Source: Candidatus Wallbacteria bacterium (lineage in GTDB: Bacteria > Muiribacteriota > JAQTZZ01). From it: a stretch of DNA of 61,072 nucleotides. The position numbers and the translations under genes are program-made. The notes beneath the pieces are model-generated. The model was given only the letters and a program-made list of their open reading frames with translations. It made no database searches and was not told the DNA's origin. The stretch covers positions 1 to 61,072 of the forward strand of contig JAQTZZ010000024.1 in the NCBI GenBank assembly GCA_028687545.1, written 5' to 3'. This document shows, piece after piece, positions 1 to 61,072 of the stretch (position 1 is the stretch's first letter; each line of letters starts with the position of its first letter).

Positions 1-1699
1 GCAGATAGACATCATAAAGTTTTGGGAAAACTGGGTATCTGGGATTCTGCTCAAGCAGCTTCTCATAGTGTTTTCTTGCATTGTCCGCATCCTCATTTTT
101 CAGATAAAGGTCGGCCAGATTCTCATACACCGCCGAATTCTGCGGATCAATCTGCAGGAACTTTTTCAAGTTGTCAATGGCATCCAGCAGATCCCCCTGG
201 GTTTTTGCGGAACGGGCAAGCCCCAGATAGCCTGACGGGGATTCAGGATAAACCGTGATCGCCCTGTGGAAGCTGGCGGCCGCTGCAGACAGGCCTTTTT
301 CCCTGTCAGCATCCAGATACATGCTCTGGTAGCCGTGGAAAAGCAGTGAAAACAGCGAGGCTGGATTGGTCTTGGCTCTCTTTGACAGATCGGCCAGGAT
401 CCTTACTCGCTTCTCGGACATCTGCTCTCTGGACAGCAGCTCGAAAAACCTGGGATAGGCAGCTTCATAATCAGGAAAATGCTCTAGTGAATTCAGAAGA
501 TTTTTAACAGCTTCATCGAAATCACCGAGTTTAAGGCAGAGAATTGATGTATCTTCAAGTACTTCAGGGCAGAATTTATAATCCAGCGCTGATTTTAGAC
601 TGTGGAGCGCTTTGCCGTACATGAAATTGAAATCATAGATTTTAGAAAGCTTTAAAAGCATCCTGTGATTCAGGTAATTCAGTTCCAGTGCTTTTTCGTA
701 AGCTTCGAGGGCTTTGTGATACAGGCATTTATCCCAGTAAAGGTCACCCAGGAAAGCGGAATATTCGCCATGTCCTTCGGACAGTTTAATCGCAATGATC
801 ATCTGCTTGATGGCTTCCGAACCTGATTCTTCGGTCTTGATCAGGGAATAAACGCGGGCCAGTTCGTAATAACCGGGGTAATACGTAGGGACCAGCTTTA
901 CCGCTTTCTTGGCAATGTTCAAGGCTTCCTGAAGCGTATTTTTACCAATTTCATACTCTTTCATCAGGACCTTGATCAGGGAAAAATGAGGATACTGCTT
1001 GTCCGGGCTGATCTGGATCGCCTTTTTCAGATATTTCTCGGCTTCCTGCATGGAGGAAACCATGATCTCCTTGTCGGCTTCAGGAGTAAAATAGTAAAAA
1101 CTGAGCCCCAGGGAATAGTTGGACATGAAATTGTCAGGTTCTTTGGACAGGGAATTCTTGAATTTTTCGATAATCTGCTTATATACTTCGTGCCTCTGGC
1201 TGTATTCCCTGTATAGTTGTCCGTATTCGCACAGCATCCTGTCCGCGATTTCCGGGTTGTCAGGCACTGTGGTCAGTATACGTTTGTAATATTCGATTGA
1301 GAGGTCGTGGCGTTTCATTCTGCTGTAACAATCGGCGATCCCAGTCAGAGCCTGGAGATTACGTTCATCCATGGTCTGCGCTTTCCGGTATTCGGAAAGA
1401 GCAGTCTCGAAAATATTTTTAGAGAAATATTTCTCGGCCTGGGACAGGAAGATCTGGGCTTTCTCTCGTTTTTCATTCAGAAGGTAATTTTCCGATTCCT
1501 GACGGAGATTGGACAACTCCCGCTCGAGGTTTGCTGATTCGATGTTCTTGAGGTATTCGGTGGAAGCCTTGCCGATCAGGGAAAACACGCAATCCGTGCG
1601 GCTCAGATCATAGAAGCTGCATTTTTCATGGAGGCAGCCCTTGGGGATGTTTCCCTCTTTGTCATTCATAGCCATGAACGGGCATTGAAAAAGTTCCAT
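1..1699 (-). CDS. TPR protein with Cys-rich N-terminus, partial (3' end outside window)
   Basis: An open frame starts at ATG 1699 and runs off the left edge with no stop, giving 566 codons. The ATG follows the ftsK stop directly (TAAATG), and a GGAGG box lies at 1708-1712, so it is probably co-transcribed with ftsK and dut. The first 37 residues hold four cysteines (6, 22, 27, 37), which could bind a metal. After a short charged helix, the rest is many tetratricopeptide repeats. There is no signal peptide, so it is probably a cytoplasmic scaffold. Its function cannot be named from sequence. Confidence 0.85.
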   Translation of the reverse strand, partial: MELFQCPFMAMNDKEGNIPKGCLHEKCSFYDLSRTDCVFSLIGKASTEYLKNIESANLERELSNLRQESENYLLNEKREKAQIFLSQAEKYFSKNIFETALSEYRKAQTMDERNLQALTGIADCYSRMKRHDLSIEYYKRILTTVPDNPEIADRMLCEYGQLYREYSQRHEVYKQIIEKFKNSLSKEPDNFMSNYSLGLSFYYFTPEADKEIMVSSMQEAEKYLKKAIQISPDKQYPHFSLIKVLMKEYEIGKNTLQEALNIAKKAVKLVPTYYPGYYELARVYSLIKTEESGSEAIKQMIIAIKLSEGHGEYSAFLGDLYWDKCLYHKALEAYEKALELNYLNHRMLLKLSKIYDFNFMYGKALHSLKSALDYKFCPEVLEDTSILCLKLGDFDEAVKNLLNSLEHFPDYEAAYPRFFELLSREQMSEKRVRILADLSKRAKTNPASLFSLLFHGYQSMYLDADREKGLSAAAASFHRAITVYPESPSGYLGLARSAKTQGDLLDAIDNLKKFLQIDPQNSAVYENLADLYLKNEDADNARKHYEKLLEQNPRYPVFPKLYDVYL

Positions 1700-3820
1700 T
1701 TATGCTTCCTCCCTTTTTTTAACAAAGTTGTCCAGATCAGATTTGTCTATCAGAATATCGCGAGGTTTGCTTCCATTCTGGGCGCTGACTATGCCCATTT
1801 CCTCCATGATGTCCATCAAACGGCCAGCCCTGGCGTGCCCCACACTGAGCTTCCGCTGCAGCATCGAAACTGAGGCGAGCTTATTCTCCACTACCAGGCA
1901 GATGGCTTCATCCAGAAATTCGTCTTTTCCGTTGTATTCCGGGTTGAACGCTCCTTCACCTTTTTTCTCTTCCAGGCTGCGTTCCTGTGTGACATCAGAG
2001 ACATAATCCGGATAGCCGGTTTTCCTCAGATAATCGGTGATTTTTTTCACTTCATTTTCGCTGATGAATGCTCCCTGAACACGGATCGGCTTGCTGCTGC
2101 CGATCGGCATGAACAGCATGTCGCCCTTGCCCAGCAGTTTTTCCGCACCCTTGGAATCGATGATGGTGCGCGAGTCAATCTGGCTGGTGACTGAAAATGC
2201 TATTCTGGACGGCAGGTTGGCCTTGATCAGGCCTGTGACTACATCTACTGACGGTCGCTGGGTGGCCACGACCAGATGCATCCCGACAGCCCTGGCTTTT
2301 TGTGCAATCCGGCAGACTGACTGCTCGACTGCGTCTTTGGCGATCATCATCAGGTCTGCGAGTTCATCAATCACGATCACTATATAGGGCAGTTTTTCCA
2401 GCTCGATTTCCTCGTCATGGGCTTTTTTCTCTTCAAGGTAATTATTGTAAGACTCGATGTTTCTGAACTGCAGCGAGGATAAAAGTCTGTATCTGCGTTC
2501 CATTTCGTCCACAGCCCATTTAAGGGCAAAAGCTGCGTCCCTGGCGTCTGTGATCACAGGTGTCATCAGATGGGGTATGTCATGGTAAATATTCAATTCC
2601 ACCATTTTAGGGTCTATCAAGATTAATTTCACATCCCTGGGGCTTGCCTTGTAGATCACGCTGCAGATGATTGTATTGATGCATACGCTCTTCCCTGAGC
2701 CGGTGGCTCCGGCGATCAGGGCGTGAGGCAGCTGCTTGAGGTCCCAGACCACGATGTTGTCGCCCAGACCTTTGCCGAATCCTAAAGTCAGGGGGGAGTC
2801 CTGCTTCTGGAACTCATTGCTCTCAATAATTTCACGAAGACCGACACTCTCGCGGATCTCGTTCGGCACTTCGATTCCGATCGCTGATTTTCCAGGAATC
2901 GGGGCTTCGATGCGGATGTATGAAGAAGCCAGGGTCAGGCTGATGTCGTTGGCCAGACTCACGATCCTGGCCACTTTTACTCCGGGGGCAGGTTGAAGTT
3001 CGTAGCGTGTAACCGCGGGACCCTGAGTGGTATTCAGAATGCTTGCCACAATGTTGAACTGTTTGAGACTGTCAATCAGCAGGCAGCCCTTCTTGCGGAT
3101 ATTCTCTGAATTTTCGAGATTGATCTTTTTTTTCTGAGTAAGCAGTTCAAGCGGCGGGGGCATGTAAACAGGCTGTGATTCATTGCCGGCAGCAGGCAGA
3201 ATTTCATCCAATGGAGTGATTTCTGAATTTTCTGTTTCAGGTTCTTCAAATATTTCCTCGCCTGTCTCCTCTTCCAGGTGCGCATCGGCAACTATAGGCA
3301 GCAAGGCTTCAAAGGTTTTTTCCGCATCGTATTTTCTGTCTGTAAACTTAAAAAATTGTTTCCAGAAATTCAGTACTTTCAGCTGTATTTCTGAAAAAAG
3401 GACTTCGAAAACCAGGAGCAGAGAACTGATCATCAGAGTGGCGATCACGATCAGTTTGCCGTAATGGCCAAAAAGCCTGGTAAATCCCTGATCCAGGTAA
3501 TATCCGATCAGCCCGCCGGATTTCCAGTGTTCCGTGAGTGAAAGCAGAGATATCAGGAGCAGTGCGAATCCAAGTACTTTAAGATAAGGTTCATGGATTT
3601 TTTCCTTGCGGTAAATGCAGAATCCCATGTTCCATAAAAGGAAAGAGCAGAAGACAATGCCTGAACTTCCTGTCAGAGTATAAATCCGGTTGATCAGCTG
3701 ATAGAAAAAACCGTCACCTTCAAGGAAAAAAGTGGTCAGGATCAGGACCGCGGAACCGATCAGCAGAAGTCCCAGGATTTCAAACTTGAGAAAATCAAAA
3801 AGCTCTTCGTTTTTCTTCAT
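1700..3820 (-). CDS. ftsK: DNA translocase FtsK/SpoIIIE family
   Basis: Septum-located, ATP-driven pump that moves chromosome dimers and termini at division. The 706 residues show four N-terminal membrane segments (about 14-32, 50-68, 80-95, 122-141), an acidic linker (165-215), an alpha/beta motor with Walker A GATGSGKS (371-378) and Walker B VIVIDELADL (481-490), and a C-terminal winged-helix gamma domain (about 633-693) of the kind that reads KOPS-type sites. It is shorter than E. coli FtsK because the long Pro/Gln linker is missing, as in many bacteria. The start overlaps the dut stop by one base (TGATG). Confidence 0.96.
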   Translation of the reverse strand: MKKNEELFDFLKFEILGLLLIGSAVLILTTFFLEGDGFFYQLINRIYTLTGSSGIVFCSFLLWNMGFCIYRKEKIHEPYLKVLGFALLLISLLSLTEHWKSGGLIGYYLDQGFTRLFGHYGKLIVIATLMISSLLLVFEVLFSEIQLKVLNFWKQFFKFTDRKYDAEKTFEALLPIVADAHLEEETGEEIFEEPETENSEITPLDEILPAAGNESQPVYMPPPLELLTQKKKINLENSENIRKKGCLLIDSLKQFNIVASILNTTQGPAVTRYELQPAPGVKVARIVSLANDISLTLASSYIRIEAPIPGKSAIGIEVPNEIRESVGLREIIESNEFQKQDSPLTLGFGKGLGDNIVVWDLKQLPHALIAGATGSGKSVCINTIICSVIYKASPRDVKLILIDPKMVELNIYHDIPHLMTPVITDARDAAFALKWAVDEMERRYRLLSSLQFRNIESYNNYLEEKKAHDEEIELEKLPYIVIVIDELADLMMIAKDAVEQSVCRIAQKARAVGMHLVVATQRPSVDVVTGLIKANLPSRIAFSVTSQIDSRTIIDSKGAEKLLGKGDMLFMPIGSSKPIRVQGAFISENEVKKITDYLRKTGYPDYVSDVTQERSLEEKKGEGAFNPEYNGKDEFLDEAICLVVENKLASVSMLQRKLSVGHARAGRLMDIMEEMGIVSAQNGSKPRDILIDKSDLDNFVKKREEA

Positions 3821-4278
3821 CAGGATTTGTGCGGCTGTTCGCCGGTATGTCCGAATCCACCGCTGCCTCTTTCAGTCATGTCAAGGGTATCGACCTGTTC
3901 CCATTCAATTCTTTCCACCCTGTTTATCACCATCTGAGCGATGCGGGCTCCGCGCTTGATTTCAAAAGTCCGGCTGCCGAAATTGATCAGAATCACTCCA
4001 ATTACACCTCTGTAATCAGAATCAATTGTCCCGGGGGTGTTCAGAATGGTCACCTGGTTTTTTAAAGCCAGCCCGGAACGTGGTCTGATCTGAGCTTCGT
4101 ACCCTATAGGGAGTGAGATTCTTAACCCTGTTGATATCAGCATGGTTTGACCAGGTTCAAGGTACTCGATATCCGGTACACAGGCGTAAAGATCCATCCC
4201 GGCAGAACCAGTTGTCATATATTGAGGAAGAGGAAGGTCCCGGGCTTCCTCAGTCTTTTCCACTAATACTTTCAGCAT
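3820..4278 (-). CDS. dut: dUTP diphosphatase (trimeric dUTPase)
   Basis: Hydrolyses dUTP to dUMP and pyrophosphate, keeping uracil out of DNA and feeding dTMP synthesis. The 152 residues carry the family motifs in order: SAGMDLYA (25-32), RPRSGLA (65-71), GTIDSDYRG (83-91) and the P-loop-like [11 protein letters not shown] (136-146). It is the first gene of dut-ftsK-TPR. No Shine-Dalgarno precedes ATG 4278. Instead TATAAT (minus strand, 4285-4290) ends 6 nt upstream, which suggests a leaderless transcript. A type-4 uracil-DNA glycosylase at 34853 acts on the same problem. Confidence 0.96.
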
Positions 4279-4284
4279 TGTGGA

Positions 4285-4313
4285 ATTATATCATAGAGCA
4301 GTATAAATTTCAT
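4285..4313 (-). promoter_or_regulatory. dut promoter, apparently leaderless
   Basis: Minus strand: -35 ATGAAA (4308-4313), 17-bp spacer, -10 TATAAT (4285-4290), then six bases and ATG 4278. A normal start point falls on or next to the ATG. Confidence 0.6.
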
Positions 4314-4353
4314 ATTTTTTCCTGACATTATCTTGATGTCCTCCTGTTTTTCT

Positions 4354-4625
4354 TAGAACCCATTTCATAAGTCTGCGTCAGCCGCGTTCGGAGCTCCGAA
4401 GTTCAAAAGCTAGGCGCGGTGAGGAAGGGAATGTGGTGCATTTCCGACGAACCGCAACGACGCTTTTGAATTTTGCAGCCCGAACCCGGTGGGTTGCCAG
4501 CACAGGCTACGCATTTCTTCGTTATCCGGTCTTGATGATGCGCCGCATCACCTTCGACCGGATGGCCTCGAAATGCTTGCATGTGCAAGGCAACGCGGTG
4601 ACGCAGACTTATGAAATGGGTTCTA
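4354..4625. mobile_element. MITE-like element with perfect terminal inverted repeats and TA ends
   Basis: Positions 4354-4380 and 4599-4625 are perfect 27-bp inverted repeats. Both copies end in TA on the outside (4354-4355 and 4624-4625), as expected for a TA target duplication (IS630/Tc1-mariner style). The 218-bp interior has no credible gene but is strongly self-complementary: a palindrome CGGAGCTCCG near 4389, and a long imperfect hairpin centred on GATGCGCCGCATC (about 4538-4550) whose arms continue through CCGGTC/GACCGG and CATTTC/GAAATG. The right edge supplies the TAG stop of the TPR gene at 4623. No second copy was found in the window. Confidence 0.65.
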
Positions 4626-6272
4626 GTGCCCGGGGGGAGGGCCATGACCAGAGCCATGTGGCGGGGTCTGGTCGTCAGAACTGTTGTCTGTGCTGTTCTT
4701 GGTTTTAGTCGGCTTTCCTGAATACTTTTCCCAATCCGCCTGGGCTTCCTCTGTCCTGCCCTGCTTTTCGTAGCAAAGTGCGCGCACACAGTATAGATAA
4801 GGAAATCCCGGGTCAAGTTCTGCGACTCTGCTGAAATCCTCAATCGCCAATTCGTTCTTCCCTATGTTGAAATAAGCATTACCCCGCTGGTAATATGCCG
4901 AAGCCTCTTCAGGATCCAGCTCAATCACTCTGGAAAAATCATCCGCCGCCTGGGAATATTTCCCCATTTTGTGATAGGAAATACCCCTTTTGAGAAGGAT
5001 TTCAAGGGAATCCGGAGCAAGCGCCAGTGCACTGTCAAGACAACTGACTGCCTCTGTATATTGAAGCTGCTTGAAGTGATCGGCTGCTTTCCTGATCCAG
5101 GCTTCCGGCTGATCCGGATCCAGCCTGACTTCCTGGGAATAATCCAGGATTGCTGACTGGAACTTTTTCAACGCATCAAATGCCAAGCCTCTTCTGAAAT
5201 ATGCTTCTGCATAATCCGGATCGATCTGGACAGCTTTGGTAAAATCTTCGATCGCGCCGTGATAGTTGCTCTGCTGAAATCTTGACATTCCCCGTACAAA
5301 ATAAGCAAATTCATAGTTGTGATTGAAGCGGATAAATCTGTTAAAATCCGACTCTGCTGATTGAAAATCCCCGTCTTCAGATTCGGCCAGGCCCCGCAGC
5401 AGGTAACACTTGAAATCTCCCTGATTGAAATTGAGAACTGTGGAATAATCGGCAATGGCAGCTTGATAATTTTTATCGTCATAAAAAGAGAGAGCGCGGT
5501 TGAAATAGGCTCTGGTCTCACTGCTGTCCAGTGTGATGGCAGCAGAATAATCGTTGATGGCAGCCTGATATGATCGAATTTCGGCCAGCGCATTCCCCCG
5601 ATTCAGATAGGCAGGCAGAAAATCCAGCTGCAGGTCAATGCTTCTCGAAAAATCGTCGATTGCTTTCTTTGGCTCGTGAAGCTTCTCATACGCAATCCCT
5701 CGGTTGAAGTAAACCACAGGGAAGTCCGGGAAAATTTCCGAAGCCCTGGAATATTTTTCCAGAGCAGCCTGATAATCACCTTCCAGTGAATATGCAAGGC
5801 CGAGATAGAACTGAATCCTGGCTGAACCGGCATCGATTGACTGCGCTTTTTCCAGAACTTCCCTTGCTTTCGGGTACTTCCGCAGGAAAATGAGAGTCTT
5901 GCCCTGCTGGATATACACCTCTGAAGTATATGGATAATATCGCTCAGCCCAGTAAAATTCCTTGAGGGCTTCAGAATATTTCCCCCTGTCAAATAGTGAG
6001 TGTCCGCTCTTCAAGTAATGCTCTGCAGCTGTCGTGTCGAGGGTCACGCTTATGCACCCGCTGTCTTCATTCTGAATGCTGACTGAGTTGATAATTTCCG
6101 AAGTGGCATCAGGCATTCTGGTCATCCTCGTAACCAGGTCGATGACTTCAATGGAAGGCGCATTCACCATCTCCATTTCCCATCTGCGGATTTCAATCAG
6201 TTCTTCCTTGTTTTGCGCGAAAGATAGATGGCAGAGGTTCAATGTGACCAGGACGAGAAATAATTTACGCAC
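4623..6272 (-). CDS. Secreted protein made of about 13 tetratricopeptide repeats
   Basis: Exported TPR scaffold of 549 residues. I place the start at GTG 6272 rather than the upstream ATG 6308. The GTG begins a textbook signal peptide (VRKLFLVLVTLNLCHLSFAQ), and an AGAGGCGG box lies just upstream. About 13 TPR units follow from residue 90 on, many of the form xAYFxRGxA...AIxDFSRxIxLD. The tail is Gly/Pro/His-rich (HGSGHGPPPGH). The stop codon TAG (4623-4625) coincides with the outer TA of the MITE-like element, so the natural C-terminus may have been changed by the insertion. The promoter is at 6327-6355. Confidence 0.88.
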   Translation of the reverse strand: MRKLFLVLVTLNLCHLSFAQNKEELIEIRRWEMEMVNAPSIEVIDLVTRMTRMPDATSEIINSVSIQNEDSGCISVTLDTTAAEHYLKSGHSLFDRGKYSEALKEFYWAERYYPYTSEVYIQQGKTLIFLRKYPKAREVLEKAQSIDAGSARIQFYLGLAYSLEGDYQAALEKYSRASEIFPDFPVVYFNRGIAYEKLHEPKKAIDDFSRSIDLQLDFLPAYLNRGNALAEIRSYQAAINDYSAAITLDSSETRAYFNRALSFYDDKNYQAAIADYSTVLNFNQGDFKCYLLRGLAESEDGDFQSAESDFNRFIRFNHNYEFAYFVRGMSRFQQSNYHGAIEDFTKAVQIDPDYAEAYFRRGLAFDALKKFQSAILDYSQEVRLDPDQPEAWIRKAADHFKQLQYTEAVSCLDSALALAPDSLEILLKRGISYHKMGKYSQAADDFSRVIELDPEEASAYYQRGNAYFNIGKNELAIEDFSRVAELDPGFPYLYCVRALCYEKQGRTEEAQADWEKYSGKPTKTKNSTDNSSDDQTPPHGSGHGPPPGH

Positions 6273-6326
6273 AGGTCCGCCTCTTTGAAGATACAAACAG
6301 TCTATCAATTCCCGGCGCTGACTCCA

Positions 6327-6355
6327 AGTATAATTTTAGCACTGGTCGTATTCAA
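6327..6355 (-). promoter_or_regulatory. Sigma-70-type promoter for the secreted TPR gene
   Basis: Minus strand: TTGAAT (6350-6355), 17-bp spacer, TATACT (6327-6332), upstream of GTG 6272. It lies back to back with the plus-strand promoter at 6362-6390. Confidence 0.6.
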
Positions 6356-6361
6356 AATCAG

Positions 6362-6390
6362 TTGAACCTGTCTTCGAATCCGAATATAAT
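6362..6390 (+). promoter_or_regulatory. Sigma-70-type promoter for the propeller gene
   Basis: TTGAAC (6362-6367), 17-bp spacer, TATAAT (6385-6390), upstream of the gene starting at 6462. Confidence 0.65.
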
Positions 6391-6461
6391 TAAGATAGAT
6401 CTAGATTTCAAAATTTGCCTTGCTGCCTGCATAAATGATTAAAAAAGGCTTAGGAGGTTCC

Positions 6462-7370
6462 GTGAGATTCTTTGCAATTCTTGCTGTACTGACTGTCTTT
6501 TCAGCACAACTGCATGCGGTGACACGAGCAGATTCCTTCATTTTTCTGCTTTCCACCAGGGGATCCAATCTGAGTGTTGTATCCATGATCAACCCACTGG
6601 GCGGGGATCCTGCGATCATGGCTTCCAGAGAAGCAGTTGTCGAATCTTTCGCTGTTTCCAAAAGCCAGGCAATCGTGTTCAGCGAATGGCTGAACCCGGG
6701 AACTCCGGACGCCAAACTGCTGCTCAAGGTCAGGCCTGATGCTCCACCGCTCAATGCCGACAAATTCAACCTCTCATTCTATCCCGACATATCTTCTGAC
6801 GGCAGAATTATTTTCCTTGGATCAGGCTCATCTGGAGAGGGTTATTATACCTGCTCCACAGACGGTTCTTCCCTCACGCGCATCGCAGACCACGGCCAGA
6901 TCATGAAAGCCGGCGGAGCAAGATTCTCTCCGGACGGGACACGACTTGTCTATCCCATCAGCCACGTAGTATTACCCAACTGCTCAGATATCGGCATTAT
7001 GGATTCTGACGGAACCAACCAGTCCAGACTCACTAAAAACACTACGGCCAACTGTACCTATAAATTTCCTACATTCAGCCCTGACGGCAAGGTAATCTTC
7101 GCGTTGGAAAACCTTGTCAGCAACGAGGTCGGACTTTTCTCCATCGATCCTAGCGGGGCCGAGGGACAGACTGAAATTGTTTTCTGGAAAGACCCGGAAA
7201 AAAAGATCGCTGATATCGCAGTCTCCCCGGATGGCAAATGCATAGCCGTAATCCACGGTGGCGCTACACAGGGAGAGAATGTCACTCTGCTTGATGTCAA
7301 TGGTGCGATCATCAGGCTGATCACGACAAAAGGGCTTACTCACCGCGGCATCTGCTGGAAGAGTAAATAG
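6462..7370 (+). CDS. Secreted TolB-like (PD40) beta-propeller protein
   Basis: Exported propeller of 302 residues. The start chosen is GTG 6462, with an AGGAGG box at 6452-6457; it begins the signal peptide RFFAILAVLTVFSAQLHA. The in-frame ATG at 6435 lacks a box. PD40-type strands recur (FSPDGTRL, FSPDGKVI, VSPDGKCI), each linked to DSDGTNQSRLT-like turns, as in TolB and prolyl-oligopeptidase propellers. No enzyme domain follows, so a binding role in the periplasm or on the surface is likely. A second protein of the same design lies at 10052. Confidence 0.85.
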   Translation: MRFFAILAVLTVFSAQLHAVTRADSFIFLLSTRGSNLSVVSMINPLGGDPAIMASREAVVESFAVSKSQAIVFSEWLNPGTPDAKLLLKVRPDAPPLNADKFNLSFYPDISSDGRIIFLGSGSSGEGYYTCSTDGSSLTRIADHGQIMKAGGARFSPDGTRLVYPISHVVLPNCSDIGIMDSDGTNQSRLTKNTTANCTYKFPTFSPDGKVIFALENLVSNEVGLFSIDPSGAEGQTEIVFWKDPEKKIADIAVSPDGKCIAVIHGGATQGENVTLLDVNGAIIRLITTKGLTHRGICWKSK

Positions 7371-7382
7371 ACTTGAATAGTT

Positions 7383-7388
7383 TATAAT
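7383..7388 (+). promoter_or_regulatory. Candidate leaderless -10 element for the solute-binding gene
   Basis: TATAAT ends 6 nt before ATG 7395. No Shine-Dalgarno and no convincing -35 are visible. Confidence 0.4.
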
Positions 7389-7394
7389 TCCAGA

Positions 7395-9035
7395 ATGATT
7401 CAGATTAAAGCTGCTGCCCTTTTTATCTGCCTGACTCTGCTCTGTTCAGGCTGCAGCAAACCAATCCAGACAACCGGTTTTCCTGTTTCAGTTGTGAAAA
7501 CCGAAAATCAGGATCTTTCTCCTGACTATGGAGATACGATTGTGATTGCCCTCGACACTGTCTCGGTAGTTCTGGATCCTTTTTCAAACCATGATCCTGC
7601 ATCAGGAGTGGTGACTGACCAGATTTTCTGCGGATTGCTGAGCAAGGGGCCTGACCGCAGATTCAATTGCGACCTGGCTGAGACCTTCGAGATTGCAGAT
7701 AGATCACTGACTTTCCGGCTGAAACACGATGTAAAATGGCATGACCTTGAGAATTTCACTTCTGCCGACGTCTTATTCACCTATGGACAGGTCATGGAAA
7801 TGCAGGGCACTGAACTGTATGACCATTTCAGCCGTATCAGCACCCTTGAGACCCCTGATATGTATACAGTGATCGCCAGATACCGGGAGCCATGGCCATG
7901 GGCATTGAACGACTGGACTGTCAAAATCCTGGCCAGGCATGTTTTCGAATCCAAAAAAGATACTGTAGGCTACAGTCAGCTGCTGATGGGAACAGGTCCT
8001 TACAAATTACAGGAATTCAGTTCCGGCGAAAAAATCACACTCACCGCTTTTGATCAGTTCCACGGAAGCATTCCATATCTTGGATCCCAGATTTTCAGAT
8101 TCATTCCTGATCACTCCGGCAGTGCCGCCTTCCTCGCCCTGATGAGGCATGAAATCGACATGACTGAATTGACCCTGGATCAATATCTCAACAGGACGCC
8201 ATCCGACGAATTCATGTCCAGATACAATGTTTACCACTACACCGATTTTAAAGGGTATTATTGTATATTATACAATCTGGACAGACCCTTTTTCCAGGAT
8301 CTCCGTCTTCGGAATGCCCTTAACACCGCCCTCGACCGCAAGAGAATCGCTTTCAGGATTTTCTATGAATCTGGCAGACTGGTCAATGGTCCATTCATAC
8401 CTGGAGACTGGGCTGAGAACATAACTGGGGAAGTTCAGCGCTATTCAACCAGCGAAGCCAGTCTGCTGCTTAATGAGTCCGGCTGGATTACAGAAGCAGG
8501 GGGCCGGAAAAAGGATGGACAGACTCTTTCGATTGAGCTCTGCCTGGATCCGCAAGACGAATTCATGCCAAAAATAGCCGCTCAGGTTAAATCAGACTGG
8601 GAATCAGTGGAAGTGGCAGTGAGGATCAATTCCGCTGAGAAAAACATCCAAAAACTTGTCAGCAGGGATTTCGACGCTGCTCTGGTATACTTTAAATACA
8701 GTGATGAGCCTGACCTGCAATCCCGTTACTGGACGACAGACTCCATCCCTGCCTCTGGAAATACCGGCGAGAATTACTCTGGTTTCAGGAACACAGAGGT
8801 TGACAGGCTCTGGGTTTTGGCCCGTAACACTTCATCCATGCAGGAGCGGGAAATGATTTTTCACAGAATCCAGGAATTGATCGTCAATCAGACGCCTGCC
8901 ACTTTTCTCTTCTCCCCTGATAAAATCCTGGCTGTAGACAGAAGATTTTTCGGAATCAGGATTACACCGGGCGGCATACTTTATAATCTCGACAAATGGT
9001 ATGTGCCGAAAAAATTCCAGAAATATATTCAATGA
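7395..9035 (+). CDS. Family-5 extracellular solute-binding lipoprotein (peptide/nickel ABC type)
   Basis: Predicted periplasmic binding lipoprotein of an oligopeptide-type ABC importer, 546 residues. The N-terminus is a lipoprotein signal with lipobox CSGC (Cys about 20). The rest follows the SBP_bac_5 fold: an early LKHDVKWHD strand, a GTGPYKL motif, and the late NTALDRKRIAF and FRNTEVDRL motifs. No permease or ATPase gene is nearby, so it depends on distant subunits or has another role. Its stop overlaps the next gene (ATGA). It is more distant from the tandem pair at 46623 and 48266 than those are from each other. Confidence 0.88.
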   Translation: MIQIKAAALFICLTLLCSGCSKPIQTTGFPVSVVKTENQDLSPDYGDTIVIALDTVSVVLDPFSNHDPASGVVTDQIFCGLLSKGPDRRFNCDLAETFEIADRSLTFRLKHDVKWHDLENFTSADVLFTYGQVMEMQGTELYDHFSRISTLETPDMYTVIARYREPWPWALNDWTVKILARHVFESKKDTVGYSQLLMGTGPYKLQEFSSGEKITLTAFDQFHGSIPYLGSQIFRFIPDHSGSAAFLALMRHEIDMTELTLDQYLNRTPSDEFMSRYNVYHYTDFKGYYCILYNLDRPFFQDLRLRNALNTALDRKRIAFRIFYESGRLVNGPFIPGDWAENITGEVQRYSTSEASLLLNESGWITEAGGRKKDGQTLSIELCLDPQDEFMPKIAAQVKSDWESVEVAVRINSAEKNIQKLVSRDFDAALVYFKYSDEPDLQSRYWTTDSIPASGNTGENYSGFRNTEVDRLWVLARNTSSMQEREMIFHRIQELIVNQTPATFLFSPDKILAVDRRFFGIRITPGGILYNLDKWYVPKKFQKYIQ

Positions 9036-9949
9036 TGAAAAAAAGAATTCTTTTAATCCTGTTCGTCGCGATGCTCCTTTTTTTTTCAATTCAAGTCTTT
9101 AAGATTGTGAAGCAGCCAGCTGCAATCAGAGTCAGAATTTCTGACAGCGGAACTATGGATTTCATTCTGGTCAGGGCTGGAGAATTCCAGATGGGTTCCC
9201 CCAAAGGCGAGGGCAGGGACGATGAGCATCCGCAGCATAAAGTCATCATTACCAGGCCTTATTACCTTGGAAAATATGAAGTCACTCAGCAGCAGTGGCT
9301 CTCAGTGATGGATGAAAATCCCAGCGGCTTTGCTTCACCTGAACGCCCGGTTGAACGGATCACCTGGGCAGAAACTTACGAATTTGCATCCAGGCTAGAC
9401 AAACTCGGTCGGGGAAATTTCGAAATTCCGACTGAGGCGGAATGGGAATATGCCTGCAGGGCCGGTTCTCATACTCAATTCTTTTGGGGGGATTCCAGCG
9501 CTGAAATCGCCTCATTCTGCAATTTCGCTGATCTCAATGCAGGCCAGAGTTCTATTTTCCACAGGTTCGACTTCCACTGGGCTGACCTGACAAAGGACGA
9601 CGGCTTTGAAACAACAGCTCCAGTCGGAAAATACAGGCCCAATCCCTGGGGCTTTTATGACATACTCGGCAATGTCTTTGAATGGTGCTCGGACTGGTAT
9701 GCCCCTGGCCTGCCTTATTCAAGCGAAACCCGCCTTGATCCCACCGGTCCGGACACAGGTGAAAAGCACGTAGTCAGGGGTGGATCATGGGGAGATGACT
9801 GGACCAACTGCAGACCGGCTTCCAGAGCCACCAACTGGTCGGACCGCTGGTGGGTGCTCGGTGTCAGGATGAAATACTACCCTCCTCAAGGCTGGAACTG
9901 GCTGAAACTGATTCTGACCGGGAATGTTTCAATTACTTTTACTGACTGA
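9032..9949 (+). CDS. SUMF1/formylglycine-generating-enzyme-fold protein, likely non-catalytic
   Basis: An N-terminal membrane anchor (residues 4-22) is followed by a full FGE-sulfatase domain: FQMGSP, YYLGKYEVTQQQW, RPVERITWAE, IPTEAEWEYACRAG, NPWGFYDILGNVFEWC and VVRGGSWGDDW. True FGE binds copper through two cysteines in the segment after RGGS. Here only NC remains of that pair, and the C-terminal GFRC-type end reads LGVRM, so sulfatase activation is unlikely. A binding or other SUMF1-paralogue role is more plausible. ATG 9032 overlaps the lipoprotein stop, so the two should be co-translated. A longer frame from 8996 lies inside the upstream gene. Confidence 0.88.
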   Translation: MMKKRILLILFVAMLLFFSIQVFKIVKQPAAIRVRISDSGTMDFILVRAGEFQMGSPKGEGRDDEHPQHKVIITRPYYLGKYEVTQQQWLSVMDENPSGFASPERPVERITWAETYEFASRLDKLGRGNFEIPTEAEWEYACRAGSHTQFFWGDSSAEIASFCNFADLNAGQSSIFHRFDFHWADLTKDDGFETTAPVGKYRPNPWGFYDILGNVFEWCSDWYAPGLPYSSETRLDPTGPDTGEKHVVRGGSWGDDWTNCRPASRATNWSDRWWVLGVRMKYYPPQGWNWLKLILTGNVSITFTD

Positions 9950-9997
9950 TAAATTAGATTCTAACGATATTTGTCAACCGAAAATCAAGATTTCTGC

Positions 9998-10026
9998 TTG
10001 ACTTTTCAGGCATCATCCAGTACAAT
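9998..10026 (+). promoter_or_regulatory. Sigma-70-type promoter for the second propeller gene
   Basis: TTGACT (9998-10003), 17-bp spacer, TACAAT (10021-10026). A TGGAGA box precedes ATG 10052. Confidence 0.7.
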
Positions 10027-10051
10027 TATTTAAAATAATCTGGAGATCTGA

Positions 10052-10930
10052 ATGAGCAAAATTATCATCATTTTTATGATTTTCATGATCGCTGCAGCAA
10101 ATCTTTCGGCTCAGGAAGGATACATCTATTTCAACCGCTATGACCAGAACCGGAACATGGAGATCTGGAGGATCAGACCTGACGGCAGTTCGCTCGAACA
10201 GATCACCAATCAGCCGGGTATTGAATGCTCTCCCTGCACCTCACCGGATGGAACAATCCTTTATTACATCGCAGATTACAACAAAGAAACTGCCGTATAT
10301 TCCCACGTGCTGGCAACCGGTGCTGTGACCAGGATTTCACCTGTTTATCAGGAAATTTACGATCTCAGCATTTCCAGGGACGGGGGGAAAATCCTGTTGA
10401 GCGGTCTTGACCCGAAACTGCCTGATAATGATTTTGATATCTATCTGATGAATTCCGATGGAAGCGGAGTCACCAGGCTGATCGCAAACCCTGGTCCTGA
10501 TACATTTCCACGCCTCACTCCTGATGGGAATTCAGTAGTCTTCCAGTCCGAGCGGGGAGCCGGATATCAGATCTATCTCTATTCCATCCAGACAGGCAAG
10601 ACCACCCGACTGACCAGCAAATCCCAATGCATGGCCTTTTCTCCCTGTCTGACCCCTGACGGGAAGAAAATCCTCTACGGACTTTATGACCGATCAGCAA
10701 CCAGCGGCCTGTACCAGATGGACCTTAGCGGAGCCAATTCCAAACTGATCTATAAATATCCTGCCGGCGAACTCTGCCCGACTGTCTCACCTGACGGACG
10801 GCAGGCTGTAGTCTCGATTTTAAACGAAACCCACAGGAACCAACTGTTCGCAGTGAATCTGGACGGCAGCAGTTCCAGATGCTTCACAGCCCAGGATGCA
10901 TCCTACATCTTCCCTTACTGGTCAAACTGA
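10052..10930 (+). CDS. Secreted TolB-like (PD40) beta-propeller protein
   Basis: Exported six-bladed-type propeller of 292 residues with signal peptide MSKIIIIFMIFMIAAANLSAQ. Repeats of the form INPDG/SPDG recur: TSPDGTILYY, SRDGGKILLS, LTPDGNSVVF, LTPDGKKILY and VSPDGRQAVV, each paired with MNSDGSG-like turns. TolB itself is longer and has an N-terminal alpha/beta domain that is missing here, so this is not Pal-interacting TolB. It has its own promoter and ends at a bidirectional terminator. It resembles the protein at 6462 in plan but not closely in sequence. Confidence 0.87.
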   Translation: MSKIIIIFMIFMIAAANLSAQEGYIYFNRYDQNRNMEIWRIRPDGSSLEQITNQPGIECSPCTSPDGTILYYIADYNKETAVYSHVLATGAVTRISPVYQEIYDLSISRDGGKILLSGLDPKLPDNDFDIYLMNSDGSGVTRLIANPGPDTFPRLTPDGNSVVFQSERGAGYQIYLYSIQTGKTTRLTSKSQCMAFSPCLTPDGKKILYGLYDRSATSGLYQMDLSGANSKLIYKYPAGELCPTVSPDGRQAVVSILNETHRNQLFAVNLDGSSSRCFTAQDASYIFPYWSN

Positions 10931-10977
10931 TGTTCAATCAGGCAAATGATTAGATATAGTATACTTCCAATATTGTA

Positions 10978-11008
10978 AAAAAAAAGCTGGTGTACACCAG
11001 CTTTTTTT
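10978..11008. terminator. Bidirectional terminator between convergent genes
   Basis: The perfect palindrome GCTGGTGTACACCAGC (10986-11001) is flanked by an A run on the left and a T run on the right. It serves both the propeller gene (plus) and the thioredoxin-like gene (minus). Confidence 0.9.
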
Positions 11009-11027
11009 CTTCCCGGTCAATTCAATT

Positions 11028-11870
11028 TCACTTCTTTTTATTCAGAAGCTGCTTGATGTGAGCGATGTAATTTTCCGCTCCTCCTGATTTGTAGCCTGTT
11101 CTGGCTGTTTCTGTGCCATTCTTGTCTAGAAGAAGCACTGTGGGGAAACCCTGGACATTGTATTTCTTCAGGAGCGCTTCATTGGCAGCGGCCTGATCTT
11201 CAGGCAGCGGATTTTGTTTCGGGAAATCTACCAGTAGAAGGATCAGGTTGTCCTTGGCATAGTCAAGAAATACCTGCTGCGAGAAAACTTCCTTGTCCAG
11301 CTTCTGGCACCAGCCGCACCAGTCTGAACCGGAAAAGTCGGCCAGAATCGGCAGTTCGCGTTCGGCTGAAGCCTTCATTGCCTGATCCATATCAGTAAGC
11401 CAGGCGCCTTTTGGTTCGCCCCTGCTGGACAGAGTGAGGTTTTTCTTCAGGTAATCCACATAAGCTTGAGCTCCGCCTTCCCTGTAACCAGAAGTTAAGA
11501 GCACTACTTCCTGTGAATTAATCACTTTTACTGTGGGCAACCCTGATACACCATACTGGTTGGCAAGTTTCTGGTTCTGGGCTTTGAGTTCAGCAGACTG
11601 AGCAGTGTGTTTCGGAAAATCCACTGACATGCAGATGAATTTCTGATTGGCGAACTGGATAAATTCGGGTTGGGAAGTCACTTCCTTGTCCAGTTTCTGG
11701 CACCAGGAACACCAGTCGGAACCCTGGAAGACCATGAACACAGGCATTCTTTTCTCTGCAGACAGCTGCAGGACTTTCTGATAATCAGTCAGCCAGTCTA
11801 TTTTGGCCGTATCTGCGGCGATTACAGTGGAAATGAAAAATGCCAACATGAACAGCAAGGATCTTTTCAT
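11028..11870 (-). CDS. Secreted protein with two thioredoxin-like domains
   Basis: Exported 280-residue protein with signal peptide MKRSLLFMLAFFISTVIAA and two tandem thioredoxin folds (about 21-145 and 155-278). Each has a WCxWC site: Cys54/Cys57 (GSDWCSWCQKLDKEV) and Cys185/Cys188 (GSDWCGWC). Each domain also has the cis-Pro loop GLPTVKV or GFPTVLL. This is the Thioredoxin_7 style, typical of periplasmic disulfide or reductive handling. A GGAGG box precedes ATG 11870, and the promoter is at 11925-11953. It is a near-duplicate of the upstream gene 12044-12874. Confidence 0.9.
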   Translation of the reverse strand: MKRSLLFMLAFFISTVIAADTAKIDWLTDYQKVLQLSAEKRMPVFMVFQGSDWCSWCQKLDKEVTSQPEFIQFANQKFICMSVDFPKHTAQSAELKAQNQKLANQYGVSGLPTVKVINSQEVVLLTSGYREGGAQAYVDYLKKNLTLSSRGEPKGAWLTDMDQAMKASAERELPILADFSGSDWCGWCQKLDKEVFSQQVFLDYAKDNLILLLVDFPKQNPLPEDQAAANEALLKKYNVQGFPTVLLLDKNGTETARTGYKSGGAENYIAHIKQLLNKKK

Positions 11871-11924
11871 CTTCCCTCCTTAAATGTTTTTAATTAATTG
11901 CTATTATATATCCACTATAAGTAA

Positions 11925-11953
11925 ATTATACCTCTGATACATATCCAGAGCAA
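11925..11953 (-). promoter_or_regulatory. Sigma-70-type promoter, first thioredoxin-like gene
   Basis: Minus strand: TTGCTC (11948-11953), 17-bp spacer, TATAAT (11925-11930). Confidence 0.65.
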
Positions 11954-11992
11954 GGTGAAATTCTAATGGGCTGGGTAAAAATTCTTCAAACA

Positions 11993-12019
11993 AAAAGCTG
12001 GTGTTTGGCACCAGCTTTT
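11993..12019 (-). terminator. Terminator of the second thioredoxin-like gene
   Basis: The stem AAAAGCTGGTG/CACCAGCTTTT (11993-12003 with 12009-12019) has a 5-nt loop, just after the stop of the minus-strand gene. The stem sequence matches the terminator at 10986-11001, as expected if gene and terminator were duplicated together. Confidence 0.85.
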
Positions 12020-12043
12020 ATTAAAAACAATTACTTATTATTA

Positions 12044-12874
12044 TTACTGGCCGAGTAACTGCTTGATATGTTCTATATACTTCTCAGGACCGCCTTCCTT
12101 GTAGCCTGTTCTGGCTTTCTCTGTGCCGGCTTTGTCCATCAGAATCACTGTAGGAAATCCGTCAACTTTGTATTTTTCCAGCAATGCCTGGTTGGCTGCA
12201 GTCTGATCTGCCGGCAGAGGATTGCTCTCCGGAAAATCAACCAGCAGGAGCACCAGATTGTTTTTGGCATAGTCGAGAAATACCTGCTGGGAGAAGACTT
12301 CCTTGTCCAGCTTCTTGCACCAGCAGCACCAGTCTGAACCTGCGAAGTCGGCCAGGATCGGAAGATTCTTCTCAGCAGAAAGCTTCTTGGCCTGCTCCAT
12401 GTCCGTCAGCCAGGCTCCTCTGTTCGAACTGCTCAGATTGAGGCTTGCCTTCAGATAATCCACATATGCTTGAGCTCCACCTTCCCTGTAACCGGATGTC
12501 AGAAGCACTTTTTCCTTGGAATCGATCACTTTAACAGTGGGCAGCCCTGATACACCGTATTGTTTGGAGAGTTTTTGATTCTGGGCTTTGAGTTCTGGGG
12601 ATTGAGCAGTGTGTTTCGGGAAATCCACTGACATGCAGATGAATTTTACACTGGCAAACTGGATAAATTCGGGCTGGGAAGTTACTTCCTTGTCCAGCTT
12701 CTGGCACCAGGAACACCAGTCTGATCCCTGGAAAACCAGGAAAGCAGGCAGGTTTTTCTCTGCCGACAATTGCAGGACTTTCTGATAGTCAGTGAGCCAG
12801 TCGATTTTGGCGGTATCGGCGAACACCGCTGAGATTAGAAACATCATCATCAGGATCAAGACTGTTTTTTTCAT
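12044..12874 (-). CDS. Secreted protein with two thioredoxin-like domains (paralogue)
   Basis: 276 residues, with the same architecture as the protein at 11028: signal peptide (MKKTVLILMMMFLISAVFA), then two thioredoxin folds with sites GSDWCSWC (Cys54/57) and GSDWCCWC. The second site has an extra Cys between the tryptophan and the CxxC, unlike the paralogue's WCGWC. Long stretches are identical between the copies. An AGGAGG box and its own promoter (12908-12936) precede it, so the two copies are separate transcription units despite being adjacent. Confidence 0.9.
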   Translation of the reverse strand: MKKTVLILMMMFLISAVFADTAKIDWLTDYQKVLQLSAEKNLPAFLVFQGSDWCSWCQKLDKEVTSQPEFIQFASVKFICMSVDFPKHTAQSPELKAQNQKLSKQYGVSGLPTVKVIDSKEKVLLTSGYREGGAQAYVDYLKASLNLSSSNRGAWLTDMEQAKKLSAEKNLPILADFAGSDWCCWCKKLDKEVFSQQVFLDYAKNNLVLLLVDFPESNPLPADQTAANQALLEKYKVDGFPTVILMDKAGTEKARTGYKEGGPEKYIEHIKQLLGQ

Positions 12875-12907
12875 TGTTCCTCCTTGAGGTTTTAAACTGA
12901 TAAAATA

Positions 12908-12936
12908 ATTATACCCGATATTGTATTCCCTGACAA
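12908..12936 (-). promoter_or_regulatory. Sigma-70-type promoter, second thioredoxin-like gene
   Basis: Minus strand: TTGTCA (12931-12936), 17-bp spacer, TATAAT (12908-12913). Confidence 0.75.
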
Positions 12937-12979
12937 GGCGAAAATGACGAAGTATATGGCATGCGATCCCAGATCATGC

Positions 12980-12985
12980 TATAAT
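12980..12985 (+). promoter_or_regulatory. Leaderless -10 element for the M23 gene
   Basis: TATAAT ends 6 nt before GTG 12992, in frame with the peptidase. The -35 is weak (TGGCAT at 17-bp spacing). Confidence 0.45.
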
Positions 12986-12991
12986 CATGCC

Positions 12992-14842
12992 GTGCGGCTG
13001 CATCTGATGATTTATTTTATCTTTTGTGCTGTGTTGCGCATCTTTGCGGCTAATTCCGATTTTCAGATCCTGCCGGATTCGAAGGGCTTTGCCGCCACCT
13101 TCGGAGAATTCAGGGGTTCGCGGCTGCACGCAGGCATGGATTTCCGCTGTGAAGGTGAAGGAATCCCGGTGCGGGCAATGGATGACGGTTTACTGGTTCG
13201 CATGAAAGCTGAAAGATATGGATACGGCAAATCCCTGTATCTGAAGAATGATTCAGGCGAAATTTCACTGTTCGCACATCTTTCCATGTTCGAAAACAGG
13301 GTTTTGAAGCTGGAAGACAAGCTGCTGAATCTGAGAAAGAAAGAAGGCAGGCGTTACCCGGTCGATTGCCTGTTTGAATCAGGGACTGAACCTCAGGTCA
13401 GAAAAGGCCAGATCCTTGGATACACCGGACAGACAGGCTCCGGAACAGTTCACCTGCACTACGAAATCCGGAGGGATTGGGAAACTCCGATCAACTACAT
13501 AGAACGGGTTCACGTAAAAGATACCCGTAAGCCTGTGATCGAAAGCCTTGAGATCGTGCCGGCAGCCCCTGGTTCGCTTGTTAATTCACTGCCTCTCCCC
13601 CTGGAAATCACTCTCCAGAACCTCAACGGAATATTCAGGAATCGGGAGAAAGTCAGCTTGAGCCCTGGTACATATTGCTTCCGGGTTAAGACTTATGATC
13701 AGATGAATCAGGCGGCAAACCATCTCGGAGTGTATCTCATAGATGCTGAACTGGACAGCGTTGAAATTTATTGCGCGAACTTCGATTATTTCAAATATTC
13801 GGAGAAAGAATATGGTCTGTTGTATGATCTTGCCAAAGCAGATTATGACAATTATTTTTACAATCTCCAGATCCCTGAAAATGTGATTCTGCCCGGCATT
13901 GTGCTCAAATCGGAAAAATCGCACACTATCGGAGACAGAGTTAAAGTCCTGAAAGTCACTGTGGCGGATTTCTGCGGCAACAGTTCCAGAGCTGAAATCA
14001 GTTTCTCCAGAAAACCAGTCCAGTCCGCCGAGGCAGATTTGAAACTGACTGTACTCGATGATTTTGTACTGCTGCCGCTCGGATACAGCCACAGTGAATT
14101 TCAGAAGACAGCGGGTACTGCAGCCGGATTTCAGATTTTCACTCCTCTGTGCGATCTGGAACTTTATTATCAGCCGGGAAATGATATCCCGGTCCAGCTC
14201 TGTCGGATCATCCGTTTCAATGGACTGGAAAAGCATCTTGTTTACCAGGACTTGAGCCTTGATCTGCCGGAAGATGCAATCTATCAGGATCATTATGAAG
14301 GAATTTCCGTTGTAGAAGCTCCGGAATTTCAGCTGAAACAGCAATCAGACTGCTATTTCTTCGAAAATGGTTCCAAATTGTTTAAAAGAACGGCCCGGGT
14401 TTCAATTATCCCCTGGAAAACAGAAAACCTTATTCCAGCTAAAATCTGTGCATTCGGATTCGATCGCGGGCATTGGAGCTATCTGGACAGTTCCTGGAAC
14501 GGATCAGCCGTGGAATTCGATTCTGACTGTCTTAAAACCTGCGCCCTCTTCTATGACGACATCCCACCCCGTATCAGCCAGGATGGCGCGCAGTTCAGCA
14601 TCACCGACACAGGCTGTGGAATTGATCCTGATTCCGTCAAAGTCTGGTTTGGAAGTGAAGAAGTCCCGGTTGATTTTGATCCTGAAACGAGGATTGTTTT
14701 CTTTCCTGCTGAAATCAGGTCATATTTTCCGAAATCCGGAGCAGTAAACCTGACCCTGGAAGCTTCGGACCGGGTAGGCAACAAAATGCGCAAGATCTCG
14801 GAGGTTTCGTCTTCAGGGCTGAAGATCGAGGGTGGCTCATGA
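12992..14842 (+). CDS. M23 (LytM-type) peptidase with long C-terminal extension
   Basis: Secreted zinc endopeptidase-type protein, probably cutting peptidoglycan cross-links or remodelling the wall. I choose GTG 12992: TATAAT ends 6 nt before it and it begins the hydrophobic signal RLHLMIYFIFCAVLRIFAA. ATG 12944 also stays in frame. Counting from GTG, the zinc and catalytic residues are His46/Asp50 (HAGMD), His96 (FAHLS) and His154-x-His156 (VHLHYE), with the family glycines GYTGQTGSG. About 430 more residues form beta-rich, Ig-like segments of unknown role. It shares an ATGA overlap with the radical SAM fusion gene. Confidence 0.9.
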   Translation: MRLHLMIYFIFCAVLRIFAANSDFQILPDSKGFAATFGEFRGSRLHAGMDFRCEGEGIPVRAMDDGLLVRMKAERYGYGKSLYLKNDSGEISLFAHLSMFENRVLKLEDKLLNLRKKEGRRYPVDCLFESGTEPQVRKGQILGYTGQTGSGTVHLHYEIRRDWETPINYIERVHVKDTRKPVIESLEIVPAAPGSLVNSLPLPLEITLQNLNGIFRNREKVSLSPGTYCFRVKTYDQMNQAANHLGVYLIDAELDSVEIYCANFDYFKYSEKEYGLLYDLAKADYDNYFYNLQIPENVILPGIVLKSEKSHTIGDRVKVLKVTVADFCGNSSRAEISFSRKPVQSAEADLKLTVLDDFVLLPLGYSHSEFQKTAGTAAGFQIFTPLCDLELYYQPGNDIPVQLCRIIRFNGLEKHLVYQDLSLDLPEDAIYQDHYEGISVVEAPEFQLKQQSDCYFFENGSKLFKRTARVSIIPWKTENLIPAKICAFGFDRGHWSYLDSSWNGSAVEFDSDCLKTCALFYDDIPPRISQDGAQFSITDTGCGIDPDSVKVWFGSEEVPVDFDPETRIVFFPAEIRSYFPKSGAVNLTLEASDRVGNKMRKISEVSSSGLKIEGGS

Positions 14843-17178
14843 ACATAGTATCTTTTCAGACACACCTTCCTGCTGCCGCTCTGCTCTCAGGCGGAAAGCT
14901 CAGTGCCATAGTCGAGCAGCGGCTTGAGCACTTCGGGAATCTTGGCATCCCGGCCGCTTCGATTTTCCACCTGCTGGACCGTTCAGGAATTTCCCAGGAT
15001 CAGGTGGATGGATTCGTACACGCCGGATTCGAACACGAACTGGCCGGAAAATACCTGCAACAGGTGATTTTCCGTTCCGGAGTTCCTCAGAACTACAAAC
15101 CGCTTTCACAGGTGAACCCGGACTATGCCAGCTTCCTGTATCTCTCATCGATTTATGGCAATGGAATCTGCTTCTATTTTTCCACCCGTGCTCTCAGCGT
15201 TTTCGAATCAACCGGAGGCAGCCTGAGGCCTCTGGACCTGCAGCTTCAAACAGTCAGTGAAATTTCAGATGCCCTTTCGCTGCTTTACAATGAAGCCGGG
15301 GCATCCCCTGAAGAAATGCTCGAGATGTTTCCATATGGCGGAACGAGGTTTTATCATGAGTTGCGAGATCACTTCTATTTCAACCCGAACGGCAGGGTCA
15401 ATCTTCAGAACTCTCCTGCAGATTTTTTCAAAACACGCATTTCTCCGGAAAACAGGCCTGACCTGCTTGTGGCTTTGAAAAAGGTCACTGAGGACATTTT
15501 TTTACATTACGTCAACTATGTTGCTTTTGTTACCGGATGCCGTGAAATGATGATCAGTGGAGATTTCAATTCCCTGCTGTCCTCTCACAAACTCCGTCGT
15601 TCCCTGCCTGTGAAACTGATTCTGGACGAACTCCCCGACACCTCCCCCTGCCTGGGAGGTACTCTGCACTTTCTGAAGATTTCCAGCAGACCGGCAGTGC
15701 ACTCTGAGCTGGAAGACATCACGTCACTTGCAGAATCAGTTTTCACCCGGATCAGGGAGCAGAAAATTGATTATCTTTCGACTCTGTTTGCACACCCTCA
15801 GGATCCGATTCTGATCGCTTTTCAAGAAGCCTTCCAAAAATGCTCCCACCCTGAAATCACCTTCAAGATAGAAGATCTCACGATCAGCCCAAGTGGAGAA
15901 ATTTCCTGGCTCACTTTTCTCTTCTTCATTTTCGGAAAAGACAGCACTGGCTATCCTTACATAGTCAACCACAAAGGAGTCATCTATCTGAAAAAGGAGC
16001 ATGACTGGAAGATCAATTCCATCGAATTCACAGTTTTCAGGTCTGATCCGATCCTGACGATAGAATTCACCAATCACTGCAATTTCCGTTGTCTGATGTG
16101 CGACCAGTCTACCCGTACCAAAATGGCTGAAAGACCGATGGGATACCTCGAATCCGGTCTCTTCACCCGCATAGTCCGGGACCTGGAGGAATTTCCCGTC
16201 TCCACTGTCACTCCTTTCTGGCTGGGAGAATCCACCCTTCACGATAAATTTTCAGCCTTCCTGGACGAGGCTTTCGCGGGGAACAGAAGCAACCGGCTTT
16301 TCTCAAACCTGACGCTGAACACCAACGGGAGCCTGCTGGACCGGGAAAAGAGCGAAACGATACTTAGAGCAGCACAGCGTATAGATCAGAACCCTTCGAC
16401 GATGCTCAGGCTGCACTTTTCCATTGACGCCGCCGGACCTCAGGTTTATGAACTGATTCATAAAAATCAATGCTATGAACGCACTGTGGAAAACATCCGC
16501 TATTTTCTGGATAGAAGACGGGAGCTGGGGCTTCAGTATCCTAAAGTGACCCTGGCTTTCATCGTGATGAGCGAGAACCGCAGAGAAGCAGCGGGATTTC
16601 TCGATTTCTGGAGGAGAATACTGACAGAGCTTGGATCTGATTTCATGATTGCCTATGACTGGCCCTCGTATAACAAGGACGCCATTTATTTCCGCAGGCT
16701 GGATTGTGACAATCAGCTTGCGGCTGAAAATCTCCATAAGGAAGTATTGATCGGGCTCGGTCTGATTCCGAAAACCGAGCAGAACAATTCCAGGCGGATC
16801 ATAGTCACTGATTCCATTCTCAAAGAAAAACCTGTCACAGAGAGAAATTTCGTCAGAAGACCTTGCCCCGGGCTGTGGTTCACCCCGATTGTCAACTGGA
16901 CCGGAGAAGTGACAGTCTGCTGCTTTGATGTCGGCATGGAGCTGAAAACCGGCGATCTTAGTCTGAATACTCTTTCCGAGATCTGGGACTCGCCCAAGCT
17001 GAATTTCTGGAGGCTCTGTCACATCAGAGGTGAATTTAACAAGATCCCGCGATGCGCCCAATGTGCTAACCTCAATGCTCCCACAATGAAAAACGCTGAT
17101 TTCGTGCGCTACCTGTTAAAAAAAGGGCTCTACAGGGAAATTCAGCCTTTCCTGGAGCGGATGGGGGCAGGAGTCTGA
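14839..17178 (+). CDS. Fusion: degenerate NodU/TobZ-type carbamoyltransferase domain + radical SAM/SPASM
   Basis: 779 residues. Residues 1-285 follow the N-terminal Kae1-like domain of NodU/CmcH/TobZ carbamoyltransferases: THLPAAALLSGGKLSAIVEQ matches the usual HDSAAALxxxGxIxAAxEE, and LSLLYNEAG...MFPYGG matches LGxLY...GLxPYG. The metal-binding HHxxHA motif reads QVNPDYAS (91-98), so the carbamoyl site looks dead. Residues 290-400 are unassigned. The radical SAM core has HCNFRCLMC (Cys414, 418, 421) and FWLGES. A SPASM-type module follows (RPCPGLW, VTVCC, CAQC). ATG 14839 overlaps the M23 stop. The core and tail resemble the protein at 33097. Confidence 0.85.
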   Translation: MNIVSFQTHLPAAALLSGGKLSAIVEQRLEHFGNLGIPAASIFHLLDRSGISQDQVDGFVHAGFEHELAGKYLQQVIFRSGVPQNYKPLSQVNPDYASFLYLSSIYGNGICFYFSTRALSVFESTGGSLRPLDLQLQTVSEISDALSLLYNEAGASPEEMLEMFPYGGTRFYHELRDHFYFNPNGRVNLQNSPADFFKTRISPENRPDLLVALKKVTEDIFLHYVNYVAFVTGCREMMISGDFNSLLSSHKLRRSLPVKLILDELPDTSPCLGGTLHFLKISSRPAVHSELEDITSLAESVFTRIREQKIDYLSTLFAHPQDPILIAFQEAFQKCSHPEITFKIEDLTISPSGEISWLTFLFFIFGKDSTGYPYIVNHKGVIYLKKEHDWKINSIEFTVFRSDPILTIEFTNHCNFRCLMCDQSTRTKMAERPMGYLESGLFTRIVRDLEEFPVSTVTPFWLGESTLHDKFSAFLDEAFAGNRSNRLFSNLTLNTNGSLLDREKSETILRAAQRIDQNPSTMLRLHFSIDAAGPQVYELIHKNQCYERTVENIRYFLDRRRELGLQYPKVTLAFIVMSENRREAAGFLDFWRRILTELGSDFMIAYDWPSYNKDAIYFRRLDCDNQLAAENLHKEVLIGLGLIPKTEQNNSRRIIVTDSILKEKPVTERNFVRRPCPGLWFTPIVNWTGEVTVCCFDVGMELKTGDLSLNTLSEIWDSPKLNFWRLCHIRGEFNKIPRCAQCANLNAPTMKNADFVRYLLKKGLYREIQPFLERMGAGV

Positions 17179-18638
17179 AACTACTGATTTTCATTGCTTT
17201 TCTCGCGATCAGCCTGGCCGGAATCGCCACCAGGGACCCTACTTCGGATGAGACAGCCACTTATTTTACGAATTATAAGTATATGCAGGAGAATTTTGTG
17301 CATGGCATGCATCCCCCTGTGTATTATTTTCTGATCTCTGTCTACAGGCAACTCGGCGGCGGGAGCATGATAGCGCTGCGCCTTTCTTCGATCTTCTTCG
17401 GATTCCTGACGCTTGTAATCTTCGATCAAATCCTGCGGCGCACATCACTGGACCGGAAATGGCTGGCCCTGCTGGCTCTGAATCCGGGATTTCTCTTTTT
17501 CAGCCGCGAAGCCACCTACTATTCATTCCACATTTTGATAGCAGTCTTGCTTTTATATACATATCTGCATGCGCTTTCGAGCAGAAAAACTGCAGCCTTT
17601 ACTGTAGTCTGCTTACTGGCTATTTATTCTTATTATTATCATTTATTTTTAATCGCAGCATTATTCATCGATGCCATGATCGTACGCCGGGTGAATTTCA
17701 AACGTCCGCTGATTCTGATCCTGCTCTTCTCTATTCCCCTCTTTTCAGTAATCCTTTCGAACCCATTTCTGCACGGGATTGCATCGGGCAAAAGCATCGG
17801 TCTTACTGCCACCAAGCCGGCCATCAATATCTTTGATCCAGAGTTGTCCTTTCAATATCTGCTTTACACTCCAGCCTATCTTTTCCTGATGGGAGAGCGC
17901 TATCTGTGGTTGAACTGGACACTGGCGCTTCCGTTCACAGTGCTGATTTACTTTCTGATGTTCAGAAAAGGTTCCGGCAGAAATCTGCTTCCCCTCTATC
18001 TGATTCCGTTCATCCTGCTGGCCGTTTTTTCTGAAATCACCAAAGCAAGAATTCAGCGCATCTCATTCTTTCCATATCATCTGCTGCCATACTTGCCTGT
18101 AATGCTGCTGACTCTGGCCCTGAATCTTAAGAACTCAAGGCTCGCTGCTCCGTTCCTGCTGTCAGCGCTTTTCATGTGCGGACTGCAGGATCTGGACCAG
18201 TTCTTCAACCCCTGGAAAATCTATCAGAATAAAGATGAGCTCAGACAGCTTGCAGGCATCGCTGCTTCCCGCTTTAATCAGTCTAAAGATCTCATTTTTG
18301 CGAACTACTCCTATGAATGGAATTTGATTACCTTTGCAGACCAGATCCGGATTGTCGCGCCTGATCTGCCTGTTGCATCCCTCGAAAGATATTCCGAGTC
18401 CGGGGATTCTTTGTTTGAGAGTAAAAATAGAATCCTTGAATTCGGTCTGACCTGGCTGGACAAATCTTCAATCCGTGTAAATACGGATGATTCAGGCGAG
18501 ACCCTGAAGGACCTTCGTCTTACCGGACAGGCAGAGGAATTTTTAGCCAGGAATTACAATCTGAGTGAAAAAATTGTCCTGTACGGCGAAGAGGGCAGTA
18601 ATTACTGCCTCAAAATCTGGGAAAGATTTGCTTTTTGA
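17175..18638 (+). CDS. GT-C membrane glycosyltransferase (ArnT/PMT-like), probable non-AUG start
   Basis: Polytopic membrane protein of about 487 residues, of the kind that moves a sugar from a polyprenyl carrier. The first ATG (17283) would cut off the first membrane helix (KLLIFIAFLAISLAGIA) and the conserved acidic DPTSDETATYF motif that sits in the first periplasmic loop of this fold. The frame is open upstream, with no ATG, GTG or TTG. CTG 17175 overlaps the preceding stop (CTGA); CTG 17184 is an alternative. The next conserved motif is HPPVYYF. It is the third gene after the M23 and radical SAM genes. The donor and acceptor are unknown. Confidence 0.8.
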   Translation: MKLLIFIAFLAISLAGIATRDPTSDETATYFTNYKYMQENFVHGMHPPVYYFLISVYRQLGGGSMIALRLSSIFFGFLTLVIFDQILRRTSLDRKWLALLALNPGFLFFSREATYYSFHILIAVLLLYTYLHALSSRKTAAFTVVCLLAIYSYYYHLFLIAALFIDAMIVRRVNFKRPLILILLFSIPLFSVILSNPFLHGIASGKSIGLTATKPAINIFDPELSFQYLLYTPAYLFLMGERYLWLNWTLALPFTVLIYFLMFRKGSGRNLLPLYLIPFILLAVFSEITKARIQRISFFPYHLLPYLPVMLLTLALNLKNSRLAAPFLLSALFMCGLQDLDQFFNPWKIYQNKDELRQLAGIAASRFNQSKDLIFANYSYEWNLITFADQIRIVAPDLPVASLERYSESGDSLFESKNRILEFGLTWLDKSSIRVNTDDSGETLKDLRLTGQAEEFLARNYNLSEKIVLYGEEGSNYCLKIWERFAF

Positions 18639-18656
18639 CCGTTCTACCGATACAAT
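18628..18656 (+). promoter_or_regulatory. Promoter of nif3-like gene, apparently leaderless
   Basis: TTGCTT (18628-18633), 17-bp spacer, TACAAT (18651-18656), then six bases and ATG 18663. No Shine-Dalgarno is present. Confidence 0.55.
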
Positions 18657-18662
18657 TTTCTG

Positions 18663-19733
18663 ATGATGAAACTTGGTTCAATCCTCTCCGAAATCGACAG
18701 GAAATATCCCTTTCTTCTCCAGGAAGAATGGGACAACAGCGGGCTGCAGATCGGTAATCCGATGGATCAGATCCGTGGAATCATGGTTGGACTCGATCTG
18801 ACTGAAAAAATGATCGCCAAAGCGATTGAATCGAAATGCAATCTGATCATCACACATCATCCCTTGTTCTTCTCACCGGTTAAGTCCCTCAATTTCAGCA
18901 GACTGCAGGCAAAAAAAGTACGCGAACTGATCCTCCGCAGAATCAGCCTGATTTCCCTGCACACAAATCTGGATTCAGCAGCAGGTGGAATCAACGATTA
19001 TCTTGCCGATCTGTTCGAGGGACACAGCACTCAGCTGCTCGCATCCAGAGAAAAAATCTTCAAGATTACTGTTTTCGTGCCTGAATCACATCTGGACGAA
19101 GTCAAGACGGCCCTCATAGCCGGAGGCGCTTCCGTGATCGGCAATTACGACTGCTGCTTTTTTGCAGCCCCAGGCACCGGCTCGTTTCGCGGCAATCCCT
19201 CAACCCGCCCTTTCATCGGTAAACCCGGAGCTATTGAGCAGGTTGATGAAGTACGTCTGGAAACCATCTGCAGAGAGCGGCATCTCAGAAAAAGTCTGAA
19301 TAACATGCTGGCTGTGCATCCATATCAGGAGGTCGCATACGACTTCTTTGAAGTCCAGCCACCTTCTGCAACAGACGGGATCGGGAGAATCAGGCACCTG
19401 GATTCCCCTGTGAAGGCTTCCGCTATTTTAGGAATATTGAGAAAGAATGGATTTCAACCTCAGGCAGCCGGAGATCTGAAAAAAATCGTGCGGAAAATTG
19501 CGATCTGTTCCGGTTCATCAGGACGCGAGATAGTCTCAGCAACTGTCAACCGCAGACTGGATCTGCTCCTGACCGGCGAACTGCGCTATCATGACAGTCT
19601 GGAGTTGCAGGAATCAGGGATTCTGCCTGTCTCACTCGGTCATTTCGGGAGCGAAACATGCTTCTCCTCAATCTTGAAAGATTTTCTGCAAACATTTTTT
19701 AAAGGCCTGATTTCCGTTCCGGAGAATGAATAG
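18663..19733 (+). CDS. Nif3-like dinuclear metal centre hexameric protein (YqfO type)
   Basis: 356 residues, the length of the YqfO-type Nif3 proteins that carry a PII-like insert. Metal ligand motifs are visible: ITHHPLFF (His64/His65), SLHTNLDSA (about 99-107) and GHFGSETCF near residue 325. The insert (about 127-230) includes VHPYQEVAYDFFEV. These proteins are often annotated as GTP cyclohydrolase 1 type 2 homologues, but the cellular role is unsettled. ATGATG lies at the start; I use the first. The gene is followed by an overlapping zinc-ribbon protein, a common genomic partner of nif3. Confidence 0.92.
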   Translation: MMKLGSILSEIDRKYPFLLQEEWDNSGLQIGNPMDQIRGIMVGLDLTEKMIAKAIESKCNLIITHHPLFFSPVKSLNFSRLQAKKVRELILRRISLISLHTNLDSAAGGINDYLADLFEGHSTQLLASREKIFKITVFVPESHLDEVKTALIAGGASVIGNYDCCFFAAPGTGSFRGNPSTRPFIGKPGAIEQVDEVRLETICRERHLRKSLNNMLAVHPYQEVAYDFFEVQPPSATDGIGRIRHLDSPVKASAILGILRKNGFQPQAAGDLKKIVRKIAICSGSSGREIVSATVNRRLDLLLTGELRYHDSLELQESGILPVSLGHFGSETCFSSILKDFLQTFFKGLISVPENE

Positions 19734-20448
19734 CATGCTAAAAATTGGTCATCTTCTGATGTTGCAGGATTGTTTATACCGTGAAAAAAGTTTAACCGAC
19801 CTTCGTACTGCCCTGGAAGACGCAGTAACTGAGTGCAAAAACCGCATCCAGACATCCAAAACCGAGCTGGGGACATTGCAGCATGAAGATGAGCTGTGCC
19901 GGAAAAAACTTGTTGCATCCAACCAGGAACTCAAGGAAATGGAATTCAGGATCAAGCACACTGAAGAGAAACTCAGGGAAGTGACTTCTGAACGACAGTT
20001 GAAAGCTTTGGAACAGGAAAAGGTCAATCTTGATCTGAAAAGGGATGAGGCTGAACTTGCCTCGATCGAACTGATGGATCAGTGCGACCAGCTTATGCCC
20101 CGTATCAAACGGCTGTCAGACCAGGTCCTTGTATTGGAACTGGAATTAAAGGGAAAACAGGAAAGCCTTGAACTTAGGCTTCCCGAAGTAGTGGAACAGC
20201 TGGCAGCACTTTCCTCTGAAAAACAGAAAGTTTCCACTGAAACCGATCCCAGCCTGCTTTCATTATTTACCCGGTTGCATGGGAAATACCTCAATGTGCT
20301 GGTGCCTGTCAAGAACTGCATCTGCACAGGCTGCAATATCAGCCTGGATCATCAAACTGTCAATCAGCTTTCTGAAAACATCCGCCTGATATCCTGTCCC
20401 AACTGCAAAAGAATTCTTTATCTGGAGGACATTCTTGCAAAGCGATAG
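19726..20448 (+). CDS. Coiled-coil protein with C4 zinc ribbon (CT398/CdsZ-like)
   Basis: 240 residues: a long coiled coil (about 15-170) and a C-terminal zinc ribbon with CICTGCN and SCPNCKR pairs (about 199-235). This is the C4-type zinc-ribbon family (formerly DUF164) that commonly follows nif3. The start overlaps the nif3 stop; ATG 19735 is an alternative start. The family is thought to act as a cytoplasmic coiled-coil adaptor, but no enzymatic role is known. The downstream TPM-domain gene starts inside its last codons. Confidence 0.9.
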   Translation: MNSMLKIGHLLMLQDCLYREKSLTDLRTALEDAVTECKNRIQTSKTELGTLQHEDELCRKKLVASNQELKEMEFRIKHTEEKLREVTSERQLKALEQEKVNLDLKRDEAELASIELMDQCDQLMPRIKRLSDQVLVLELELKGKQESLELRLPEVVEQLAALSSEKQKVSTETDPSLLSLFTRLHGKYLNVLVPVKNCICTGCNISLDHQTVNQLSENIRLISCPNCKRILYLEDILAKR

Positions 20449-21289
20449 GAAATTTGTCGCAATCATCATCGTCCCCATCCTGATCCTGGCAATCGCCTAC
20501 TTTTTCTCGTCTCAACGCAAAGCCATTCAGATGGCTGAAAAACTGAAGGTTTACCAGGGCACGGAAAACTTTATGGATTATTTAGGTGTGATCGGAGACG
20601 ATTACAGGCAGAAGATCAACGATAAAATTGTAGAAGCCCGCAGCTCCATCCATACCACCTTCACAGTGCTGATCCTTCCTGACCTTTATGGTTACGATGA
20701 CAAAGAGCTTGTCAGTTTTTTCTTCAACCAGTATCAGAAACATAGCCAGGGTATGTTCCAGATTCTCTTTCTGCTGTTCCCCAAACAGGGCATTTACAGC
20801 ATAGAACTGGACCGCCGCTTTGTTTACGCCATTGACGAGAAAGAAGTAGACCATGCCAATGATATGCTGGTCAATACATTCAGAAAATCCGAACTGGAAT
20901 ACGCTGAAAAGCTTAAAAACAAAGACAATATCAGTAACCTGGAAAGCACTTCCATCGGTACCGGGCTTCTGGAAGCCATCACTCAACTGCAGCGGGAAAT
21001 TTCCAAATCTTATCCGGAGTTGGAAAGCCGGCTCGGTCAGATCGAAGGTGCCAGAAATTGGAAAAAATTCCGATTCTGGGTGCTTTACACGGTTTTTTTC
21101 CTCCTGATTTTCGGGCTCATCAATTACTGGTTCAAGAGTCATTGCCCCCGCTGCGGCAGCAAGATGATGATTACGCAGATGAAAAACAACGACTGGCTTG
21201 ACTTCAAACTGGTGAAATGTTACAACTGCGGATATTTGAGAAGACGTAAGGAAAAAAAGATAGGCCGGGTGGGCAACCGCAACCTGTAA
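20435..21289 (+). CDS. Membrane TPM-domain (YgcG-like) protein with zinc ribbon
   Basis: 284 residues. TTG 20435 is used as the start because a GGAGG box sits 6 bases upstream (20424-20428). Order: membrane helix (8-24), a TPM domain (about 48-190; FMDYLGVIGDD and IYSIELDRRFVYAID fit the family pattern), a second helix (about 212-228), then a zinc ribbon with CPRCGSK and CYNCGYL near the C-terminus. TPM proteins include phosphatase and photosystem-repair factors, but the role here is unknown. Its last codons overlap the 5' end of rnpB, and a likely rnpB promoter lies inside it. Confidence 0.85.
   Translation: MQSDRKFVAIIIVPILILAIAYFFSSQRKAIQMAEKLKVYQGTENFMDYLGVIGDDYRQKINDKIVEARSSIHTTFTVLILPDLYGYDDKELVSFFFNQYQKHSQGMFQILFLLFPKQGIYSIELDRRFVYAIDEKEVDHANDMLVNTFRKSELEYAEKLKNKDNISNLESTSIGTGLLEAITQLQREISKSYPELESRLGQIEGARNWKKFRFWVLYTVFFLLIFGLINYWFKSHCPRCGSKMMITQMKNNDWLDFKLVKCYNCGYLRRRKEKKIGRVGNRNL
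21198..21226 (+). promoter_or_regulatory. Candidate rnpB promoter inside the TPM gene
   Basis: TTGACT (21198-21203), 17-bp spacer, TACAAC (21221-21226), about 30 nt before the rnpB P1 helix. Confidence 0.5.
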
Positions 21290-21639
21290 CGGCCAAGCGC
21301 CGTAACAGATTGAGGAAAGTCCGGGCTTCACAAGAGCACAGCGCCGGTTAACTGCCGGGAGGGGAAACCCTACGGAAAGTGTCACAGAAAACTATACCGC
21401 CCAATACCCGCTTGCGGGTGTCGGGTAAGGGTGAAAAGGTGAGGTAAGAGCTCACCGGCGGTCCGGTGACGGACCGGACGGATAAACCCCGCTGGAAGCA
21501 AGACCTAATAGGGGGACGGGTTGCTCTGCCCGATGTCCCCGGGTTGGTCGCTTGAGGCCTTGGGAAACCATGGTCCCAGATAGATGGTTGCCATCCCCCG
21601 CAAGGAGGATACAGAACCCGGCTTACAGCCCGACCTGTC
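21259..21639 (+). ncRNA. rnpB: RNase P RNA (bacterial type A)
   Basis: Catalytic RNA of RNase P, which trims the 5' ends of tRNA precursors. The universally conserved P4 halves are present: GAGGAAAGTCCGGGC from 21312 and ACAGAACCCGGCTTACAG at about 21611-21628. P1 pairs 21259-21269 with 21629-21639 (11 bp with one mismatch and one wobble). P3 is CTGTAACGGC/GCCGTAACAG. The core AGCAAGACC segment is also seen. The length of about 381 nt is normal for type A. The 5' end overlaps the last 31 bases of the TPM gene. The ends are inferred from pairing. Confidence 0.96.
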
Positions 21640-21640
21640 T

Positions 21641-21691
21641 AGTAACTGTTGAAAACCCGTTCCGTCCGGAATGGGTTTTCTTACAGTTACT
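21641..21691 (+). terminator. Long hairpin terminator after rnpB
   Basis: The stem AGTAACTGT/ACAGTTACT encloses GAAAACCC.TTCCG/CGGAATGGGTTTTC (21651-21680). It follows P1 of rnpB immediately. Confidence 0.75.
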
Positions 21692-21692
21692 T

Positions 21693-21724
21693 GATCCCTG
21701 TTCCAACAAGTTGGAACAGGGATC
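21693..21724. repeat. Perfect 14-bp inverted repeat, function unknown
   Basis: GATCCCTGTTCCAA (21693-21706), loop CAAG, TTGGAACAGGGATC (21711-21724). No T run follows, so it is not a classic terminator. It may be a REP-like palindrome. Confidence 0.6.
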
Positions 21725-21755
21725 TTTATAAACGCCGTCAAAATCGCATAAAACA

Positions 21756-21783
21756 AAAAAAGCCCGCATCCGCGGGCTTTTTT
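21756..21783. terminator. Bidirectional terminator
   Basis: AAAAAAGCCCGC/GCGGGCTTTTTT (21756-21767 with 21772-21783) lies between rnpB (plus) and the 41-aa gene (minus). Confidence 0.9.
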
Positions 21784-21804
21784 GATTCCATCATCATTCG
21801 CAAT

Positions 21805-21930
21805 CTATTTCTTCGACATCTTATAATATTTCTCCCAGGTGTCTCTGACAATCTGGTCCACATTTTCCGGAGTGATCTTCATCCCGAATTTCTCCCCTAC
21901 TTTTTTCAGCCTGCTCTTAAGGTCATCCAT
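21805..21930 (-). CDS. Small 41-residue basic helical protein
   Basis: ATG 21930 to TAG 21805. A GGAGG box lies 5 bases upstream of the ATG, and a strong terminator follows 21 bases after the stop, so it forms a complete small transcription unit. The peptide is charged and mostly helical (begins MDDLKSRLKKVGEKFGMK, ends YKMSKK), with a TPENVDQIV helix start in the middle. It has no Cys, membrane segment or signal. I do not recognise it. Confidence 0.7.
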   Translation of the reverse strand: MDDLKSRLKKVGEKFGMKITPENVDQIVRDTWEKYYKMSKK

Positions 21931-22029
21931 ATTGTCCTCCAGATTAGAATTCAATAAATATATCGGTTCTATTTACAATATCTGTATAGGAAAATCTTCG
22001 TAAGGGAGAACTGCCGTTCCCCCCTATAT

Positions 22030-23664
22030 TTATTTCAACGAATTCACCATCAATAGCGCAGCAAACAGCATCCAAATCTTTTCCGCCGATTCCTCGGGTT
22101 TTACAGTATCCGTGTAAAACCGTTCAATCATGTCATGTGGAATTTTCAGGGTCACAGCATGATCGTGCAGATATTCCCGGATAAAAGAAAGTTCCCTGCT
22201 TCTGATCCAGGCATTGAGCGGGATCTGGAAGCCCTGCTTTCTCCTGCTGCGGATGATGGCAGGGATCTCCGGAAAAGCTCTGGACAGGATGAATTTCCTC
22301 TGGCGTTCGCTCACTGCCAGTTCGAACGGCAGGGACAGGGCAAACTCCAGGATCGATAGATCGGAAAAAGGCAGCTGGATTTTATTCCCTGAAAGAGTTC
22401 CAATCGAATGAAGTTTCAAGTAATTATTTCCAGGCAGCGAATTTTTATACTGAAAGAGGATCAGTGATCTGAAAAATTCTTCAGGGTTGTCAGGCAGAGT
22501 TTCAGGATCAGGCGAGAGATACTCCACCCCCATCAGCTCAATGATCTCCTGATCAGAGAGGCGTCTGACAAGATAATCGGTATGATGACGGAGTACAGGC
22601 AGGAATTCCATCTTCAGATGCCGGACTATCCCAGGTCTGTCTGGGTTATCAGGAATCCCGGCAGAAAAGAGCGCGGAAACTTGATTAACCCGGCGTTTGG
22701 CGATCACAGCAGAGGACATGAAAGGATAACCGAAAAACCACTCGTCAGCGGGAAGTCCGAAAAAAAGACTGCTGTTCAGGCAGAACGCTGAGATGGCGGA
22801 AAGAAATGCGGCATGGTCCTGGCCGAATGCACATCCCTGGACACCGCTGACAATCAATTTCTGAAGTTCTTCCGCATAGTTCTTAAGTGTAACAAGAAAT
22901 TCCTGATGTTCAATCCTGCCGCTGAGCATCTCATATCTGTAAGTGCCTTCGTCAAATCCAGGCTCGGAAAAGCGCAGGGAAAATGTCCTGGTGCTGATCC
23001 CTGCGAGGTCTGCAGCGGCAAGCAAGGCGCTGGAATCCAGGCCTCCTGAATACATGAGATCCAGTGATCCGGTATGGAGCCTTTTTTTCAGTGCGTGAAC
23101 AGCAAGATCTCGTAATGATTCCGCGGCTTCGTTGATACTGCGGACAGGTGCTGCAGGGGCTGGTTTATAATAACAAAACAGCCTGCAGCCGGACTGGGAA
23201 ACTTCCAGGTAATGGCCTGGCGGAATCAACCGCACTCCCTTCAGCATCGTCTGCCCTTCCTTGAAATATTCGAATCTCAAATAGGAAGAGAGTCCTTCGT
23301 AGTCGATCTGAATCGGCAGATGACTTCTGAAATATGAGTAATCATGACCGAAGATCAGTTTATATCCGTCGAAATGATAGAGAAGCGGAGTCAGGGCTGT
23401 GAGGTCCTGGAAAAGAAAGATCCTGTCGCAGCCCCTGTCAAACAGGACAAGATTGAAATCCCCGTCAAAGCCGGCAATGAATTTTTCCTTGTGTTTCTGA
23501 TACAGCCTGAAAACCAGCTCTTCGACTGAAACATCCCTGTCAAACTGCTTTGAAATCTCGATTTTATTATATAATTCCCCTGAAAAAATAATCGATACTT
23601 CACCATAATCCTTTCGTCCGGTCAGCTTGTAGGATCTGTCGGCAAAATTCAAAAATCCGTTCAT
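22030..23664 (-). CDS. Asparagine-synthetase-like protein lacking the glutaminase cysteine
   Basis: 544 residues: an N-terminal Ntn-type amidotransferase-like domain (1-160) and a C-terminal ATP-pyrophosphatase domain with PP-loop SGGLDS (206-211). Real AsnB needs Cys2 for glutamine hydrolysis; this protein starts MNGF, so it would have to use ammonia, another donor, or be a beta-lactam-synthetase or lasso-cyclase-like relative. Stretches such as SRRKQGFQIPLNAW fit the family C-terminus. The start overlaps the stop of a small TPR protein (ATGA), so the two are likely co-translated. Its substrate cannot be told from sequence. Confidence 0.85.
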   Translation of the reverse strand: MNGFLNFADRSYKLTGRKDYGEVSIIFSGELYNKIEISKQFDRDVSVEELVFRLYQKHKEKFIAGFDGDFNLVLFDRGCDRIFLFQDLTALTPLLYHFDGYKLIFGHDYSYFRSHLPIQIDYEGLSSYLRFEYFKEGQTMLKGVRLIPPGHYLEVSQSGCRLFCYYKPAPAAPVRSINEAAESLRDLAVHALKKRLHTGSLDLMYSGGLDSSALLAAADLAGISTRTFSLRFSEPGFDEGTYRYEMLSGRIEHQEFLVTLKNYAEELQKLIVSGVQGCAFGQDHAAFLSAISAFCLNSSLFFGLPADEWFFGYPFMSSAVIAKRRVNQVSALFSAGIPDNPDRPGIVRHLKMEFLPVLRHHTDYLVRRLSDQEIIELMGVEYLSPDPETLPDNPEEFFRSLILFQYKNSLPGNNYLKLHSIGTLSGNKIQLPFSDLSILEFALSLPFELAVSERQRKFILSRAFPEIPAIIRSRRKQGFQIPLNAWIRSRELSFIREYLHDHAVTLKIPHDMIERFYTDTVKPEESAEKIWMLFAALLMVNSLK

Positions 23665-24086
23665 GGCATTTCCCCGCAGAAATCTGCAAGTTCCCGCATA
23701 CCTTCGGTAAAATCGTTTTCCTGAATCTGCAAGAGTTCTTCCAGGGCCAGTTGAAAATCACCCAGTTCCTTGTATGTGTTGGCCAGCTCAAAATGGATCT
23801 GGGAGCTGAATTCCGTTTGCTCTGACTTTCTGCAGCGCAACAGATAACGCAATGATTTGCCAATTCTGCCGGTTTCACGATAAAGTACTCCCAGCCGAAG
23901 CATGGTGCGGACATCATTGGGGTCGTCAATCAGCAGGTCGCGCAGGAATTTCTCGAAGATACGGTAAACAGATTCCTGCCCGCCGCTTCCCTGTTTCAAG
24001 AGCTTCTGCAGCACCCTGTCATTGACCGGATAATAATAATCCTGCATGAACCGCCCTGATGATTCTTTCAGATCATTATGAGGCAT
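23661..24086 (-). CDS. Small TPR protein, partner of the AsnB-like protein
   Basis: 141 residues from ATG 24086 (MPHNDLKESSG), preceded by GTGGGG and a promoter at 24118-24146. The frame stays open to 24248, but that extension would cross the promoter and looks non-coding. At least two TPR units are visible (VRTMLRLGVLYRETGRIGKS and IHFELANTYKELGDFQLALE). It has no signal peptide. The ATGA overlap with the AsnB-like gene suggests a complex. Confidence 0.75.
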   Translation of the reverse strand: MPHNDLKESSGRFMQDYYYPVNDRVLQKLLKQGSGGQESVYRIFEKFLRDLLIDDPNDVRTMLRLGVLYRETGRIGKSLRYLLRCRKSEQTEFSSQIHFELANTYKELGDFQLALEELLQIQENDFTEGMRELADFCGEMP

Positions 24087-24117
24087 TAGTGCCCCACATG
24101 AGCCTCTAATAAATGTC

Positions 24118-24146
24118 AAGATACAGCTGAATAAAACATTTTGCAA
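24118..24146 (-). promoter_or_regulatory. Promoter for the TPR/AsnB-like operon
   Basis: Minus strand: TTGCAA (24141-24146), 17-bp spacer, TATCTT (24118-24123). Confidence 0.5.
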
Positions 24147-24152
24147 GAAGCT

Positions 24153-24351
24153 CATTGTTTCAAAACATGACCTGCATTTCAAGTGAAGAAACAATGAAAT
24201 CAACAATATTTGCCTGTCCGGATATTTCTTCAGGTTGACTGAATTCAATCAGTCTTTTATATTGTTCCCATGGAGACACTTGCAAAACTCGATTTTCAGC
24301 ATGACAATGATCACTGTAAATTGCCCTGTGCGAGAGTTTTGCTAGTGCTCC
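24153..24351. repeat. Cluster of inverted repeats in the 296-bp gap before tcdA
   Basis: No gene is seen in 24087-24382. It holds CATTGTTTC/GAAACAATG (24153-24161, 24188-24196) and an imperfect 18-19 bp pair (24272-24290 with 24334-24351, sharing GCAAAACTC/GAGTTTTGC). GAGCCTCTAAT occurs twice as a direct repeat (24100-24110 and 24354-24364). It could be the remnant of a small inserted element. Confidence 0.45.
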
Positions 24352-24352
24352 A

Positions 24353-24382
24353 AGAGCCTCTAATCTTAAGACAAGAGGCTCT
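24353..24382 (+). promoter_or_regulatory. Hairpin covering the tcdA ribosome-binding site
   Basis: AGAGCCTCT (24353-24361) pairs perfectly with AGAGGCTCT (24374-24382), which abuts ATG 24383. The right arm contains the AAGAGG Shine-Dalgarno, so the fold would hide it. Confidence 0.5.
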
Positions 24383-25162
24383 ATGGATACTTCATTAATT
24401 TTTCACCGCTTGGAACTGCTGATCGGTAAAAACCAGCTTGAGCGGATCAAGACTAAAAAAGTGATCATTTTCGGCACAGGCGGGGTCGGCTCCTGGTGCG
24501 CTGAAAGCCTGGTCCGCTCAGGGATCCGGCAGCTGGCACTGGTAGACTCGGACTTCATCTGCATTACCAATCTCAACCGCCAGCTTCAGACAAATGTACA
24601 CAACATCGGCAAATCCAAAGTGCAGGAACTGCGGAACAGACTGCTCACGATCAACCCTGTGGCGCAGATCGCAGCTTTGAAAGAAATTTACGAGGAACGC
24701 ACCTCTTCCCTTTTTCACCTTGAACAGTATGACTATGTGATCGATGCCATCGACAGCCTGAAAAACAAGATCCATCTGCTGGCAACCTGCCGTGAGAAGG
24801 GCATCCCTGTCTTCTCCTCAATGGGTTCTGCCTGCAAGATCAATCCCTCCAAGATCAGAGTCGGGAAATTGTCGGAAACCACCATCTGTCCGCTGGCCAA
24901 GCGCGTCAGGCGTGGTTTGAGGGAATCAGGCCTGCCTGAAGACATCATCTGCGTCTACAGTGTGGAGCCTGCCAGCAGACCTCTGGAGAACAGTACCTGT
25001 GGCAGTGAAAACTGCGTCTGCCCGGACATAGACGAACATAACTGGTGCGAGCAGAAAGCCCGGATCAATGGAACGGTCGCGCACATCCCGGCGATTTTCG
25101 GATTTACTCTGTCCGGCCTTGTGATCATGGACATCGTAGGTAACGTGAATGCAGACAAATAA
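24383..25162 (+). CDS. tcdA: tRNA threonylcarbamoyladenosine dehydratase (TcdA/CsdL family)
   Basis: E1-like, ATP-dependent enzyme that dehydrates t6A in tRNA to the cyclic form ct6A. The 259 residues begin with an E1-type Rossmann fold: GTGGVGSW (32-39), VDSDFICITNLNRQ and the DAIDSLKNK adenylation loop. The TcdA-specific SMGSACKINPSKIRVGKLSETTICPLA stretch (in part) and EPASRPL also fit. It has a C-terminal membrane-leaning helix. It overlaps the downstream hydrolase by 14 bases. The ribosome site lies inside a hairpin. Confidence 0.92.
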   Translation: MDTSLIFHRLELLIGKNQLERIKTKKVIIFGTGGVGSWCAESLVRSGIRQLALVDSDFICITNLNRQLQTNVHNIGKSKVQELRNRLLTINPVAQIAALKEIYEERTSSLFHLEQYDYVIDAIDSLKNKIHLLATCREKGIPVFSSMGSACKINPSKIRVGKLSETTICPLAKRVRRGLRESGLPEDIICVYSVEPASRPLENSTCGSENCVCPDIDEHNWCEQKARINGTVAHIPAIFGFTLSGLVIMDIVGNVNADK

Positions 25163-26003
25163 TACGGTTACCTGCCGCGCCCTCACCTTCTGCTGGAAAA
25201 TACTGAGAATCCTGATTCTTTCTTATCTCGGAATCTGTGCCTATGTCTATTTCAACCAGACAAATCTCCTCTTTCACCCGTCCCCTGTAATTGAACGCAC
25301 ACCTGATAAACTGGGCCTGACTTATGAAAAAGTGGAAATCGGCACCAGCGACGGAGCGAAAATCACGGGCTGGTTTGTGCATTCCAGCATTCCTTCGGAA
25401 AATGTTTTCCTGCTTTTCCACGGCAACAGCCTGAACATGTCCTTTTTTCTGGACAGGCTGCACTTCCTGACTCGCCTGGGATACAATGTTCTGACCATCG
25501 ACTATCGCGGATACGGAGAAAGTCCCGGCCGCCCAAGCGAAAAAGGCACCTACCTGGATTCTCTGGCAGCCTGGGATTATCTCACTAAAATCAAGGGATA
25601 TTCGAACAGCAGGATAGTGGTTTACGGGCATTCACTGGGCGGTGGAGTCGCACTGGCGCTCTGCGCAGAAAAAACACCTTCCGCTTTGATCCTCGAAAAT
25701 ACCTTCACCTCGATTCCTGATATGGCCGGAAAAGTATACTGGTATCTGCCGGCAGAACTCCTCTGCACCTGTAAATATCCCAATTTCTCGAATATCCTCA
25801 AAATCAAGTGTCCTGTGCTGATCATCCACAGCCCTGAAGACGAGTTCATACCTGTGGAAATGGGGGAAAAACTATATCAGCTGGCGCCACAGCCAAAATT
25901 TTTTCTGGAAATACACGGCAGCCACAATCAGGCTTTCCTGTTTTCCTGGAAGGTCTATCTGGAAGGTATCAGGAAATTCCTTGAAAATCCGGATGGGAAA
26001 TAG
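25149..26003 (+). CDS. Membrane-anchored alpha/beta hydrolase (BEM46/ABHD13-like)
   Basis: 284 residues with one N-terminal membrane helix (16-35). The alpha/beta hydrolase core shows the oxyanion segment LLFHGNS, DYRGYGESPG, the nucleophile GHSLGG (Ser162), the acid in HSPEDEFIP and the base in HGSHNQAF. The plan fits the BEM46/YfhR group of serine hydrolases. The substrate is unknown. The start lies within the end of tcdA, suggesting translational coupling. Confidence 0.88.
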   Translation: MQTNNTVTCRALTFCWKILRILILSYLGICAYVYFNQTNLLFHPSPVIERTPDKLGLTYEKVEIGTSDGAKITGWFVHSSIPSENVFLLFHGNSLNMSFFLDRLHFLTRLGYNVLTIDYRGYGESPGRPSEKGTYLDSLAAWDYLTKIKGYSNSRIVVYGHSLGGGVALALCAEKTPSALILENTFTSIPDMAGKVYWYLPAELLCTCKYPNFSNILKIKCPVLIIHSPEDEFIPVEMGEKLYQLAPQPKFFLEIHGSHNQAFLFSWKVYLEGIRKFLENPDGK

Positions 26004-26007
26004 ACTT

Positions 26008-26778
26008 TCAGCAATAGATGCTGCTGACTGAGCACTCCAGAGTCCGCAGATTGATCAGTACCAGTTCCCCTTCTGCCAGAGTTCTCCACTCCACTCCAGG
26101 GATGGGAATTTTTTCAGAGCTGACATAGATCGCTTCTGCAGATTTCCCCAGTTTCATGGTGTAATACTCAGGAGTCGGGATACCCCTTGCGGTAGGGATA
26201 CTCTCAGGGTCCAGGTTGTAATGCACTGCTGCCAGGGCAAATTCACTGTTGCCGAAGAAGAAATTAGCGCCTGAATAAACTTTCAGTTCCCGCACTCTCT
26301 TTTTTACCGCATCCACTCCTCCTGCGGCAAAATCGGAAAGCATGCAGCAGAACCAGCGTTCGGAATCAGTGTCCCCGTCCGGCTGCATGGAACCATTGCA
26401 AATGATCTCGTCCCTGATTGTGCCGTTGTGGGTAAAATAAAAATTACCCAGACCTGGAAATGTTTTCAGGAACGGATGGGGGTCTTGTACTCCTCTCCGT
26501 CCGCTCGAAGCCAGTCTGGCATGTAAAAGTGCCAGTCCGGTGGAGATTGTTTTCAAGGCGTTGATTTCAGGATCATTGAGGCAGTACAACTGGGATTTCC
26601 TGTCGCGGAGTTCCCCGTTTTCAAGAAAAACCACACCCCAGCCGTCCTCGTGGGTAAACCCACCGTGCCTGTCGCGGTTGTTCTCGTGCAGTTCATTCCT
26701 GTCGGAAGCCATCAGCAGAAGGCCATCCACAAGCTGCGTCATTTCAATTTTTCCGGCAGCTAAAATCATCCTGCACAT
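26008..26778 (-). CDS. Class II glutamine amidotransferase (YafJ/EgtC-like)
   Basis: 256 residues. The catalytic nucleophile is Cys2 (MCRMILAAG) after Met removal. Family motifs include HEDGWGVVF, LLHARLAS and FTHNGTIRDE. No synthase domain is attached, as in YafJ and EgtC. A CAGGAG box precedes ATG 26778. The acceptor reaction is unknown. It is convergent with the alpha/beta hydrolase gene and is followed upstream by the helicase on the same strand. Confidence 0.9.
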   Translation of the reverse strand: MCRMILAAGKIEMTQLVDGLLLMASDRNELHENNRDRHGGFTHEDGWGVVFLENGELRDRKSQLYCLNDPEINALKTISTGLALLHARLASSGRRGVQDPHPFLKTFPGLGNFYFTHNGTIRDEIICNGSMQPDGDTDSERWFCCMLSDFAAGGVDAVKKRVRELKVYSGANFFFGNSEFALAAVHYNLDPESIPTARGIPTPEYYTMKLGKSAEAIYVSSEKIPIPGVEWRTLAEGELVLINLRTLECSVSSIYC

Positions 26779-26808
26779 TTCAAGTCTCCTGAATCTAATA
26801 TCAGATTA

Positions 26809-29154
26809 TCATTCTACACGATTTCCTGCTCCATTGCACCAGAATTCGCTTAGAAGGAAGCAAGTTTCGGCTGTATTCCTTACAGGAGTAAGCGTCCAGT
26901 GGCAGGGAAGTAATTTCCTGACCCTCACTTCTTTGTATCTGCTGTCGATCAGCAGCACAAATCCACGGTCTGATTCGGTGCGGATCACCCTGCCCGCAGC
27001 CTGCAGCACCCGATTCAGGCCAGGATAGAGGTAGGCGATTTCAAACCCAATCCCGGTTGTCCTCTGAAAATATTCCCTGATCAATTCACGCTCTGCTGAA
27101 ATGCCGGGGAGTCCGAGACCCGCGATCATTGCTCCAGACAGTTTGTCACCGACCAGGTCAATCCCTTCTCCGAATATCCCTCCCATCACGGCTAAACCGA
27201 GCAGCGTCTTTTTACCTGCAGCGGAAAACCGGTCGAGGAATGCCAGTCTGTCGGTATCATTCATTCCCGGCCGTTGTATCACTATTTCAATCCCCGGATT
27301 CCGGATCACTATCTCCTTGATTTTATCCAGATATTCATAAGAAGGAAAAAAAGCGAAGTAATTACCGATTTTGCCTGAAACAGCAGCCTCGATCATTGCA
27401 GCGATTTGCTCCTTGGTCTCATCTCTGAATTTATACATGGTCGAAATCCTGTCGGCTGAAAGCAATTTCAGGTTTTCAGGAGGAAATGGGGAAGGCAGGC
27501 TGATCACCATAGCTCCCTTGCAACCAGATGTCTCAAGAAAATAATCCGGCGGGGAAAGAGTGGCTGAGAAAAGCACTGAAGCTCTGGCTCTGGTAAAGCT
27601 CTCTTTCATCAGCAGAGAAGGATTCAGACAGAAAAGCTTCACCACCAGATCCTTTCCGCCGGTTTCCATGATTGTGGCATAATTCTGATCGTAGTTTTCC
27701 AGAATCCTCAGAAAAGCGGAAACTTCGAAATAAAATTCCAGCAGTTCCCTGCCTGCAGGTCTTTTTCTGTCCGACAATCGATTCTCCGCTGCCTTCAGGA
27801 ACTTCCGTAAGGGCTGGATGAGAATCTCCGGGGGATCCTTAAAGCTTTCGACTGAGTCATGCATTTTTTTCTTGAGTTTCAGAAATATGCTGTTGATCGA
27901 AGAAAGTCTGCGTGCGAGATTCAGCTCATTTTTCAAGTTTTTTTTGACTGCCAGGAAGTCACTCTTGAAAAGACTTGCGGAAAACATCTCCCGCCCCCGG
28001 TCAGGCAGGTTGTGTGCCTCGTCCACCAGGAAAACATAGTTACCGTTTTCCTCGGCGAAGAAACGACGCAGATAAACCCTGGGATGAAATGCATAATTAT
28101 AGTCGCAGATCACAAGATCGGCGTGGAGGGACAGATCAAGCGAAAATTCGAAAGGGCAGAGACTATGGGTTTCAGCAGCCTTAAGCACTGCCGCCTGATC
28201 AAAGCGGTCCTGGCCGAATATTTCCAGCAGACCCTCGCTCAATCTGTCAAAATATCCGGCTGCGAATTTACAATCAACCGGATTGCAGGAAGTGCCTGGC
28301 AGGGGGCAGATTTTTTCCTTGGCTGTCAGCGTCACAGACTTCAGCCTTACTCCGAGCAAAGACAGTTCCAGGACCGCTTTTTCAGCGGCACAGGCCTGTG
28401 TATTCCTGGCAGTCAGATAAAATATTTTGTCGCAGTCCCCATTTCCAAGTGCTTTTGCGGATGGATAGATGGCTGCCATGGTTTTTCCGATGCCTGTGGG
28501 TGCCTCCACCAGCAGCACCCCACCATCCCTGACCGTCCTGAAGACTCCCACCGCCATCCGTCGCTGTCCTCTCCGGTACGATTTATATGGAAAAGGGCAT
28601 TCCAGAAGCGCTTTGTCCCTGATCTTCTGCCAGCCTGAGATTCGCAGTGCCCATTCCAGATAACTGGAAAAAAGGCTGTCAAAAAAATCCGTCAGTTCAG
28701 GTAAATAGAGCGGCAGGATCATTTCCCTGATTTCTCCGCTGTCCTGCTGCAGATAGACGACCCGTCCTTCCAAAGCCTGCAGGTCATGCTCAAGACAGTA
28801 AATATAGGCATAGACTTTCAACTGCGCCCAGTGCAGGTCTGCATATCTTTCAAGTTCGTTCAGCTCACGTCCTGTGGTCTTGATCTCTTCAATCACTGTT
28901 TTGTCGGATCCCGGAAGCACACCGTCAATTTTTCCAGATATTTCCAGGGTGAATTCAGGCGTCTCGAATCTTCGTTTCACCTGAACTTCCGCACAGTACC
29001 CCTCAGGTCTGGATTTCTGGATTTTCTGATGAGCACGCACCCCTTCCGCCATCCGTGAGGCACCAAAAAAGGAAAAATCGAGATCGCCCCGGTTCAATAC
29101 ATGTTCCACCAGTCCACGTACAGATATTTTGACAGTTCTCTTGAGCGTCTGCAT
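26809..29154 (-). CDS. PD-(D/E)XK nuclease fused to an XPD/DinG-type Fe-S helicase
   Basis: Superfamily 2 helicase with an N-terminal RecB/Cas4-like nuclease. I place the start at ATG 29154 (MQTLKRTVKISV), where TTGAAT-17-AATAAT ends 6 nt upstream. The residue numbers here count from the longer frame opening at 29220. The nuclease has Asp99, EIK (112-114) and QLKVYAY (133-139). Walker A is APTGIGKT (240-247), the DEAH box is DEAH (400-403), and the Fe-S cysteines are C305, C312, C317 and C355. Downstream motifs include VLFSATLSPP and QAAGRVIRTESD. It is likely a DNA-repair helicase-nuclease. Confidence 0.9.
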   Translation of the reverse strand: MQTLKRTVKISVRGLVEHVLNRGDLDFSFFGASRMAEGVRAHQKIQKSRPEGYCAEVQVKRRFETPEFTLEISGKIDGVLPGSDKTVIEEIKTTGRELNELERYADLHWAQLKVYAYIYCLEHDLQALEGRVVYLQQDSGEIREMILPLYLPELTDFFDSLFSSYLEWALRISGWQKIRDKALLECPFPYKSYRRGQRRMAVGVFRTVRDGGVLLVEAPTGIGKTMAAIYPSAKALGNGDCDKIFYLTARNTQACAAEKAVLELSLLGVRLKSVTLTAKEKICPLPGTSCNPVDCKFAAGYFDRLSEGLLEIFGQDRFDQAAVLKAAETHSLCPFEFSLDLSLHADLVICDYNYAFHPRVYLRRFFAEENGNYVFLVDEAHNLPDRGREMFSASLFKSDFLAVKKNLKNELNLARRLSSINSIFLKLKKKMHDSVESFKDPPEILIQPLRKFLKAAENRLSDRKRPAGRELLEFYFEVSAFLRILENYDQNYATIMETGGKDLVVKLFCLNPSLLMKESFTRARASVLFSATLSPPDYFLETSGCKGAMVISLPSPFPPENLKLLSADRISTMYKFRDETKEQIAAMIEAAVSGKIGNYFAFFPSYEYLDKIKEIVIRNPGIEIVIQRPGMNDTDRLAFLDRFSAAGKKTLLGLAVMGGIFGEGIDLVGDKLSGAMIAGLGLPGISAERELIREYFQRTTGIGFEIAYLYPGLNRVLQAAGRVIRTESDRGFVLLIDSRYKEVRVRKLLPCHWTLTPVRNTAETCFLLSEFWCNGAGNRVE

Positions 29155-29160
29155 CCGACT

Positions 29161-29189
29161 ATTATTGCAAAAAGACTGAGTTAATTCAA
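29161..29189 (-). promoter_or_regulatory. Leaderless promoter of the helicase gene
   Basis: Minus strand: TTGAAT (29184-29189), 17-bp spacer, AATAAT (29161-29166), six bases, ATG 29154. Confidence 0.55.
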
Positions 29190-29201
29190 AACCGGGCAAG
29201 A

Positions 29202-29230
29202 TTGACAGATTCAATGTCAATCAGTATATT
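29202..29230 (+). promoter_or_regulatory. Promoter of the NtrC-type regulator with overlapping dyad
   Basis: TTGACA (29202-29207), 17-bp spacer, TATATT (29225-29230), ATG 29240 nine bases later with no Shine-Dalgarno. The palindrome ATTGACA-N7-TGTCAAT (29201-29221) covers the -35 and spacer, which suits an operator. Confidence 0.65.
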
Positions 29231-29239
29231 TATTACCGT

Positions 29240-30592
29240 ATGAGTACTGGAAAATCCCGCATTCTGATCGTGGACGACGAGAGCATCATGCTGAACGCCC
29301 TCGCAGACACCCTGAAATCCGAAGGTTATGAAATCTTCACTGCCGGCAACGGTTCGACTGCTTTAAAGCTTCTGTCGGATGCAGACTTCGATCTTCTGAT
29401 CACTGATTTGCGCATGAGCGGGCTGAGCGGACTTGATCTTTTACAAAAAGCCCGGGAGCTCCATCCTTCCCTGATCGTGATAGTGATGACTGCTTACGGT
29501 ACTGTAGAAGCCGCGGTGTCCGCAATGAAGCAGGGAGCCTTTGATTTCATCGAAAAGCCTTTTTCCTACGACAAGATCCGTTTTTCCATCCAGCGTGCTC
29601 TTAACACTACCACTTTAATCCGGGAAAACACGGAACTCAAACGGGAATTGAAAAAAGAATCCAGCGGCCGCAAAATGCTCGGTAATTCACCGCGAATGCG
29701 CCGGATTTACGATCTGATCGACAGGGTTGCTGAAATCAATGTCACTGTATTGATCACTGGCGAGTCTGGAACAGGCAAGGAAGTCGTGGCTGATGTGATT
29801 CACGCGCAGAGCCCGCGTGCCAAATTTCCGCTGATCAAAGTAAACTGTGCTGCCTTGCCGGAAACGCTTCTGGAGTCAGAACTTTTCGGTCATCTCAGAG
29901 GTTCATTCACCGGAGCGATCAGCAACAAAAAAGGCAGATTCGAACTTGCCGACGGCGGAACTTTGTTTCTGGATGAAATCGGTGATATTTCCCCAAAAAT
30001 CCAGATCAAACTGCTGAGAGTGATGCAGGACAAAGTGATCGAACCTGTCGGCAGCGAAGAATCGATTCAGACTGACGTACGCCTGATCGCAGCCACCAAT
30101 AAAAACCTTGAAGATGAGATCAAAAAAGGCAATTTCCGGGAAGATCTTTTCTATCGTCTGAACGTTTTGAACATCTCCCTGCCTCCTCTCAGAGAACGTA
30201 AGGAAGACATCCCTCTGCTCGTGGAGCACTTTCTGGTGAAATTCAGCCAGGAACTGAACAAGAAGGTCATCAGGATCACCCCGGATGCCCTCAATATTCT
30301 GCTTGAGCACAACTGGCCGGGGAACATCCGGGAACTGGAAAATACGATCCAGCGGGCGATAGTGCTCAGCAATTCCGATACCATCAACGCCGCAGACTTG
30401 CTGCCTCAGCAGCTGAAAATTGTCGAAAAAACCGGTGATACTCTTGAAGATATGGAAAAAAGGCAGATCAGTCTGATCCTTTCACGCGAAAACTGGAATA
30501 TATCCCGCGCCTCTGAAACCCTGGGCATAGACAGGAAAACTCTCTACAATAAAATCAGTAAATACGGATTGAAAAATGGCCAAAGTTTATAA
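29240..30592 (+). CDS. NtrC-family sigma-54-dependent response regulator
   Basis: 450 residues: a receiver domain (6-122) with acidic pocket DD (12-13) and phospho-acceptor Asp56; an AAA+ domain with Walker A GESGTGKE (174-181), sigma-54 contact loop GSFTGA (221-226, Ser in place of the usual Ala) and LFLDEIGD Walker B; and a Fis-type helix-turn-helix at the C-terminus (NISRASETLGIDRKTLYNKI). It activates promoters read by sigma-54 RNA polymerase. No histidine kinase gene is adjacent. It leads an operon with the TPR, EB_dh-like and radical SAM genes. Confidence 0.95.
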   Translation: MSTGKSRILIVDDESIMLNALADTLKSEGYEIFTAGNGSTALKLLSDADFDLLITDLRMSGLSGLDLLQKARELHPSLIVIVMTAYGTVEAAVSAMKQGAFDFIEKPFSYDKIRFSIQRALNTTTLIRENTELKRELKKESSGRKMLGNSPRMRRIYDLIDRVAEINVTVLITGESGTGKEVVADVIHAQSPRAKFPLIKVNCAALPETLLESELFGHLRGSFTGAISNKKGRFELADGGTLFLDEIGDISPKIQIKLLRVMQDKVIEPVGSEESIQTDVRLIAATNKNLEDEIKKGNFREDLFYRLNVLNISLPPLRERKEDIPLLVEHFLVKFSQELNKKVIRITPDALNILLEHNWPGNIRELENTIQRAIVLSNSDTINAADLLPQQLKIVEKTGDTLEDMEKRQISLILSRENWNISRASETLGIDRKTLYNKISKYGLKNGQSL

Positions 30593-31856
30593 ATTCGATA
30601 AATTCCGGGCTGCCGAAGAACATTCCAGGACAGAAGATAACCGCACTGACACCATCCAGCAGCGAGTCGATCAGGCAAAATCCCTGCTGCAGGGCGGTAT
30701 CCAGAGCCAAGCCCTCAGCATGTTCCAGGAAATCCTCAAGCAGGACCCTGACAACTTCGACGCGCTGCTCTATCTCGGCAACATCTATTTCAACCAGGCC
30801 GAGATGTCCCATGCCATTCCGATGTACGAGCGGTTGATCAAGGCCCACCCCGGGATAAGCTTTTATCCTTACATCAACATCCTGAGGGCTCTGCTTAAAG
30901 TCAGACAATATGACAAACTTAATGATTACGGCGCTAAATGTCTGGAGACTTTTCCCCATCAGGCCGAACCCTTCAAACTGATCGGTATTTCTCAATACTT
31001 TCAGGGGAATTTTTCTGGAGCAGTGGATCAGCTGAAGCGATACCTTGAGCGGGACTCCTTTGACCCGGAATGTATTTACTACCTCGGGCTGACTTACAAA
31101 AGCACGGAAAACTATGATGCAGCAATTTATTATTTTCAGCGCCTGGCCAAGATCATTCCTGAAGACATTGAAACCGTGAAAGTACTTGGATTCCTTCATC
31201 TGAAAAAGCGCGATTACAAGAGCGCAGTTTCTCATTTCGAGGAACTTTATTCCAAATTCAATGATTTCAGTGTCGGCAAGGAACTGGCTTTTATCTATCT
31301 ATATCTGAAAGAATTCGCCAAAGCCGAAATTTTACTCTCTTCCCTTCTGCTGAGTGCTCCCTATCAGACCGACCTGCTCCTCGCTCTGGGAGAACTGTTC
31401 CTGGATTCAGATCAAAGTCAGAAAGCACAGCAGCACTTGAAAAACGCCTATCTGGCGAATTCACAGGATCCGCAGGTGACTTATCGCCTTGCCACAGGAT
31501 TCCAGAAGCTCGCAAACATTCCACAAGCCATTTTTTATTTGCAAAAAACGATTTCGCTTAAACCGGATTTTATCGATCCCTACCTGGACCTTTATCATCT
31601 GTTTGAGCAGACCGGAGAATCCGACGACAAGTTCGCCAGGATCAAACTTCAACTTCTCAATCAAAAATGGGAAATTCCAGAATATTACTATCTGATGGCG
31701 AGGCTGCTGGAGCGGGAAGGAGAAATCTCGAAATCCACCGATTTCATAAAAAACTGCCACTATAACCATGATTTCAGATACATGGCGGAAGCAGAACTCC
31801 TCAAATCAAGACTTTCTTTTTCCGCTTCAGACAATAGACAGGAGGAAAAAAAGTGA
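30576..31856 (+). CDS. Cytoplasmic TPR protein
   Basis: 426 residues with about ten TPR units from residue 28 on (for example FDALLYLGNIYFNQAEMSHA and PECIYYLGLTYKSTENYDAA). It has no signal peptide. The start lies 17 bases inside the end of the regulator gene, and the stop overlaps the next start (GTGA), so it is central to the four-gene operon. It probably assembles or regulates the proteins encoded around it. Confidence 0.85.
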   Translation: MAKVYKFDKFRAAEEHSRTEDNRTDTIQQRVDQAKSLLQGGIQSQALSMFQEILKQDPDNFDALLYLGNIYFNQAEMSHAIPMYERLIKAHPGISFYPYINILRALLKVRQYDKLNDYGAKCLETFPHQAEPFKLIGISQYFQGNFSGAVDQLKRYLERDSFDPECIYYLGLTYKSTENYDAAIYYFQRLAKIIPEDIETVKVLGFLHLKKRDYKSAVSHFEELYSKFNDFSVGKELAFIYLYLKEFAKAEILLSSLLLSAPYQTDLLLALGELFLDSDQSQKAQQHLKNAYLANSQDPQVTYRLATGFQKLANIPQAIFYLQKTISLKPDFIDPYLDLYHLFEQTGESDDKFARIKLQLLNQKWEIPEYYYLMARLLEREGEISKSTDFIKNCHYNHDFRYMAEAELLKSRLSFSASDNRQEEKK

Positions 31857-33100
31857 CTTCAAAGCTAATCATTTTACTGCTGGTCCTTTTATTAGGATTT
31901 AACCTGTTTTTTTTGAACCTGCTCATCAGAAAGGGTGAAATCAACATTATTCCGCTCCATCCTAAAAAGACTGTAACATCCCTGAACATTCCGATCCCCG
32001 CTACCTCCGAAACCCTTTCTCTGCCTGTAAATCCTTATGCAGCAGAAACTGAAGCGCACTTAAAAAGACTTACTGCTTTGACTCATCTGGACAACCTGCC
32101 CCCCGGCTTTCCTCCAGAGAAATTTCCATACACTATCGACTTGCCGGCAGGAAGCAAAATCCCACAGATACCGGATTCCGGAAAAATCGTGCGCTGCACC
32201 CATACTACAGCCCAACCTCAACTTGACGGATTCATGGATCAGGTATACGGGTCCCCTGTGATCCTTGAATCAAAATTTTTCGACAATCTCAGGATGGCGG
32301 CTTTGTATGACCAGGACAATGTCTTCATGTTTTTTTCATTTTCCAACAACATCCCCTGCGAACCCTATGTCAGCTGTTTAAAATGGGACGAGCGTCAGAA
32401 GACTTATTTTCTGCTCTCGTTCACAGGATACAAGTATTACAATCCTTACAAATACCTGTTTCTCGACATCTACTGGGAGATTGGCGATCACGATCTTGAA
32501 ACATGCCTGTCCAAGAGATTACCCATGGGATTCGACCTCTGGAACTGGACCCCTGGAACCTGTATCTCCAGGAACCTTGATGACAATTTCTGCAAAGCAA
32601 CTCCGACCATCGAAAAAAAAGATCTCCTCATGGAGAAGGGGCGTGTGCAGAACTCGTTTCCCATCTACCTCAACGAAACATATCAGCTTTTCGGCTTGAA
32701 TTACCACGACAGCGGCGACAAGTCGTACAAAGCTCTTGACGTGATACCGCTGTATTACGAAGGCGCCACGATCAATGCCTTAATGCCGGCTAAAGCGACG
32801 GAATCTTCGTCAGATATCGAATGCCGCTGGACCTTCAACGGCAAAGTCAGCAATTTTCCCGAAGTCGAAAAAATGAAATGCATAGGTGAATGGACACTGG
32901 AAATCAAGCGCAGACTCGACACAGGACATCCCGACGATATCGCTTTCAATCCTGGGCAACGGACCAGATATCGTTTTTTCCTTCCCTATCTGATTCCTTT
33001 TTACTCTGAGGAATTGAAGAAAGAAAAGATTTATCACGAACTGCTGGAACAGAATCTTGGTCAATTCATTCCCTTCTATACTCTGGAATTCGTCAAATGA
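31853..33100 (+). CDS. Membrane-anchored protein with EB_dh/CBM9-like domain
   Basis: 415 residues. GTG 31853 has a GGAGG box (31841-31845). One N-terminal membrane helix (4-24) is followed by a linker and a beta-sandwich resembling the ethylbenzene-dehydrogenase heme-subunit family: an LDGFMDQVYGSP opening, a DNVFMFFSFSN strand, and GFDLWNWTPGT followed by DDNFC. These match the general DxxWxW pattern, but heme ligands are not certain. The role is unknown. It is tied by overlapping codons to the TPR and radical SAM genes. Confidence 0.65.
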   Translation: MTSKLIILLLVLLLGFNLFFLNLLIRKGEINIIPLHPKKTVTSLNIPIPATSETLSLPVNPYAAETEAHLKRLTALTHLDNLPPGFPPEKFPYTIDLPAGSKIPQIPDSGKIVRCTHTTAQPQLDGFMDQVYGSPVILESKFFDNLRMAALYDQDNVFMFFSFSNNIPCEPYVSCLKWDERQKTYFLLSFTGYKYYNPYKYLFLDIYWEIGDHDLETCLSKRLPMGFDLWNWTPGTCISRNLDDNFCKATPTIEKKDLLMEKGRVQNSFPIYLNETYQLFGLNYHDSGDKSYKALDVIPLYYEGATINALMPAKATESSSDIECRWTFNGKVSNFPEVEKMKCIGEWTLEIKRRLDTGHPDDIAFNPGQRTRYRFFLPYLIPFYSEELKKEKIYHELLEQNLGQFIPFYTLEFVK

Positions 33101-34866
33101 TCCTGAATTTTCGCCTGGTAATCCCTTCAGGGATTACTCCTTCTGGAGTTCTTCCGTTTTTAGAAGCCTTCGTCATTGGTGACTGTGCACCTTTTTCATG
33201 GCACGGCAACCATCTTTGCCTGGAGAAAACAGGTCCCTTTTTCAGTGCATCCATAGAAATGGATCAAATGGAATTCAGCTTCAAGTTTCTGCTTAAGTAC
33301 ATAACAGTGGAAGGACGGGAAATACATCAGATCGAAAACAAACCCAGATACCATGTCTTTAGCGGAGAACAGAAAATTACCGCCGAATTCAGCCGCGATT
33401 TTTTCACGACCGATTATACCGCTCTTTTTGAAAAATGTGCCTGCCTTAACCTTTACAAATCCCCGCTGATCAGCTCTTCAGGAGAATTATCTTTCTGCTG
33501 CCGGGATTTCAATCTGGAAACCGCACTCGGAAGTATGAAGGACAAAAGTTTTTTCGAGCTCTGGGAAGGGCCTGGCATGAATTCACTGCGTCTCTCGCAG
33601 ATCAGAGGTGATTTCAGATCTCCACCCTGCGCTGCATGTAAAAATGAAATCCCGGCGGAGATTGATGTTTTGCAGAAATTTCTGGCAGAAACAGGTTTAC
33701 CGGAAATCCTTCCTGAATACTGCCATCGAACTCTTCGCAAATTTTACATCCCACTTTATCTTCAGCTTGAAGTCACAGACCTCTGCCAGCTCTCCTGCGG
33801 CTTTTGCAGTCAGAAGTACAGGGATTGGGAAACAGTTCATGGTAGACCTGAGAAAGGCCTGATGGAGCTGCCTCTGCTTGAAAAGATCATTTCCGATCTT
33901 TCAACCCTTCCCTTTCCAGTCAGAATGCTTTCTCTTTTCTGGCTCGGAGAACCTCTGCTGCATCCTGAATTCATAAAGATACTGGACATCGTACGCAGCC
34001 GGCAGGAAAAGAAAGCCTTCTATCAGGAAGTAGAGTTTCATACCAATGTCCTGGAATTTACTCCACAATTTCAGGAAAAACTTGCCGAAGTAGTTCCAGA
34101 GCACCTGCGGATTGTTTTTTCTCTTGACGCCTGCACTGAAGATACTCATGCTGCTGTCCGCGGCGGAGACTTTAATCTAATTCAGGATAATATTTCCCAT
34201 TATCTTAAAAATTATCGCCATCTTCCGGTCAGAAACATCTTCCAGTTCATAGTCACCCGGGATAACCTGCACGAGGCCAAATTATTTTTTGAATATTTCA
34301 GGGAAAGGCTCCCTGAGATCCAGGTTACGGCCTGGCACGACTGGGTAAAGAAAGATATCCTGTATTTTCGCTCCTGCGATCCTCTGGATTCACGGATGTC
34401 AGCCCTAAATGCAGGCCTGCATGAGGAAATCTGCGGATGGATCAGGACTCTCCAGGAGCACAGAGTTTTCTTCGTCCCTGAGTATCACCAGCCGGAGTCG
34501 CTCAGACCGTCGCCTGAATTCCGCCCTCCGTGCTCACTACCGTTCCTTAACCCCTCAATCCGCTGGGACGGCGAACTGACAGTCTGCTGCCATGATTCCC
34601 CGCTGCACAACTCACTGGGAAACCTGAAACAGGATTCATTTCAGAAATTGTGGTTTGAAAAAGCAGGTCCGCTCAGGGAGAAAATGCTGCTGGGTGATTG
34701 GAACGGGCTCAGCACCTGCAAGGATTGTCCTTTCCCCGGATCAGCTAATTACCAGCCTTTCAACGAATACTATCTGTTCAGATTTTTGATCAATTCCGGT
34801 CAGGTTGATCTGATTGAAAAATATCTCAAGAGAAAACTGGATTCCAGAACAGTCATGAATTCCTGA
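33097..34866 (+). CDS. Radical SAM protein with SPASM-type modules on both sides of the core
   Basis: 589 residues. The radical SAM core has DLCQLSCGFC (Cys230, 234, 237), FWLGEPLLHPEF and FSLDACTEDTH. A C-terminal SPASM-type module (about 487-560: PPCSLPF, LTVCCHDS, TCKDC) is followed by a helical tail. A matching module precedes the core (114-181: CACLNLY, LSFCCRDF, CAAC), also followed by the tail motif FLAETGLPEI. Two extra Fe-S clusters are therefore possible. The first 110 residues are unassigned. It is similar in core and tail to the fusion at 14839. ATG 33097 overlaps the preceding stop. Confidence 0.87.
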   Translation: MILNFRLVIPSGITPSGVLPFLEAFVIGDCAPFSWHGNHLCLEKTGPFFSASIEMDQMEFSFKFLLKYITVEGREIHQIENKPRYHVFSGEQKITAEFSRDFFTTDYTALFEKCACLNLYKSPLISSSGELSFCCRDFNLETALGSMKDKSFFELWEGPGMNSLRLSQIRGDFRSPPCAACKNEIPAEIDVLQKFLAETGLPEILPEYCHRTLRKFYIPLYLQLEVTDLCQLSCGFCSQKYRDWETVHGRPEKGLMELPLLEKIISDLSTLPFPVRMLSLFWLGEPLLHPEFIKILDIVRSRQEKKAFYQEVEFHTNVLEFTPQFQEKLAEVVPEHLRIVFSLDACTEDTHAAVRGGDFNLIQDNISHYLKNYRHLPVRNIFQFIVTRDNLHEAKLFFEYFRERLPEIQVTAWHDWVKKDILYFRSCDPLDSRMSALNAGLHEEICGWIRTLQEHRVFFVPEYHQPESLRPSPEFRPPCSLPFLNPSIRWDGELTVCCHDSPLHNSLGNLKQDSFQKLWFEKAGPLREKMLLGDWNGLSTCKDCPFPGSANYQPFNEYYLFRFLINSGQVDLIEKYLKRKLDSRTVMNS

Positions 34867-35443
34867 ATCTTCTGATCAGATTCCCGGCTGCGAAATATTT
34901 TTTCATGATTGATTTTTCCAGTTGGGGCTGGTGAAAAACAACTGCCGGGTGTGCAAGGGGCAGGATGGAGAATCCTGAGAACTCGATTATTTTTCCGGTA
35001 TAGCCTGGAAAATCCGCACGAATCAGGTTCATCTTCCCCAGATAGTCAAAAATATAGCGGGTGGCGTAGAATCCCAGTGGTATGATCAGCCTTGGTTTGA
35101 CCAGACAGATTTCCTGATCTACGAAGCAGCTGCAGGCAGCAATTTCATCCTTTCTGACTCTGCGATTATGTGGTGGATGACATTTAACCAGATTGGTAAG
35201 ATAAACTTCATTTCTGGTGAATTCCGCTTCACGGAACAGCAGGTCCAGAATCGAACCTGAAGGTCCGCAGAACGGGTGTCCGCTCTGGTTTTCAGTCTCC
35301 CCCGGTGCCTGCCCCAGAAAAAATACTCCACTGTCCCAATCACCCTGCGGCAGAACTGCCTGCCTGCGATGACCGGAAAGCTCACAATTGCGGCATTCCA
35401 GGATCAGGTCCAGCAAAAATTGCCGATTCATGTTGAATCCCAT
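34853..35443 (-). CDS. Type-4 uracil-DNA glycosylase
   Basis: Removes uracil from DNA. The 196 residues carry the four Fe-S cysteines of family 4 with proper spacing (Cys17, 20, 88, 104), the active-site GQAPGETE (44-51), GPSGSILD (60-67), and the late LAHPAV motif (HPSP-like). ATG 35443 is preceded by TATACT ending 6 nt upstream, a leaderless arrangement that favours it over ATG 35431. The 3' end overlaps the radical SAM gene by 14 bases tail to tail. Confidence 0.92.
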   Translation of the reverse strand: MGFNMNRQFLLDLILECRNCELSGHRRQAVLPQGDWDSGVFFLGQAPGETENQSGHPFCGPSGSILDLLFREAEFTRNEVYLTNLVKCHPPHNRRVRKDEIAACSCFVDQEICLVKPRLIIPLGFYATRYIFDYLGKMNLIRADFPGYTGKIIEFSGFSILPLAHPAVVFHQPQLEKSIMKKYFAAGNLIRRFRNS

Positions 35444-35449
35444 TTTAAC

Positions 35450-35455
35450 AGTATA
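35450..35455 (-). promoter_or_regulatory. Leaderless -10 element of the UDG gene
   Basis: Minus-strand TATACT ends 6 nt before ATG 35443. The -35 is weak. Confidence 0.4.
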
Positions 35456-35479
35456 TCAGAGGTCTACCGGTATGGACTC

Positions 35480-35508
35480 TTGACAAATCTTTTCCAAAGG
35501 AATATATA
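35480..35508 (+). promoter_or_regulatory. Strong sigma-70-type promoter
   Basis: TTGACA (35480-35485), 17-bp spacer, TATATA (35503-35508), upstream of the gene at 35549. Confidence 0.75.
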
Positions 35509-35548
35509 AATGCGGACTTTAATCTGAAATTTGTACAGGAGGTACGCA

Positions 35549-36460
35549 ATGAGATTTCTCGCCCTTGCTCTGATGCTTTCCCTACTGATGTTCTCCCTGC
35601 CCCTGCTGGCTGAGGACACTGCTTCAGCCGATCAGTACCAGATGACTGACACCCAGAAGGACCAGGTCCACCAGCTGAGATCAGACTTTACTGCAATCAA
35701 GAAAAACAGCCAGCCCAGCGAAGCTCAGATCGCCACTATTAAAGACGACATGATCGCGCTTTATGGTGAGAAGAACGATGCGATCGACGGTCTCTGCGAG
35801 AAGCTTGCTACCGCTCTGGCACAGTCCAGGGCTAACGGTAGGCTGACCAACCATCAGAAGAATCGGACTGCCGACCATATTTTCGTTGTTTTAAACAGCA
35901 AAAAATATTCAGCCGAGCAGGTGCAGAACTCGCTCCAGGGCGTCGAAGGCGATGTTACCGCTTCCGGCAACAGCCCGGAACAGGCTTCCGCAGTCGTTTC
36001 CTCGCTCCGCGACATCGTTGATTTCAACTCCAGACCGGTTGTTGATAATTCAAAGATCCAGGAACTGAAAGATCAGCTCCTCAAGGAGAACACAGAAGGA
36101 CAGGCTTCAGAATTAACTAATCCCCCGGCAGAAAACCAGGCCGAGCTGGTTCCGGCTGAAACTGAGAAAGCTGTAGTGAAGAAGCCGGTCAAGAAAACCA
36201 AGAAACCGGTCAAGAAAGCCACCAAGAAGCCGGTCAAGAAAGTGACAAAGAAACCTGTACCAGTCACTGAAACACCTGCTGTCACAGAAACCGCTCCAGC
36301 CACGACCCCGGCCGCCGAAACTCCGGTTACTCCAGCTGCCGAAACCCCGGCTGCTCCGGCCACCGAGACTCCAGCAACTCCGGCTGCTGAGACTCCAGCA
36401 ACTCCGGCTGCTGAGACTCCAGCTACTCCGGCTACTGAAACTCCAGCTACCGGACACTGA
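35549..36460 (+). CDS. Secreted helical protein with Lys/Pro-rich and ETPATPAA repeats
   Basis: 303 residues. ATG 35549 has an AGGAGG box (35537-35542); the longer frame from TTG 35531 lacks one. Signal peptide MRFLALALMLSLLMFSLPLLA is followed by a helical domain (about 25-185), a strongly basic KKPVKK-type repeat (about 210-237) and an ETPATPAA tail encoded by 24-bp DNA repeats. The strong promoter and terminator suggest high expression. The basic stretch could bind nucleic acid or acidic polymer, and the Pro/Ala tail may span the wall. I do not recognise a family. Confidence 0.85.
   Translation: MRFLALALMLSLLMFSLPLLAEDTASADQYQMTDTQKDQVHQLRSDFTAIKKNSQPSEAQIATIKDDMIALYGEKNDAIDGLCEKLATALAQSRANGRLTNHQKNRTADHIFVVLNSKKYSAEQVQNSLQGVEGDVTASGNSPEQASAVVSSLRDIVDFNSRPVVDNSKIQELKDQLLKENTEGQASELTNPPAENQAELVPAETEKAVVKKPVKKTKKPVKKATKKPVKKVTKKPVPVTETPAVTETAPATTPAAETPVTPAAETPAAPATETPATPAAETPATPAAETPATPATETPATGH
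36317..36454 (+). repeat. 24-bp tandem repeats inside the Lys/Pro-rich gene
   Basis: About 5.75 units with period 24 bp encode ETPATPAA variants. The units at 36365 and 36389 are identical, so the array is prone to slippage. Confidence 0.85.
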
Positions 36461-36480
36461 TCTAAATTTGCACAAAATAA

Positions 36481-36508
36481 AAAAGAGCTCCACCTGGAGC
36501 TCTTTTTT
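36481..36508. terminator. Bidirectional terminator
   Basis: AAAAGAGCTCCA/TGGAGCTCTTTT with a 2-nt loop (36481-36506) and flanking A and T runs, between convergent genes. Confidence 0.9.
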
Positions 36509-36532
36509 TATCCGATCATAACTGCTGGTTTT

Positions 36533-37042
36533 TCAGGTTTCTGCAGAATCAGGCTCAATCTCAATCAACAGATCATGCTCCCGCACTGTATCTCCAGCTT
36601 TAACCATGATGTTTTTCACGGTTCCGTTGACGTCTGCATGGATCTCATTCTGCATTTTCATGGCTTCTATAGTCAGAAGCACATCTTTTTCGGCTACCCT
36701 GTGCCCGAGTTTCGCGCTGAGCGAAGACACCACGCCCTGCAGAGGAGCAGTGATGATTCCGGTGCTTTTTCCTGATCTTCCGCTCTTCTTGGCATGTTCA
36801 TCCTTGAAATCCACTCCAAACAGATGATCGTCCACCTCAATCCGAGTAGGCCGTCCGTCGATCACCAGAAATGATTTGATTTGATGCGATTTTCCACCGA
36901 TCAGCACTGAAGAAAGGTCAGAGCTGATGCTCACTTCGTGTTCAGTTCCATTGATCAGTACCTTGTGCAAATCCGACATTTTACTTGTTTCTTCGAATTC
37001 GACAGTAAATTCCACTTGATCTATGTTCAGTGTATATTTCAC
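36533..37042 (-). CDS. Biotin carboxyl carrier subunit of acyl-CoA carboxylase
   Basis: 169 residues ending in a biotinyl domain with the acceptor site EAMKMQ (Lys129). The first 90 residues are a linker domain that docks the carboxylase subunits. The start is GTG 37042, immediately after the upstream TGA, with AAGGGG ahead. It carries biotin between the carboxylase at 37043 and the carboxyltransferase at 38560. The set most resembles propionyl-CoA carboxylase/methylmalonyl-CoA decarboxylase systems. No sodium-pump membrane subunit is seen. Confidence 0.92.
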   Translation of the reverse strand: MKYTLNIDQVEFTVEFEETSKMSDLHKVLINGTEHEVSISSDLSSVLIGGKSHQIKSFLVIDGRPTRIEVDDHLFGVDFKDEHAKKSGRSGKSTGIITAPLQGVVSSLSAKLGHRVAEKDVLLTIEAMKMQNEIHADVNGTVKNIMVKAGDTVREHDLLIEIEPDSAET

Positions 37043-38563
37043 TCAGAACCCCTTTCTGGAACGGAAGTTTTCAGTTCTGGCAGCCAGATTCCAGCGGTTG
37101 ATAATCTTCTTGATGGTCTGGATCACAGGTTTGTGCTTGCGTTCCTCCCTGTCCCGCAGCAGGCTTGCGACCAGCGCGGCGCATTCCATGTGCTCTCCCC
37201 GGTGAGACTGGTCCCGTTTATTAAGAAATTCGTTCAGGAAATTAGTGAAATAGCATCCGGATTTGAATTCTGTATCGCGCAAGACAGATTTTAAAAAAGA
37301 AATGTTGGTGGAAATCCCTTCGACTCTTGTCTCTGAGAGTGCAATTTCCATTTTTTTCAAGGCTTCTGCACGGTCTCTGCCGTGCGTGATGATCTTGGCG
37401 ATCATGGAGTCGAATTTTGGAGTGACTTCCGCACCGGTAAAACAGGATGATTCCACTCTGACTCCAAATCCGGACGGAGCGATGTAATTGACAATCCTAC
37501 CGAACGAAGGCTTGAAAAGTCCGCTCTCTGGAACGTATTCTTCAGCCTGTATCCTGCATTCCAGTGCCGCTCCATTGATCATCAGGTCCTTCTGCCGGAC
37601 AGACAGTTCTTCACCGAAGCAGACCCTGATCTGCTCTTTCACGATATCGATACCTGAAATCAGTTCGGTCACAGGGTGCTCAACCTGGATTCTGGGATTG
37701 ACTTCCAGGAAGAAAAAATCATTTTTGCCGTCAAAAAGAAATTCCACTGTGCCTGCACCGCAATAGCCTGTCGCTTTAACCAGGCGTATCGCATATTCAT
37801 AAAGCTTGTTTCTGAGTTTCTGATTCATCATACAGCAGGGAGCTTCCTCGATCATCTTCTGATGCTTCCTCTGCACAGAGCAATCACGTTCGAATAAAGG
37901 GATCACATTGCCGTATTTATCACTCAGTACCTGTATTTCGACATGTTTTGAATTTGAAATGAAGCGTTCCATGAATACGAGAGAGCTGCCGAAAGCAGTT
38001 TTGGATTCAGCGATTGCCATCTTGACAGAGGTCACCAGGTTTTCCTGACTGGTGACGATGCGCATTCCGCGTCCTCCGCCGCCATGGGCTGCCTTTAAAA
38101 TCAGAGGATAGCCGATTTTCGCAGCCACTGTCTTGGCAGTGCGGCCGTTGCTGATTTCGCCGTTGTAGCCAAGAATTACAGGCACACCAGCTTTTTCCGC
38201 AGCTTTCCGGGCTTCGATTTTGTCTCCCAAACCTACTAACACTTCAGGAGTCGGCCCAATGAAAGTCATACCAGCTTTAATCACAGCCTTGGCGAATTCA
38301 GCGTTTTCAGATAAAAAGCCGTAACCGGGATGAACAGCCTGACAACCGGATTTTCTGGCAGTTTCCACAATTTTATCGATGTTCAGATAGGAATCGGCAA
38401 GCTCATCCTTGCCGATGGCAAAGGCCTCGTCAGCGAATTTTACGGGCAGTGATTCCCGGTCTGACTCCGAATAAACAACAGCGGCCCTGTATCCCAATTC
38501 TTTGACAGCCCTGATGATCCTCAGAGCAATTTCTCCTCGATTCGCGATTAGTATCTTTTTCAT
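37043..38563 (-). CDS. Biotin carboxylase subunit of acyl-CoA carboxylase
   Basis: 506 residues, ATP-grasp enzyme that carboxylates biotin with bicarbonate. It shows KILIANRGEIALRIIRA at the N-terminus, HPGYGFLSEN, the glycine-rich AHGGGGRGMR loop, ERDCSVQRKHQK and EVNPRIQVEHPVTE. It has the usual AccC core plus a C-terminal tail of about 60 residues. The start overlaps the carboxyltransferase stop (ATGA). It can serve acetyl- or propionyl-CoA; the partner transferase points to propionyl-CoA. Confidence 0.95.
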   Translation of the reverse strand: MKKILIANRGEIALRIIRAVKELGYRAAVVYSESDRESLPVKFADEAFAIGKDELADSYLNIDKIVETARKSGCQAVHPGYGFLSENAEFAKAVIKAGMTFIGPTPEVLVGLGDKIEARKAAEKAGVPVILGYNGEISNGRTAKTVAAKIGYPLILKAAHGGGGRGMRIVTSQENLVTSVKMAIAESKTAFGSSLVFMERFISNSKHVEIQVLSDKYGNVIPLFERDCSVQRKHQKMIEEAPCCMMNQKLRNKLYEYAIRLVKATGYCGAGTVEFLFDGKNDFFFLEVNPRIQVEHPVTELISGIDIVKEQIRVCFGEELSVRQKDLMINGAALECRIQAEEYVPESGLFKPSFGRIVNYIAPSGFGVRVESSCFTGAEVTPKFDSMIAKIITHGRDRAEALKKMEIALSETRVEGISTNISFLKSVLRDTEFKSGCYFTNFLNEFLNKRDQSHRGEHMECAALVASLLRDREERKHKPVIQTIKKIINRWNLAARTENFRSRKGF

Positions 38564-40080
38564 AACGGCATGTTCCCATGTTTTTTGTCTGGGTTTGAAA
38601 TCCGCTTGCCCATGGAAGCCTGCAGAGCGTCAAAGAGCCGCTCACGAGTTTCCTCAGGCAGGATCACTTCGTCTATGTAAGCCCATTCTGCGGCAATATA
38701 GGGATTGCTGAACTTTTCCTTGTAGAATTCGATCAGTTCACGTCTTCTGGCTGCCTGATCCTTGGCTTCTGAAATTTCCTTCTTGAAGATGATGTTGCAG
38801 GCCCCTTCCGCACCCATCACAGCAATCTCGGCATTGGGCCAGGCGAAGTTCATGTCTGCGCCCACATGTTTGCTTGACATTACGCAGTACGCACCGCCGT
38901 AATCCTTGCGCACTATCACACCGATCTTGGGAACAGTGGCTTCACAGTAAGCATATAGAAGTTTCGCCCCGTTCCTGATCACTCCATTGTGTTCCTGGGA
39001 ACTGCCGGGCAGAAAGCCGGGAACATCAATCAGTGAGATGATCGGAATGTTGAAGGAGTCGCAGAAGCGGATAAACCGGGCACCCTTGATGGAGGAATTG
39101 ATGTCAAGCACGCCGGCCAGTGATTTGGGATTGTTGGCAACGACCCCTACACAGAAGCCATGCAGCCTCGCGAAACCAACCAGCAGGTTCCTGGCAAAAT
39201 CAGGCTGGACTTCGAAGAAGCTGTCTGAATCGAAGACCTGTGCAATAAGTTCGTGCATGTCATATGGGATTTCAGGGGAATCCGGTACCGGATTTTTAAA
39301 TTCACGCTTGTCATCTTCATACTCTATGTAAGGAGGATCTTCCAGATTGTTTTGAGGAAGATAGGAAAGCAGCTTCCTCACTATCTCCATTGCATCTTCA
39401 TCATCGTCAGCCACCAGATGTGCCACTCCGCTTTTTTCGGAGTGGACCACGCTGCCACCGAGATTTTCGAAGCTGATTTCCTCACCCGTGACTGCTTTTA
39501 CGACTTCAGGCCCGGTTAGAAACATGAAGGAATTTTCTCTGGTGATGACCACGAAATCCGTCAATGCCGGAGAATAAACCGCACCTCCTGCGCAGGGACC
39601 CATGATCACGGAGATCTGAGGAACTACACCGGACGCCATGGTGTTCGCATAAAAAATCTCTGCATATCCGGCAAGGGAATGAACCCCTTCCTGGATCCTG
39701 GCTCCGCCTGAATCGTTGAGGCAGACTGCGGGTGCCCCGTTTTTCCTGGCTGCATCAAGCATCCTGATGATCTTGGTGGCATGCATCCGGCCAAGCGACC
39801 CGCCCATCACCGCAAAATCCTGGGCACAGACATAAACAAGTCTGCCGTTGACATAACCGTAGGCGGTAATAACTCCATCTCCGGGTATTTTTTTGTCTGC
39901 CATTCCAAAATCATGACAGTTATGGGCGGCTATTGCGTTGATTTCACGAAATTCTCCCCCGTCAAAAAGGCGTGCCAGACGTTCGTTTGCGCTGAGTTTC
40001 CCTTTTTTACTTTGCACTTCACGGCTTTTTTTCTGCAAAGCGGCTATCTGGTTTCTGAATTCGTTCAATTTTTCATTCAT
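38560..40080 (-). CDS. Acyl-CoA carboxyltransferase (PccB/MmdA family)
   Basis: 506 residues of the crotonase-fold carboxyltransferase family. Motifs include AYGYVNGRLVYVCAQDFAVMGGS, SGGARIQEG, GPCAGGAVYSPA, IPIISLIDVPGFLPG and RKDYGGAYCVM, in the PccB/MmdA order. It moves carboxyl between biotin and propionyl-CoA (or a related acyl-CoA). It is the first gene of the three-gene operon. The promoter is at 40117-40146, and AAGGATGG lies just before ATG 40080. Without a membrane subunit here, carboxylation is likelier than decarboxylation-driven sodium pumping. Confidence 0.95.
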   Translation of the reverse strand: MNEKLNEFRNQIAALQKKSREVQSKKGKLSANERLARLFDGGEFREINAIAAHNCHDFGMADKKIPGDGVITAYGYVNGRLVYVCAQDFAVMGGSLGRMHATKIIRMLDAARKNGAPAVCLNDSGGARIQEGVHSLAGYAEIFYANTMASGVVPQISVIMGPCAGGAVYSPALTDFVVITRENSFMFLTGPEVVKAVTGEEISFENLGGSVVHSEKSGVAHLVADDDEDAMEIVRKLLSYLPQNNLEDPPYIEYEDDKREFKNPVPDSPEIPYDMHELIAQVFDSDSFFEVQPDFARNLLVGFARLHGFCVGVVANNPKSLAGVLDINSSIKGARFIRFCDSFNIPIISLIDVPGFLPGSSQEHNGVIRNGAKLLYAYCEATVPKIGVIVRKDYGGAYCVMSSKHVGADMNFAWPNAEIAVMGAEGACNIIFKKEISEAKDQAARRRELIEFYKEKFSNPYIAAEWAYIDEVILPEETRERLFDALQASMGKRISNPDKKHGNMPL

Positions 40081-40116
40081 ATTCCATCCTTAATAATGAT
40101 TACCTTAATTTAAGCA

Positions 40117-40146
40117 ATTATCATTCCAGATCTGGAGTCTCGTCAA
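40117..40146 (-). promoter_or_regulatory. Promoter of the acyl-CoA carboxylase operon
   Basis: Minus strand: TTGACG (40141-40146), 18-bp spacer, GATAAT (40117-40122). The rest of the 266-bp gap to 40346 shows only a TATACT -10 (40318-40323) for the next gene. Confidence 0.55.
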
Positions 40147-40346
40147 ATCCCGGCAATCAGGCATCACAGAAACTGCCGGACTCTGTTAAATGTTAATTTT
40201 CAGGCAACTCAGCTTATTTTTTCAGCAAATATGGCTGGTTGACCTGGCAATCGAACACGACTGTCTTACTTTGCCAGAATGCTTTTGGTATCTTCTTCAG
40301 TATATCCTTATTTTTGGTATACTTAAAACAAAAAACCGGAGTAGTC

Positions 40347-40970
40347 ATGAAAAAAATCGGCACTCTATTCTTTCTGGCTGGGATGGCTTTGGCCGGCTGG
40401 TGTGGTCCCCGTGAAATACAACTCCTGGATGCAGTCACAGCAAATGACATCCTGAGAGTAAGACAGCTGATAGCAAACGGAGCAGACGTCAATTTCACGA
40501 ATGACCTGGAAACAGCTTTTACAATTGCCGAAAAAAACGGTTTCCTGAAAATCTGCAGGCTGCTGGCTGAGCGGGGAGCAAAATTTCCCGCGGTAAGTGT
40601 GCAGCCTGAATCAATTAAGCTTCCAGCCGGCAAAGCTTTCAAAATTACCATGCAGGCCTATTCTGGTCGTGAAAACCCCTGCTGGTGGATGCATGGGGAT
40701 AAAGTTTTCAGAGAGCTTCTTGATCTGCTGAACCGGCTGTGCTTCACAGATGAGCCCCTTTTCGATTATGGAAGATTCAGCGACCTGGGAATAGTGACTT
40801 TCAGGATTGAGCCTCTGAACATCGATCACCTTAAATATTCGATGGAGATCTATGGAGATTGCGCTTTTTCCGAGCGCCAGGGGCGCAGGTTATATGCCCG
40901 CGGCGCTCAGAAAATTTTCAATCTGCTGGCCGAGATTTCCAAACAGAAAGGCGAAAAAGTATTCGAGTAA
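40347..40970 (+). CDS. Secreted protein with short ankyrin repeat region
   Basis: 207 residues. ATG 40347 has a CCGGAG box and begins signal peptide MKKIGTLFFLAGMALA. The upstream in-frame ATG 40239 crosses the promoter. Residues 23-80 form about two ankyrin repeats (LLDAVTANDILRVRQLIANG, then ADVNFTNDLETAFTIAEKNG). The remaining residues are of unknown fold. It is convergent with the STN gene and may belong to the same functional group as the ankyrin protein at 43137. Confidence 0.8.
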   Translation: MKKIGTLFFLAGMALAGWCGPREIQLLDAVTANDILRVRQLIANGADVNFTNDLETAFTIAEKNGFLKICRLLAERGAKFPAVSVQPESIKLPAGKAFKITMQAYSGRENPCWWMHGDKVFRELLDLLNRLCFTDEPLFDYGRFSDLGIVTFRIEPLNIDHLKYSMEIYGDCAFSERQGRRLYARGAQKIFNLLAEISKQKGEKVFE

Positions 40971-40972
40971 GA

Positions 40973-42139
40973 TCAATTGCTGCTGACCAGCTCCATTTCC
41001 ATCAGTAACTTTCTGCCGTCTTCCAGATCCATGATTACGCTCTCAAAATTTTTCTCTGTTCTGAAATCTTCTGTTTTTTTGAGTTTTTTGCTGATGGTTT
41101 TTTGTTCGGAATAACTTGAAGTGATAAACAGCTTGACCAGAAAGTTTCCTTCCTCTCTGATCACATTGATGCCCAGATTCAAATTCTGATTTATCTTCTT
41201 CCCGCCGGACTGAGCGATCAATCCGTCCAGCTTGATCTCCGCATCCCTGCCCTCGCTCATGATTATTTTCGGGCTGGAAAGCAGCTTTCTGGTGTCTCCA
41301 GCCAGAAGATAAATCTTGAAATTAGCAGTGATTGAACTCTTCTCAGCCTGACCGGAGTAAAGAAGATCCCGGAATTTACTTTCTGCAGCAGGTGTTGCGA
41401 GCAGCACCGCTTTCGAGTATCCCTTCTGTGCAGATTCTGAGATGTCTAGTCCGGTACATTCGGAGGACAGTTTATTCATCAGTTCCTGAAAAGCTCCTTT
41501 CTGGTCATTTCTGATCAAAAAAGAACATTCTTTCTTGATTTCATCATGTCTGCGTTCTTCAAGCATGTATCCCTTCTCAGTTTTCACGAGAACAGAACTG
41601 GTCATATTTGCCACCATTTCCAGGGCTTCTCTGGCAGGCAGATTCTTGACCCGCATGTCGATCTTCATTTTCTTGATGTTGTCGGGGCAGAAGATAAGAT
41701 TGAGATGCGCGGTCCTGGCAATTACATTCAAAACAGTGGCTGCAGAAACGTTTTGCATGTCCATGGTAATGAATGTTTCCTTTGAATCTGACTTCCCAGG
41801 ACTGAAAACCTCTCCAGTGCCTTTGACCAGATACTTGTCATAAAATGTCTCTGGGATGCCAAATTTTTTCAGACTGGCTGCAAATTCGTCGGTTTTCCCG
41901 GTTTCTGCGAGCAGATCGCGGAAATTCTCCAGTGCTTTGCAAAGGTGCGCCTGGTCGGTTTTCTCGATGGAACCTGAAACCTCCTTGAAAAATTGCTCGT
42001 AGTTGGAGAAAGCTGCCTGGTAATCCTTGAGAAAATGCTGGTTGTAAAAAGCCTGCTTGAGAGAATCCGGCTCCTGTGCAGGCAGCATTCCAGCCGCCAC
42101 TGAGAAAATTATCAAAACAACGATCAGCATTTTACTCAT
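40973..42139 (-). CDS. Secreted protein with STN (secretin/TonB short N-terminal) domain
   Basis: 388 residues. AGGAGG lies 6 bases before ATG 42139; ATG 42145 overlaps the upstream stop but touches the box. A signal peptide leads to a helical N-domain shared with the next gene upstream, then an STN domain (about 120-190; FITMDMQNVSAATVLNVIAR and MRVKNLPAREALEMVANMT) as in PilQ-type secretins and TonB receptors. The C-terminal region has secretin-N-like beta segments but no secretin pore. It probably binds a partner protein in the periplasm. Confidence 0.8.
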   Translation of the reverse strand: MSKMLIVVLIIFSVAAGMLPAQEPDSLKQAFYNQHFLKDYQAAFSNYEQFFKEVSGSIEKTDQAHLCKALENFRDLLAETGKTDEFAASLKKFGIPETFYDKYLVKGTGEVFSPGKSDSKETFITMDMQNVSAATVLNVIARTAHLNLIFCPDNIKKMKIDMRVKNLPAREALEMVANMTSSVLVKTEKGYMLEERRHDEIKKECSFLIRNDQKGAFQELMNKLSSECTGLDISESAQKGYSKAVLLATPAAESKFRDLLYSGQAEKSSITANFKIYLLAGDTRKLLSSPKIIMSEGRDAEIKLDGLIAQSGGKKINQNLNLGINVIREEGNFLVKLFITSSYSEQKTISKKLKKTEDFRTEKNFESVIMDLEDGRKLLMEMELVSSN

Positions 42140-42141
42140 CT

Positions 42142-43140
42142 TCATCCTCCTGATTTAGATTGTCCGGTAAAGTCGATTTCCAGCAGAAATCTTGTCCCAC
42201 GGCCATTGTCCAGCAGGAAAAGCTCTATGTCGTGACCAGTCCTTTGCTCAGTCACCTTTTCAGACTTCATGGAAATTCCTTCGAAATAATAACAGACATT
42301 CAATTTTGTGATGACACGGAAAAAACCTTCCCCGTCGCCGGATACATTCAAACCGCATTCGAGTGCAAAAGCATCACTTGGTTCTTTGAGCCAATCCTCC
42401 TTGATTTCCAGATAACCATCCTTGCCTTCCAGAAGATGAACTGTCTGGGCTGTGATCATTTTCTTCTTATCTCCGTCAATCCTGAAAACTCTGAAATCCG
42501 CTGTAATTCCCAGATTGTTGATTTTCTGCAGAAACTCTTTCAGCTTGGCGTCCATGCCATCAGTGACAAGCAGCCTGACCCGGCATCCGTCGCTCTGAGG
42601 CGTCGCATCCAGCAGCGTAAATTCGTCGATGCTGAGCTGTTCAGCGAGTTGCCTGTTCACCTCGACAGGAGTCTTAACATTCCTGAAGAAGTAATTTCTC
42701 TCTTTCCTGATTTTTTCCGCCTTATTTTCTATACCCTGTGTGCCTTGTGAGAGGATTTCACTGCTGCCGTCCGTTTTTTTTACGATTGCAGCTTCACCTG
42801 ACTGCCCGGTCTGTGGCGTCTCTGGACATCCCGGCAGAATCGATGAATAATATTTTTCTTCTATCCCTACTTTGGCGAGATTAAGCGCAAAATCTCCGCT
42901 GCGATTCTGACTTTTCAGCAGGGTCAGATAGGATCCCATTCCCTTGTTTAAAATCTTCTGGGAATCTTTTCCTTCATCTTTCCAGGAAGCAAAGAAAGCC
43001 AGAAACTGGACTTCAGCCTTGGCATAATTTTCTGCCACAAGCTGGTTAAACATGGCATCCTTGAGGTCCTGCTCGGACGCGCTGAGAATTCCGCAGGTAA
43101 AAAAGCAGACAATTGTGATCAAAATAAACTTGAAAATCAT
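42142..43140 (-). CDS. Secreted paralogue of the STN protein, lacking the STN domain
   Basis: 332 residues with signal peptide MIFKFILITIVCFFTCGILSA. The N-terminal helical region (DLKDAMFNQLVAENYAKAEV and so on) matches that of the downstream protein (DSLKQAFYNQHFLKDYQAAF), and both C-termini end in an RxLLEIDF/KLLMEMEL-like strand after a DxGRGTR or EDGRK segment. The STN domain is replaced by a charged linker. ATG overlaps on both sides place it in the middle of a co-translated trio. The family is unknown to me. Confidence 0.75.
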   Translation of the reverse strand: MIFKFILITIVCFFTCGILSASEQDLKDAMFNQLVAENYAKAEVQFLAFFASWKDEGKDSQKILNKGMGSYLTLLKSQNRSGDFALNLAKVGIEEKYYSSILPGCPETPQTGQSGEAAIVKKTDGSSEILSQGTQGIENKAEKIRKERNYFFRNVKTPVEVNRQLAEQLSIDEFTLLDATPQSDGCRVRLLVTDGMDAKLKEFLQKINNLGITADFRVFRIDGDKKKMITAQTVHLLEGKDGYLEIKEDWLKEPSDAFALECGLNVSGDGEGFFRVITKLNVCYYFEGISMKSEKVTEQRTGHDIELFLLDNGRGTRFLLEIDFTGQSKSGG

Positions 43141-44036
43141 CCCTGCCTCCCAATTTGATTCTCGCCCAGGAGGAGAAAAGTCTCCAGCGAGTCCACTGCC
43201 CAGTTTTCAGTCAATCTGCATAATTGCGGAGCTTTTTCGAACGCTTTACTGATCTCACAGTATTTCCTGGTGTTCTTGATAGTTTCGACGTTTGTCCTGC
43301 GAAACAAAAATCCTTTAATAAAGCCTTCGATCTCTCCCTGATGATTGAATATTTTCCCATCTATCAGAAAGCCCAGATGCCTGCCGTTAGCTCCGTAAAT
43401 ATGCAGCAGTCCTGCATCCATCAGAAATCCGACCAGCCTGCCGTCCCAGAGAAAAATTGGTTTCGACTTGTTTTTGGATTGCACTCCACTGTTGTCGATA
43501 TAAGCTGAGGCATTCCCTGACATGTCGTGGAGGGCGATTTCCTGATTTTTCATCCAGGAAGTACCGCAATTTATCAGCTGATTCAGGTAGTCGGCAACAG
43601 CCTGATGTTTCTGTTCGCGGGCGCAATACAACGCACTTTTAAATTCATCATCGATCGCGACCACATCAGCACCGTTTTCCACCAGATACTTTGCTGTCTC
43701 CAGGTGGCCCATGTAGCTCGCGCACATCAGCGGAGTGAAAAGGCAGCCGGATTTGTGGTTGACGTCTGCTCCCTGTTCGACCAGCAGCTTGACGATTTCC
43801 TGATGCCCATACCAGGAAGCATACATCAGCGCAGTCCTGCCGGCATTGATCTCTGTGTTCACATCGCAGCCTTTCTCCAGTTCGCTCTTCACTCCCGCCA
43901 GGTCCCCTGAAACTGAAGAACGGAAAAACAGTGGATCATTCGGCCCGATAAATCCTTGTGGATCTTCGGAAAATGAGGGGAGACAGATGACGGAAAGGAT
44001 CAAAACCAGGATCAGGATTTTACCTGTGATCACCAT
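43137..44036 (-). CDS. Secreted ankyrin-repeat protein
   Basis: 299 residues from ATG 44036, with an AGGAGG box 8 bases upstream. The longer frame to 44228 runs into the response-regulator gene and is rejected. Signal peptide MVITGKILILVLILSVICLPSFS is followed by three to four ankyrin repeats (VNTEINAGRTALMYASWYG, VNHKSGCLFTPLMCASYMG, VVAIDDEFKSALYCAREQK), then a beta-rich segment with repeated LWDGRLVGFLMD/HLGFLIDGKIF units. It lies directly downstream of the kinase/regulator pair, separated by a probable operator. Confidence 0.85.
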   Translation of the reverse strand: MVITGKILILVLILSVICLPSFSEDPQGFIGPNDPLFFRSSVSGDLAGVKSELEKGCDVNTEINAGRTALMYASWYGHQEIVKLLVEQGADVNHKSGCLFTPLMCASYMGHLETAKYLVENGADVVAIDDEFKSALYCAREQKHQAVADYLNQLINCGTSWMKNQEIALHDMSGNASAYIDNSGVQSKNKSKPIFLWDGRLVGFLMDAGLLHIYGANGRHLGFLIDGKIFNHQGEIEGFIKGFLFRRTNVETIKNTRKYCEISKAFEKAPQLCRLTENWAVDSLETFLLLGENQIGRQG

Positions 44037-44100
44037 GTCCATGTCCTCCTTCCATAGATTTGAGGCATTGGCGTCTCTTATCTTTATTATTGGAAGAAGC

Positions 44101-44138
44101 TGTAAACATTCAATCATGATCCTGTAACAATTTTGTAA
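44101..44138. promoter_or_regulatory. Candidate OmpR/PhoB-family operator (TGTAA in 11-bp phase)
   Basis: TGTAA occurs at 44101, 44123 and 44134, i.e. spaced 22 and 11 bp, between the response-regulator gene and the ankyrin gene. OmpR/PhoB-type regulators bind direct repeats of this period. Confidence 0.5.
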
Positions 44139-44163
44139 TGATTTTTTTACAGATTTCAGATGT

Positions 44164-44847
44164 TCAACCGTTGAACTTGTAGCCGATTCCGAACACGGTT
44201 TCGATGACCCTGGGCTTTCTCGGGTCATCCTCTATTTTCTTCCTCAGTTTGGAAATCTGCATGTCTACAGCTCTGCTCTCCACATCTGCATTGAAATCCC
44301 AGAGCCGCTCCAGCAGCATTTCCCTGGTCAACACACGCCCCTGGTTGCGGTATAAATAAAGAAGCAGTTCAAATTCCACTTTGGTAAGCTTCAGATCTTC
44401 TCCTGCCTTGTATACCTTGTATTCAAGCAAATTGATCTTCACATTCCCGAAAAGGAGTATTTCCTCAGGGCTGCCGGCAGCTTCAACTTTCTTCAGACGA
44501 GCCCTGATCCGAAGGATCAGTTCCCTGACATCGAACGGCTTGGTGATGTAATCGTCCGCGCCCAGAGTGAATCCGCTGATCTTGTCGTAAATGTCGGTCC
44601 TTGCTGTGAGGAAGAGCACGATCAGGCCCTGACATTTTGTCTTGAGATTCTTGCAGATCTCAAAACCTGAAATGTCAGGCAGCATGATGTCCAATAGAAC
44701 CAGCTGAATTTCAGGGTGCTGTTCAAAAAGCTGCAGCCCGGTTTTGCCTGTGCCTGCGGTCAGTACCTTGAATCCTTCGCTCTCCAGGTTGATTTTCAGG
44801 CCTTCCAGGATCACGCGGTCATCTTCAAAAATCAGAATTGTATCCAT
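44164..44847 (-). CDS. OmpR/PhoB-family response regulator
   Basis: 227 residues: a receiver domain with acidic pair (9-10), phospho-acceptor Asp53 (LVLLDIMLPD) and Lys in ITKPFDVREL, then a winged-helix DNA-binding domain (VEFELLLYLYRNQGRVLTRE and VIETVFGIGYKF). It is cotranscribed with the histidine kinase (stop and start 1 base apart, GGGGAAA box). It likely controls the ankyrin/STN genes through the TGTAA repeats next to it. Confidence 0.95.
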   Translation of the reverse strand: MDTILIFEDDRVILEGLKINLESEGFKVLTAGTGKTGLQLFEQHPEIQLVLLDIMLPDISGFEICKNLKTKCQGLIVLFLTARTDIYDKISGFTLGADDYITKPFDVRELILRIRARLKKVEAAGSPEEILLFGNVKINLLEYKVYKAGEDLKLTKVEFELLLYLYRNQGRVLTREMLLERLWDFNADVESRAVDMQISKLRKKIEDDPRKPRVIETVFGIGYKFNG

Positions 44848-44848
44848 T

Positions 44849-46513
44849 TCATTTCCCCAGTTTGATCATGATTTTCAGAGCCCCTGCTGTTTCGGCAGTC
44901 ACGCTCCCCCCAAGCAGTTCAACTAATTGTCTCACAATGTACAATCCGAGACCCAGCCCTTTCCTGGTTCCCCGGGAGTGCCCGAATTTGCTGAACAGTT
45001 TGCTCACTGTTCCGTCGAACTTTCCGTTGTCTGAATATGTTATCTGGTGCTTACAGTCTGCATCCATTTTCACGAAGATCATCACAGGCTCAGATTCCAC
45101 ATGTTTGAAAGAATTGTCAATCAGATTGGCGAAAATGATCTCTAAAATTCCTCTGTCGCCCGGAAAAATACCAGACCCGCTGATCTCAAGACTGTATTTT
45201 TTCAAATAACAGTTGGCATATTCCTCGCACAGTCCTTCAATCAACACTTTGACATCGACATTTGTAAGGCTTGAGCGGAGATTTTCAGACAATTCAGCCA
45301 TGTTCTTCAGGTCAGACAATCTGTTCAGATAGACTAAGTTGGAAATAAGATTGCTGATCTGATTGCTTTTGGAAGAGATTATTTCTGCATATCCCCGAAT
45401 TTTATCGTTATTTTCAAGAGTCCGGATCGTATCTGCGTAAAGTCTGATCCCTGAAAGCGGGGTTTTCAGTTCGTGGGAAATGATCTGCAGAAAATCATCT
45501 TTCATCTTTTCCAGTTTTTCCAGCAAAAACAGGTGCCTGATTACTGTGAATATCGCCAGAAAATATGCAGACAGCAGGATCAGGTCAAGCAGGACGAATT
45601 TCCGGCTGATCCAGCGTTCCTCGCGGTTTTTGTATCCTGGATCAAGTTGAAGAGCATATGAGATCCCTGCTTTTGAGACAATCATATCCCCGGTTGCGGA
45701 AGGTATCCGGAGGCGGAATTTCCCGCCGCTGAACTGCTCAGTCAGTGACTTGAAAAAAAACTCAAGATCCGTTGTCAGCACCGCATCCACTTTGAATCCA
45801 TGCTCCTGAGCGGAAACAAGGTAGAATCGTTTCAGGTCTTCTTTGGGAACGAACAGGGATCTGGCTTCAGTCTGCTGAGTTGATTCTATCTGCTTCTCCC
45901 ACGATTTCTGATGGAATTCCCAGGCGTCCCTGAGATATGAAATTTCGTCTGTGCTGAACAGGTCTCTATTTCCCAGGAGCATTGCTTCCCGCAGTGTACC
46001 ATCAAGTTCGCAGTCCTTTGCAAACTCAGAAACGATCTTCTGATGAAGTGATTTATCCTCTTTGAGATAGATACTCCTGTAAATACGATAAACAAACATC
46101 TGCGAAAATAGAACCTGATTTTCCATTCCCTTGAAATTACCCAGAAACTGGGTTGCGCCGGATATTTTCTCGAAATAAAACAAGGCTCTCTCATAATCGC
46201 CTGATTGATAATAAAGCTGGGCAGCCCTGTAATCGTCCCTCATTTTCACCAGGGCGGCTGAAAACTGCTCTGCTGGGGCGGCAGGATTTATCGGTGGTTT
46301 TTCCGAATCATACACCAGTCCGATGGGAACTATCTTCCGATTCACCATGAAAGCGATCTGCCCGTTGATCTCGCTTTTCAGGTCTTCTCCTGAAAAAACC
46401 TGCCGGATCTCCTGCTCCTTCAGGACTTTAGTCACCTTCAAGGTCAGAAACGAAAGAGTCAGCAGGAACAGGGCAAGCAGGGATAAAATCAGGTAGCGCC
46501 TGTGACTTTTCAT
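44849..46513 (-). CDS. Sensor histidine kinase with large periplasmic domain
   Basis: 554 residues: TM1 (7-25), a periplasmic region of about 275 residues with a TPR-like hairpin (about 92-150), TM2 (304-326), a HisKA domain with phospho-acceptor His347 (ISHELKTPLSG) and a HATPase_c domain (ANLIDNSFKHVES; GLGLGLYIVRQL). There is no HAMP domain; a short coiled linker replaces it. A helical periplasmic sensor suggests detection of a protein partner, perhaps the secreted ankyrin or STN proteins encoded downstream. A -10 TATAAT lies on the minus strand near 46540. Confidence 0.93.
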   Translation of the reverse strand: MKSHRRYLILSLLALFLLTLSFLTLKVTKVLKEQEIRQVFSGEDLKSEINGQIAFMVNRKIVPIGLVYDSEKPPINPAAPAEQFSAALVKMRDDYRAAQLYYQSGDYERALFYFEKISGATQFLGNFKGMENQVLFSQMFVYRIYRSIYLKEDKSLHQKIVSEFAKDCELDGTLREAMLLGNRDLFSTDEISYLRDAWEFHQKSWEKQIESTQQTEARSLFVPKEDLKRFYLVSAQEHGFKVDAVLTTDLEFFFKSLTEQFSGGKFRLRIPSATGDMIVSKAGISYALQLDPGYKNREERWISRKFVLLDLILLSAYFLAIFTVIRHLFLLEKLEKMKDDFLQIISHELKTPLSGIRLYADTIRTLENNDKIRGYAEIISSKSNQISNLISNLVYLNRLSDLKNMAELSENLRSSLTNVDVKVLIEGLCEEYANCYLKKYSLEISGSGIFPGDRGILEIIFANLIDNSFKHVESEPVMIFVKMDADCKHQITYSDNGKFDGTVSKLFSKFGHSRGTRKGLGLGLYIVRQLVELLGGSVTAETAGALKIMIKLGK

Positions 46514-46622
46514 ATAATTTAAATCTCGAATTATTTATTATACTGCAAATAGACGAACTGATAAACTTATCTTCCTGATTCTGTACAATCTTCAGTGTCA
46601 ATGTTAAAATTAGTTTTCATAA

Positions 46623-48269
46623 ATGAAGACATTTATCATTAATATCTGTTTATTTATTTTCCTGGTCCTGAGCGGGTGCGGCGGAAAGACCGTGATTCAA
46701 AAACCGGCTGAAGTGCCTGAAAAAACGTCTTCGCCTGCTATTTCATTCGGAGATACACTTGTCGACACCTACATTGCGGACATCATCACCCTTAACCCGC
46801 TGATTTCCAACGAAGGTGTCTCTGCCAATTACTATGGCTTGCTTTACAGCGGCCTGGTCCGCTATGACGAAAATTATCAGCTGATCCCGGATCTCGCTGA
46901 AACCTGGGAAATTTCCACAGACGGACTGACAATCACTTTCCCCCTCAGGAGAAAAGTGCTCTGGCATGACGGAGTTCTTTTCACATCCATGGATGTGAAA
47001 TTCACCTTTGACAAGATCATGGACCCTGCCACCGGCTGTCCGGACAGGGACTATTACACATCTTTTTCCACCCTGGAAACACCGGACGACTATACAGTGA
47101 GATTCAGATTGAAAGAACCATTTGCACCGGCTCTGGAATATTGCGGATTCTATGTGATACCCTGGCACATCTATTCGAAGGAAAACATCAAAACTTCCAA
47201 GTACAACACCAATCCGATCGGCACCGGGCCTTTCAAATTCAATCAATGGCTTCCGGACGAGCAGATCATTCTCGAAGCCAACCTGAATTTCTACGAGGGC
47301 CGCCCGTATATCAACCGTTATATCTGCAAGGTGATCCCGGACAAATCCATGGCTTTTCTGGCAGTCAAGCGGGGTGAAATAGACTGTTACTCGCTTACAC
47401 TCGATCAATATGTCAAACAGGCTGATCAGGATTTCCGCTCCAAAAACAATATTTACAGGACTTCGAGTTTCTACTTTTACATGCCATATAATCTGAAAAA
47501 GCCCTTCCTGTCCGAAAAGCCTGTCCGGCGGGCTCTGACCCTGGCTATTGACAGGGACGCCCTGATCAGGGATGTGCTTCAAGGTTACGGCCGGCCGATC
47601 ACTGGTCCGTATGCACCAGGCTCCTGGCCGTCTTCCGATAACGCCAGACCGCTGCCCTATGACACTGTTGAAGCCTGTGCACTGTTGAAGGCAGCCGGTT
47701 TCTCGGATACAGACAGGGATGGATATCTGGAAAGGGATGGCAAGAAGCTTGAGATTGAGATCACTAAATTCGGGAAAGACGCTGAAGCAATGCTTCTGCC
47801 GACCCTGATCCAGGACTACTGGAAAAAAATCGGAGTCAAAGCCGTGCTGAACGGAACGGACTGGAACGTGCTGATGGACAAAGTCAATTCAGGCAACTAC
47901 GATGCTGTCATTTTCGGACGCGAGCTCGGCGGCTGGGATCCGGACGGCGAATATGGCTTCTGGCACTCCAGTCAATTTCCAGATACTGCGGAACAAAAAA
48001 ACGGGTATAATTATGCCAGGTTTTCCAATTCCGAGCTGGACAGACTGCTGGAACAGGGCCGCAGAACTTATGATCACGGGGAACGAAAGAAAATCTACAA
48101 CCGGATCCACGAAATCATCAATGAGGATCAGCCCTGCACTTTTCTCTACATCGCGGACAGCCTGTTTGCAGTGAACAAGCGTTTCTGCGGAATCTCGGTC
48201 TCCCCTGCCGGTGAGCTTACACCGATCAGGCGCTGGTTTGTGCAGGAAGGAATGCAGGAGTATCAGTGA
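46623..48269 (+). CDS. Family-5 solute-binding lipoprotein (tandem copy 1)
   Basis: 548 residues, lipoprotein signal with lipobox LSGC (Cys about 19). SBP_bac_5 features: RYDENYQLIPDLAETWEIS, VLWHDGVLFTSMDVKFTF, GTGPFKFNQW, RRALTLAIDRDALI and GWDPDGEYGFWHSS. It probably binds peptides or similar solutes outside the inner membrane. No permease or ATPase gene is adjacent. Its stop overlaps the start of the second copy. TAGTTT ends 6 nt before ATG 46623, possibly another leaderless start. Confidence 0.9.
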   Translation: MKTFIINICLFIFLVLSGCGGKTVIQKPAEVPEKTSSPAISFGDTLVDTYIADIITLNPLISNEGVSANYYGLLYSGLVRYDENYQLIPDLAETWEISTDGLTITFPLRRKVLWHDGVLFTSMDVKFTFDKIMDPATGCPDRDYYTSFSTLETPDDYTVRFRLKEPFAPALEYCGFYVIPWHIYSKENIKTSKYNTNPIGTGPFKFNQWLPDEQIILEANLNFYEGRPYINRYICKVIPDKSMAFLAVKRGEIDCYSLTLDQYVKQADQDFRSKNNIYRTSSFYFYMPYNLKKPFLSEKPVRRALTLAIDRDALIRDVLQGYGRPITGPYAPGSWPSSDNARPLPYDTVEACALLKAAGFSDTDRDGYLERDGKKLEIEITKFGKDAEAMLLPTLIQDYWKKIGVKAVLNGTDWNVLMDKVNSGNYDAVIFGRELGGWDPDGEYGFWHSSQFPDTAEQKNGYNYARFSNSELDRLLEQGRRTYDHGERKKIYNRIHEIINEDQPCTFLYIADSLFAVNKRFCGISVSPAGELTPIRRWFVQEGMQEYQ

Positions 48270-49918
48270 ACAGATTATTATTGTTATTGCTGGTTATTTT
48301 CATCTTCGCTGTCGGCTGTGGAAAACCCCCGGGGAAAAAAGCCTTGCCAGAAAAAATAACCCTGCCTGAAAAAAATTCCGCCCCTTCTCCCTGTTATGGA
48401 GATACACTAGTGAACTCATATGTCGCAGACATTATTGCACTCAATCCTTTGATCACTAATGACGGGGTTTCATTTCAATTTTACGATCTGCTCTTCAACG
48501 GGCTTTTGAAATATGACGAAAATTACAATCTGGTCCCTGATCTTGCAGAGACCTGGGAAATCTCTGCCGATGGTCTGGCCATTACCTTCAAACTGAGAAA
48601 AGACGTGCTCTGGCATGACGGAGTGTCATTTACCTCGACTGATGTACTGTTCACTTTTGAAAAGATGATAGATCCTGCCACAGGGTGTCCCTCACGGGAT
48701 AATTACACTTCTTTCTCAACGCTGGAAATTCCCGATGACTACACTGTCAGGTTCAGGCTGAAGGAACTGTTCGCTCCTGCACTGGAATACTGCGGTTTTT
48801 ATGTGATACCCCGCCATATTTATCAAAATGAAAATATCAAGACCTCGAAATATAATCTCAACCCGGTCGGCACAGGCGCCTTCAAATTCACCCAATGGCT
48901 GCCTGCTGAGCAGATCGTGCTTGACGCAAATCAGAAATTTTACGACGGGCGTCCCTATTTCAACAAATACATCTGCCGGATCATCCCAGACAGTTCCATG
49001 ACTTTTCTTAGTTTCAAGCGTGGAGACATCGACTGCATTTCGCTCACCAAAGATCAGTATTCTAAGCAGGTGGATGAGTCTTTCCGAGCCAAATACAATC
49101 TCTATAAGATTTCTAAAGCTTATGTCTATATGCCATATAACGTTCAGAAGCCATTCCTTTCTGAGCTGCCTGTGAGGAAGGCCCTTGGCATGGCCATCGA
49201 CAGGGAGGAATTAATCAAGGATGTCCTTCACGGGTTCGGTAAATTGATCAGCGGACCTTTCACCCCGGGTTCATGGCCCGACAATCCGGAAGTCTTACCT
49301 CAGCCGTTTGACCCGACAGGTGCAGTCGAACTTTTGAAGTCCGCCGGCTTCACGGATTCAGATGGTGACGAATATCTGGAGCGCGACGGGAAAAAGCTGT
49401 CTGTCAGAATCACCAACTTTGGACAGGATGCGGCTTCGCTTGTGCTCCCTAACCTGATCCGTGATTTCTGGAAAAAAATCGGGGTTGCCAGTGAACTTGT
49501 CTGCATGAACTGGGACGCGCTGATGAATGATGTAAACTCAGGCAAGTTCGATGCAGTGCTCTTTGGTGGCAGTTACGGAGGATGGGATCCTGACGGTATA
49601 TATGGTTCGTGGCATTCAAGCCAGTTTCCAGACCCCACCGGCACTGGATCAGGATTCAATTATAACCGGTTCAGCAATTCAGAGATGGACAGCCTGCTTG
49701 AACAGGGACGGCGCACATACGACCACGAGGCGAGGCGCAAAATATATTACCGCATCCACGCTCTTCTCAATGAGCAGCAGCCTTGCACATACATTTACAG
49801 TGTAGACCAGATTTACGCTGTTGATAAGCGGATATACGGGATATCCGTCACTCCGGTCAGTGAATTGAATTCCATCCTGCACTGGTATGTTCCTGAGGGG
49901 CTGCAGAAGTATCAGTAG
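48266..49918 (+). CDS. Family-5 solute-binding lipoprotein (tandem copy 2)
   Basis: 550 residues, starting at GTG 48266 (GTGA overlap with copy 1). Lipobox AVGC. It shares most motifs with copy 1 (DENYNLVPDLAETWEIS, VLWHDGVSFTSTDVLFTF, GTGAFKFTQW, GWDPDGIYGSWHSS). The copies are clear tandem duplicates that have diverged, perhaps in ligand choice. No transporter membrane subunits are nearby. Confidence 0.9.
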   Translation: MNRLLLLLLVIFIFAVGCGKPPGKKALPEKITLPEKNSAPSPCYGDTLVNSYVADIIALNPLITNDGVSFQFYDLLFNGLLKYDENYNLVPDLAETWEISADGLAITFKLRKDVLWHDGVSFTSTDVLFTFEKMIDPATGCPSRDNYTSFSTLEIPDDYTVRFRLKELFAPALEYCGFYVIPRHIYQNENIKTSKYNLNPVGTGAFKFTQWLPAEQIVLDANQKFYDGRPYFNKYICRIIPDSSMTFLSFKRGDIDCISLTKDQYSKQVDESFRAKYNLYKISKAYVYMPYNVQKPFLSELPVRKALGMAIDREELIKDVLHGFGKLISGPFTPGSWPDNPEVLPQPFDPTGAVELLKSAGFTDSDGDEYLERDGKKLSVRITNFGQDAASLVLPNLIRDFWKKIGVASELVCMNWDALMNDVNSGKFDAVLFGGSYGGWDPDGIYGSWHSSQFPDPTGTGSGFNYNRFSNSEMDSLLEQGRRTYDHEARRKIYYRIHALLNEQQPCTYIYSVDQIYAVDKRIYGISVTPVSELNSILHWYVPEGLQKYQ

Positions 49919-50003
49919 GTAATCTTCTGCTAATCGATAAAATAACCTTTGAAGTTGAAATGTCTGTAGGTTAATAGGTTGGTATGTCAGGGAAGCCGGT
50001 GAA

Positions 50004-50792
50004 ATGATTGTCAGCTCTTTTTTTTTGTTGAAACTTATTGTTTCAATCGCAGCGGTGATTGTTTTATCTCTGCTTGCCGAGAGAGCCAGCCCGCGCTGGG
50101 CCGGACTCGTCTCCGGATATCCTACCGGATCAGCCATTACACTTTTTTTCTTCGGCCTGGAGCAGAGCCCGGATTTTGCGGCACAAAGCGCTGTCTTCAA
50201 CCTGACCGGCCTGATCGCAATGCAGATATTCGTTTACTGCTATTTCCGGATCTCTGAAACGAACTTCAGATTTCCAGCCGCGATGTCTTCTCTGGCTTCT
50301 GTCTGCACCTATTTTCCTGCGATCTGCATCCTGAGACTGGTTCCGGAAAACAGGTTGATTTCCTTACTTTTGACAGTATTTTCTATTTTCATTTTCATCC
50401 GCCTGTTCAGGAATGTAAAGGATTCAATCATCACAAGCAGAGTGAAGCTCTCTTTTTCAATCCTGTTGATCCGCGCTATAGCAGCTGCCTCAATTATTCT
50501 GCTGGTGACAGGCATGGCTCAGGCAGTAGGACCTGAATGGGCCGGCCTGTTTTCAGCCTTCCCCACTACTCTTTTTCCGCTGATCCTGATCGTGCACAAA
50601 ACTTACGGCGTGGAACATGTCCAGACCATCCTGAAAAACGTGCCTGCAGGCCTTGGTTCTTTAGTTTTGTATTCCTTGACCGTTTCCTTCGCTTATCCTG
50701 CAATCGGAATTTACTGGGGAACAATTGCAGCGTTTGCGGCTGCAACAGTTTACCTGATTTTATTTGCTAAATTTCTACAATTCGTTAAATAA
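50004..50792 (+). CDS. Polytopic membrane protein with internal duplication
   Basis: 262 residues, about eight membrane helices. Two halves carry a related signature after helix 1 or 5: SPRWAGLVSGYPTGSAITLF and GPEWAGLFSAFPTTLFPLIL, pointing to an inverted or direct internal repeat as in many small transporters. A GGGAAG box precedes the ATG. It has no match I can name. A transporter or channel role is an inference from the topology. Confidence 0.75.
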   Translation: MIVSSFFLLKLIVSIAAVIVLSLLAERASPRWAGLVSGYPTGSAITLFFFGLEQSPDFAAQSAVFNLTGLIAMQIFVYCYFRISETNFRFPAAMSSLASVCTYFPAICILRLVPENRLISLLLTVFSIFIFIRLFRNVKDSIITSRVKLSFSILLIRAIAAASIILLVTGMAQAVGPEWAGLFSAFPTTLFPLILIVHKTYGVEHVQTILKNVPAGLGSLVLYSLTVSFAYPAIGIYWGTIAAFAAATVYLILFAKFLQFVK

Positions 50793-50913
50793 CCTTGACA
50801 AATTTCAGTAGCGTGCCGCTGCATTCTATTGATGAGCTTTTACCTGGCCAAAGAAGCATTGAAAACTGCGAAAGCGGCCAGTAGAATGGAATTCGTTGGA
50901 CAGTTAAAGATCA

Positions 50914-50942
50914 TTATTGATTGCAAAGATCAATAAACTATT
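50914..50942 (+). terminator. Weak AT-rich terminator after the membrane protein gene
   Basis: TTATTGAT (50914-50921) pairs with ATCAATAA (50929-50936), followed closely by a T run. Confidence 0.35.
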
Positions 50943-52185
50943 TTTTTCCTGAAATACCTGTAAAATATTCCAGCCAGTATTCATCGGTATAAAAATCAGC
51001 CCCGAAAACGGCTTCTTCCCTGTCCTCGTCGGATACCACAATTTTGGATGCTGAATCCCGGCCGGCATTTTTATCCTCATTTTCCAGGATCGTGTTATAT
51101 TTAGCATAAACTTTCTGCTTGGTGGCGCTGTCCACTTCGTAGACATCCATGGGTTTCATGTCGGTTACTCCTGCATCCCGCATCAGATCGAGCCCCTCCA
51201 TGAATCCGACCTGCATGTCTACTCTATTGTGCGAGCCGGTGAAAGCGTCGCCTGTGTCGTGGGAGAACCAGTATCCGTCCAGCGTTTCGCCTGTAGGAAG
51301 CTTGATCCCGACTGTCTTTGGAATGAAATAGACTCTCTTGTAAGGCATTTCATGGTTGTTGACTGCAAGGGTATGGAAGGCTACCACGTGCTTGCCGATA
51401 GCTGTGACTCCGAGTGATTTGCCGGATATGAGCCTGAAGCGGCTGCTGCCGGACCAGGTGACTCTGCGGCCGTCCTTGAGCTCACCGCTGCCTTCCAGGC
51501 AAAGACTTGCGAAGAAGCGTCCGCTGGTCTCGGAGATGAGTTCCCCGGAAGGAGTCTTGATTTTCTTGACTTCCTTGCCTGTATAGTGCACTCCCAGGAA
51601 GTATCCTGCTGCTGGAGTGTTGATTTCTTCTGCCATCACATAAAAGGTCGGTTTCTTCTTGTCGACTTTCTTGAATTTTTTCAGATCAGCTGGGATTTCT
51701 ACAGCAGGCGGCAGAGGCAATTTGTCCAGGGTCCTCACATTAGCGTTCCGCTCTCGGGTCTGAGCGGCAGAAAGAGCGCCTGTGTCCTCTATGGTCCGGA
51801 TGATGTTCTTTCCCTCTCTAAGGTCAGCTTCCAACTTCTCAATGGCTCTGCCGAGAGTGTCGAGACTGCCGCCATTCTGCCTGTGCTCAGGCAGGAATCT
51901 CTTGAAAAACAAAAGGTCAGGACCGGGATGGCGGTTCAGCAGGAAATTGATCGTGACTGCCCTCATGTCTTCCGAGTCGGAGAGAATATTGAAAATCTCA
52001 TCTGCGCAGCTGTCAGCTGCAGCGGAATAATTCCGGTACATGTCTTGATCCGCAGTACTGTCATTCTGCTCCAGATAAGCGCATCTCTTGCTGGAATCGA
52101 TGTAATTGTTCAGCACGTCCTTGATGCCGCCTGAATATGAAGCCACTGAAACCCACATGCTCAGAACCAGAATTAATCGTTTCAA
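50938..52185 (-). CDS. Secreted 3D-domain protein (MltA-like)
   Basis: 415 residues. The start is TTG 52185 with a GGGGGG run 5 bases upstream. The N-terminus is a signal peptide, followed by a helical region (about 20-150). The C-terminal half holds a 3D domain: LGVTAIGKHVVAFHTLAVNN, then HDTGDAFTGSHNRVDMQVGF with the three aspartates that name the fold (HDTGD and RVDM). This double-psi barrel occurs in MltA lytic transglycosylases and Rpf-like proteins, so peptidoglycan cleavage is likely. The last 70 residues are acidic and unassigned. Confidence 0.85.
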   Translation of the reverse strand: MKRLILVLSMWVSVASYSGGIKDVLNNYIDSSKRCAYLEQNDSTADQDMYRNYSAAADSCADEIFNILSDSEDMRAVTINFLLNRHPGPDLLFFKRFLPEHRQNGGSLDTLGRAIEKLEADLREGKNIIRTIEDTGALSAAQTRERNANVRTLDKLPLPPAVEIPADLKKFKKVDKKKPTFYVMAEEINTPAAGYFLGVHYTGKEVKKIKTPSGELISETSGRFFASLCLEGSGELKDGRRVTWSGSSRFRLISGKSLGVTAIGKHVVAFHTLAVNNHEMPYKRVYFIPKTVGIKLPTGETLDGYWFSHDTGDAFTGSHNRVDMQVGFMEGLDLMRDAGVTDMKPMDVYEVDSATKQKVYAKYNTILENEDKNAGRDSASKIVVSDEDREEAVFGADFYTDEYWLEYFTGISGKK

Positions 52186-52253
52186 ATGTTCCCCCCTGAC
52201 TCAGATATCATTAGATTAATTATGCCCGTAATCAGCAGGAAATCAATTAAAAA

Positions 52254-53345
52254 TTACAGATCCGCCCTTTTCACAAAATAGACTGCGATTGCGGCGAAAA
52301 TAAGGTTGGCGGACCAGGCTGCCATGAACGGATTCATCCGGCCGGACAACCCGTAACTGCGTGTGACTGACAGCACTACATAATAAAAAAAGATGATCAC
52401 AATCGACAATCCCAGCCCGACCATCAGTCCGGATCTCTTGAAATACGCGCCCAGCGCCGCGCCGGCCAGGGCAAAGATCAGGGCCGCGAACGGAAGAGCC
52501 AGTTTCAGGTAGAGTTCGACCATGTGTTCATAAATATTTACCGCCCCGCGCCTGGTCAAATCCCTGATCTGCCTCCGTATTTCAGACAGCGTCATATTTG
52601 AGAACTTCTTTTCGTTCTCCACACCAAGTTTAGCAAGTTTTGCGAAATCCAGCTTCAGCTTGACAGTTTCCTGATAGAATTTTTCAACCCGCTCGATTTC
52701 CCTGTTTTTAAAAGTGACTTTATGTCCGTTGAAAAAGTGCCATTCAGTGCCGCTGAAATCCGCAAACTGCGCGTTCATGCTGCTGATCACTTTCCCGTTT
52801 TCGATTCTGAAAAGCACACAGTTATAGATCCTGCGATAATCGGTGTTGAGATTCTCGGCATACAGGAATTCATTCCCGCTTACCCGCTCCAAGATATTTT
52901 CGTGTTTGGCCCGTTCTTCAGGCATCATCAGGATATTCTCGTCCTCAAGTTTCTGAAAAGTTACATTAGTGTAAGGTGCGATGTAGTTGATGAACAGCAT
53001 GGCCGAGCAGGTCACGATCAGTCCGAATCCAATCACCGGGACCAGCAGCCTGAGAAAGCTGATGCCTCCGGCTAATGCTGCGGAGATTTCGTTATCCTTA
53101 CCCAGGCGTCCGAAGACAAGGAAAGTCGCCAGCAGGGAGGCCATTGAAAAGGAATAGATCATGTTCCCGGAAAACACCCTGAAGAAGTACCATTTCATCA
53201 CGATCCAGGGGTCCACCTGGCGAATGAAAATATACTGGATCACATCGATCAGGGGATCGACTGACATGATCACCACATATCCGCAGATACCAAAAATAAA
53301 GGGACCTATCAACTCCCAGATGATATATTTATCAAGAATTTTCAT
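52254..53345 (-). CDS. lptG: LptF/LptG family LPS-export permease
   Basis: 363 residues of the YjgP/YjgQ family: three N-terminal helices (about 14-35, 60-80, 95-120), a periplasmic beta-jellyroll (about 130-260) and three C-terminal helices (about 275-360). In LPS systems two such proteins pair with LptB2 and hand LPS to LptC. Only one is coded here; the partner must be elsewhere or absent. It sits at the end of the pyrF-pyrE-HAD operon, with an ATGA overlap. Confidence 0.88.
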   Translation of the reverse strand: MKILDKYIIWELIGPFIFGICGYVVIMSVDPLIDVIQYIFIRQVDPWIVMKWYFFRVFSGNMIYSFSMASLLATFLVFGRLGKDNEISAALAGGISFLRLLVPVIGFGLIVTCSAMLFINYIAPYTNVTFQKLEDENILMMPEERAKHENILERVSGNEFLYAENLNTDYRRIYNCVLFRIENGKVISSMNAQFADFSGTEWHFFNGHKVTFKNREIERVEKFYQETVKLKLDFAKLAKLGVENEKKFSNMTLSEIRRQIRDLTRRGAVNIYEHMVELYLKLALPFAALIFALAGAALGAYFKRSGLMVGLGLSIVIIFFYYVVLSVTRSYGLSGRMNPFMAAWSANLIFAAIAVYFVKRADL

Positions 53346-54133
53346 CTGCAGGCAGCTGCCCTGAATGTTTTTTCCAGAAAATCATAGACACCTTCCTGCT
53401 GATTGGAAGTCGTAACTTCACAGGCAGCTTTTTTAAGGGCATCAGGAGCGTTTCCCATCGCTACTCCACAACCCGCCTGGCTCAACATTTCCAGATCGTT
53501 CATCCCGTCCCCGAATGCCAGGACTTCGTCCATGCTGATTCCTGCCCTCCGGGAATACCAGGACAGGGCTTCAGCTTTGGATACTTCCGGGTGCATGATC
53601 TCGATGAAATTACCCAGCGAATTAGTGACATAGGCGCTGGCACCCAGGCTTTTTCTGATCCTGGATTCTTCTATCTCCAAATCTTCCAAAGGGGCGTAAA
53701 TGAATTTCAAGGGCAGGTTCCTGTGGCAGTTTAAACCTAGGAAATGATTGTAAGCTACTCCTGCGCGCTCGACATAAGAGCGAACCAGCTGATTGTAACT
53801 TTTCACATACATCCTGTCCGAAATAAAAATCAGCAGCAGTTCCGGATCACAGAGTCGCAGGATCCGCTCACAGGTTTCCCGTTCAATCAGCCGCTCAAAA
53901 ACGGACTGCCCCTCGTCGACGATCAGGGCACCGTTATAACTGATCACATGAATCCCAGTGCCGAGCAGCTGGGAGTAACTTCTGGCTGAACAGAACATTC
54001 GCCCGGTCACCAGGACAAACCTGATTCCGGACCGGCTTAGCGATTGAATCTTTTCCAGGGTTTTCGTCCTGATCCGGTGAGAGTCGTCAAGCAGCGTACC
54101 ATCCAGGTCGAGTGCGATCAATTTGAACGTCAT
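53342..54133 (-). CDS. HAD-superfamily phosphatase (Cof/IIB type)
   Basis: 263 residues. Catalytic DLDGTLL (Asp9, Asp11), the VTGR motif II region, and late FGDGMNDLEML carry the HAD residues. The cap domain is of the Cof (IIB) type. It likely removes phosphate from small sugar or nucleotide substrates. An AAGGGG box precedes ATG 54133. It is co-transcribed with pyrE and lptG. Confidence 0.92.
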   Translation of the reverse strand: MTFKLIALDLDGTLLDDSHRIRTKTLEKIQSLSRSGIRFVLVTGRMFCSARSYSQLLGTGIHVISYNGALIVDEGQSVFERLIERETCERILRLCDPELLLIFISDRMYVKSYNQLVRSYVERAGVAYNHFLGLNCHRNLPLKFIYAPLEDLEIEESRIRKSLGASAYVTNSLGNFIEIMHPEVSKAEALSWYSRRAGISMDEVLAFGDGMNDLEMLSQAGCGVAMGNAPDALKKAACEVTTSNQQEGVYDFLEKTFRAAACR

Positions 54134-54139
54134 ATCCCC

Positions 54140-54724
54140 TTATTTCACTTTAGGGTTGGTGCCTGGCTTTATGAGCGGCAGCTTTTTCTTGCAGAGCGGG
54201 CAGTCGGCAGTTTCGTATAAGGCGGCGTTCACTTTCAGCAGGGATTTGACGGAGGTTCCCCTCACTTTTGGAGTCTTGACCGCACTGCGATTCACGATGG
54301 TGGAAATCCCGACTACTTCAGCATCAAAGGACTCTACAAGCTGGGCGACGAGATCAACTGATCCTCCTGTTGTAAAAACATCCTCAACGATCAAAACCCG
54401 TTCGCCGGGCAGAATCTCAAATCCCCGCCGCAATGTCATGGCACCGGACTGGTCCCGTTCAGAATAAATAGCCCGCGCCTCGAAGGTTCTCGCCACTTCA
54501 TACGCAAGAATCACTGCTCCGACTGCAGGCCCGATCACTGTGTCGATCATTTCTCCGGTGTATAAAGAGGCAATCTGCTCGGCGATTTCCATCGCAATGT
54601 CATAATGCTGCAGGGCTAGTGCCATTTGAAAATAGGTATCGCTGTGCTTGCCTGAGCTGAGAAGAAAATGACCTGTCTTGACGGCATCGATGTTTTCCAG
54701 CACTTTCAAGAGATCAGAATCCAC
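54140..54724 (-). CDS. pyrE: Orotate phosphoribosyltransferase (Thermus type)
   Basis: Adds ribose phosphate from PRPP to orotate, forming OMP in pyrimidine synthesis. The 194 residues have the PRPP motif VLIVEDVFTTGG and the C-terminal CPLCKKKLPLIKPG of the Thermus-type branch. The start is GTG 54724 with an AGGAGG box; the first 11 bases overlap the pyrF end. OMP decarboxylase (PyrF) is encoded immediately upstream, so the two enzymes act in sequence. Confidence 0.95.
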   Translation of the reverse strand: MDSDLLKVLENIDAVKTGHFLLSSGKHSDTYFQMALALQHYDIAMEIAEQIASLYTGEMIDTVIGPAVGAVILAYEVARTFEARAIYSERDQSGAMTLRRGFEILPGERVLIVEDVFTTGGSVDLVAQLVESFDAEVVGISTIVNRSAVKTPKVRGTSVKSLLKVNAALYETADCPLCKKKLPLIKPGTNPKVK

Positions 54725-55421
54725 GATTTGCCTCCTTCAGCTGATCTTTGAATTTAGTAATGATACCTTTTTTATCGGATGACTCTAAAATCGGTCTTCC
54801 TACTATGATATAGTCGGCTCCGTTCCTGGCAGCCTGTGCAGGTGTCTCCACCCGTTTCTGATCATTGGTCTCCCCGCCCTCGGAAAGGCGGATCCCTGGC
54901 GTGGCGATGATAAAGTCAGCGCCCAGTAAGGCTCGCAGAGCAGTCAGTTCCCTGGCTGAAGCCACCACTCCGTGCAGACCGGAATTTTTCGCAAGTTGCG
55001 CCAGGCTGGACACCATTTTATCTACGGAAAGTGTGCATTTAACTTCATCATAGAGCTCGCGATCCGACAGGCTTGTCAGAACAGTCACGCCAAGCACTTT
55101 GGTTTTGGTGCCTGTTACAGCCTTGCAGGCAGCAGTCATCATTTCGGATCCACCGGAAGCATGCACATCCACAAAATCCACGCCGTATTTTACCGATTCG
55201 CTCACTGCATTGTAAACTGTATTGGGAATGTCATGGAATTTCAAGTCCAGGAAGACTTTTCCGTGATTCCTGATCAGCCCGATCACACTGTTTCCTTCCT
55301 TAAGATACAGTCTCAGCCCGATCTTGAAATGGCTGACGCTTCCGGAAACTTCAGTCAGCAGGTGTTTCACCTCTGAGAGGTCATTCAAGTCAAGCGCCAG
55401 CATCAGTTCAGTATTTTTCAT
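54714..55421 (-). CDS. pyrF: Orotidine-5'-phosphate decarboxylase
   Basis: 235 residues, TIM-barrel enzyme of the last step in UMP synthesis. It shows the catalytic tetrad in FLDLKFHDIPNTV (Asp59, Lys61, Asp64), IATPGIR and the PRPP-free phosphate loop GADYIIVGRPI. ATG 55421 overlaps the stop of the 43-aa zinc-ribbon gene (TAATG), so translation is probably coupled. Confidence 0.96.
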   Translation of the reverse strand: MKNTELMLALDLNDLSEVKHLLTEVSGSVSHFKIGLRLYLKEGNSVIGLIRNHGKVFLDLKFHDIPNTVYNAVSESVKYGVDFVDVHASGGSEMMTAACKAVTGTKTKVLGVTVLTSLSDRELYDEVKCTLSVDKMVSSLAQLAKNSGLHGVVASARELTALRALLGADFIIATPGIRLSEGGETNDQKRVETPAQAARNGADYIIVGRPILESSDKKGIITKFKDQLKEANRGF

Positions 55422-55552
55422 TATTGAATCACCTTGTATCTGGGTTCAGTTACAGTAACTATATCAAATTTGATCATGTATTTACAATGCCAGCATTCCA
55501 TCCGGGTTTCATTGATTTTCCAGTCCACTGATTTGCATCTCGGGCATTGCAT
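55421..55552 (-). CDS. Small 43-residue zinc-ribbon protein leading the pyrF operon
   Basis: ATG 55552 to TAA 55421, too short for a normal ORF scan. A GGAGG box lies 5 bases upstream. It has CPRC at the N-terminus (Cys3, Cys6) and CWHC in the middle, a four-cysteine zinc ribbon, then a short beta tail (KFDIVTVTEPRYK). The stop overlaps the pyrF ATG. It could be a regulator or a binding partner. The family is not known to me. Confidence 0.8.
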   Translation of the reverse strand: MQCPRCKSVDWKINETRMECWHCKYMIKFDIVTVTEPRYKVIQ

Positions 55553-55668
55553 GCTTTCCTCCACGCATTTTTGGCTTTATTATCGGGAAAATCAGCAATT
55601 TTATTACCTGGAAAATGTCCGGTTTCCGGCATTCAGTAAACGGCACAGTGATTCAGAGCTCTGCTGAA

Positions 55669-56463
55669 TTAAGGAATCGGTGTCAGCTGGAGATCTTCCC
55701 CCAGCTGTCCTGCGCACCATTTGACCAGGTTGACGCTCATCTGATGGTGATCGTAATCGGGCATATTATAATTATCATACAATGTCCGGGATTTACTGCT
55801 ATTTTTCGAGCCGTCATCAAACGGGGAGCTGTCTCCGATGGCCGCAATCCGGCCCTGACCGTATTTTGAGACAACAATCAACGGGTTACCTCCGTATTTA
55901 GCTGAAAAGCAGATCAGACCCGTTACAGAGGCAGGCTTCAGGATAGAAATGCTGGTGGCACCCCAGGAACCGACATGCTCGACACCGCTCATGACAGAAC
56001 AGTGATTCAGCTTGTTCGTCAGGGGATGCTCAGACATGGTGCGCTTGTCAAAGCTGAAACCGAAGTCAGAGACGAAGACAGTATAAATCCTGATCGAATC
56101 CCAGCCGTCGCCATCCCGGTCTGATCCATTATGGTCGCAAATCAGGAACAGACCGTGACCTTCATGGGTGTATGTCTTGATGGCTGAGATTTCATCTGCA
56201 GAAAAAGGCCGGTTTGGTTCAGGAATCACCAGTATGTCGAATTCATTGAGTGTGTCCAGGTTGATCGGACCCTGATTCAGGGCATTCACTTCAAAGCCGG
56301 CCTTGGAAAGTTCCCCGGCAAAATCTGAATATCCGGTAGTAATGGTCCAGGAGGCAGAGCCTGCCACCTGAGCATGAGTATTGTCGAAAAGAATTCTGGT
56401 CTGGCCGCTAAGTGAAACTGCGATCAAGCAGAAAGCTGTCAGCAGCATCCGGATGTTTATCAT
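55669..56463 (-). CDS. Secreted GATase-like (IFT52/DUF4350-type) protein
   Basis: 264 residues. ATG 56463 follows a GGAGGG box; the longer frame from 56508 has none. Signal peptide (NIRMLLTAFCLIAVSLSG) is followed by a Rossmann-like flavodoxin fold with ILFDNTHAQ, DILVIPEPNRPFS and GHGLFLICDHNGSDRDGDGWDS, and the late GRIAAIGDSSPFDDG. Such domains resemble class I glutamine amidotransferases without the catalytic cysteine. A binding role outside the cytoplasm is likely. Confidence 0.75.
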   Translation of the reverse strand: MINIRMLLTAFCLIAVSLSGQTRILFDNTHAQVAGSASWTITTGYSDFAGELSKAGFEVNALNQGPINLDTLNEFDILVIPEPNRPFSADEISAIKTYTHEGHGLFLICDHNGSDRDGDGWDSIRIYTVFVSDFGFSFDKRTMSEHPLTNKLNHCSVMSGVEHVGSWGATSISILKPASVTGLICFSAKYGGNPLIVVSKYGQGRIAAIGDSSPFDDGSKNSSKSRTLYDNYNMPDYDHHQMSVNLVKWCAGQLGEDLQLTPIP

Positions 56464-56542
56464 TATTCCCTCCATACGTATAATTTTACATGGATTTTTA
56501 AATTCCACAAGCAGAGATTAACCGGAAACGCAAAATTTGTGC

Positions 56543-56548
56543 TAGAAT
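56543..56548 (+). promoter_or_regulatory. Leaderless -10 element of the DUF805 gene
   Basis: TAGAAT ends 6 nt before ATG 56555. The -35 is weak. Confidence 0.4.
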
Positions 56549-56554
56549 TAGTAT

Positions 56555-57388
56555 ATGAGTGAAGTTTCATTCTCTTTCAGATTCAAAGGCCGGGTCTCAA
56601 GAGGATATTTCATCCGTTTATCCGCTTTCTACCTGTTCCTTGGGCAACTGATTTTTTTCACAGTTTCCCTGGGAGCTGGAATCCTGATTCCCAGGATCTG
56701 TTTTTCGATGCTGAACTGGCCGTGGGTTTCCGTCTATTATCTGATGACATTGAGCCAGTACATTCTCGCTATTCTGGTGCTTGGTTCATTCGGTGTGCTG
56801 ATCTTTTCCTTACTGGTTAAAAGATGCCATGATTTTAATTACTCAGGGAGCTTGGCGCTGATCATGATTCTTCCCTTTGCTTTCTCAATCTGGGCGACTC
56901 TCTGTGGTCAGGATTCCTTGAAAACACTTGCCTTAATTCCACTGGTAAACTTGGTTTTCCTCTGCCCGTTCATGTTGAAATCAGGGACAACTTTGTCAAA
57001 TCCTTACGGCAGGGATCCTGAATCCATTGATCCTCCTGCCAGCATTGTCCTCGCTTTCCTCGTGTTGCCATTCCTGATCTTCTCTTTTTTCTTCGGTTCA
57101 TATTCGTTCATAGCGGCCAATTCCGGCTACAGCAGCCAGGACCCGCCGCAGACTGTGGAGAAAAACATCTGCAGCAGCCACATGCTGGAACTGGAACGGG
57201 AACTCAGGGAATTTTTGAATTCAACCGGCAGATCGGAAACTCAGGAAACCCGCCTGGATGAACTCAAGACATTCAAAAACAGGTCCCTTTTCGAGTGCCC
57301 GGCAGGCGGTATTTATTCGATCGATCAGACCGGAGAAACCTATTCCATCAAGTGCTCGATTCACAATACTCCATTTGATCTTAAGTAG
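56555..57388 (+). CDS. DUF805-type membrane protein with pilin-like C-terminal tail
   Basis: 277 residues. The FKGRVSRGYF opening and about five membrane helices match DUF805. After the last helix (about 165-185), the C-terminal 85 residues are soluble and end in ECPAGGIYSIDQTGETYSIKCSIHNTP, in the style of pseudopilin C-terminal domains (CPxGGxY...YxxxCSxHG). A fusion of DUF805 with a pilin-like tail is unusual. No Shine-Dalgarno is present; TAGAAT ends 6 nt before the ATG. It ends at 57388, convergent with the SGNH gene at 57397. Confidence 0.75.
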   Translation: MSEVSFSFRFKGRVSRGYFIRLSAFYLFLGQLIFFTVSLGAGILIPRICFSMLNWPWVSVYYLMTLSQYILAILVLGSFGVLIFSLLVKRCHDFNYSGSLALIMILPFAFSIWATLCGQDSLKTLALIPLVNLVFLCPFMLKSGTTLSNPYGRDPESIDPPASIVLAFLVLPFLIFSFFFGSYSFIAANSGYSSQDPPQTVEKNICSSHMLELERELREFLNSTGRSETQETRLDELKTFKNRSLFECPAGGIYSIDQTGETYSIKCSIHNTPFDLK

Positions 57389-57396
57389 CTGTTTTT

Positions 57397-59169
57397 TTAA
57401 TTTTCAGGCAGCAGTTCCGGGATTTTTTCCGCAATCGTTTCCGCAATCTTCCGGTTGCCGAGCTCAGAGCAGTGAAAATCCGGCAGGAAATAGTCCCAGC
57501 GCTTTCCCCCGACCGCCCAGACCTTGTTGAAAGCATCCAGTATGTCTATAAAAGGAATATTCTGCTCCCTGCTCAATTCCTTCATTACAGGGTTTTCGTC
57601 ATTCGGGTAATTCAGGAAAACCAGCTTCACCCCTTTCTCCCTGCAGGTCTCGATGATCCGGGAGAGGTCAAGCTGAAGCTGCCTTCGAACAGGTTCGTGC
57701 AGCAGAAAATCATGTTCAAGCCCCTGCCTGAGAAAGTAAGCGGCATTCGGATGCCCGGATTTCTCCAGCGAATCGATCGCCGACTGCAGATCCTCCTGCT
57801 GCCCGCCAAATGAAGTGAGCAGAAAGTTAAGCGCTCCATAATTCCTCTGATCGCAGCGGACGGCCTCCATCAGATATCCCCTGGCTTTTTCCGTAGAATT
57901 CCCCGGGTCGAGGCAGCTCTCGCTGACAGCCAGCACAAGCAGCGCGTGGCTTTTTTCCCAGTCGAGCACAATCCCTCGTTTCAGTACATCTTCCAGCACC
58001 TGTCTCGCTTTTATGAAATCCTTCTGATGGCTGTAAAGTTCCCCAAGAGATGTGTAATTCATGGTCAATTCCGGTTCCAGCCTGATGCCTTCCTGGTAAA
58101 ATTTCAAGGCGTTTTCCAGATCCTGGCCGTCCAGGCAGCACCTGCCCAGAAAGTTGCAGGCCCATCCGTTCGCCGGATCGATCTCCAGCACTTTTTCGAA
58201 CCAGAGCCTGGCTGATTCACGCCTGCCTAAAAATAGCATTGAACAGCCCAGACACAGCATGGCACCGGTATCATTGGGCTCCTGCTCAAGAGCATCCAGA
58301 AAATAGGCTGAAGCTTTGGCTGCTCTATACTGGAGAAGATCACACAGCCCGATCCCGACACTGAAAAGGTAGCAGTTCCCCCTGACAGCTGCCGCATTGT
58401 TGAAAACAGCCAATGCCCGCTGATAGTCGGCCTTCAATAAATATGTCATACCCAGTGCCATGATCTCTTCTGTCAGTGGTTTGGATTTCCTGGAAATCAG
58501 GACTGAGATCGCATCCGTGTCCTTGTTCCTAGCCAGATCCCACACTTCTCCGCTGAAACGGGGAAAATCTATCGAGCAGACTGCAGGTCTGGATATCCTT
58601 GCCTTCAGCACTTCAGAAGGATTTGCAGGGAGACATTTATGAAATCCTGTGAGCCTGTCCCAGGCCATGCTTGAAACAACCGCAAATTCAGGCAGCTTTT
58701 CTGTTGCATCTGCGAACAGCATGTGCAACAGATTGATTGTCCTGGAGTATGAAAGCAGTCTCAGCAGCATGGAAGACTTTTGTTCATTGGGCAGGGAGTA
58801 GAAGTGTCTGTCCGCTCCCCCGATCATCACTGTTAACAGATCCGGTTTAAGTTCAGCCAGATATTCATCAATGTTTTCCGCCAGAGTCCAGGATGGCTCA
58901 CCGCTTCGTCCCAGGTTGATCACCTGGAAGTTCCGGCCGGCTGCGTTCAATGCTTTTTCCAGCTGGCTGGGATAAGCCTGTTCCCTGGGAAGGCCATATC
59001 CATAAGTAATGGAATCGCCTGCGCAGAGAATCACTTTAGCTCCGGGTCTTCTCTCTGCTGAAACAGGGCGCATCGTTTCATGAAAATACCCGATGGTTCT
59101 CAAAATAGTTTCCAGCAGAATCAAGGCTGTGCAGAGACCCAGAAACAGAACCAGAATCCTTACTTTCAT
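57397..59169 (-). CDS. SGNH hydrolase split by a TPR insert (catalytic copy)
   Basis: 590 residues. N-terminal membrane helix (4-24). The SGNH opening block is CAGDSITYGYG with nucleophile Ser53; the block that usually has GxND reads VMIGGAD. A long TPR stretch (about 225-470) follows. The fold then closes with VKLVFLNYPNDENP and the catalytic dyad Asp564-x-His566 (PDFHCSELGNRKIAE). The SGNH domain is thus interrupted by a TPR domain. It could remove acetyl groups from cell-surface sugars. Paralogue of 59171-60952. Confidence 0.82.
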   Translation of the reverse strand: MKVRILVLFLGLCTALILLETILRTIGYFHETMRPVSAERRPGAKVILCAGDSITYGYGLPREQAYPSQLEKALNAAGRNFQVINLGRSGEPSWTLAENIDEYLAELKPDLLTVMIGGADRHFYSLPNEQKSSMLLRLLSYSRTINLLHMLFADATEKLPEFAVVSSMAWDRLTGFHKCLPANPSEVLKARISRPAVCSIDFPRFSGEVWDLARNKDTDAISVLISRKSKPLTEEIMALGMTYLLKADYQRALAVFNNAAAVRGNCYLFSVGIGLCDLLQYRAAKASAYFLDALEQEPNDTGAMLCLGCSMLFLGRRESARLWFEKVLEIDPANGWACNFLGRCCLDGQDLENALKFYQEGIRLEPELTMNYTSLGELYSHQKDFIKARQVLEDVLKRGIVLDWEKSHALLVLAVSESCLDPGNSTEKARGYLMEAVRCDQRNYGALNFLLTSFGGQQEDLQSAIDSLEKSGHPNAAYFLRQGLEHDFLLHEPVRRQLQLDLSRIIETCREKGVKLVFLNYPNDENPVMKELSREQNIPFIDILDAFNKVWAVGGKRWDYFLPDFHCSELGNRKIAETIAEKIPELLPEN

Positions 59170-59170
59170 T

Positions 59171-60952
59171 TCAAAACCCTTTTGGCTCGTCGGGTAAAAG
59201 CTCAGACACTTTACTCTTCAGGATTTCAGCGATCTTTCGATTTCCAAGTTCAGAACAGTCCAGATTCGGCAGAAAATAGTCCCATCGTTTTCCTCCCAGT
59301 ACCCACAGCTTATTGAAAGCATCCAGCACGTCTATAAACAGGACATTCTGCTCGCGGCTCAATTCCCTCATCACAGGGTTTTCGTCATTCGGGTAATTCA
59401 CAAAAAGCAGTTGCACTCCTTTTTTTCGGCAGATCCCGATGATTAAATCCAGGTCTATCTGCAGCTGCTTCTTAATCGGTTCATAGAGAAGGGCATTATC
59501 TCCGAGCCCATGTCTGAGAAAAAAAGCTGCATTCTGATGGCCGGACTTTTCCAGGGAGTCTATGATTGATTGCATGACTTCCTGTCCGCCGAAAGTTGTA
59601 ATCAAAAAAGTGAGAGCAGGATAATTCCTCTGATCGCAGCGGACTGCCTCCATCAGATATTCTTTTGTTTTTTCAATGGAATTCACAGGATCCAGGCAGC
59701 TCTCACTGACCGCCAGTACAAGCAGAGCCCTGCTCTTTTCCCAGTTGAGCCCAATGCCCTTGTTTAGAGCCTTTTCCAGGATCTGCCTGGCTGCAGAAAA
59801 ATCTTTAGTATGGCTGTAAAGATCCCCTAGGGATGTGTAATTCATAGTCAGCTCCGGCTCAATTCTGATGCCTTCCAGGTAATATCTCTCCGCGTTTTCC
59901 AGATCCTGGACATCCAGGGAGCTTCTGCCCAGAAAATTATAAGCCCAGCCGTTCAGAGGATCGATCTTCAGCACCTTTTCAAACCAGAGCTGAGCTGAAT
60001 CACGCTCCCCCTTCAGCAGCATCGTGGCTCCCAGGCAAAGCATGGCTCCTGTATCGCCAGGTTCCATGGCAAGCGCATCCAGAAAACAGGCTGAAGCTGA
60101 AGTCGCTTTATACTGGAGAAGATCGCACAAACCCAACCCAACGCTGAATTGATAGCATTTTCCCCTAATCGCTATCGCATTTTCAAATACCGAGCAGGCC
60201 TGGCCATAATCTCCATTTAATAAATAGGCTACACCCTGTGCCGTAATCTCTTCAGTTTCAGGTCTGGACTTCTTTGAAATTTTCTCGTTCAATGATTTCA
60301 GGTCCTTGCTTCTTGCCAGATCCCATACTTCACCGCTGAAACGGGGATAATCAATCGAGCAGACAGTAGCTCCAGGTATGTTTGTTAAAAGCGTATCCGC
60401 AGGATTTACGCTCAGATGACCGTGCGAGCCGGTGATCCTATCCCAGACAACGCGGAAAGCCCTTGAAATCTCCGGCAATTTCTGCCTGGAATTTGCCGTC
60501 AGCATATGAACCAGATTCAAGGCTCTGGAATAAGAAAGTAATTTCATCAGAAGCGATGATTTCTGCTCATTGGGAAGTGAATAGCGATACTTGTTCGCCC
60601 GCCCAATCATTACAGTAACCAGATCAGGCTTGAAATAATCGAGATATCCTTCAATATTTTCAGCCAGCATCCAGGATGCACCTGCAATGCGTCCAAGATT
60701 CACTACCTTAAAATCCCTGCCCTCAGCTTTCAGCATTTTTTCAAGTTGTGCGGGGTAGCTTTGCTCTCTGGGAAGTCCATATCCATAGGTAAGGGAATCA
60801 CCCGTGCAAAGGATCACTCTGGTTCCAGGTTTGGTCTCAAATGTGCCTGGCCGCATCGTCTCATGGAAAAATCCGACAGTCCGCAAAACAATTTCCAGTA
60901 GAATCAATGCAGCACACAAGCCAAGGGACAGCACCAGGACTCTTTCCTTCAT
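59171..60952 (-). CDS. SGNH-TPR paralogue with lost catalytic dyad
   Basis: 593 residues from ATG 60952, one base after the stop of the upstream hydrolase gene. The longer frame to 60988 overlaps that gene. It has the same layout as 57397-59169: membrane helix, CTGDSLTYGYG (Ser53), TPR insert, VQLLFVNYPNDENP. The final catalytic block reads PNLDCSELGNRKIAE instead of PDFHCSELG, so both Asp and His of the dyad are changed. It is probably a binding or regulatory partner of the active copy. Confidence 0.82.
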   Translation of the reverse strand: MKERVLVLSLGLCAALILLEIVLRTVGFFHETMRPGTFETKPGTRVILCTGDSLTYGYGLPREQSYPAQLEKMLKAEGRDFKVVNLGRIAGASWMLAENIEGYLDYFKPDLVTVMIGRANKYRYSLPNEQKSSLLMKLLSYSRALNLVHMLTANSRQKLPEISRAFRVVWDRITGSHGHLSVNPADTLLTNIPGATVCSIDYPRFSGEVWDLARSKDLKSLNEKISKKSRPETEEITAQGVAYLLNGDYGQACSVFENAIAIRGKCYQFSVGLGLCDLLQYKATSASACFLDALAMEPGDTGAMLCLGATMLLKGERDSAQLWFEKVLKIDPLNGWAYNFLGRSSLDVQDLENAERYYLEGIRIEPELTMNYTSLGDLYSHTKDFSAARQILEKALNKGIGLNWEKSRALLVLAVSESCLDPVNSIEKTKEYLMEAVRCDQRNYPALTFLITTFGGQEVMQSIIDSLEKSGHQNAAFFLRHGLGDNALLYEPIKKQLQIDLDLIIGICRKKGVQLLFVNYPNDENPVMRELSREQNVLFIDVLDAFNKLWVLGGKRWDYFLPNLDCSELGNRKIAEILKSKVSELLPDEPKGF

Positions 60953-60953
60953 C

Positions 60954-61072
60954 TCACAGCTCAAATGACTCGCCCGGTGAAAGTGCAATCACTTCGGCGT
61001 TTTTCACGTATTTTCTGAAATCTTCCACTTTACCGGTGAGAAGCGGGAATGTGCCGTAATGAATCGGAATCA
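60954..61072 (-). CDS. UPF0173 metal-dependent hydrolase, C-terminal end only
   Basis: The last 38 codons are present; the 5' end lies outside. The reading frame gives IPIHYGTFPLLTG then VEDFRKYVKNAEVIALSPGE, the usual C-terminus of UPF0173/UlaG-type metallo-beta-lactamase-fold hydrolases. The His in IHYG is one of the metal ligands. The stop is one base from the start of the SGNH-TPR gene, so they are probably in one operon. Confidence 0.8.
   Translation of the reverse strand, partial: IPIHYGTFPLLTGKVEDFRKYVKNAEVIALSPGESFEL

Follow-up and report, generated by a model that had tools for sequence, protein, structure and literature searches.

A degenerate carbamoyltransferase-type Kae1-like domain fused to a radical SAM/twitch enzyme in the Muiribacteriota

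Gene neighborhood and domain architecture

The window analyzed here is a 61,072-nucleotide stretch of Candidatus Wallbacteria bacterium (Muiribacteriota; contig JAQTZZ010000024.1). It contains a gene with an uninterrupted 779-residue frame, whose product combines domains of two enzyme families, flanked by genes for a peptidase and a glycosyltransferase-like protein:

12944-14842, + strand: M23 peptidase gene (632 aa; PF01551), with a 4-base overlap with the start of the fusion gene (ATGA)
14839-17178, + strand: complete fusion gene (779 aa; pseudo-Kae1-like, NTF2-like, radical SAM and twitch/SPASM domains)
14839-15681, + strand: degenerate Kae1-like (Carbam_trans_N) domain of the ASKHA fold, residues 1-281 (hhalign, HMM and fold match)
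15148-15165, + strand: SIYGNG segment, residues 104-109, aligned with the iron-binding HHxxHA motif (29-sequence alignment)
15637-15639, + strand: D267, at the position of the final iron-binding Asp (D333 of GdmN; sequence alignments)
15703-16023, + strand: predicted NTF2-like domain, residues 289-395 (AlphaFold2 and Foldseek)
16045-16638, + strand: radical SAM core, residues ~403-600 (PF04055 above cut-off)
16078-16101, + strand: C414-x3-C418-x2-C421, the putative ligands of the SAM-binding 4Fe-4S cluster (sequence; conserved in the orthologue)
16864-17064, + strand: twitch-type SPASM module, residues 676-742 (PF13186; C676, C694/695, C739, C742)
17175-18638, + strand: GT-C glycosyltransferase-like gene (open frame 512 aa; PF13231 just under cut-off)

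The original prediction had proposed a two-part protein, with a NodU/TobZ-type domain joined to a radical SAM/SPASM-type enzyme. Profile-profile comparison and Pfam matches bear out this fusion, but the two-part layout overlooked the NTF2-like domain lying between the parts. The predicted loss of the second carbamoyltransferase domain, i.e., the YrdC-like domain (PF16861), which makes carbamoyl-AMP, also holds: it has no Pfam match in the fusion protein, and the remainder is accounted for by the NTF2-like and radical SAM parts.

The frame of the GT-C gene continues without a stop upstream of its listed start, the ATG at 17283, where it encodes RDPTSDETATYF; hence, its true start is probably a CTG or ATT at 17175-17187, directly at the stop of the fusion gene. 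The M23, fusion, and GT-C genes are co-directional and probably translationally coupled. The closest sister genome (G001) retains both flanking genes in an order compatible with the window, with the M23 gene running off one contig (C457) and the GT-C gene beginning at base 1 of another (C243). Since this assembly break falls exactly at the fusion locus, the absence of the fusion from that genome is uninformative, and a reading of it as a sign of recent origin was dropped. The orthologue described below has unrelated neighbors, namely hisS and another radical SAM gene. Thus, while the M23 and GT-C flanks are as first described, the role in cell-surface modification deduced from them is only a hint, and the envelope link may be lineage-specific.

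Distribution of the fusion and descent of its N-terminal half

Recurrence of the fusion in another genome, which the original prediction had called for, was found in the form of a full-length orthologue (L031:9816-12248) from another family of the phylum, with an identical domain order in one frame and a linker alignable with that of the window protein. In a tree of radical SAM domains the two fusions form a single clade (support 98/90), and on these comparisons the two copies share a common origin. Their identity is uneven, at 46-50% in the radical SAM and twitch regions versus 23-25% in the two domains that precede them (Kae1-like and NTF2-like), as expected for a kept chemistry module coupled to a drifting binding module. 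The fusion occurs in 2 of the 40 genomes from the phylum; none was detected outside it among several hundred sampled genomes, and no other copy was recovered within the same family. No relative was found on viral contigs, a search of genome contigs returned only two generic radical SAM genes, and the plasmid search yielded nothing closer than distant radical SAM relatives from one plasmid of Brachyspira.

Comparison of the N-terminal domain with carbamoyltransferases recovered a match that stands well clear of its controls: a profile of the two fusion N-domains aligned by hhalign with one of 15 carbamoyltransferase domains gives a probability of 98% (E=1e-13, 268 columns, score 99), against scores of at most 27 for 200 column shuffles, 15 for the reversed profile, and 12 for residues 286-395. 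The same comparison with two solo proteins alone gives a probability of 5.5%, these being too few sequences. An HMM built from only the two fusion N-domains matches carbamoyltransferases in other genomes, with the best carbamoyltransferase among PDB sequences at E=0.04; PF02543 itself scores below the Pfam cut-off (E=0.064). AlphaFold2 gave no usable fold for residues 1-288 from the two fusion sequences (pLDDT 22-37). The good model matches GdmN, TobZ, and Kae1 in fold; as its alignment included carbamoyltransferases, it is no independent proof of the Kae1-like fold, and even in it residues 85-138, around the iron site, are of low confidence. Taken together, descent of the N-terminal half from the Kae1-like domain of class III carbamoyltransferases is well supported by the profile evidence.

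Two ways in which this architecture might mislead were weighed. Joining of two separate genes by misassembly or frameshift could be suspected from the fragmented assembly (108 contigs) and from the lack of a further copy in the same family; yet the orthologue reads through the linker in one frame with the same order, the radical SAM parts are monophyletic, and GC content is similar along the whole gene. Given the same-order orthologue and the single clade, we regard the fusion as no joining artefact, and this explanation as scarcely credible. It is likewise very improbable, if slightly less so, that the N-terminal similarity reflects another ASKHA family or convergence. The identity to carbamoyltransferases is a mere 14-24% in the 29-sequence alignment and Pfam misses the domain, but the shuffle controls speak against this reading, and nearly all matches of the blind HMM search are carbamoyltransferases rather than other ASKHA families.

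Loss of the iron and nucleotide sites

In GdmN, two His (H133 and H137) and two Asp (D156 and D333) make up the iron site, with H27 as the general base (PMC9633730). In the 29-sequence alignment, the HHxxHA motif is replaced by SIYGNG in the window protein and YNLKKA in the orthologue. Its loss had been correctly predicted, although the segment then named as its equivalent, QVNPDYAS (residues 91-98), is ruled out by this alignment. The D156 equivalent is lost in the window protein and the D333 equivalent in the orthologue (Ser); each known copy is missing at least three of the four ligands and retains at most one Asp, and the fusion thus lacks the two-His, two-Asp site of class III carbamoyltransferases. 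Degradation extends to the GG..N nucleotide motif, which reads SGDFNS and SGKIPS, respectively; this does not favor the nucleoside or carbamoyl-like ligand originally suggested for the domain. Judged from these residues, the Kae1-like domain is predicted to be catalytically dead.

The radical SAM, twitch, and NTF2-like domains

The C-terminal half retains its cluster cysteines. Pfam Radical_SAM (PF04055) matches residues 408-560 with 42.2 bits (cut-off 29.5), and the cysteines C414, C418, and C421 lie, exactly as predicted, within CNFRCLMC (C421/425/428 in the orthologue); the protein thereby combines the domain and the CxxxCxxC motif that define the superfamily. Pfam SPASM (PF13186) matches residues 676-742 with 41.3 bits (cut-off 21.5). 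A full SPASM domain has seven cysteines in the pattern CX9-15GX4C-CX2CX5CX3C-C, of which just C676..G..C694/695 and C739-x2-C742 are present, all kept in the orthologue. Hence, the SPASM-type assignment stands at the family level, but the cysteine set is that of a four-cysteine twitch, for which one auxiliary cluster is expected. All NCBIfam models score far under their cut-offs, e.g., TIGR04317 (tungsten cofactor oxidoreductase maturase) with 74.8 bits against an equivalog cut-off of 380. The best phmmer match among PDB sequences is a weak one to BtrN (E=0.003); BtrN-like dehydrogenases catalyze the dehydrogenation of a sugar-like alcohol. A defense-system reading was discarded, since its sole match, to viperin, is weak and falls in the generic radical SAM core. 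Elsewhere in the genome, sibling radical SAM genes are combined with different accessory parts (GDSL hydrolase with TPR, B12-binding, CBM-like, and TPR).

Residues ~289-395 are predicted to adopt an NTF2-like helix-sheet fold, with AlphaFold2 confidence rising from pLDDT 54-71 with 2 sequences to 80-90 with 29. Foldseek matches of this region lie among NTF2-like proteins and CaMKII hubs; a Pfam search of it gave no match and thus no sequence-profile support.

Proposed role of the N-terminal module

We propose, at somewhat short of even odds, that a SPASM/twitch radical SAM enzyme captured a Kae1-like domain that has lost its iron site and its YrdC-like partner, which together with the NTF2-like domain serves as a binding and positioning module. 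We infer both this binding role and the type of reaction: the two N-terminal domains would bind and position a substrate, a carrier-linked substrate, or a partner protein; the cluster held by C414/418/421 would reductively cleave SAM, leading to hydrogen abstraction; and electrons might then pass through the single auxiliary cluster, with BtrN-type dehydrogenation as a parallel. From the operon context, a glycan or envelope precursor is our favored guess for the substrate. This proposal draws on the controlled homology, the single fusion clade and the uneven identity described above, on the combination, in both copies, of lost iron ligands with intact cluster cysteines, on the varied accessory parts of the sibling genes, on the four cysteines with BtrN as the best PDB match, on the M23/GT-C operon, and on the precedent of SkfB, a twitch enzyme with an N-terminal binding domain (PMC6231123). 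Counted against it are the reliance of the good fold model on carbamoyltransferase sequences, the different neighbors of the orthologue, the weakness of the BtrN match, and the lack of functional clustering among twitch enzymes (PMC6231123). A more specific reading, which we hold more tentatively, is that the Kae1-like domain, stripped of its metal and nucleotide chemistry, became a substrate- or carrier-recognition domain for the radical SAM enzyme.

Two other functions were considered for the N-terminal parts. They might form a dimerization or scaffold unit without a small-molecule ligand, comparable to oligomerizing NTF2-like hubs: the CaMKII hub oligomerization domain is among the top matches of residues 289-395, GdmN dimerizes partly via its Kae1-like domain (PMC9633730), and the N-terminal half diverges fast. 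We consider this unlikely, as proteins with a pocket (ketosteroid isomerase and a putative dehydratase) are likewise found among the NTF2-like matches and a whole 280-residue two-lobe fold seems costly for dimerization alone. Less probable again is that the Kae1-like domain remains an enzyme with an altered site, acting, for instance, as a group transferase that needs no metal or in nucleotide binding. In the window protein, H9 does line up with the histidine of the YHD segment, which lies in the loop where the general base is expected (GdmN H27), and D267 with an iron ligand; however, the orthologue has Thr and Ser at these positions, both His ligands and GG..N are absent from both copies, and there is no YrdC-like domain as a source of carbamoyl-AMP. 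That the same four-part protein recurs in a remote relative within the phylum points to the binding-module reading, in which an old enzyme domain was probably reused for holding a partner or substrate.

Comparison with known systems

The enzyme families of the two halves are each well studied, but we found no report of their union in the open-licence PMC papers searched, none of which combines "radical SAM", "SPASM", and "carbamoyltransferase". If the recognition reading is true, an obsolete enzyme would have found new use in choosing the substrates of a radical reaction, giving a new substrate-recognition route for radical SAM enzymes. The fusion also adds to the picture of a phylum whose radical SAM/SPASM modules are joined to many different accessory domains.

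To class III O-carbamoyltransferases (TobZ, GdmN, NodU; PF02543) the fusion is homologous over its ~281 N-terminal residues, along the entire Kae1-like domain, reaching from the opening beta strands up to PAAGDAG; where these enzymes continue into the YrdC-like C-terminal domain, it has the NTF2-like, radical SAM, and twitch domains. The same genome also encodes a solo Carbam_trans_N protein (343 aa; L061:4531-5562), of which the sister genome has a copy (L062). Both likewise lack the YrdC-like domain, but are unfused and, unlike the fusion, retain HHLSHA and GG; such solo proteins and the full carbamoyltransferases of the same genomes offer natural comparisons for the recognition idea. With twitch/SPASM enzymes (BtrN, SkfB, MoaA; NCBIfam N_Twi_rSAM, W_rSAM_matur) it has in common the CxxxCxxC core and the four-cysteine auxiliary site, differing in that its accessory module pairs a pseudo-carbamoyltransferase with an NTF2-like domain. 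Spiro-SPASM proteins (TIGR04321) are similarly radical SAM/SPASM enzymes with an N-terminal extension, which in the model takes up about 230 residues ahead of the core; however, the window protein scores just 52 bits against this model (cut-off 250), with the best stretch confined to the radical SAM part. In role, the recognition proposed for the pseudo-Kae1 domain would be comparable to that by the RRE domain of peptide-modifying enzymes.

A Kae1-like domain ahead of a radical SAM enzyme

As judged by sequence comparison, the N-terminal region of the fusion protein (window 14839-17178, + strand; a single uninterrupted frame of 779 codons) is homologous over its whole length to the Kae1-like domain of NodU/TobZ-type enzymes, in keeping with the original prediction. 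Pfam reports nothing above cut-off N-terminal of Radical_SAM. A two-row alignment of the protein with its orthologue from another family of the phylum (G002, L031:9816-12248, 810 aa), compared with a profile of 15 carbamoyltransferase domains from the phylum, gave a probability of 98% (E=3e-13, 269 columns). The N-domain alone scored 99 against the carbamoyltransferase profile, versus 27 for the best of 200 column shuffles, 15 for the reversed profile, and 12 for the next 110 residues. The homology also follows from the reverse search: when 382 genomes were searched with an HMM of the two fusions only, 18 further genomes had matches, and the match frames read were all carbamoyltransferases (mostly about 580-620 aa, mostly with intact HHxxHA), except one penicillin-binding-protein-like frame and one fragment. 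A 29-sequence model of this region matches GdmN, TobZ, and VtdB, followed by Kae1 and TsaD; because carbamoyltransferases were included in its alignment, these matches illustrate rather than prove the predicted ASKHA-type/Kae1-like fold.

In GdmN, the iron ligands are H133, H137, D156, and D333, with H27 acting as general base; carbamoyl-AMP is produced by a distinct YrdC-like domain (PMC9633730). Aligned with HHxxHA are SIYGNG (residues 104-109) of the window protein and YNLKKA of the orthologue; thus, the iron-binding motif is lost as originally proposed, but the segment then equated with it, QVNPDYAS (91-98), precedes its true equivalent. At the D156 position, the ligand is missing from the window protein and retained by the orthologue (LLDDG); at the D333 position, it may persist in the former (D267), and the latter has Ser. 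The expected general-base His aligns with H9 and Thr, respectively, and the GG..N motif is replaced by SGDFNS and SGKIPS. The YrdC-like domain, the second carbamoyltransferase domain anticipated to be missing, is indeed absent from the fusion protein. Given these losses of iron ligands, GG..N, and the YrdC-like domain, carbamoyl transfer by the known mechanism is very unlikely.

The Kae1-like half and the radical SAM core were correctly recognized, but they are not directly joined: residues ~289-395 between them are predicted to form an overlooked NTF2-like domain. This segment has no Pfam sequence match; a two-sequence model already shows helices with a curved sheet of four strands (pLDDT 54-71), which Foldseek groups with NTF2-like proteins (a putative dehydratase, ketosteroid isomerase, CaMKII hub), and the 29-sequence model reaches pLDDT 80-90. 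Pfam Radical_SAM (408-560) and SPASM (676-742) both exceed their cut-offs, and no NCBIfam cut-off is reached by the protein. The core cysteines C414, C418, and C421 are intact and conserved in the orthologue, as are C676, C694/695, C739, and C742. The latter set is a four-cysteine twitch pattern, so that the proposed SPASM-type module holds as a Pfam match but lacks the seven cysteines of a full SPASM.

Gene neighborhood and distribution

The fusion gene begins within the end of an M23 peptidase gene, the two sharing ATGA, and a gene for a GT-C-type membrane glycosyltransferase follows with no gap. The frame of the latter is open upstream of its listed ATG at 17283 and there encodes RDPTSDETATYF, which such proteins would be expected to carry close to their start; given this, the listed ATG appears too late, and the gene probably starts at a non-ATG codon (CTG or ATT) at 17175-17187, at the fusion's stop. 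With the ATGA overlap, this arrangement makes translational coupling of the three genes likely. Elsewhere in the window we observed:

11028-11870 and 12044-12874 (-), a tandem pair of very similar proteins that both carry two thioredoxin-like segments (DWCxWC); the closest sister genome (G001) has one homologue (L127:5251-6003) downstream of its GT-C locus
22030-23664 (-), an asparagine-synthase-like amidotransferase (544 aa); its glutaminase domain match begins late, at profile position 21 or 36, so it may lack the usual N-terminal start
31853-33100, a protein with a weak ethylbenzene-dehydrogenase-like match, directly before the next gene
33097-34866, another radical SAM protein (589 aa), whose core lies between two SPASM domains

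The fused N-domain occurs in two of 40 genomes of the phylum, the G002 copy bearing out the expected recurrence. Two partly shared genome sets (382 and 385 genomes), centered on the window's own genome and on genome G051, yielded carbamoyltransferases and no further fusions; scoring was restricted to the top candidates from a permissive initial pass, so rare copies may have escaped notice. In a phylogeny of 39 related radical SAM domains drawn from four genomes, the two fusions form one clade (support 98/90). They share 46-50% identity across the radical SAM/twitch half and 23-25% across the Kae1-like and NTF2-like parts. In G001, the M23 gene runs off one contig end, and the GT-C gene begins another contig, followed by a NIF3-like gene and further genes in the window's order. 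As this break coincides exactly with the expected position of the fusion, its absence from G001 does not indicate loss.

The window's own genome contains 71 radical SAM matches, of which about twenty closely resemble that of the fusion and several are joined to other modules (GDSL hydrolase and TPR, B12-binding, CIA30/CBM_11-like, or TPR). It also codes for a solo 343-residue Kae1-like (Carbam_trans_N) protein (L061:4531-5562) with intact HHLSHA and GG motifs and without a YrdC-like domain, whose counterpart in G001 (L062:4400-5437) lies in a neighborhood conserved across two genera. Thus, this is a lineage in which radical SAM and Kae1-like modules are both plentiful and freely combined.

Further architectures include an 868-aa frame (L032:4452-7058) with radical SAM/SPASM, TPR repeats, and a GDSL/SGNH hydrolase; a tandem radical SAM/SPASM gene cluster (L035:2150-12208) including fusions with B12-binding radical SAM and CBM-like domains, with related clusters in G001 and G002; and a 619-aa G002 protein (L064:3703-5562) in which Carbam_trans_N is followed, in place of the YrdC-like domain, by some 300 residues that match no Pfam family.

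Proposed function and comparison with known systems

The fusion is best read as a radical SAM enzyme acting on a substrate that the pseudo-Kae1/NTF2-like half would hold or deliver. The cell-surface role originally proposed retains the flanking, likely coupled M23 and GT-C genes, and this coupling favors an envelope or glycan precursor as the putative substrate; the orthologue, however, adjoins hisS and another radical SAM gene, which counts against it. Distant radical SAM relatives on a Brachyspira plasmid fit the envelope/glycan reading loosely: the ~36-kb plasmid of B. hyodysenteriae carries a four-gene block including a radical SAM and a glycosyltransferase gene (PMC4267127), and that radical SAM gene may be a different one.

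An N-terminal binding domain ahead of a radical SAM domain has a precedent in SkfB, whose N-terminal domain binds peptide (PMC6231123). The best PDB sequence match of the fusion is BtrN, which has one auxiliary cluster fully ligated by four cysteines (PMC6231123); this match is weak (E=0.003). The four auxiliary-site cysteines suggest a comparable arrangement, in which the single auxiliary cluster might pass an electron, as proposed for BtrN.
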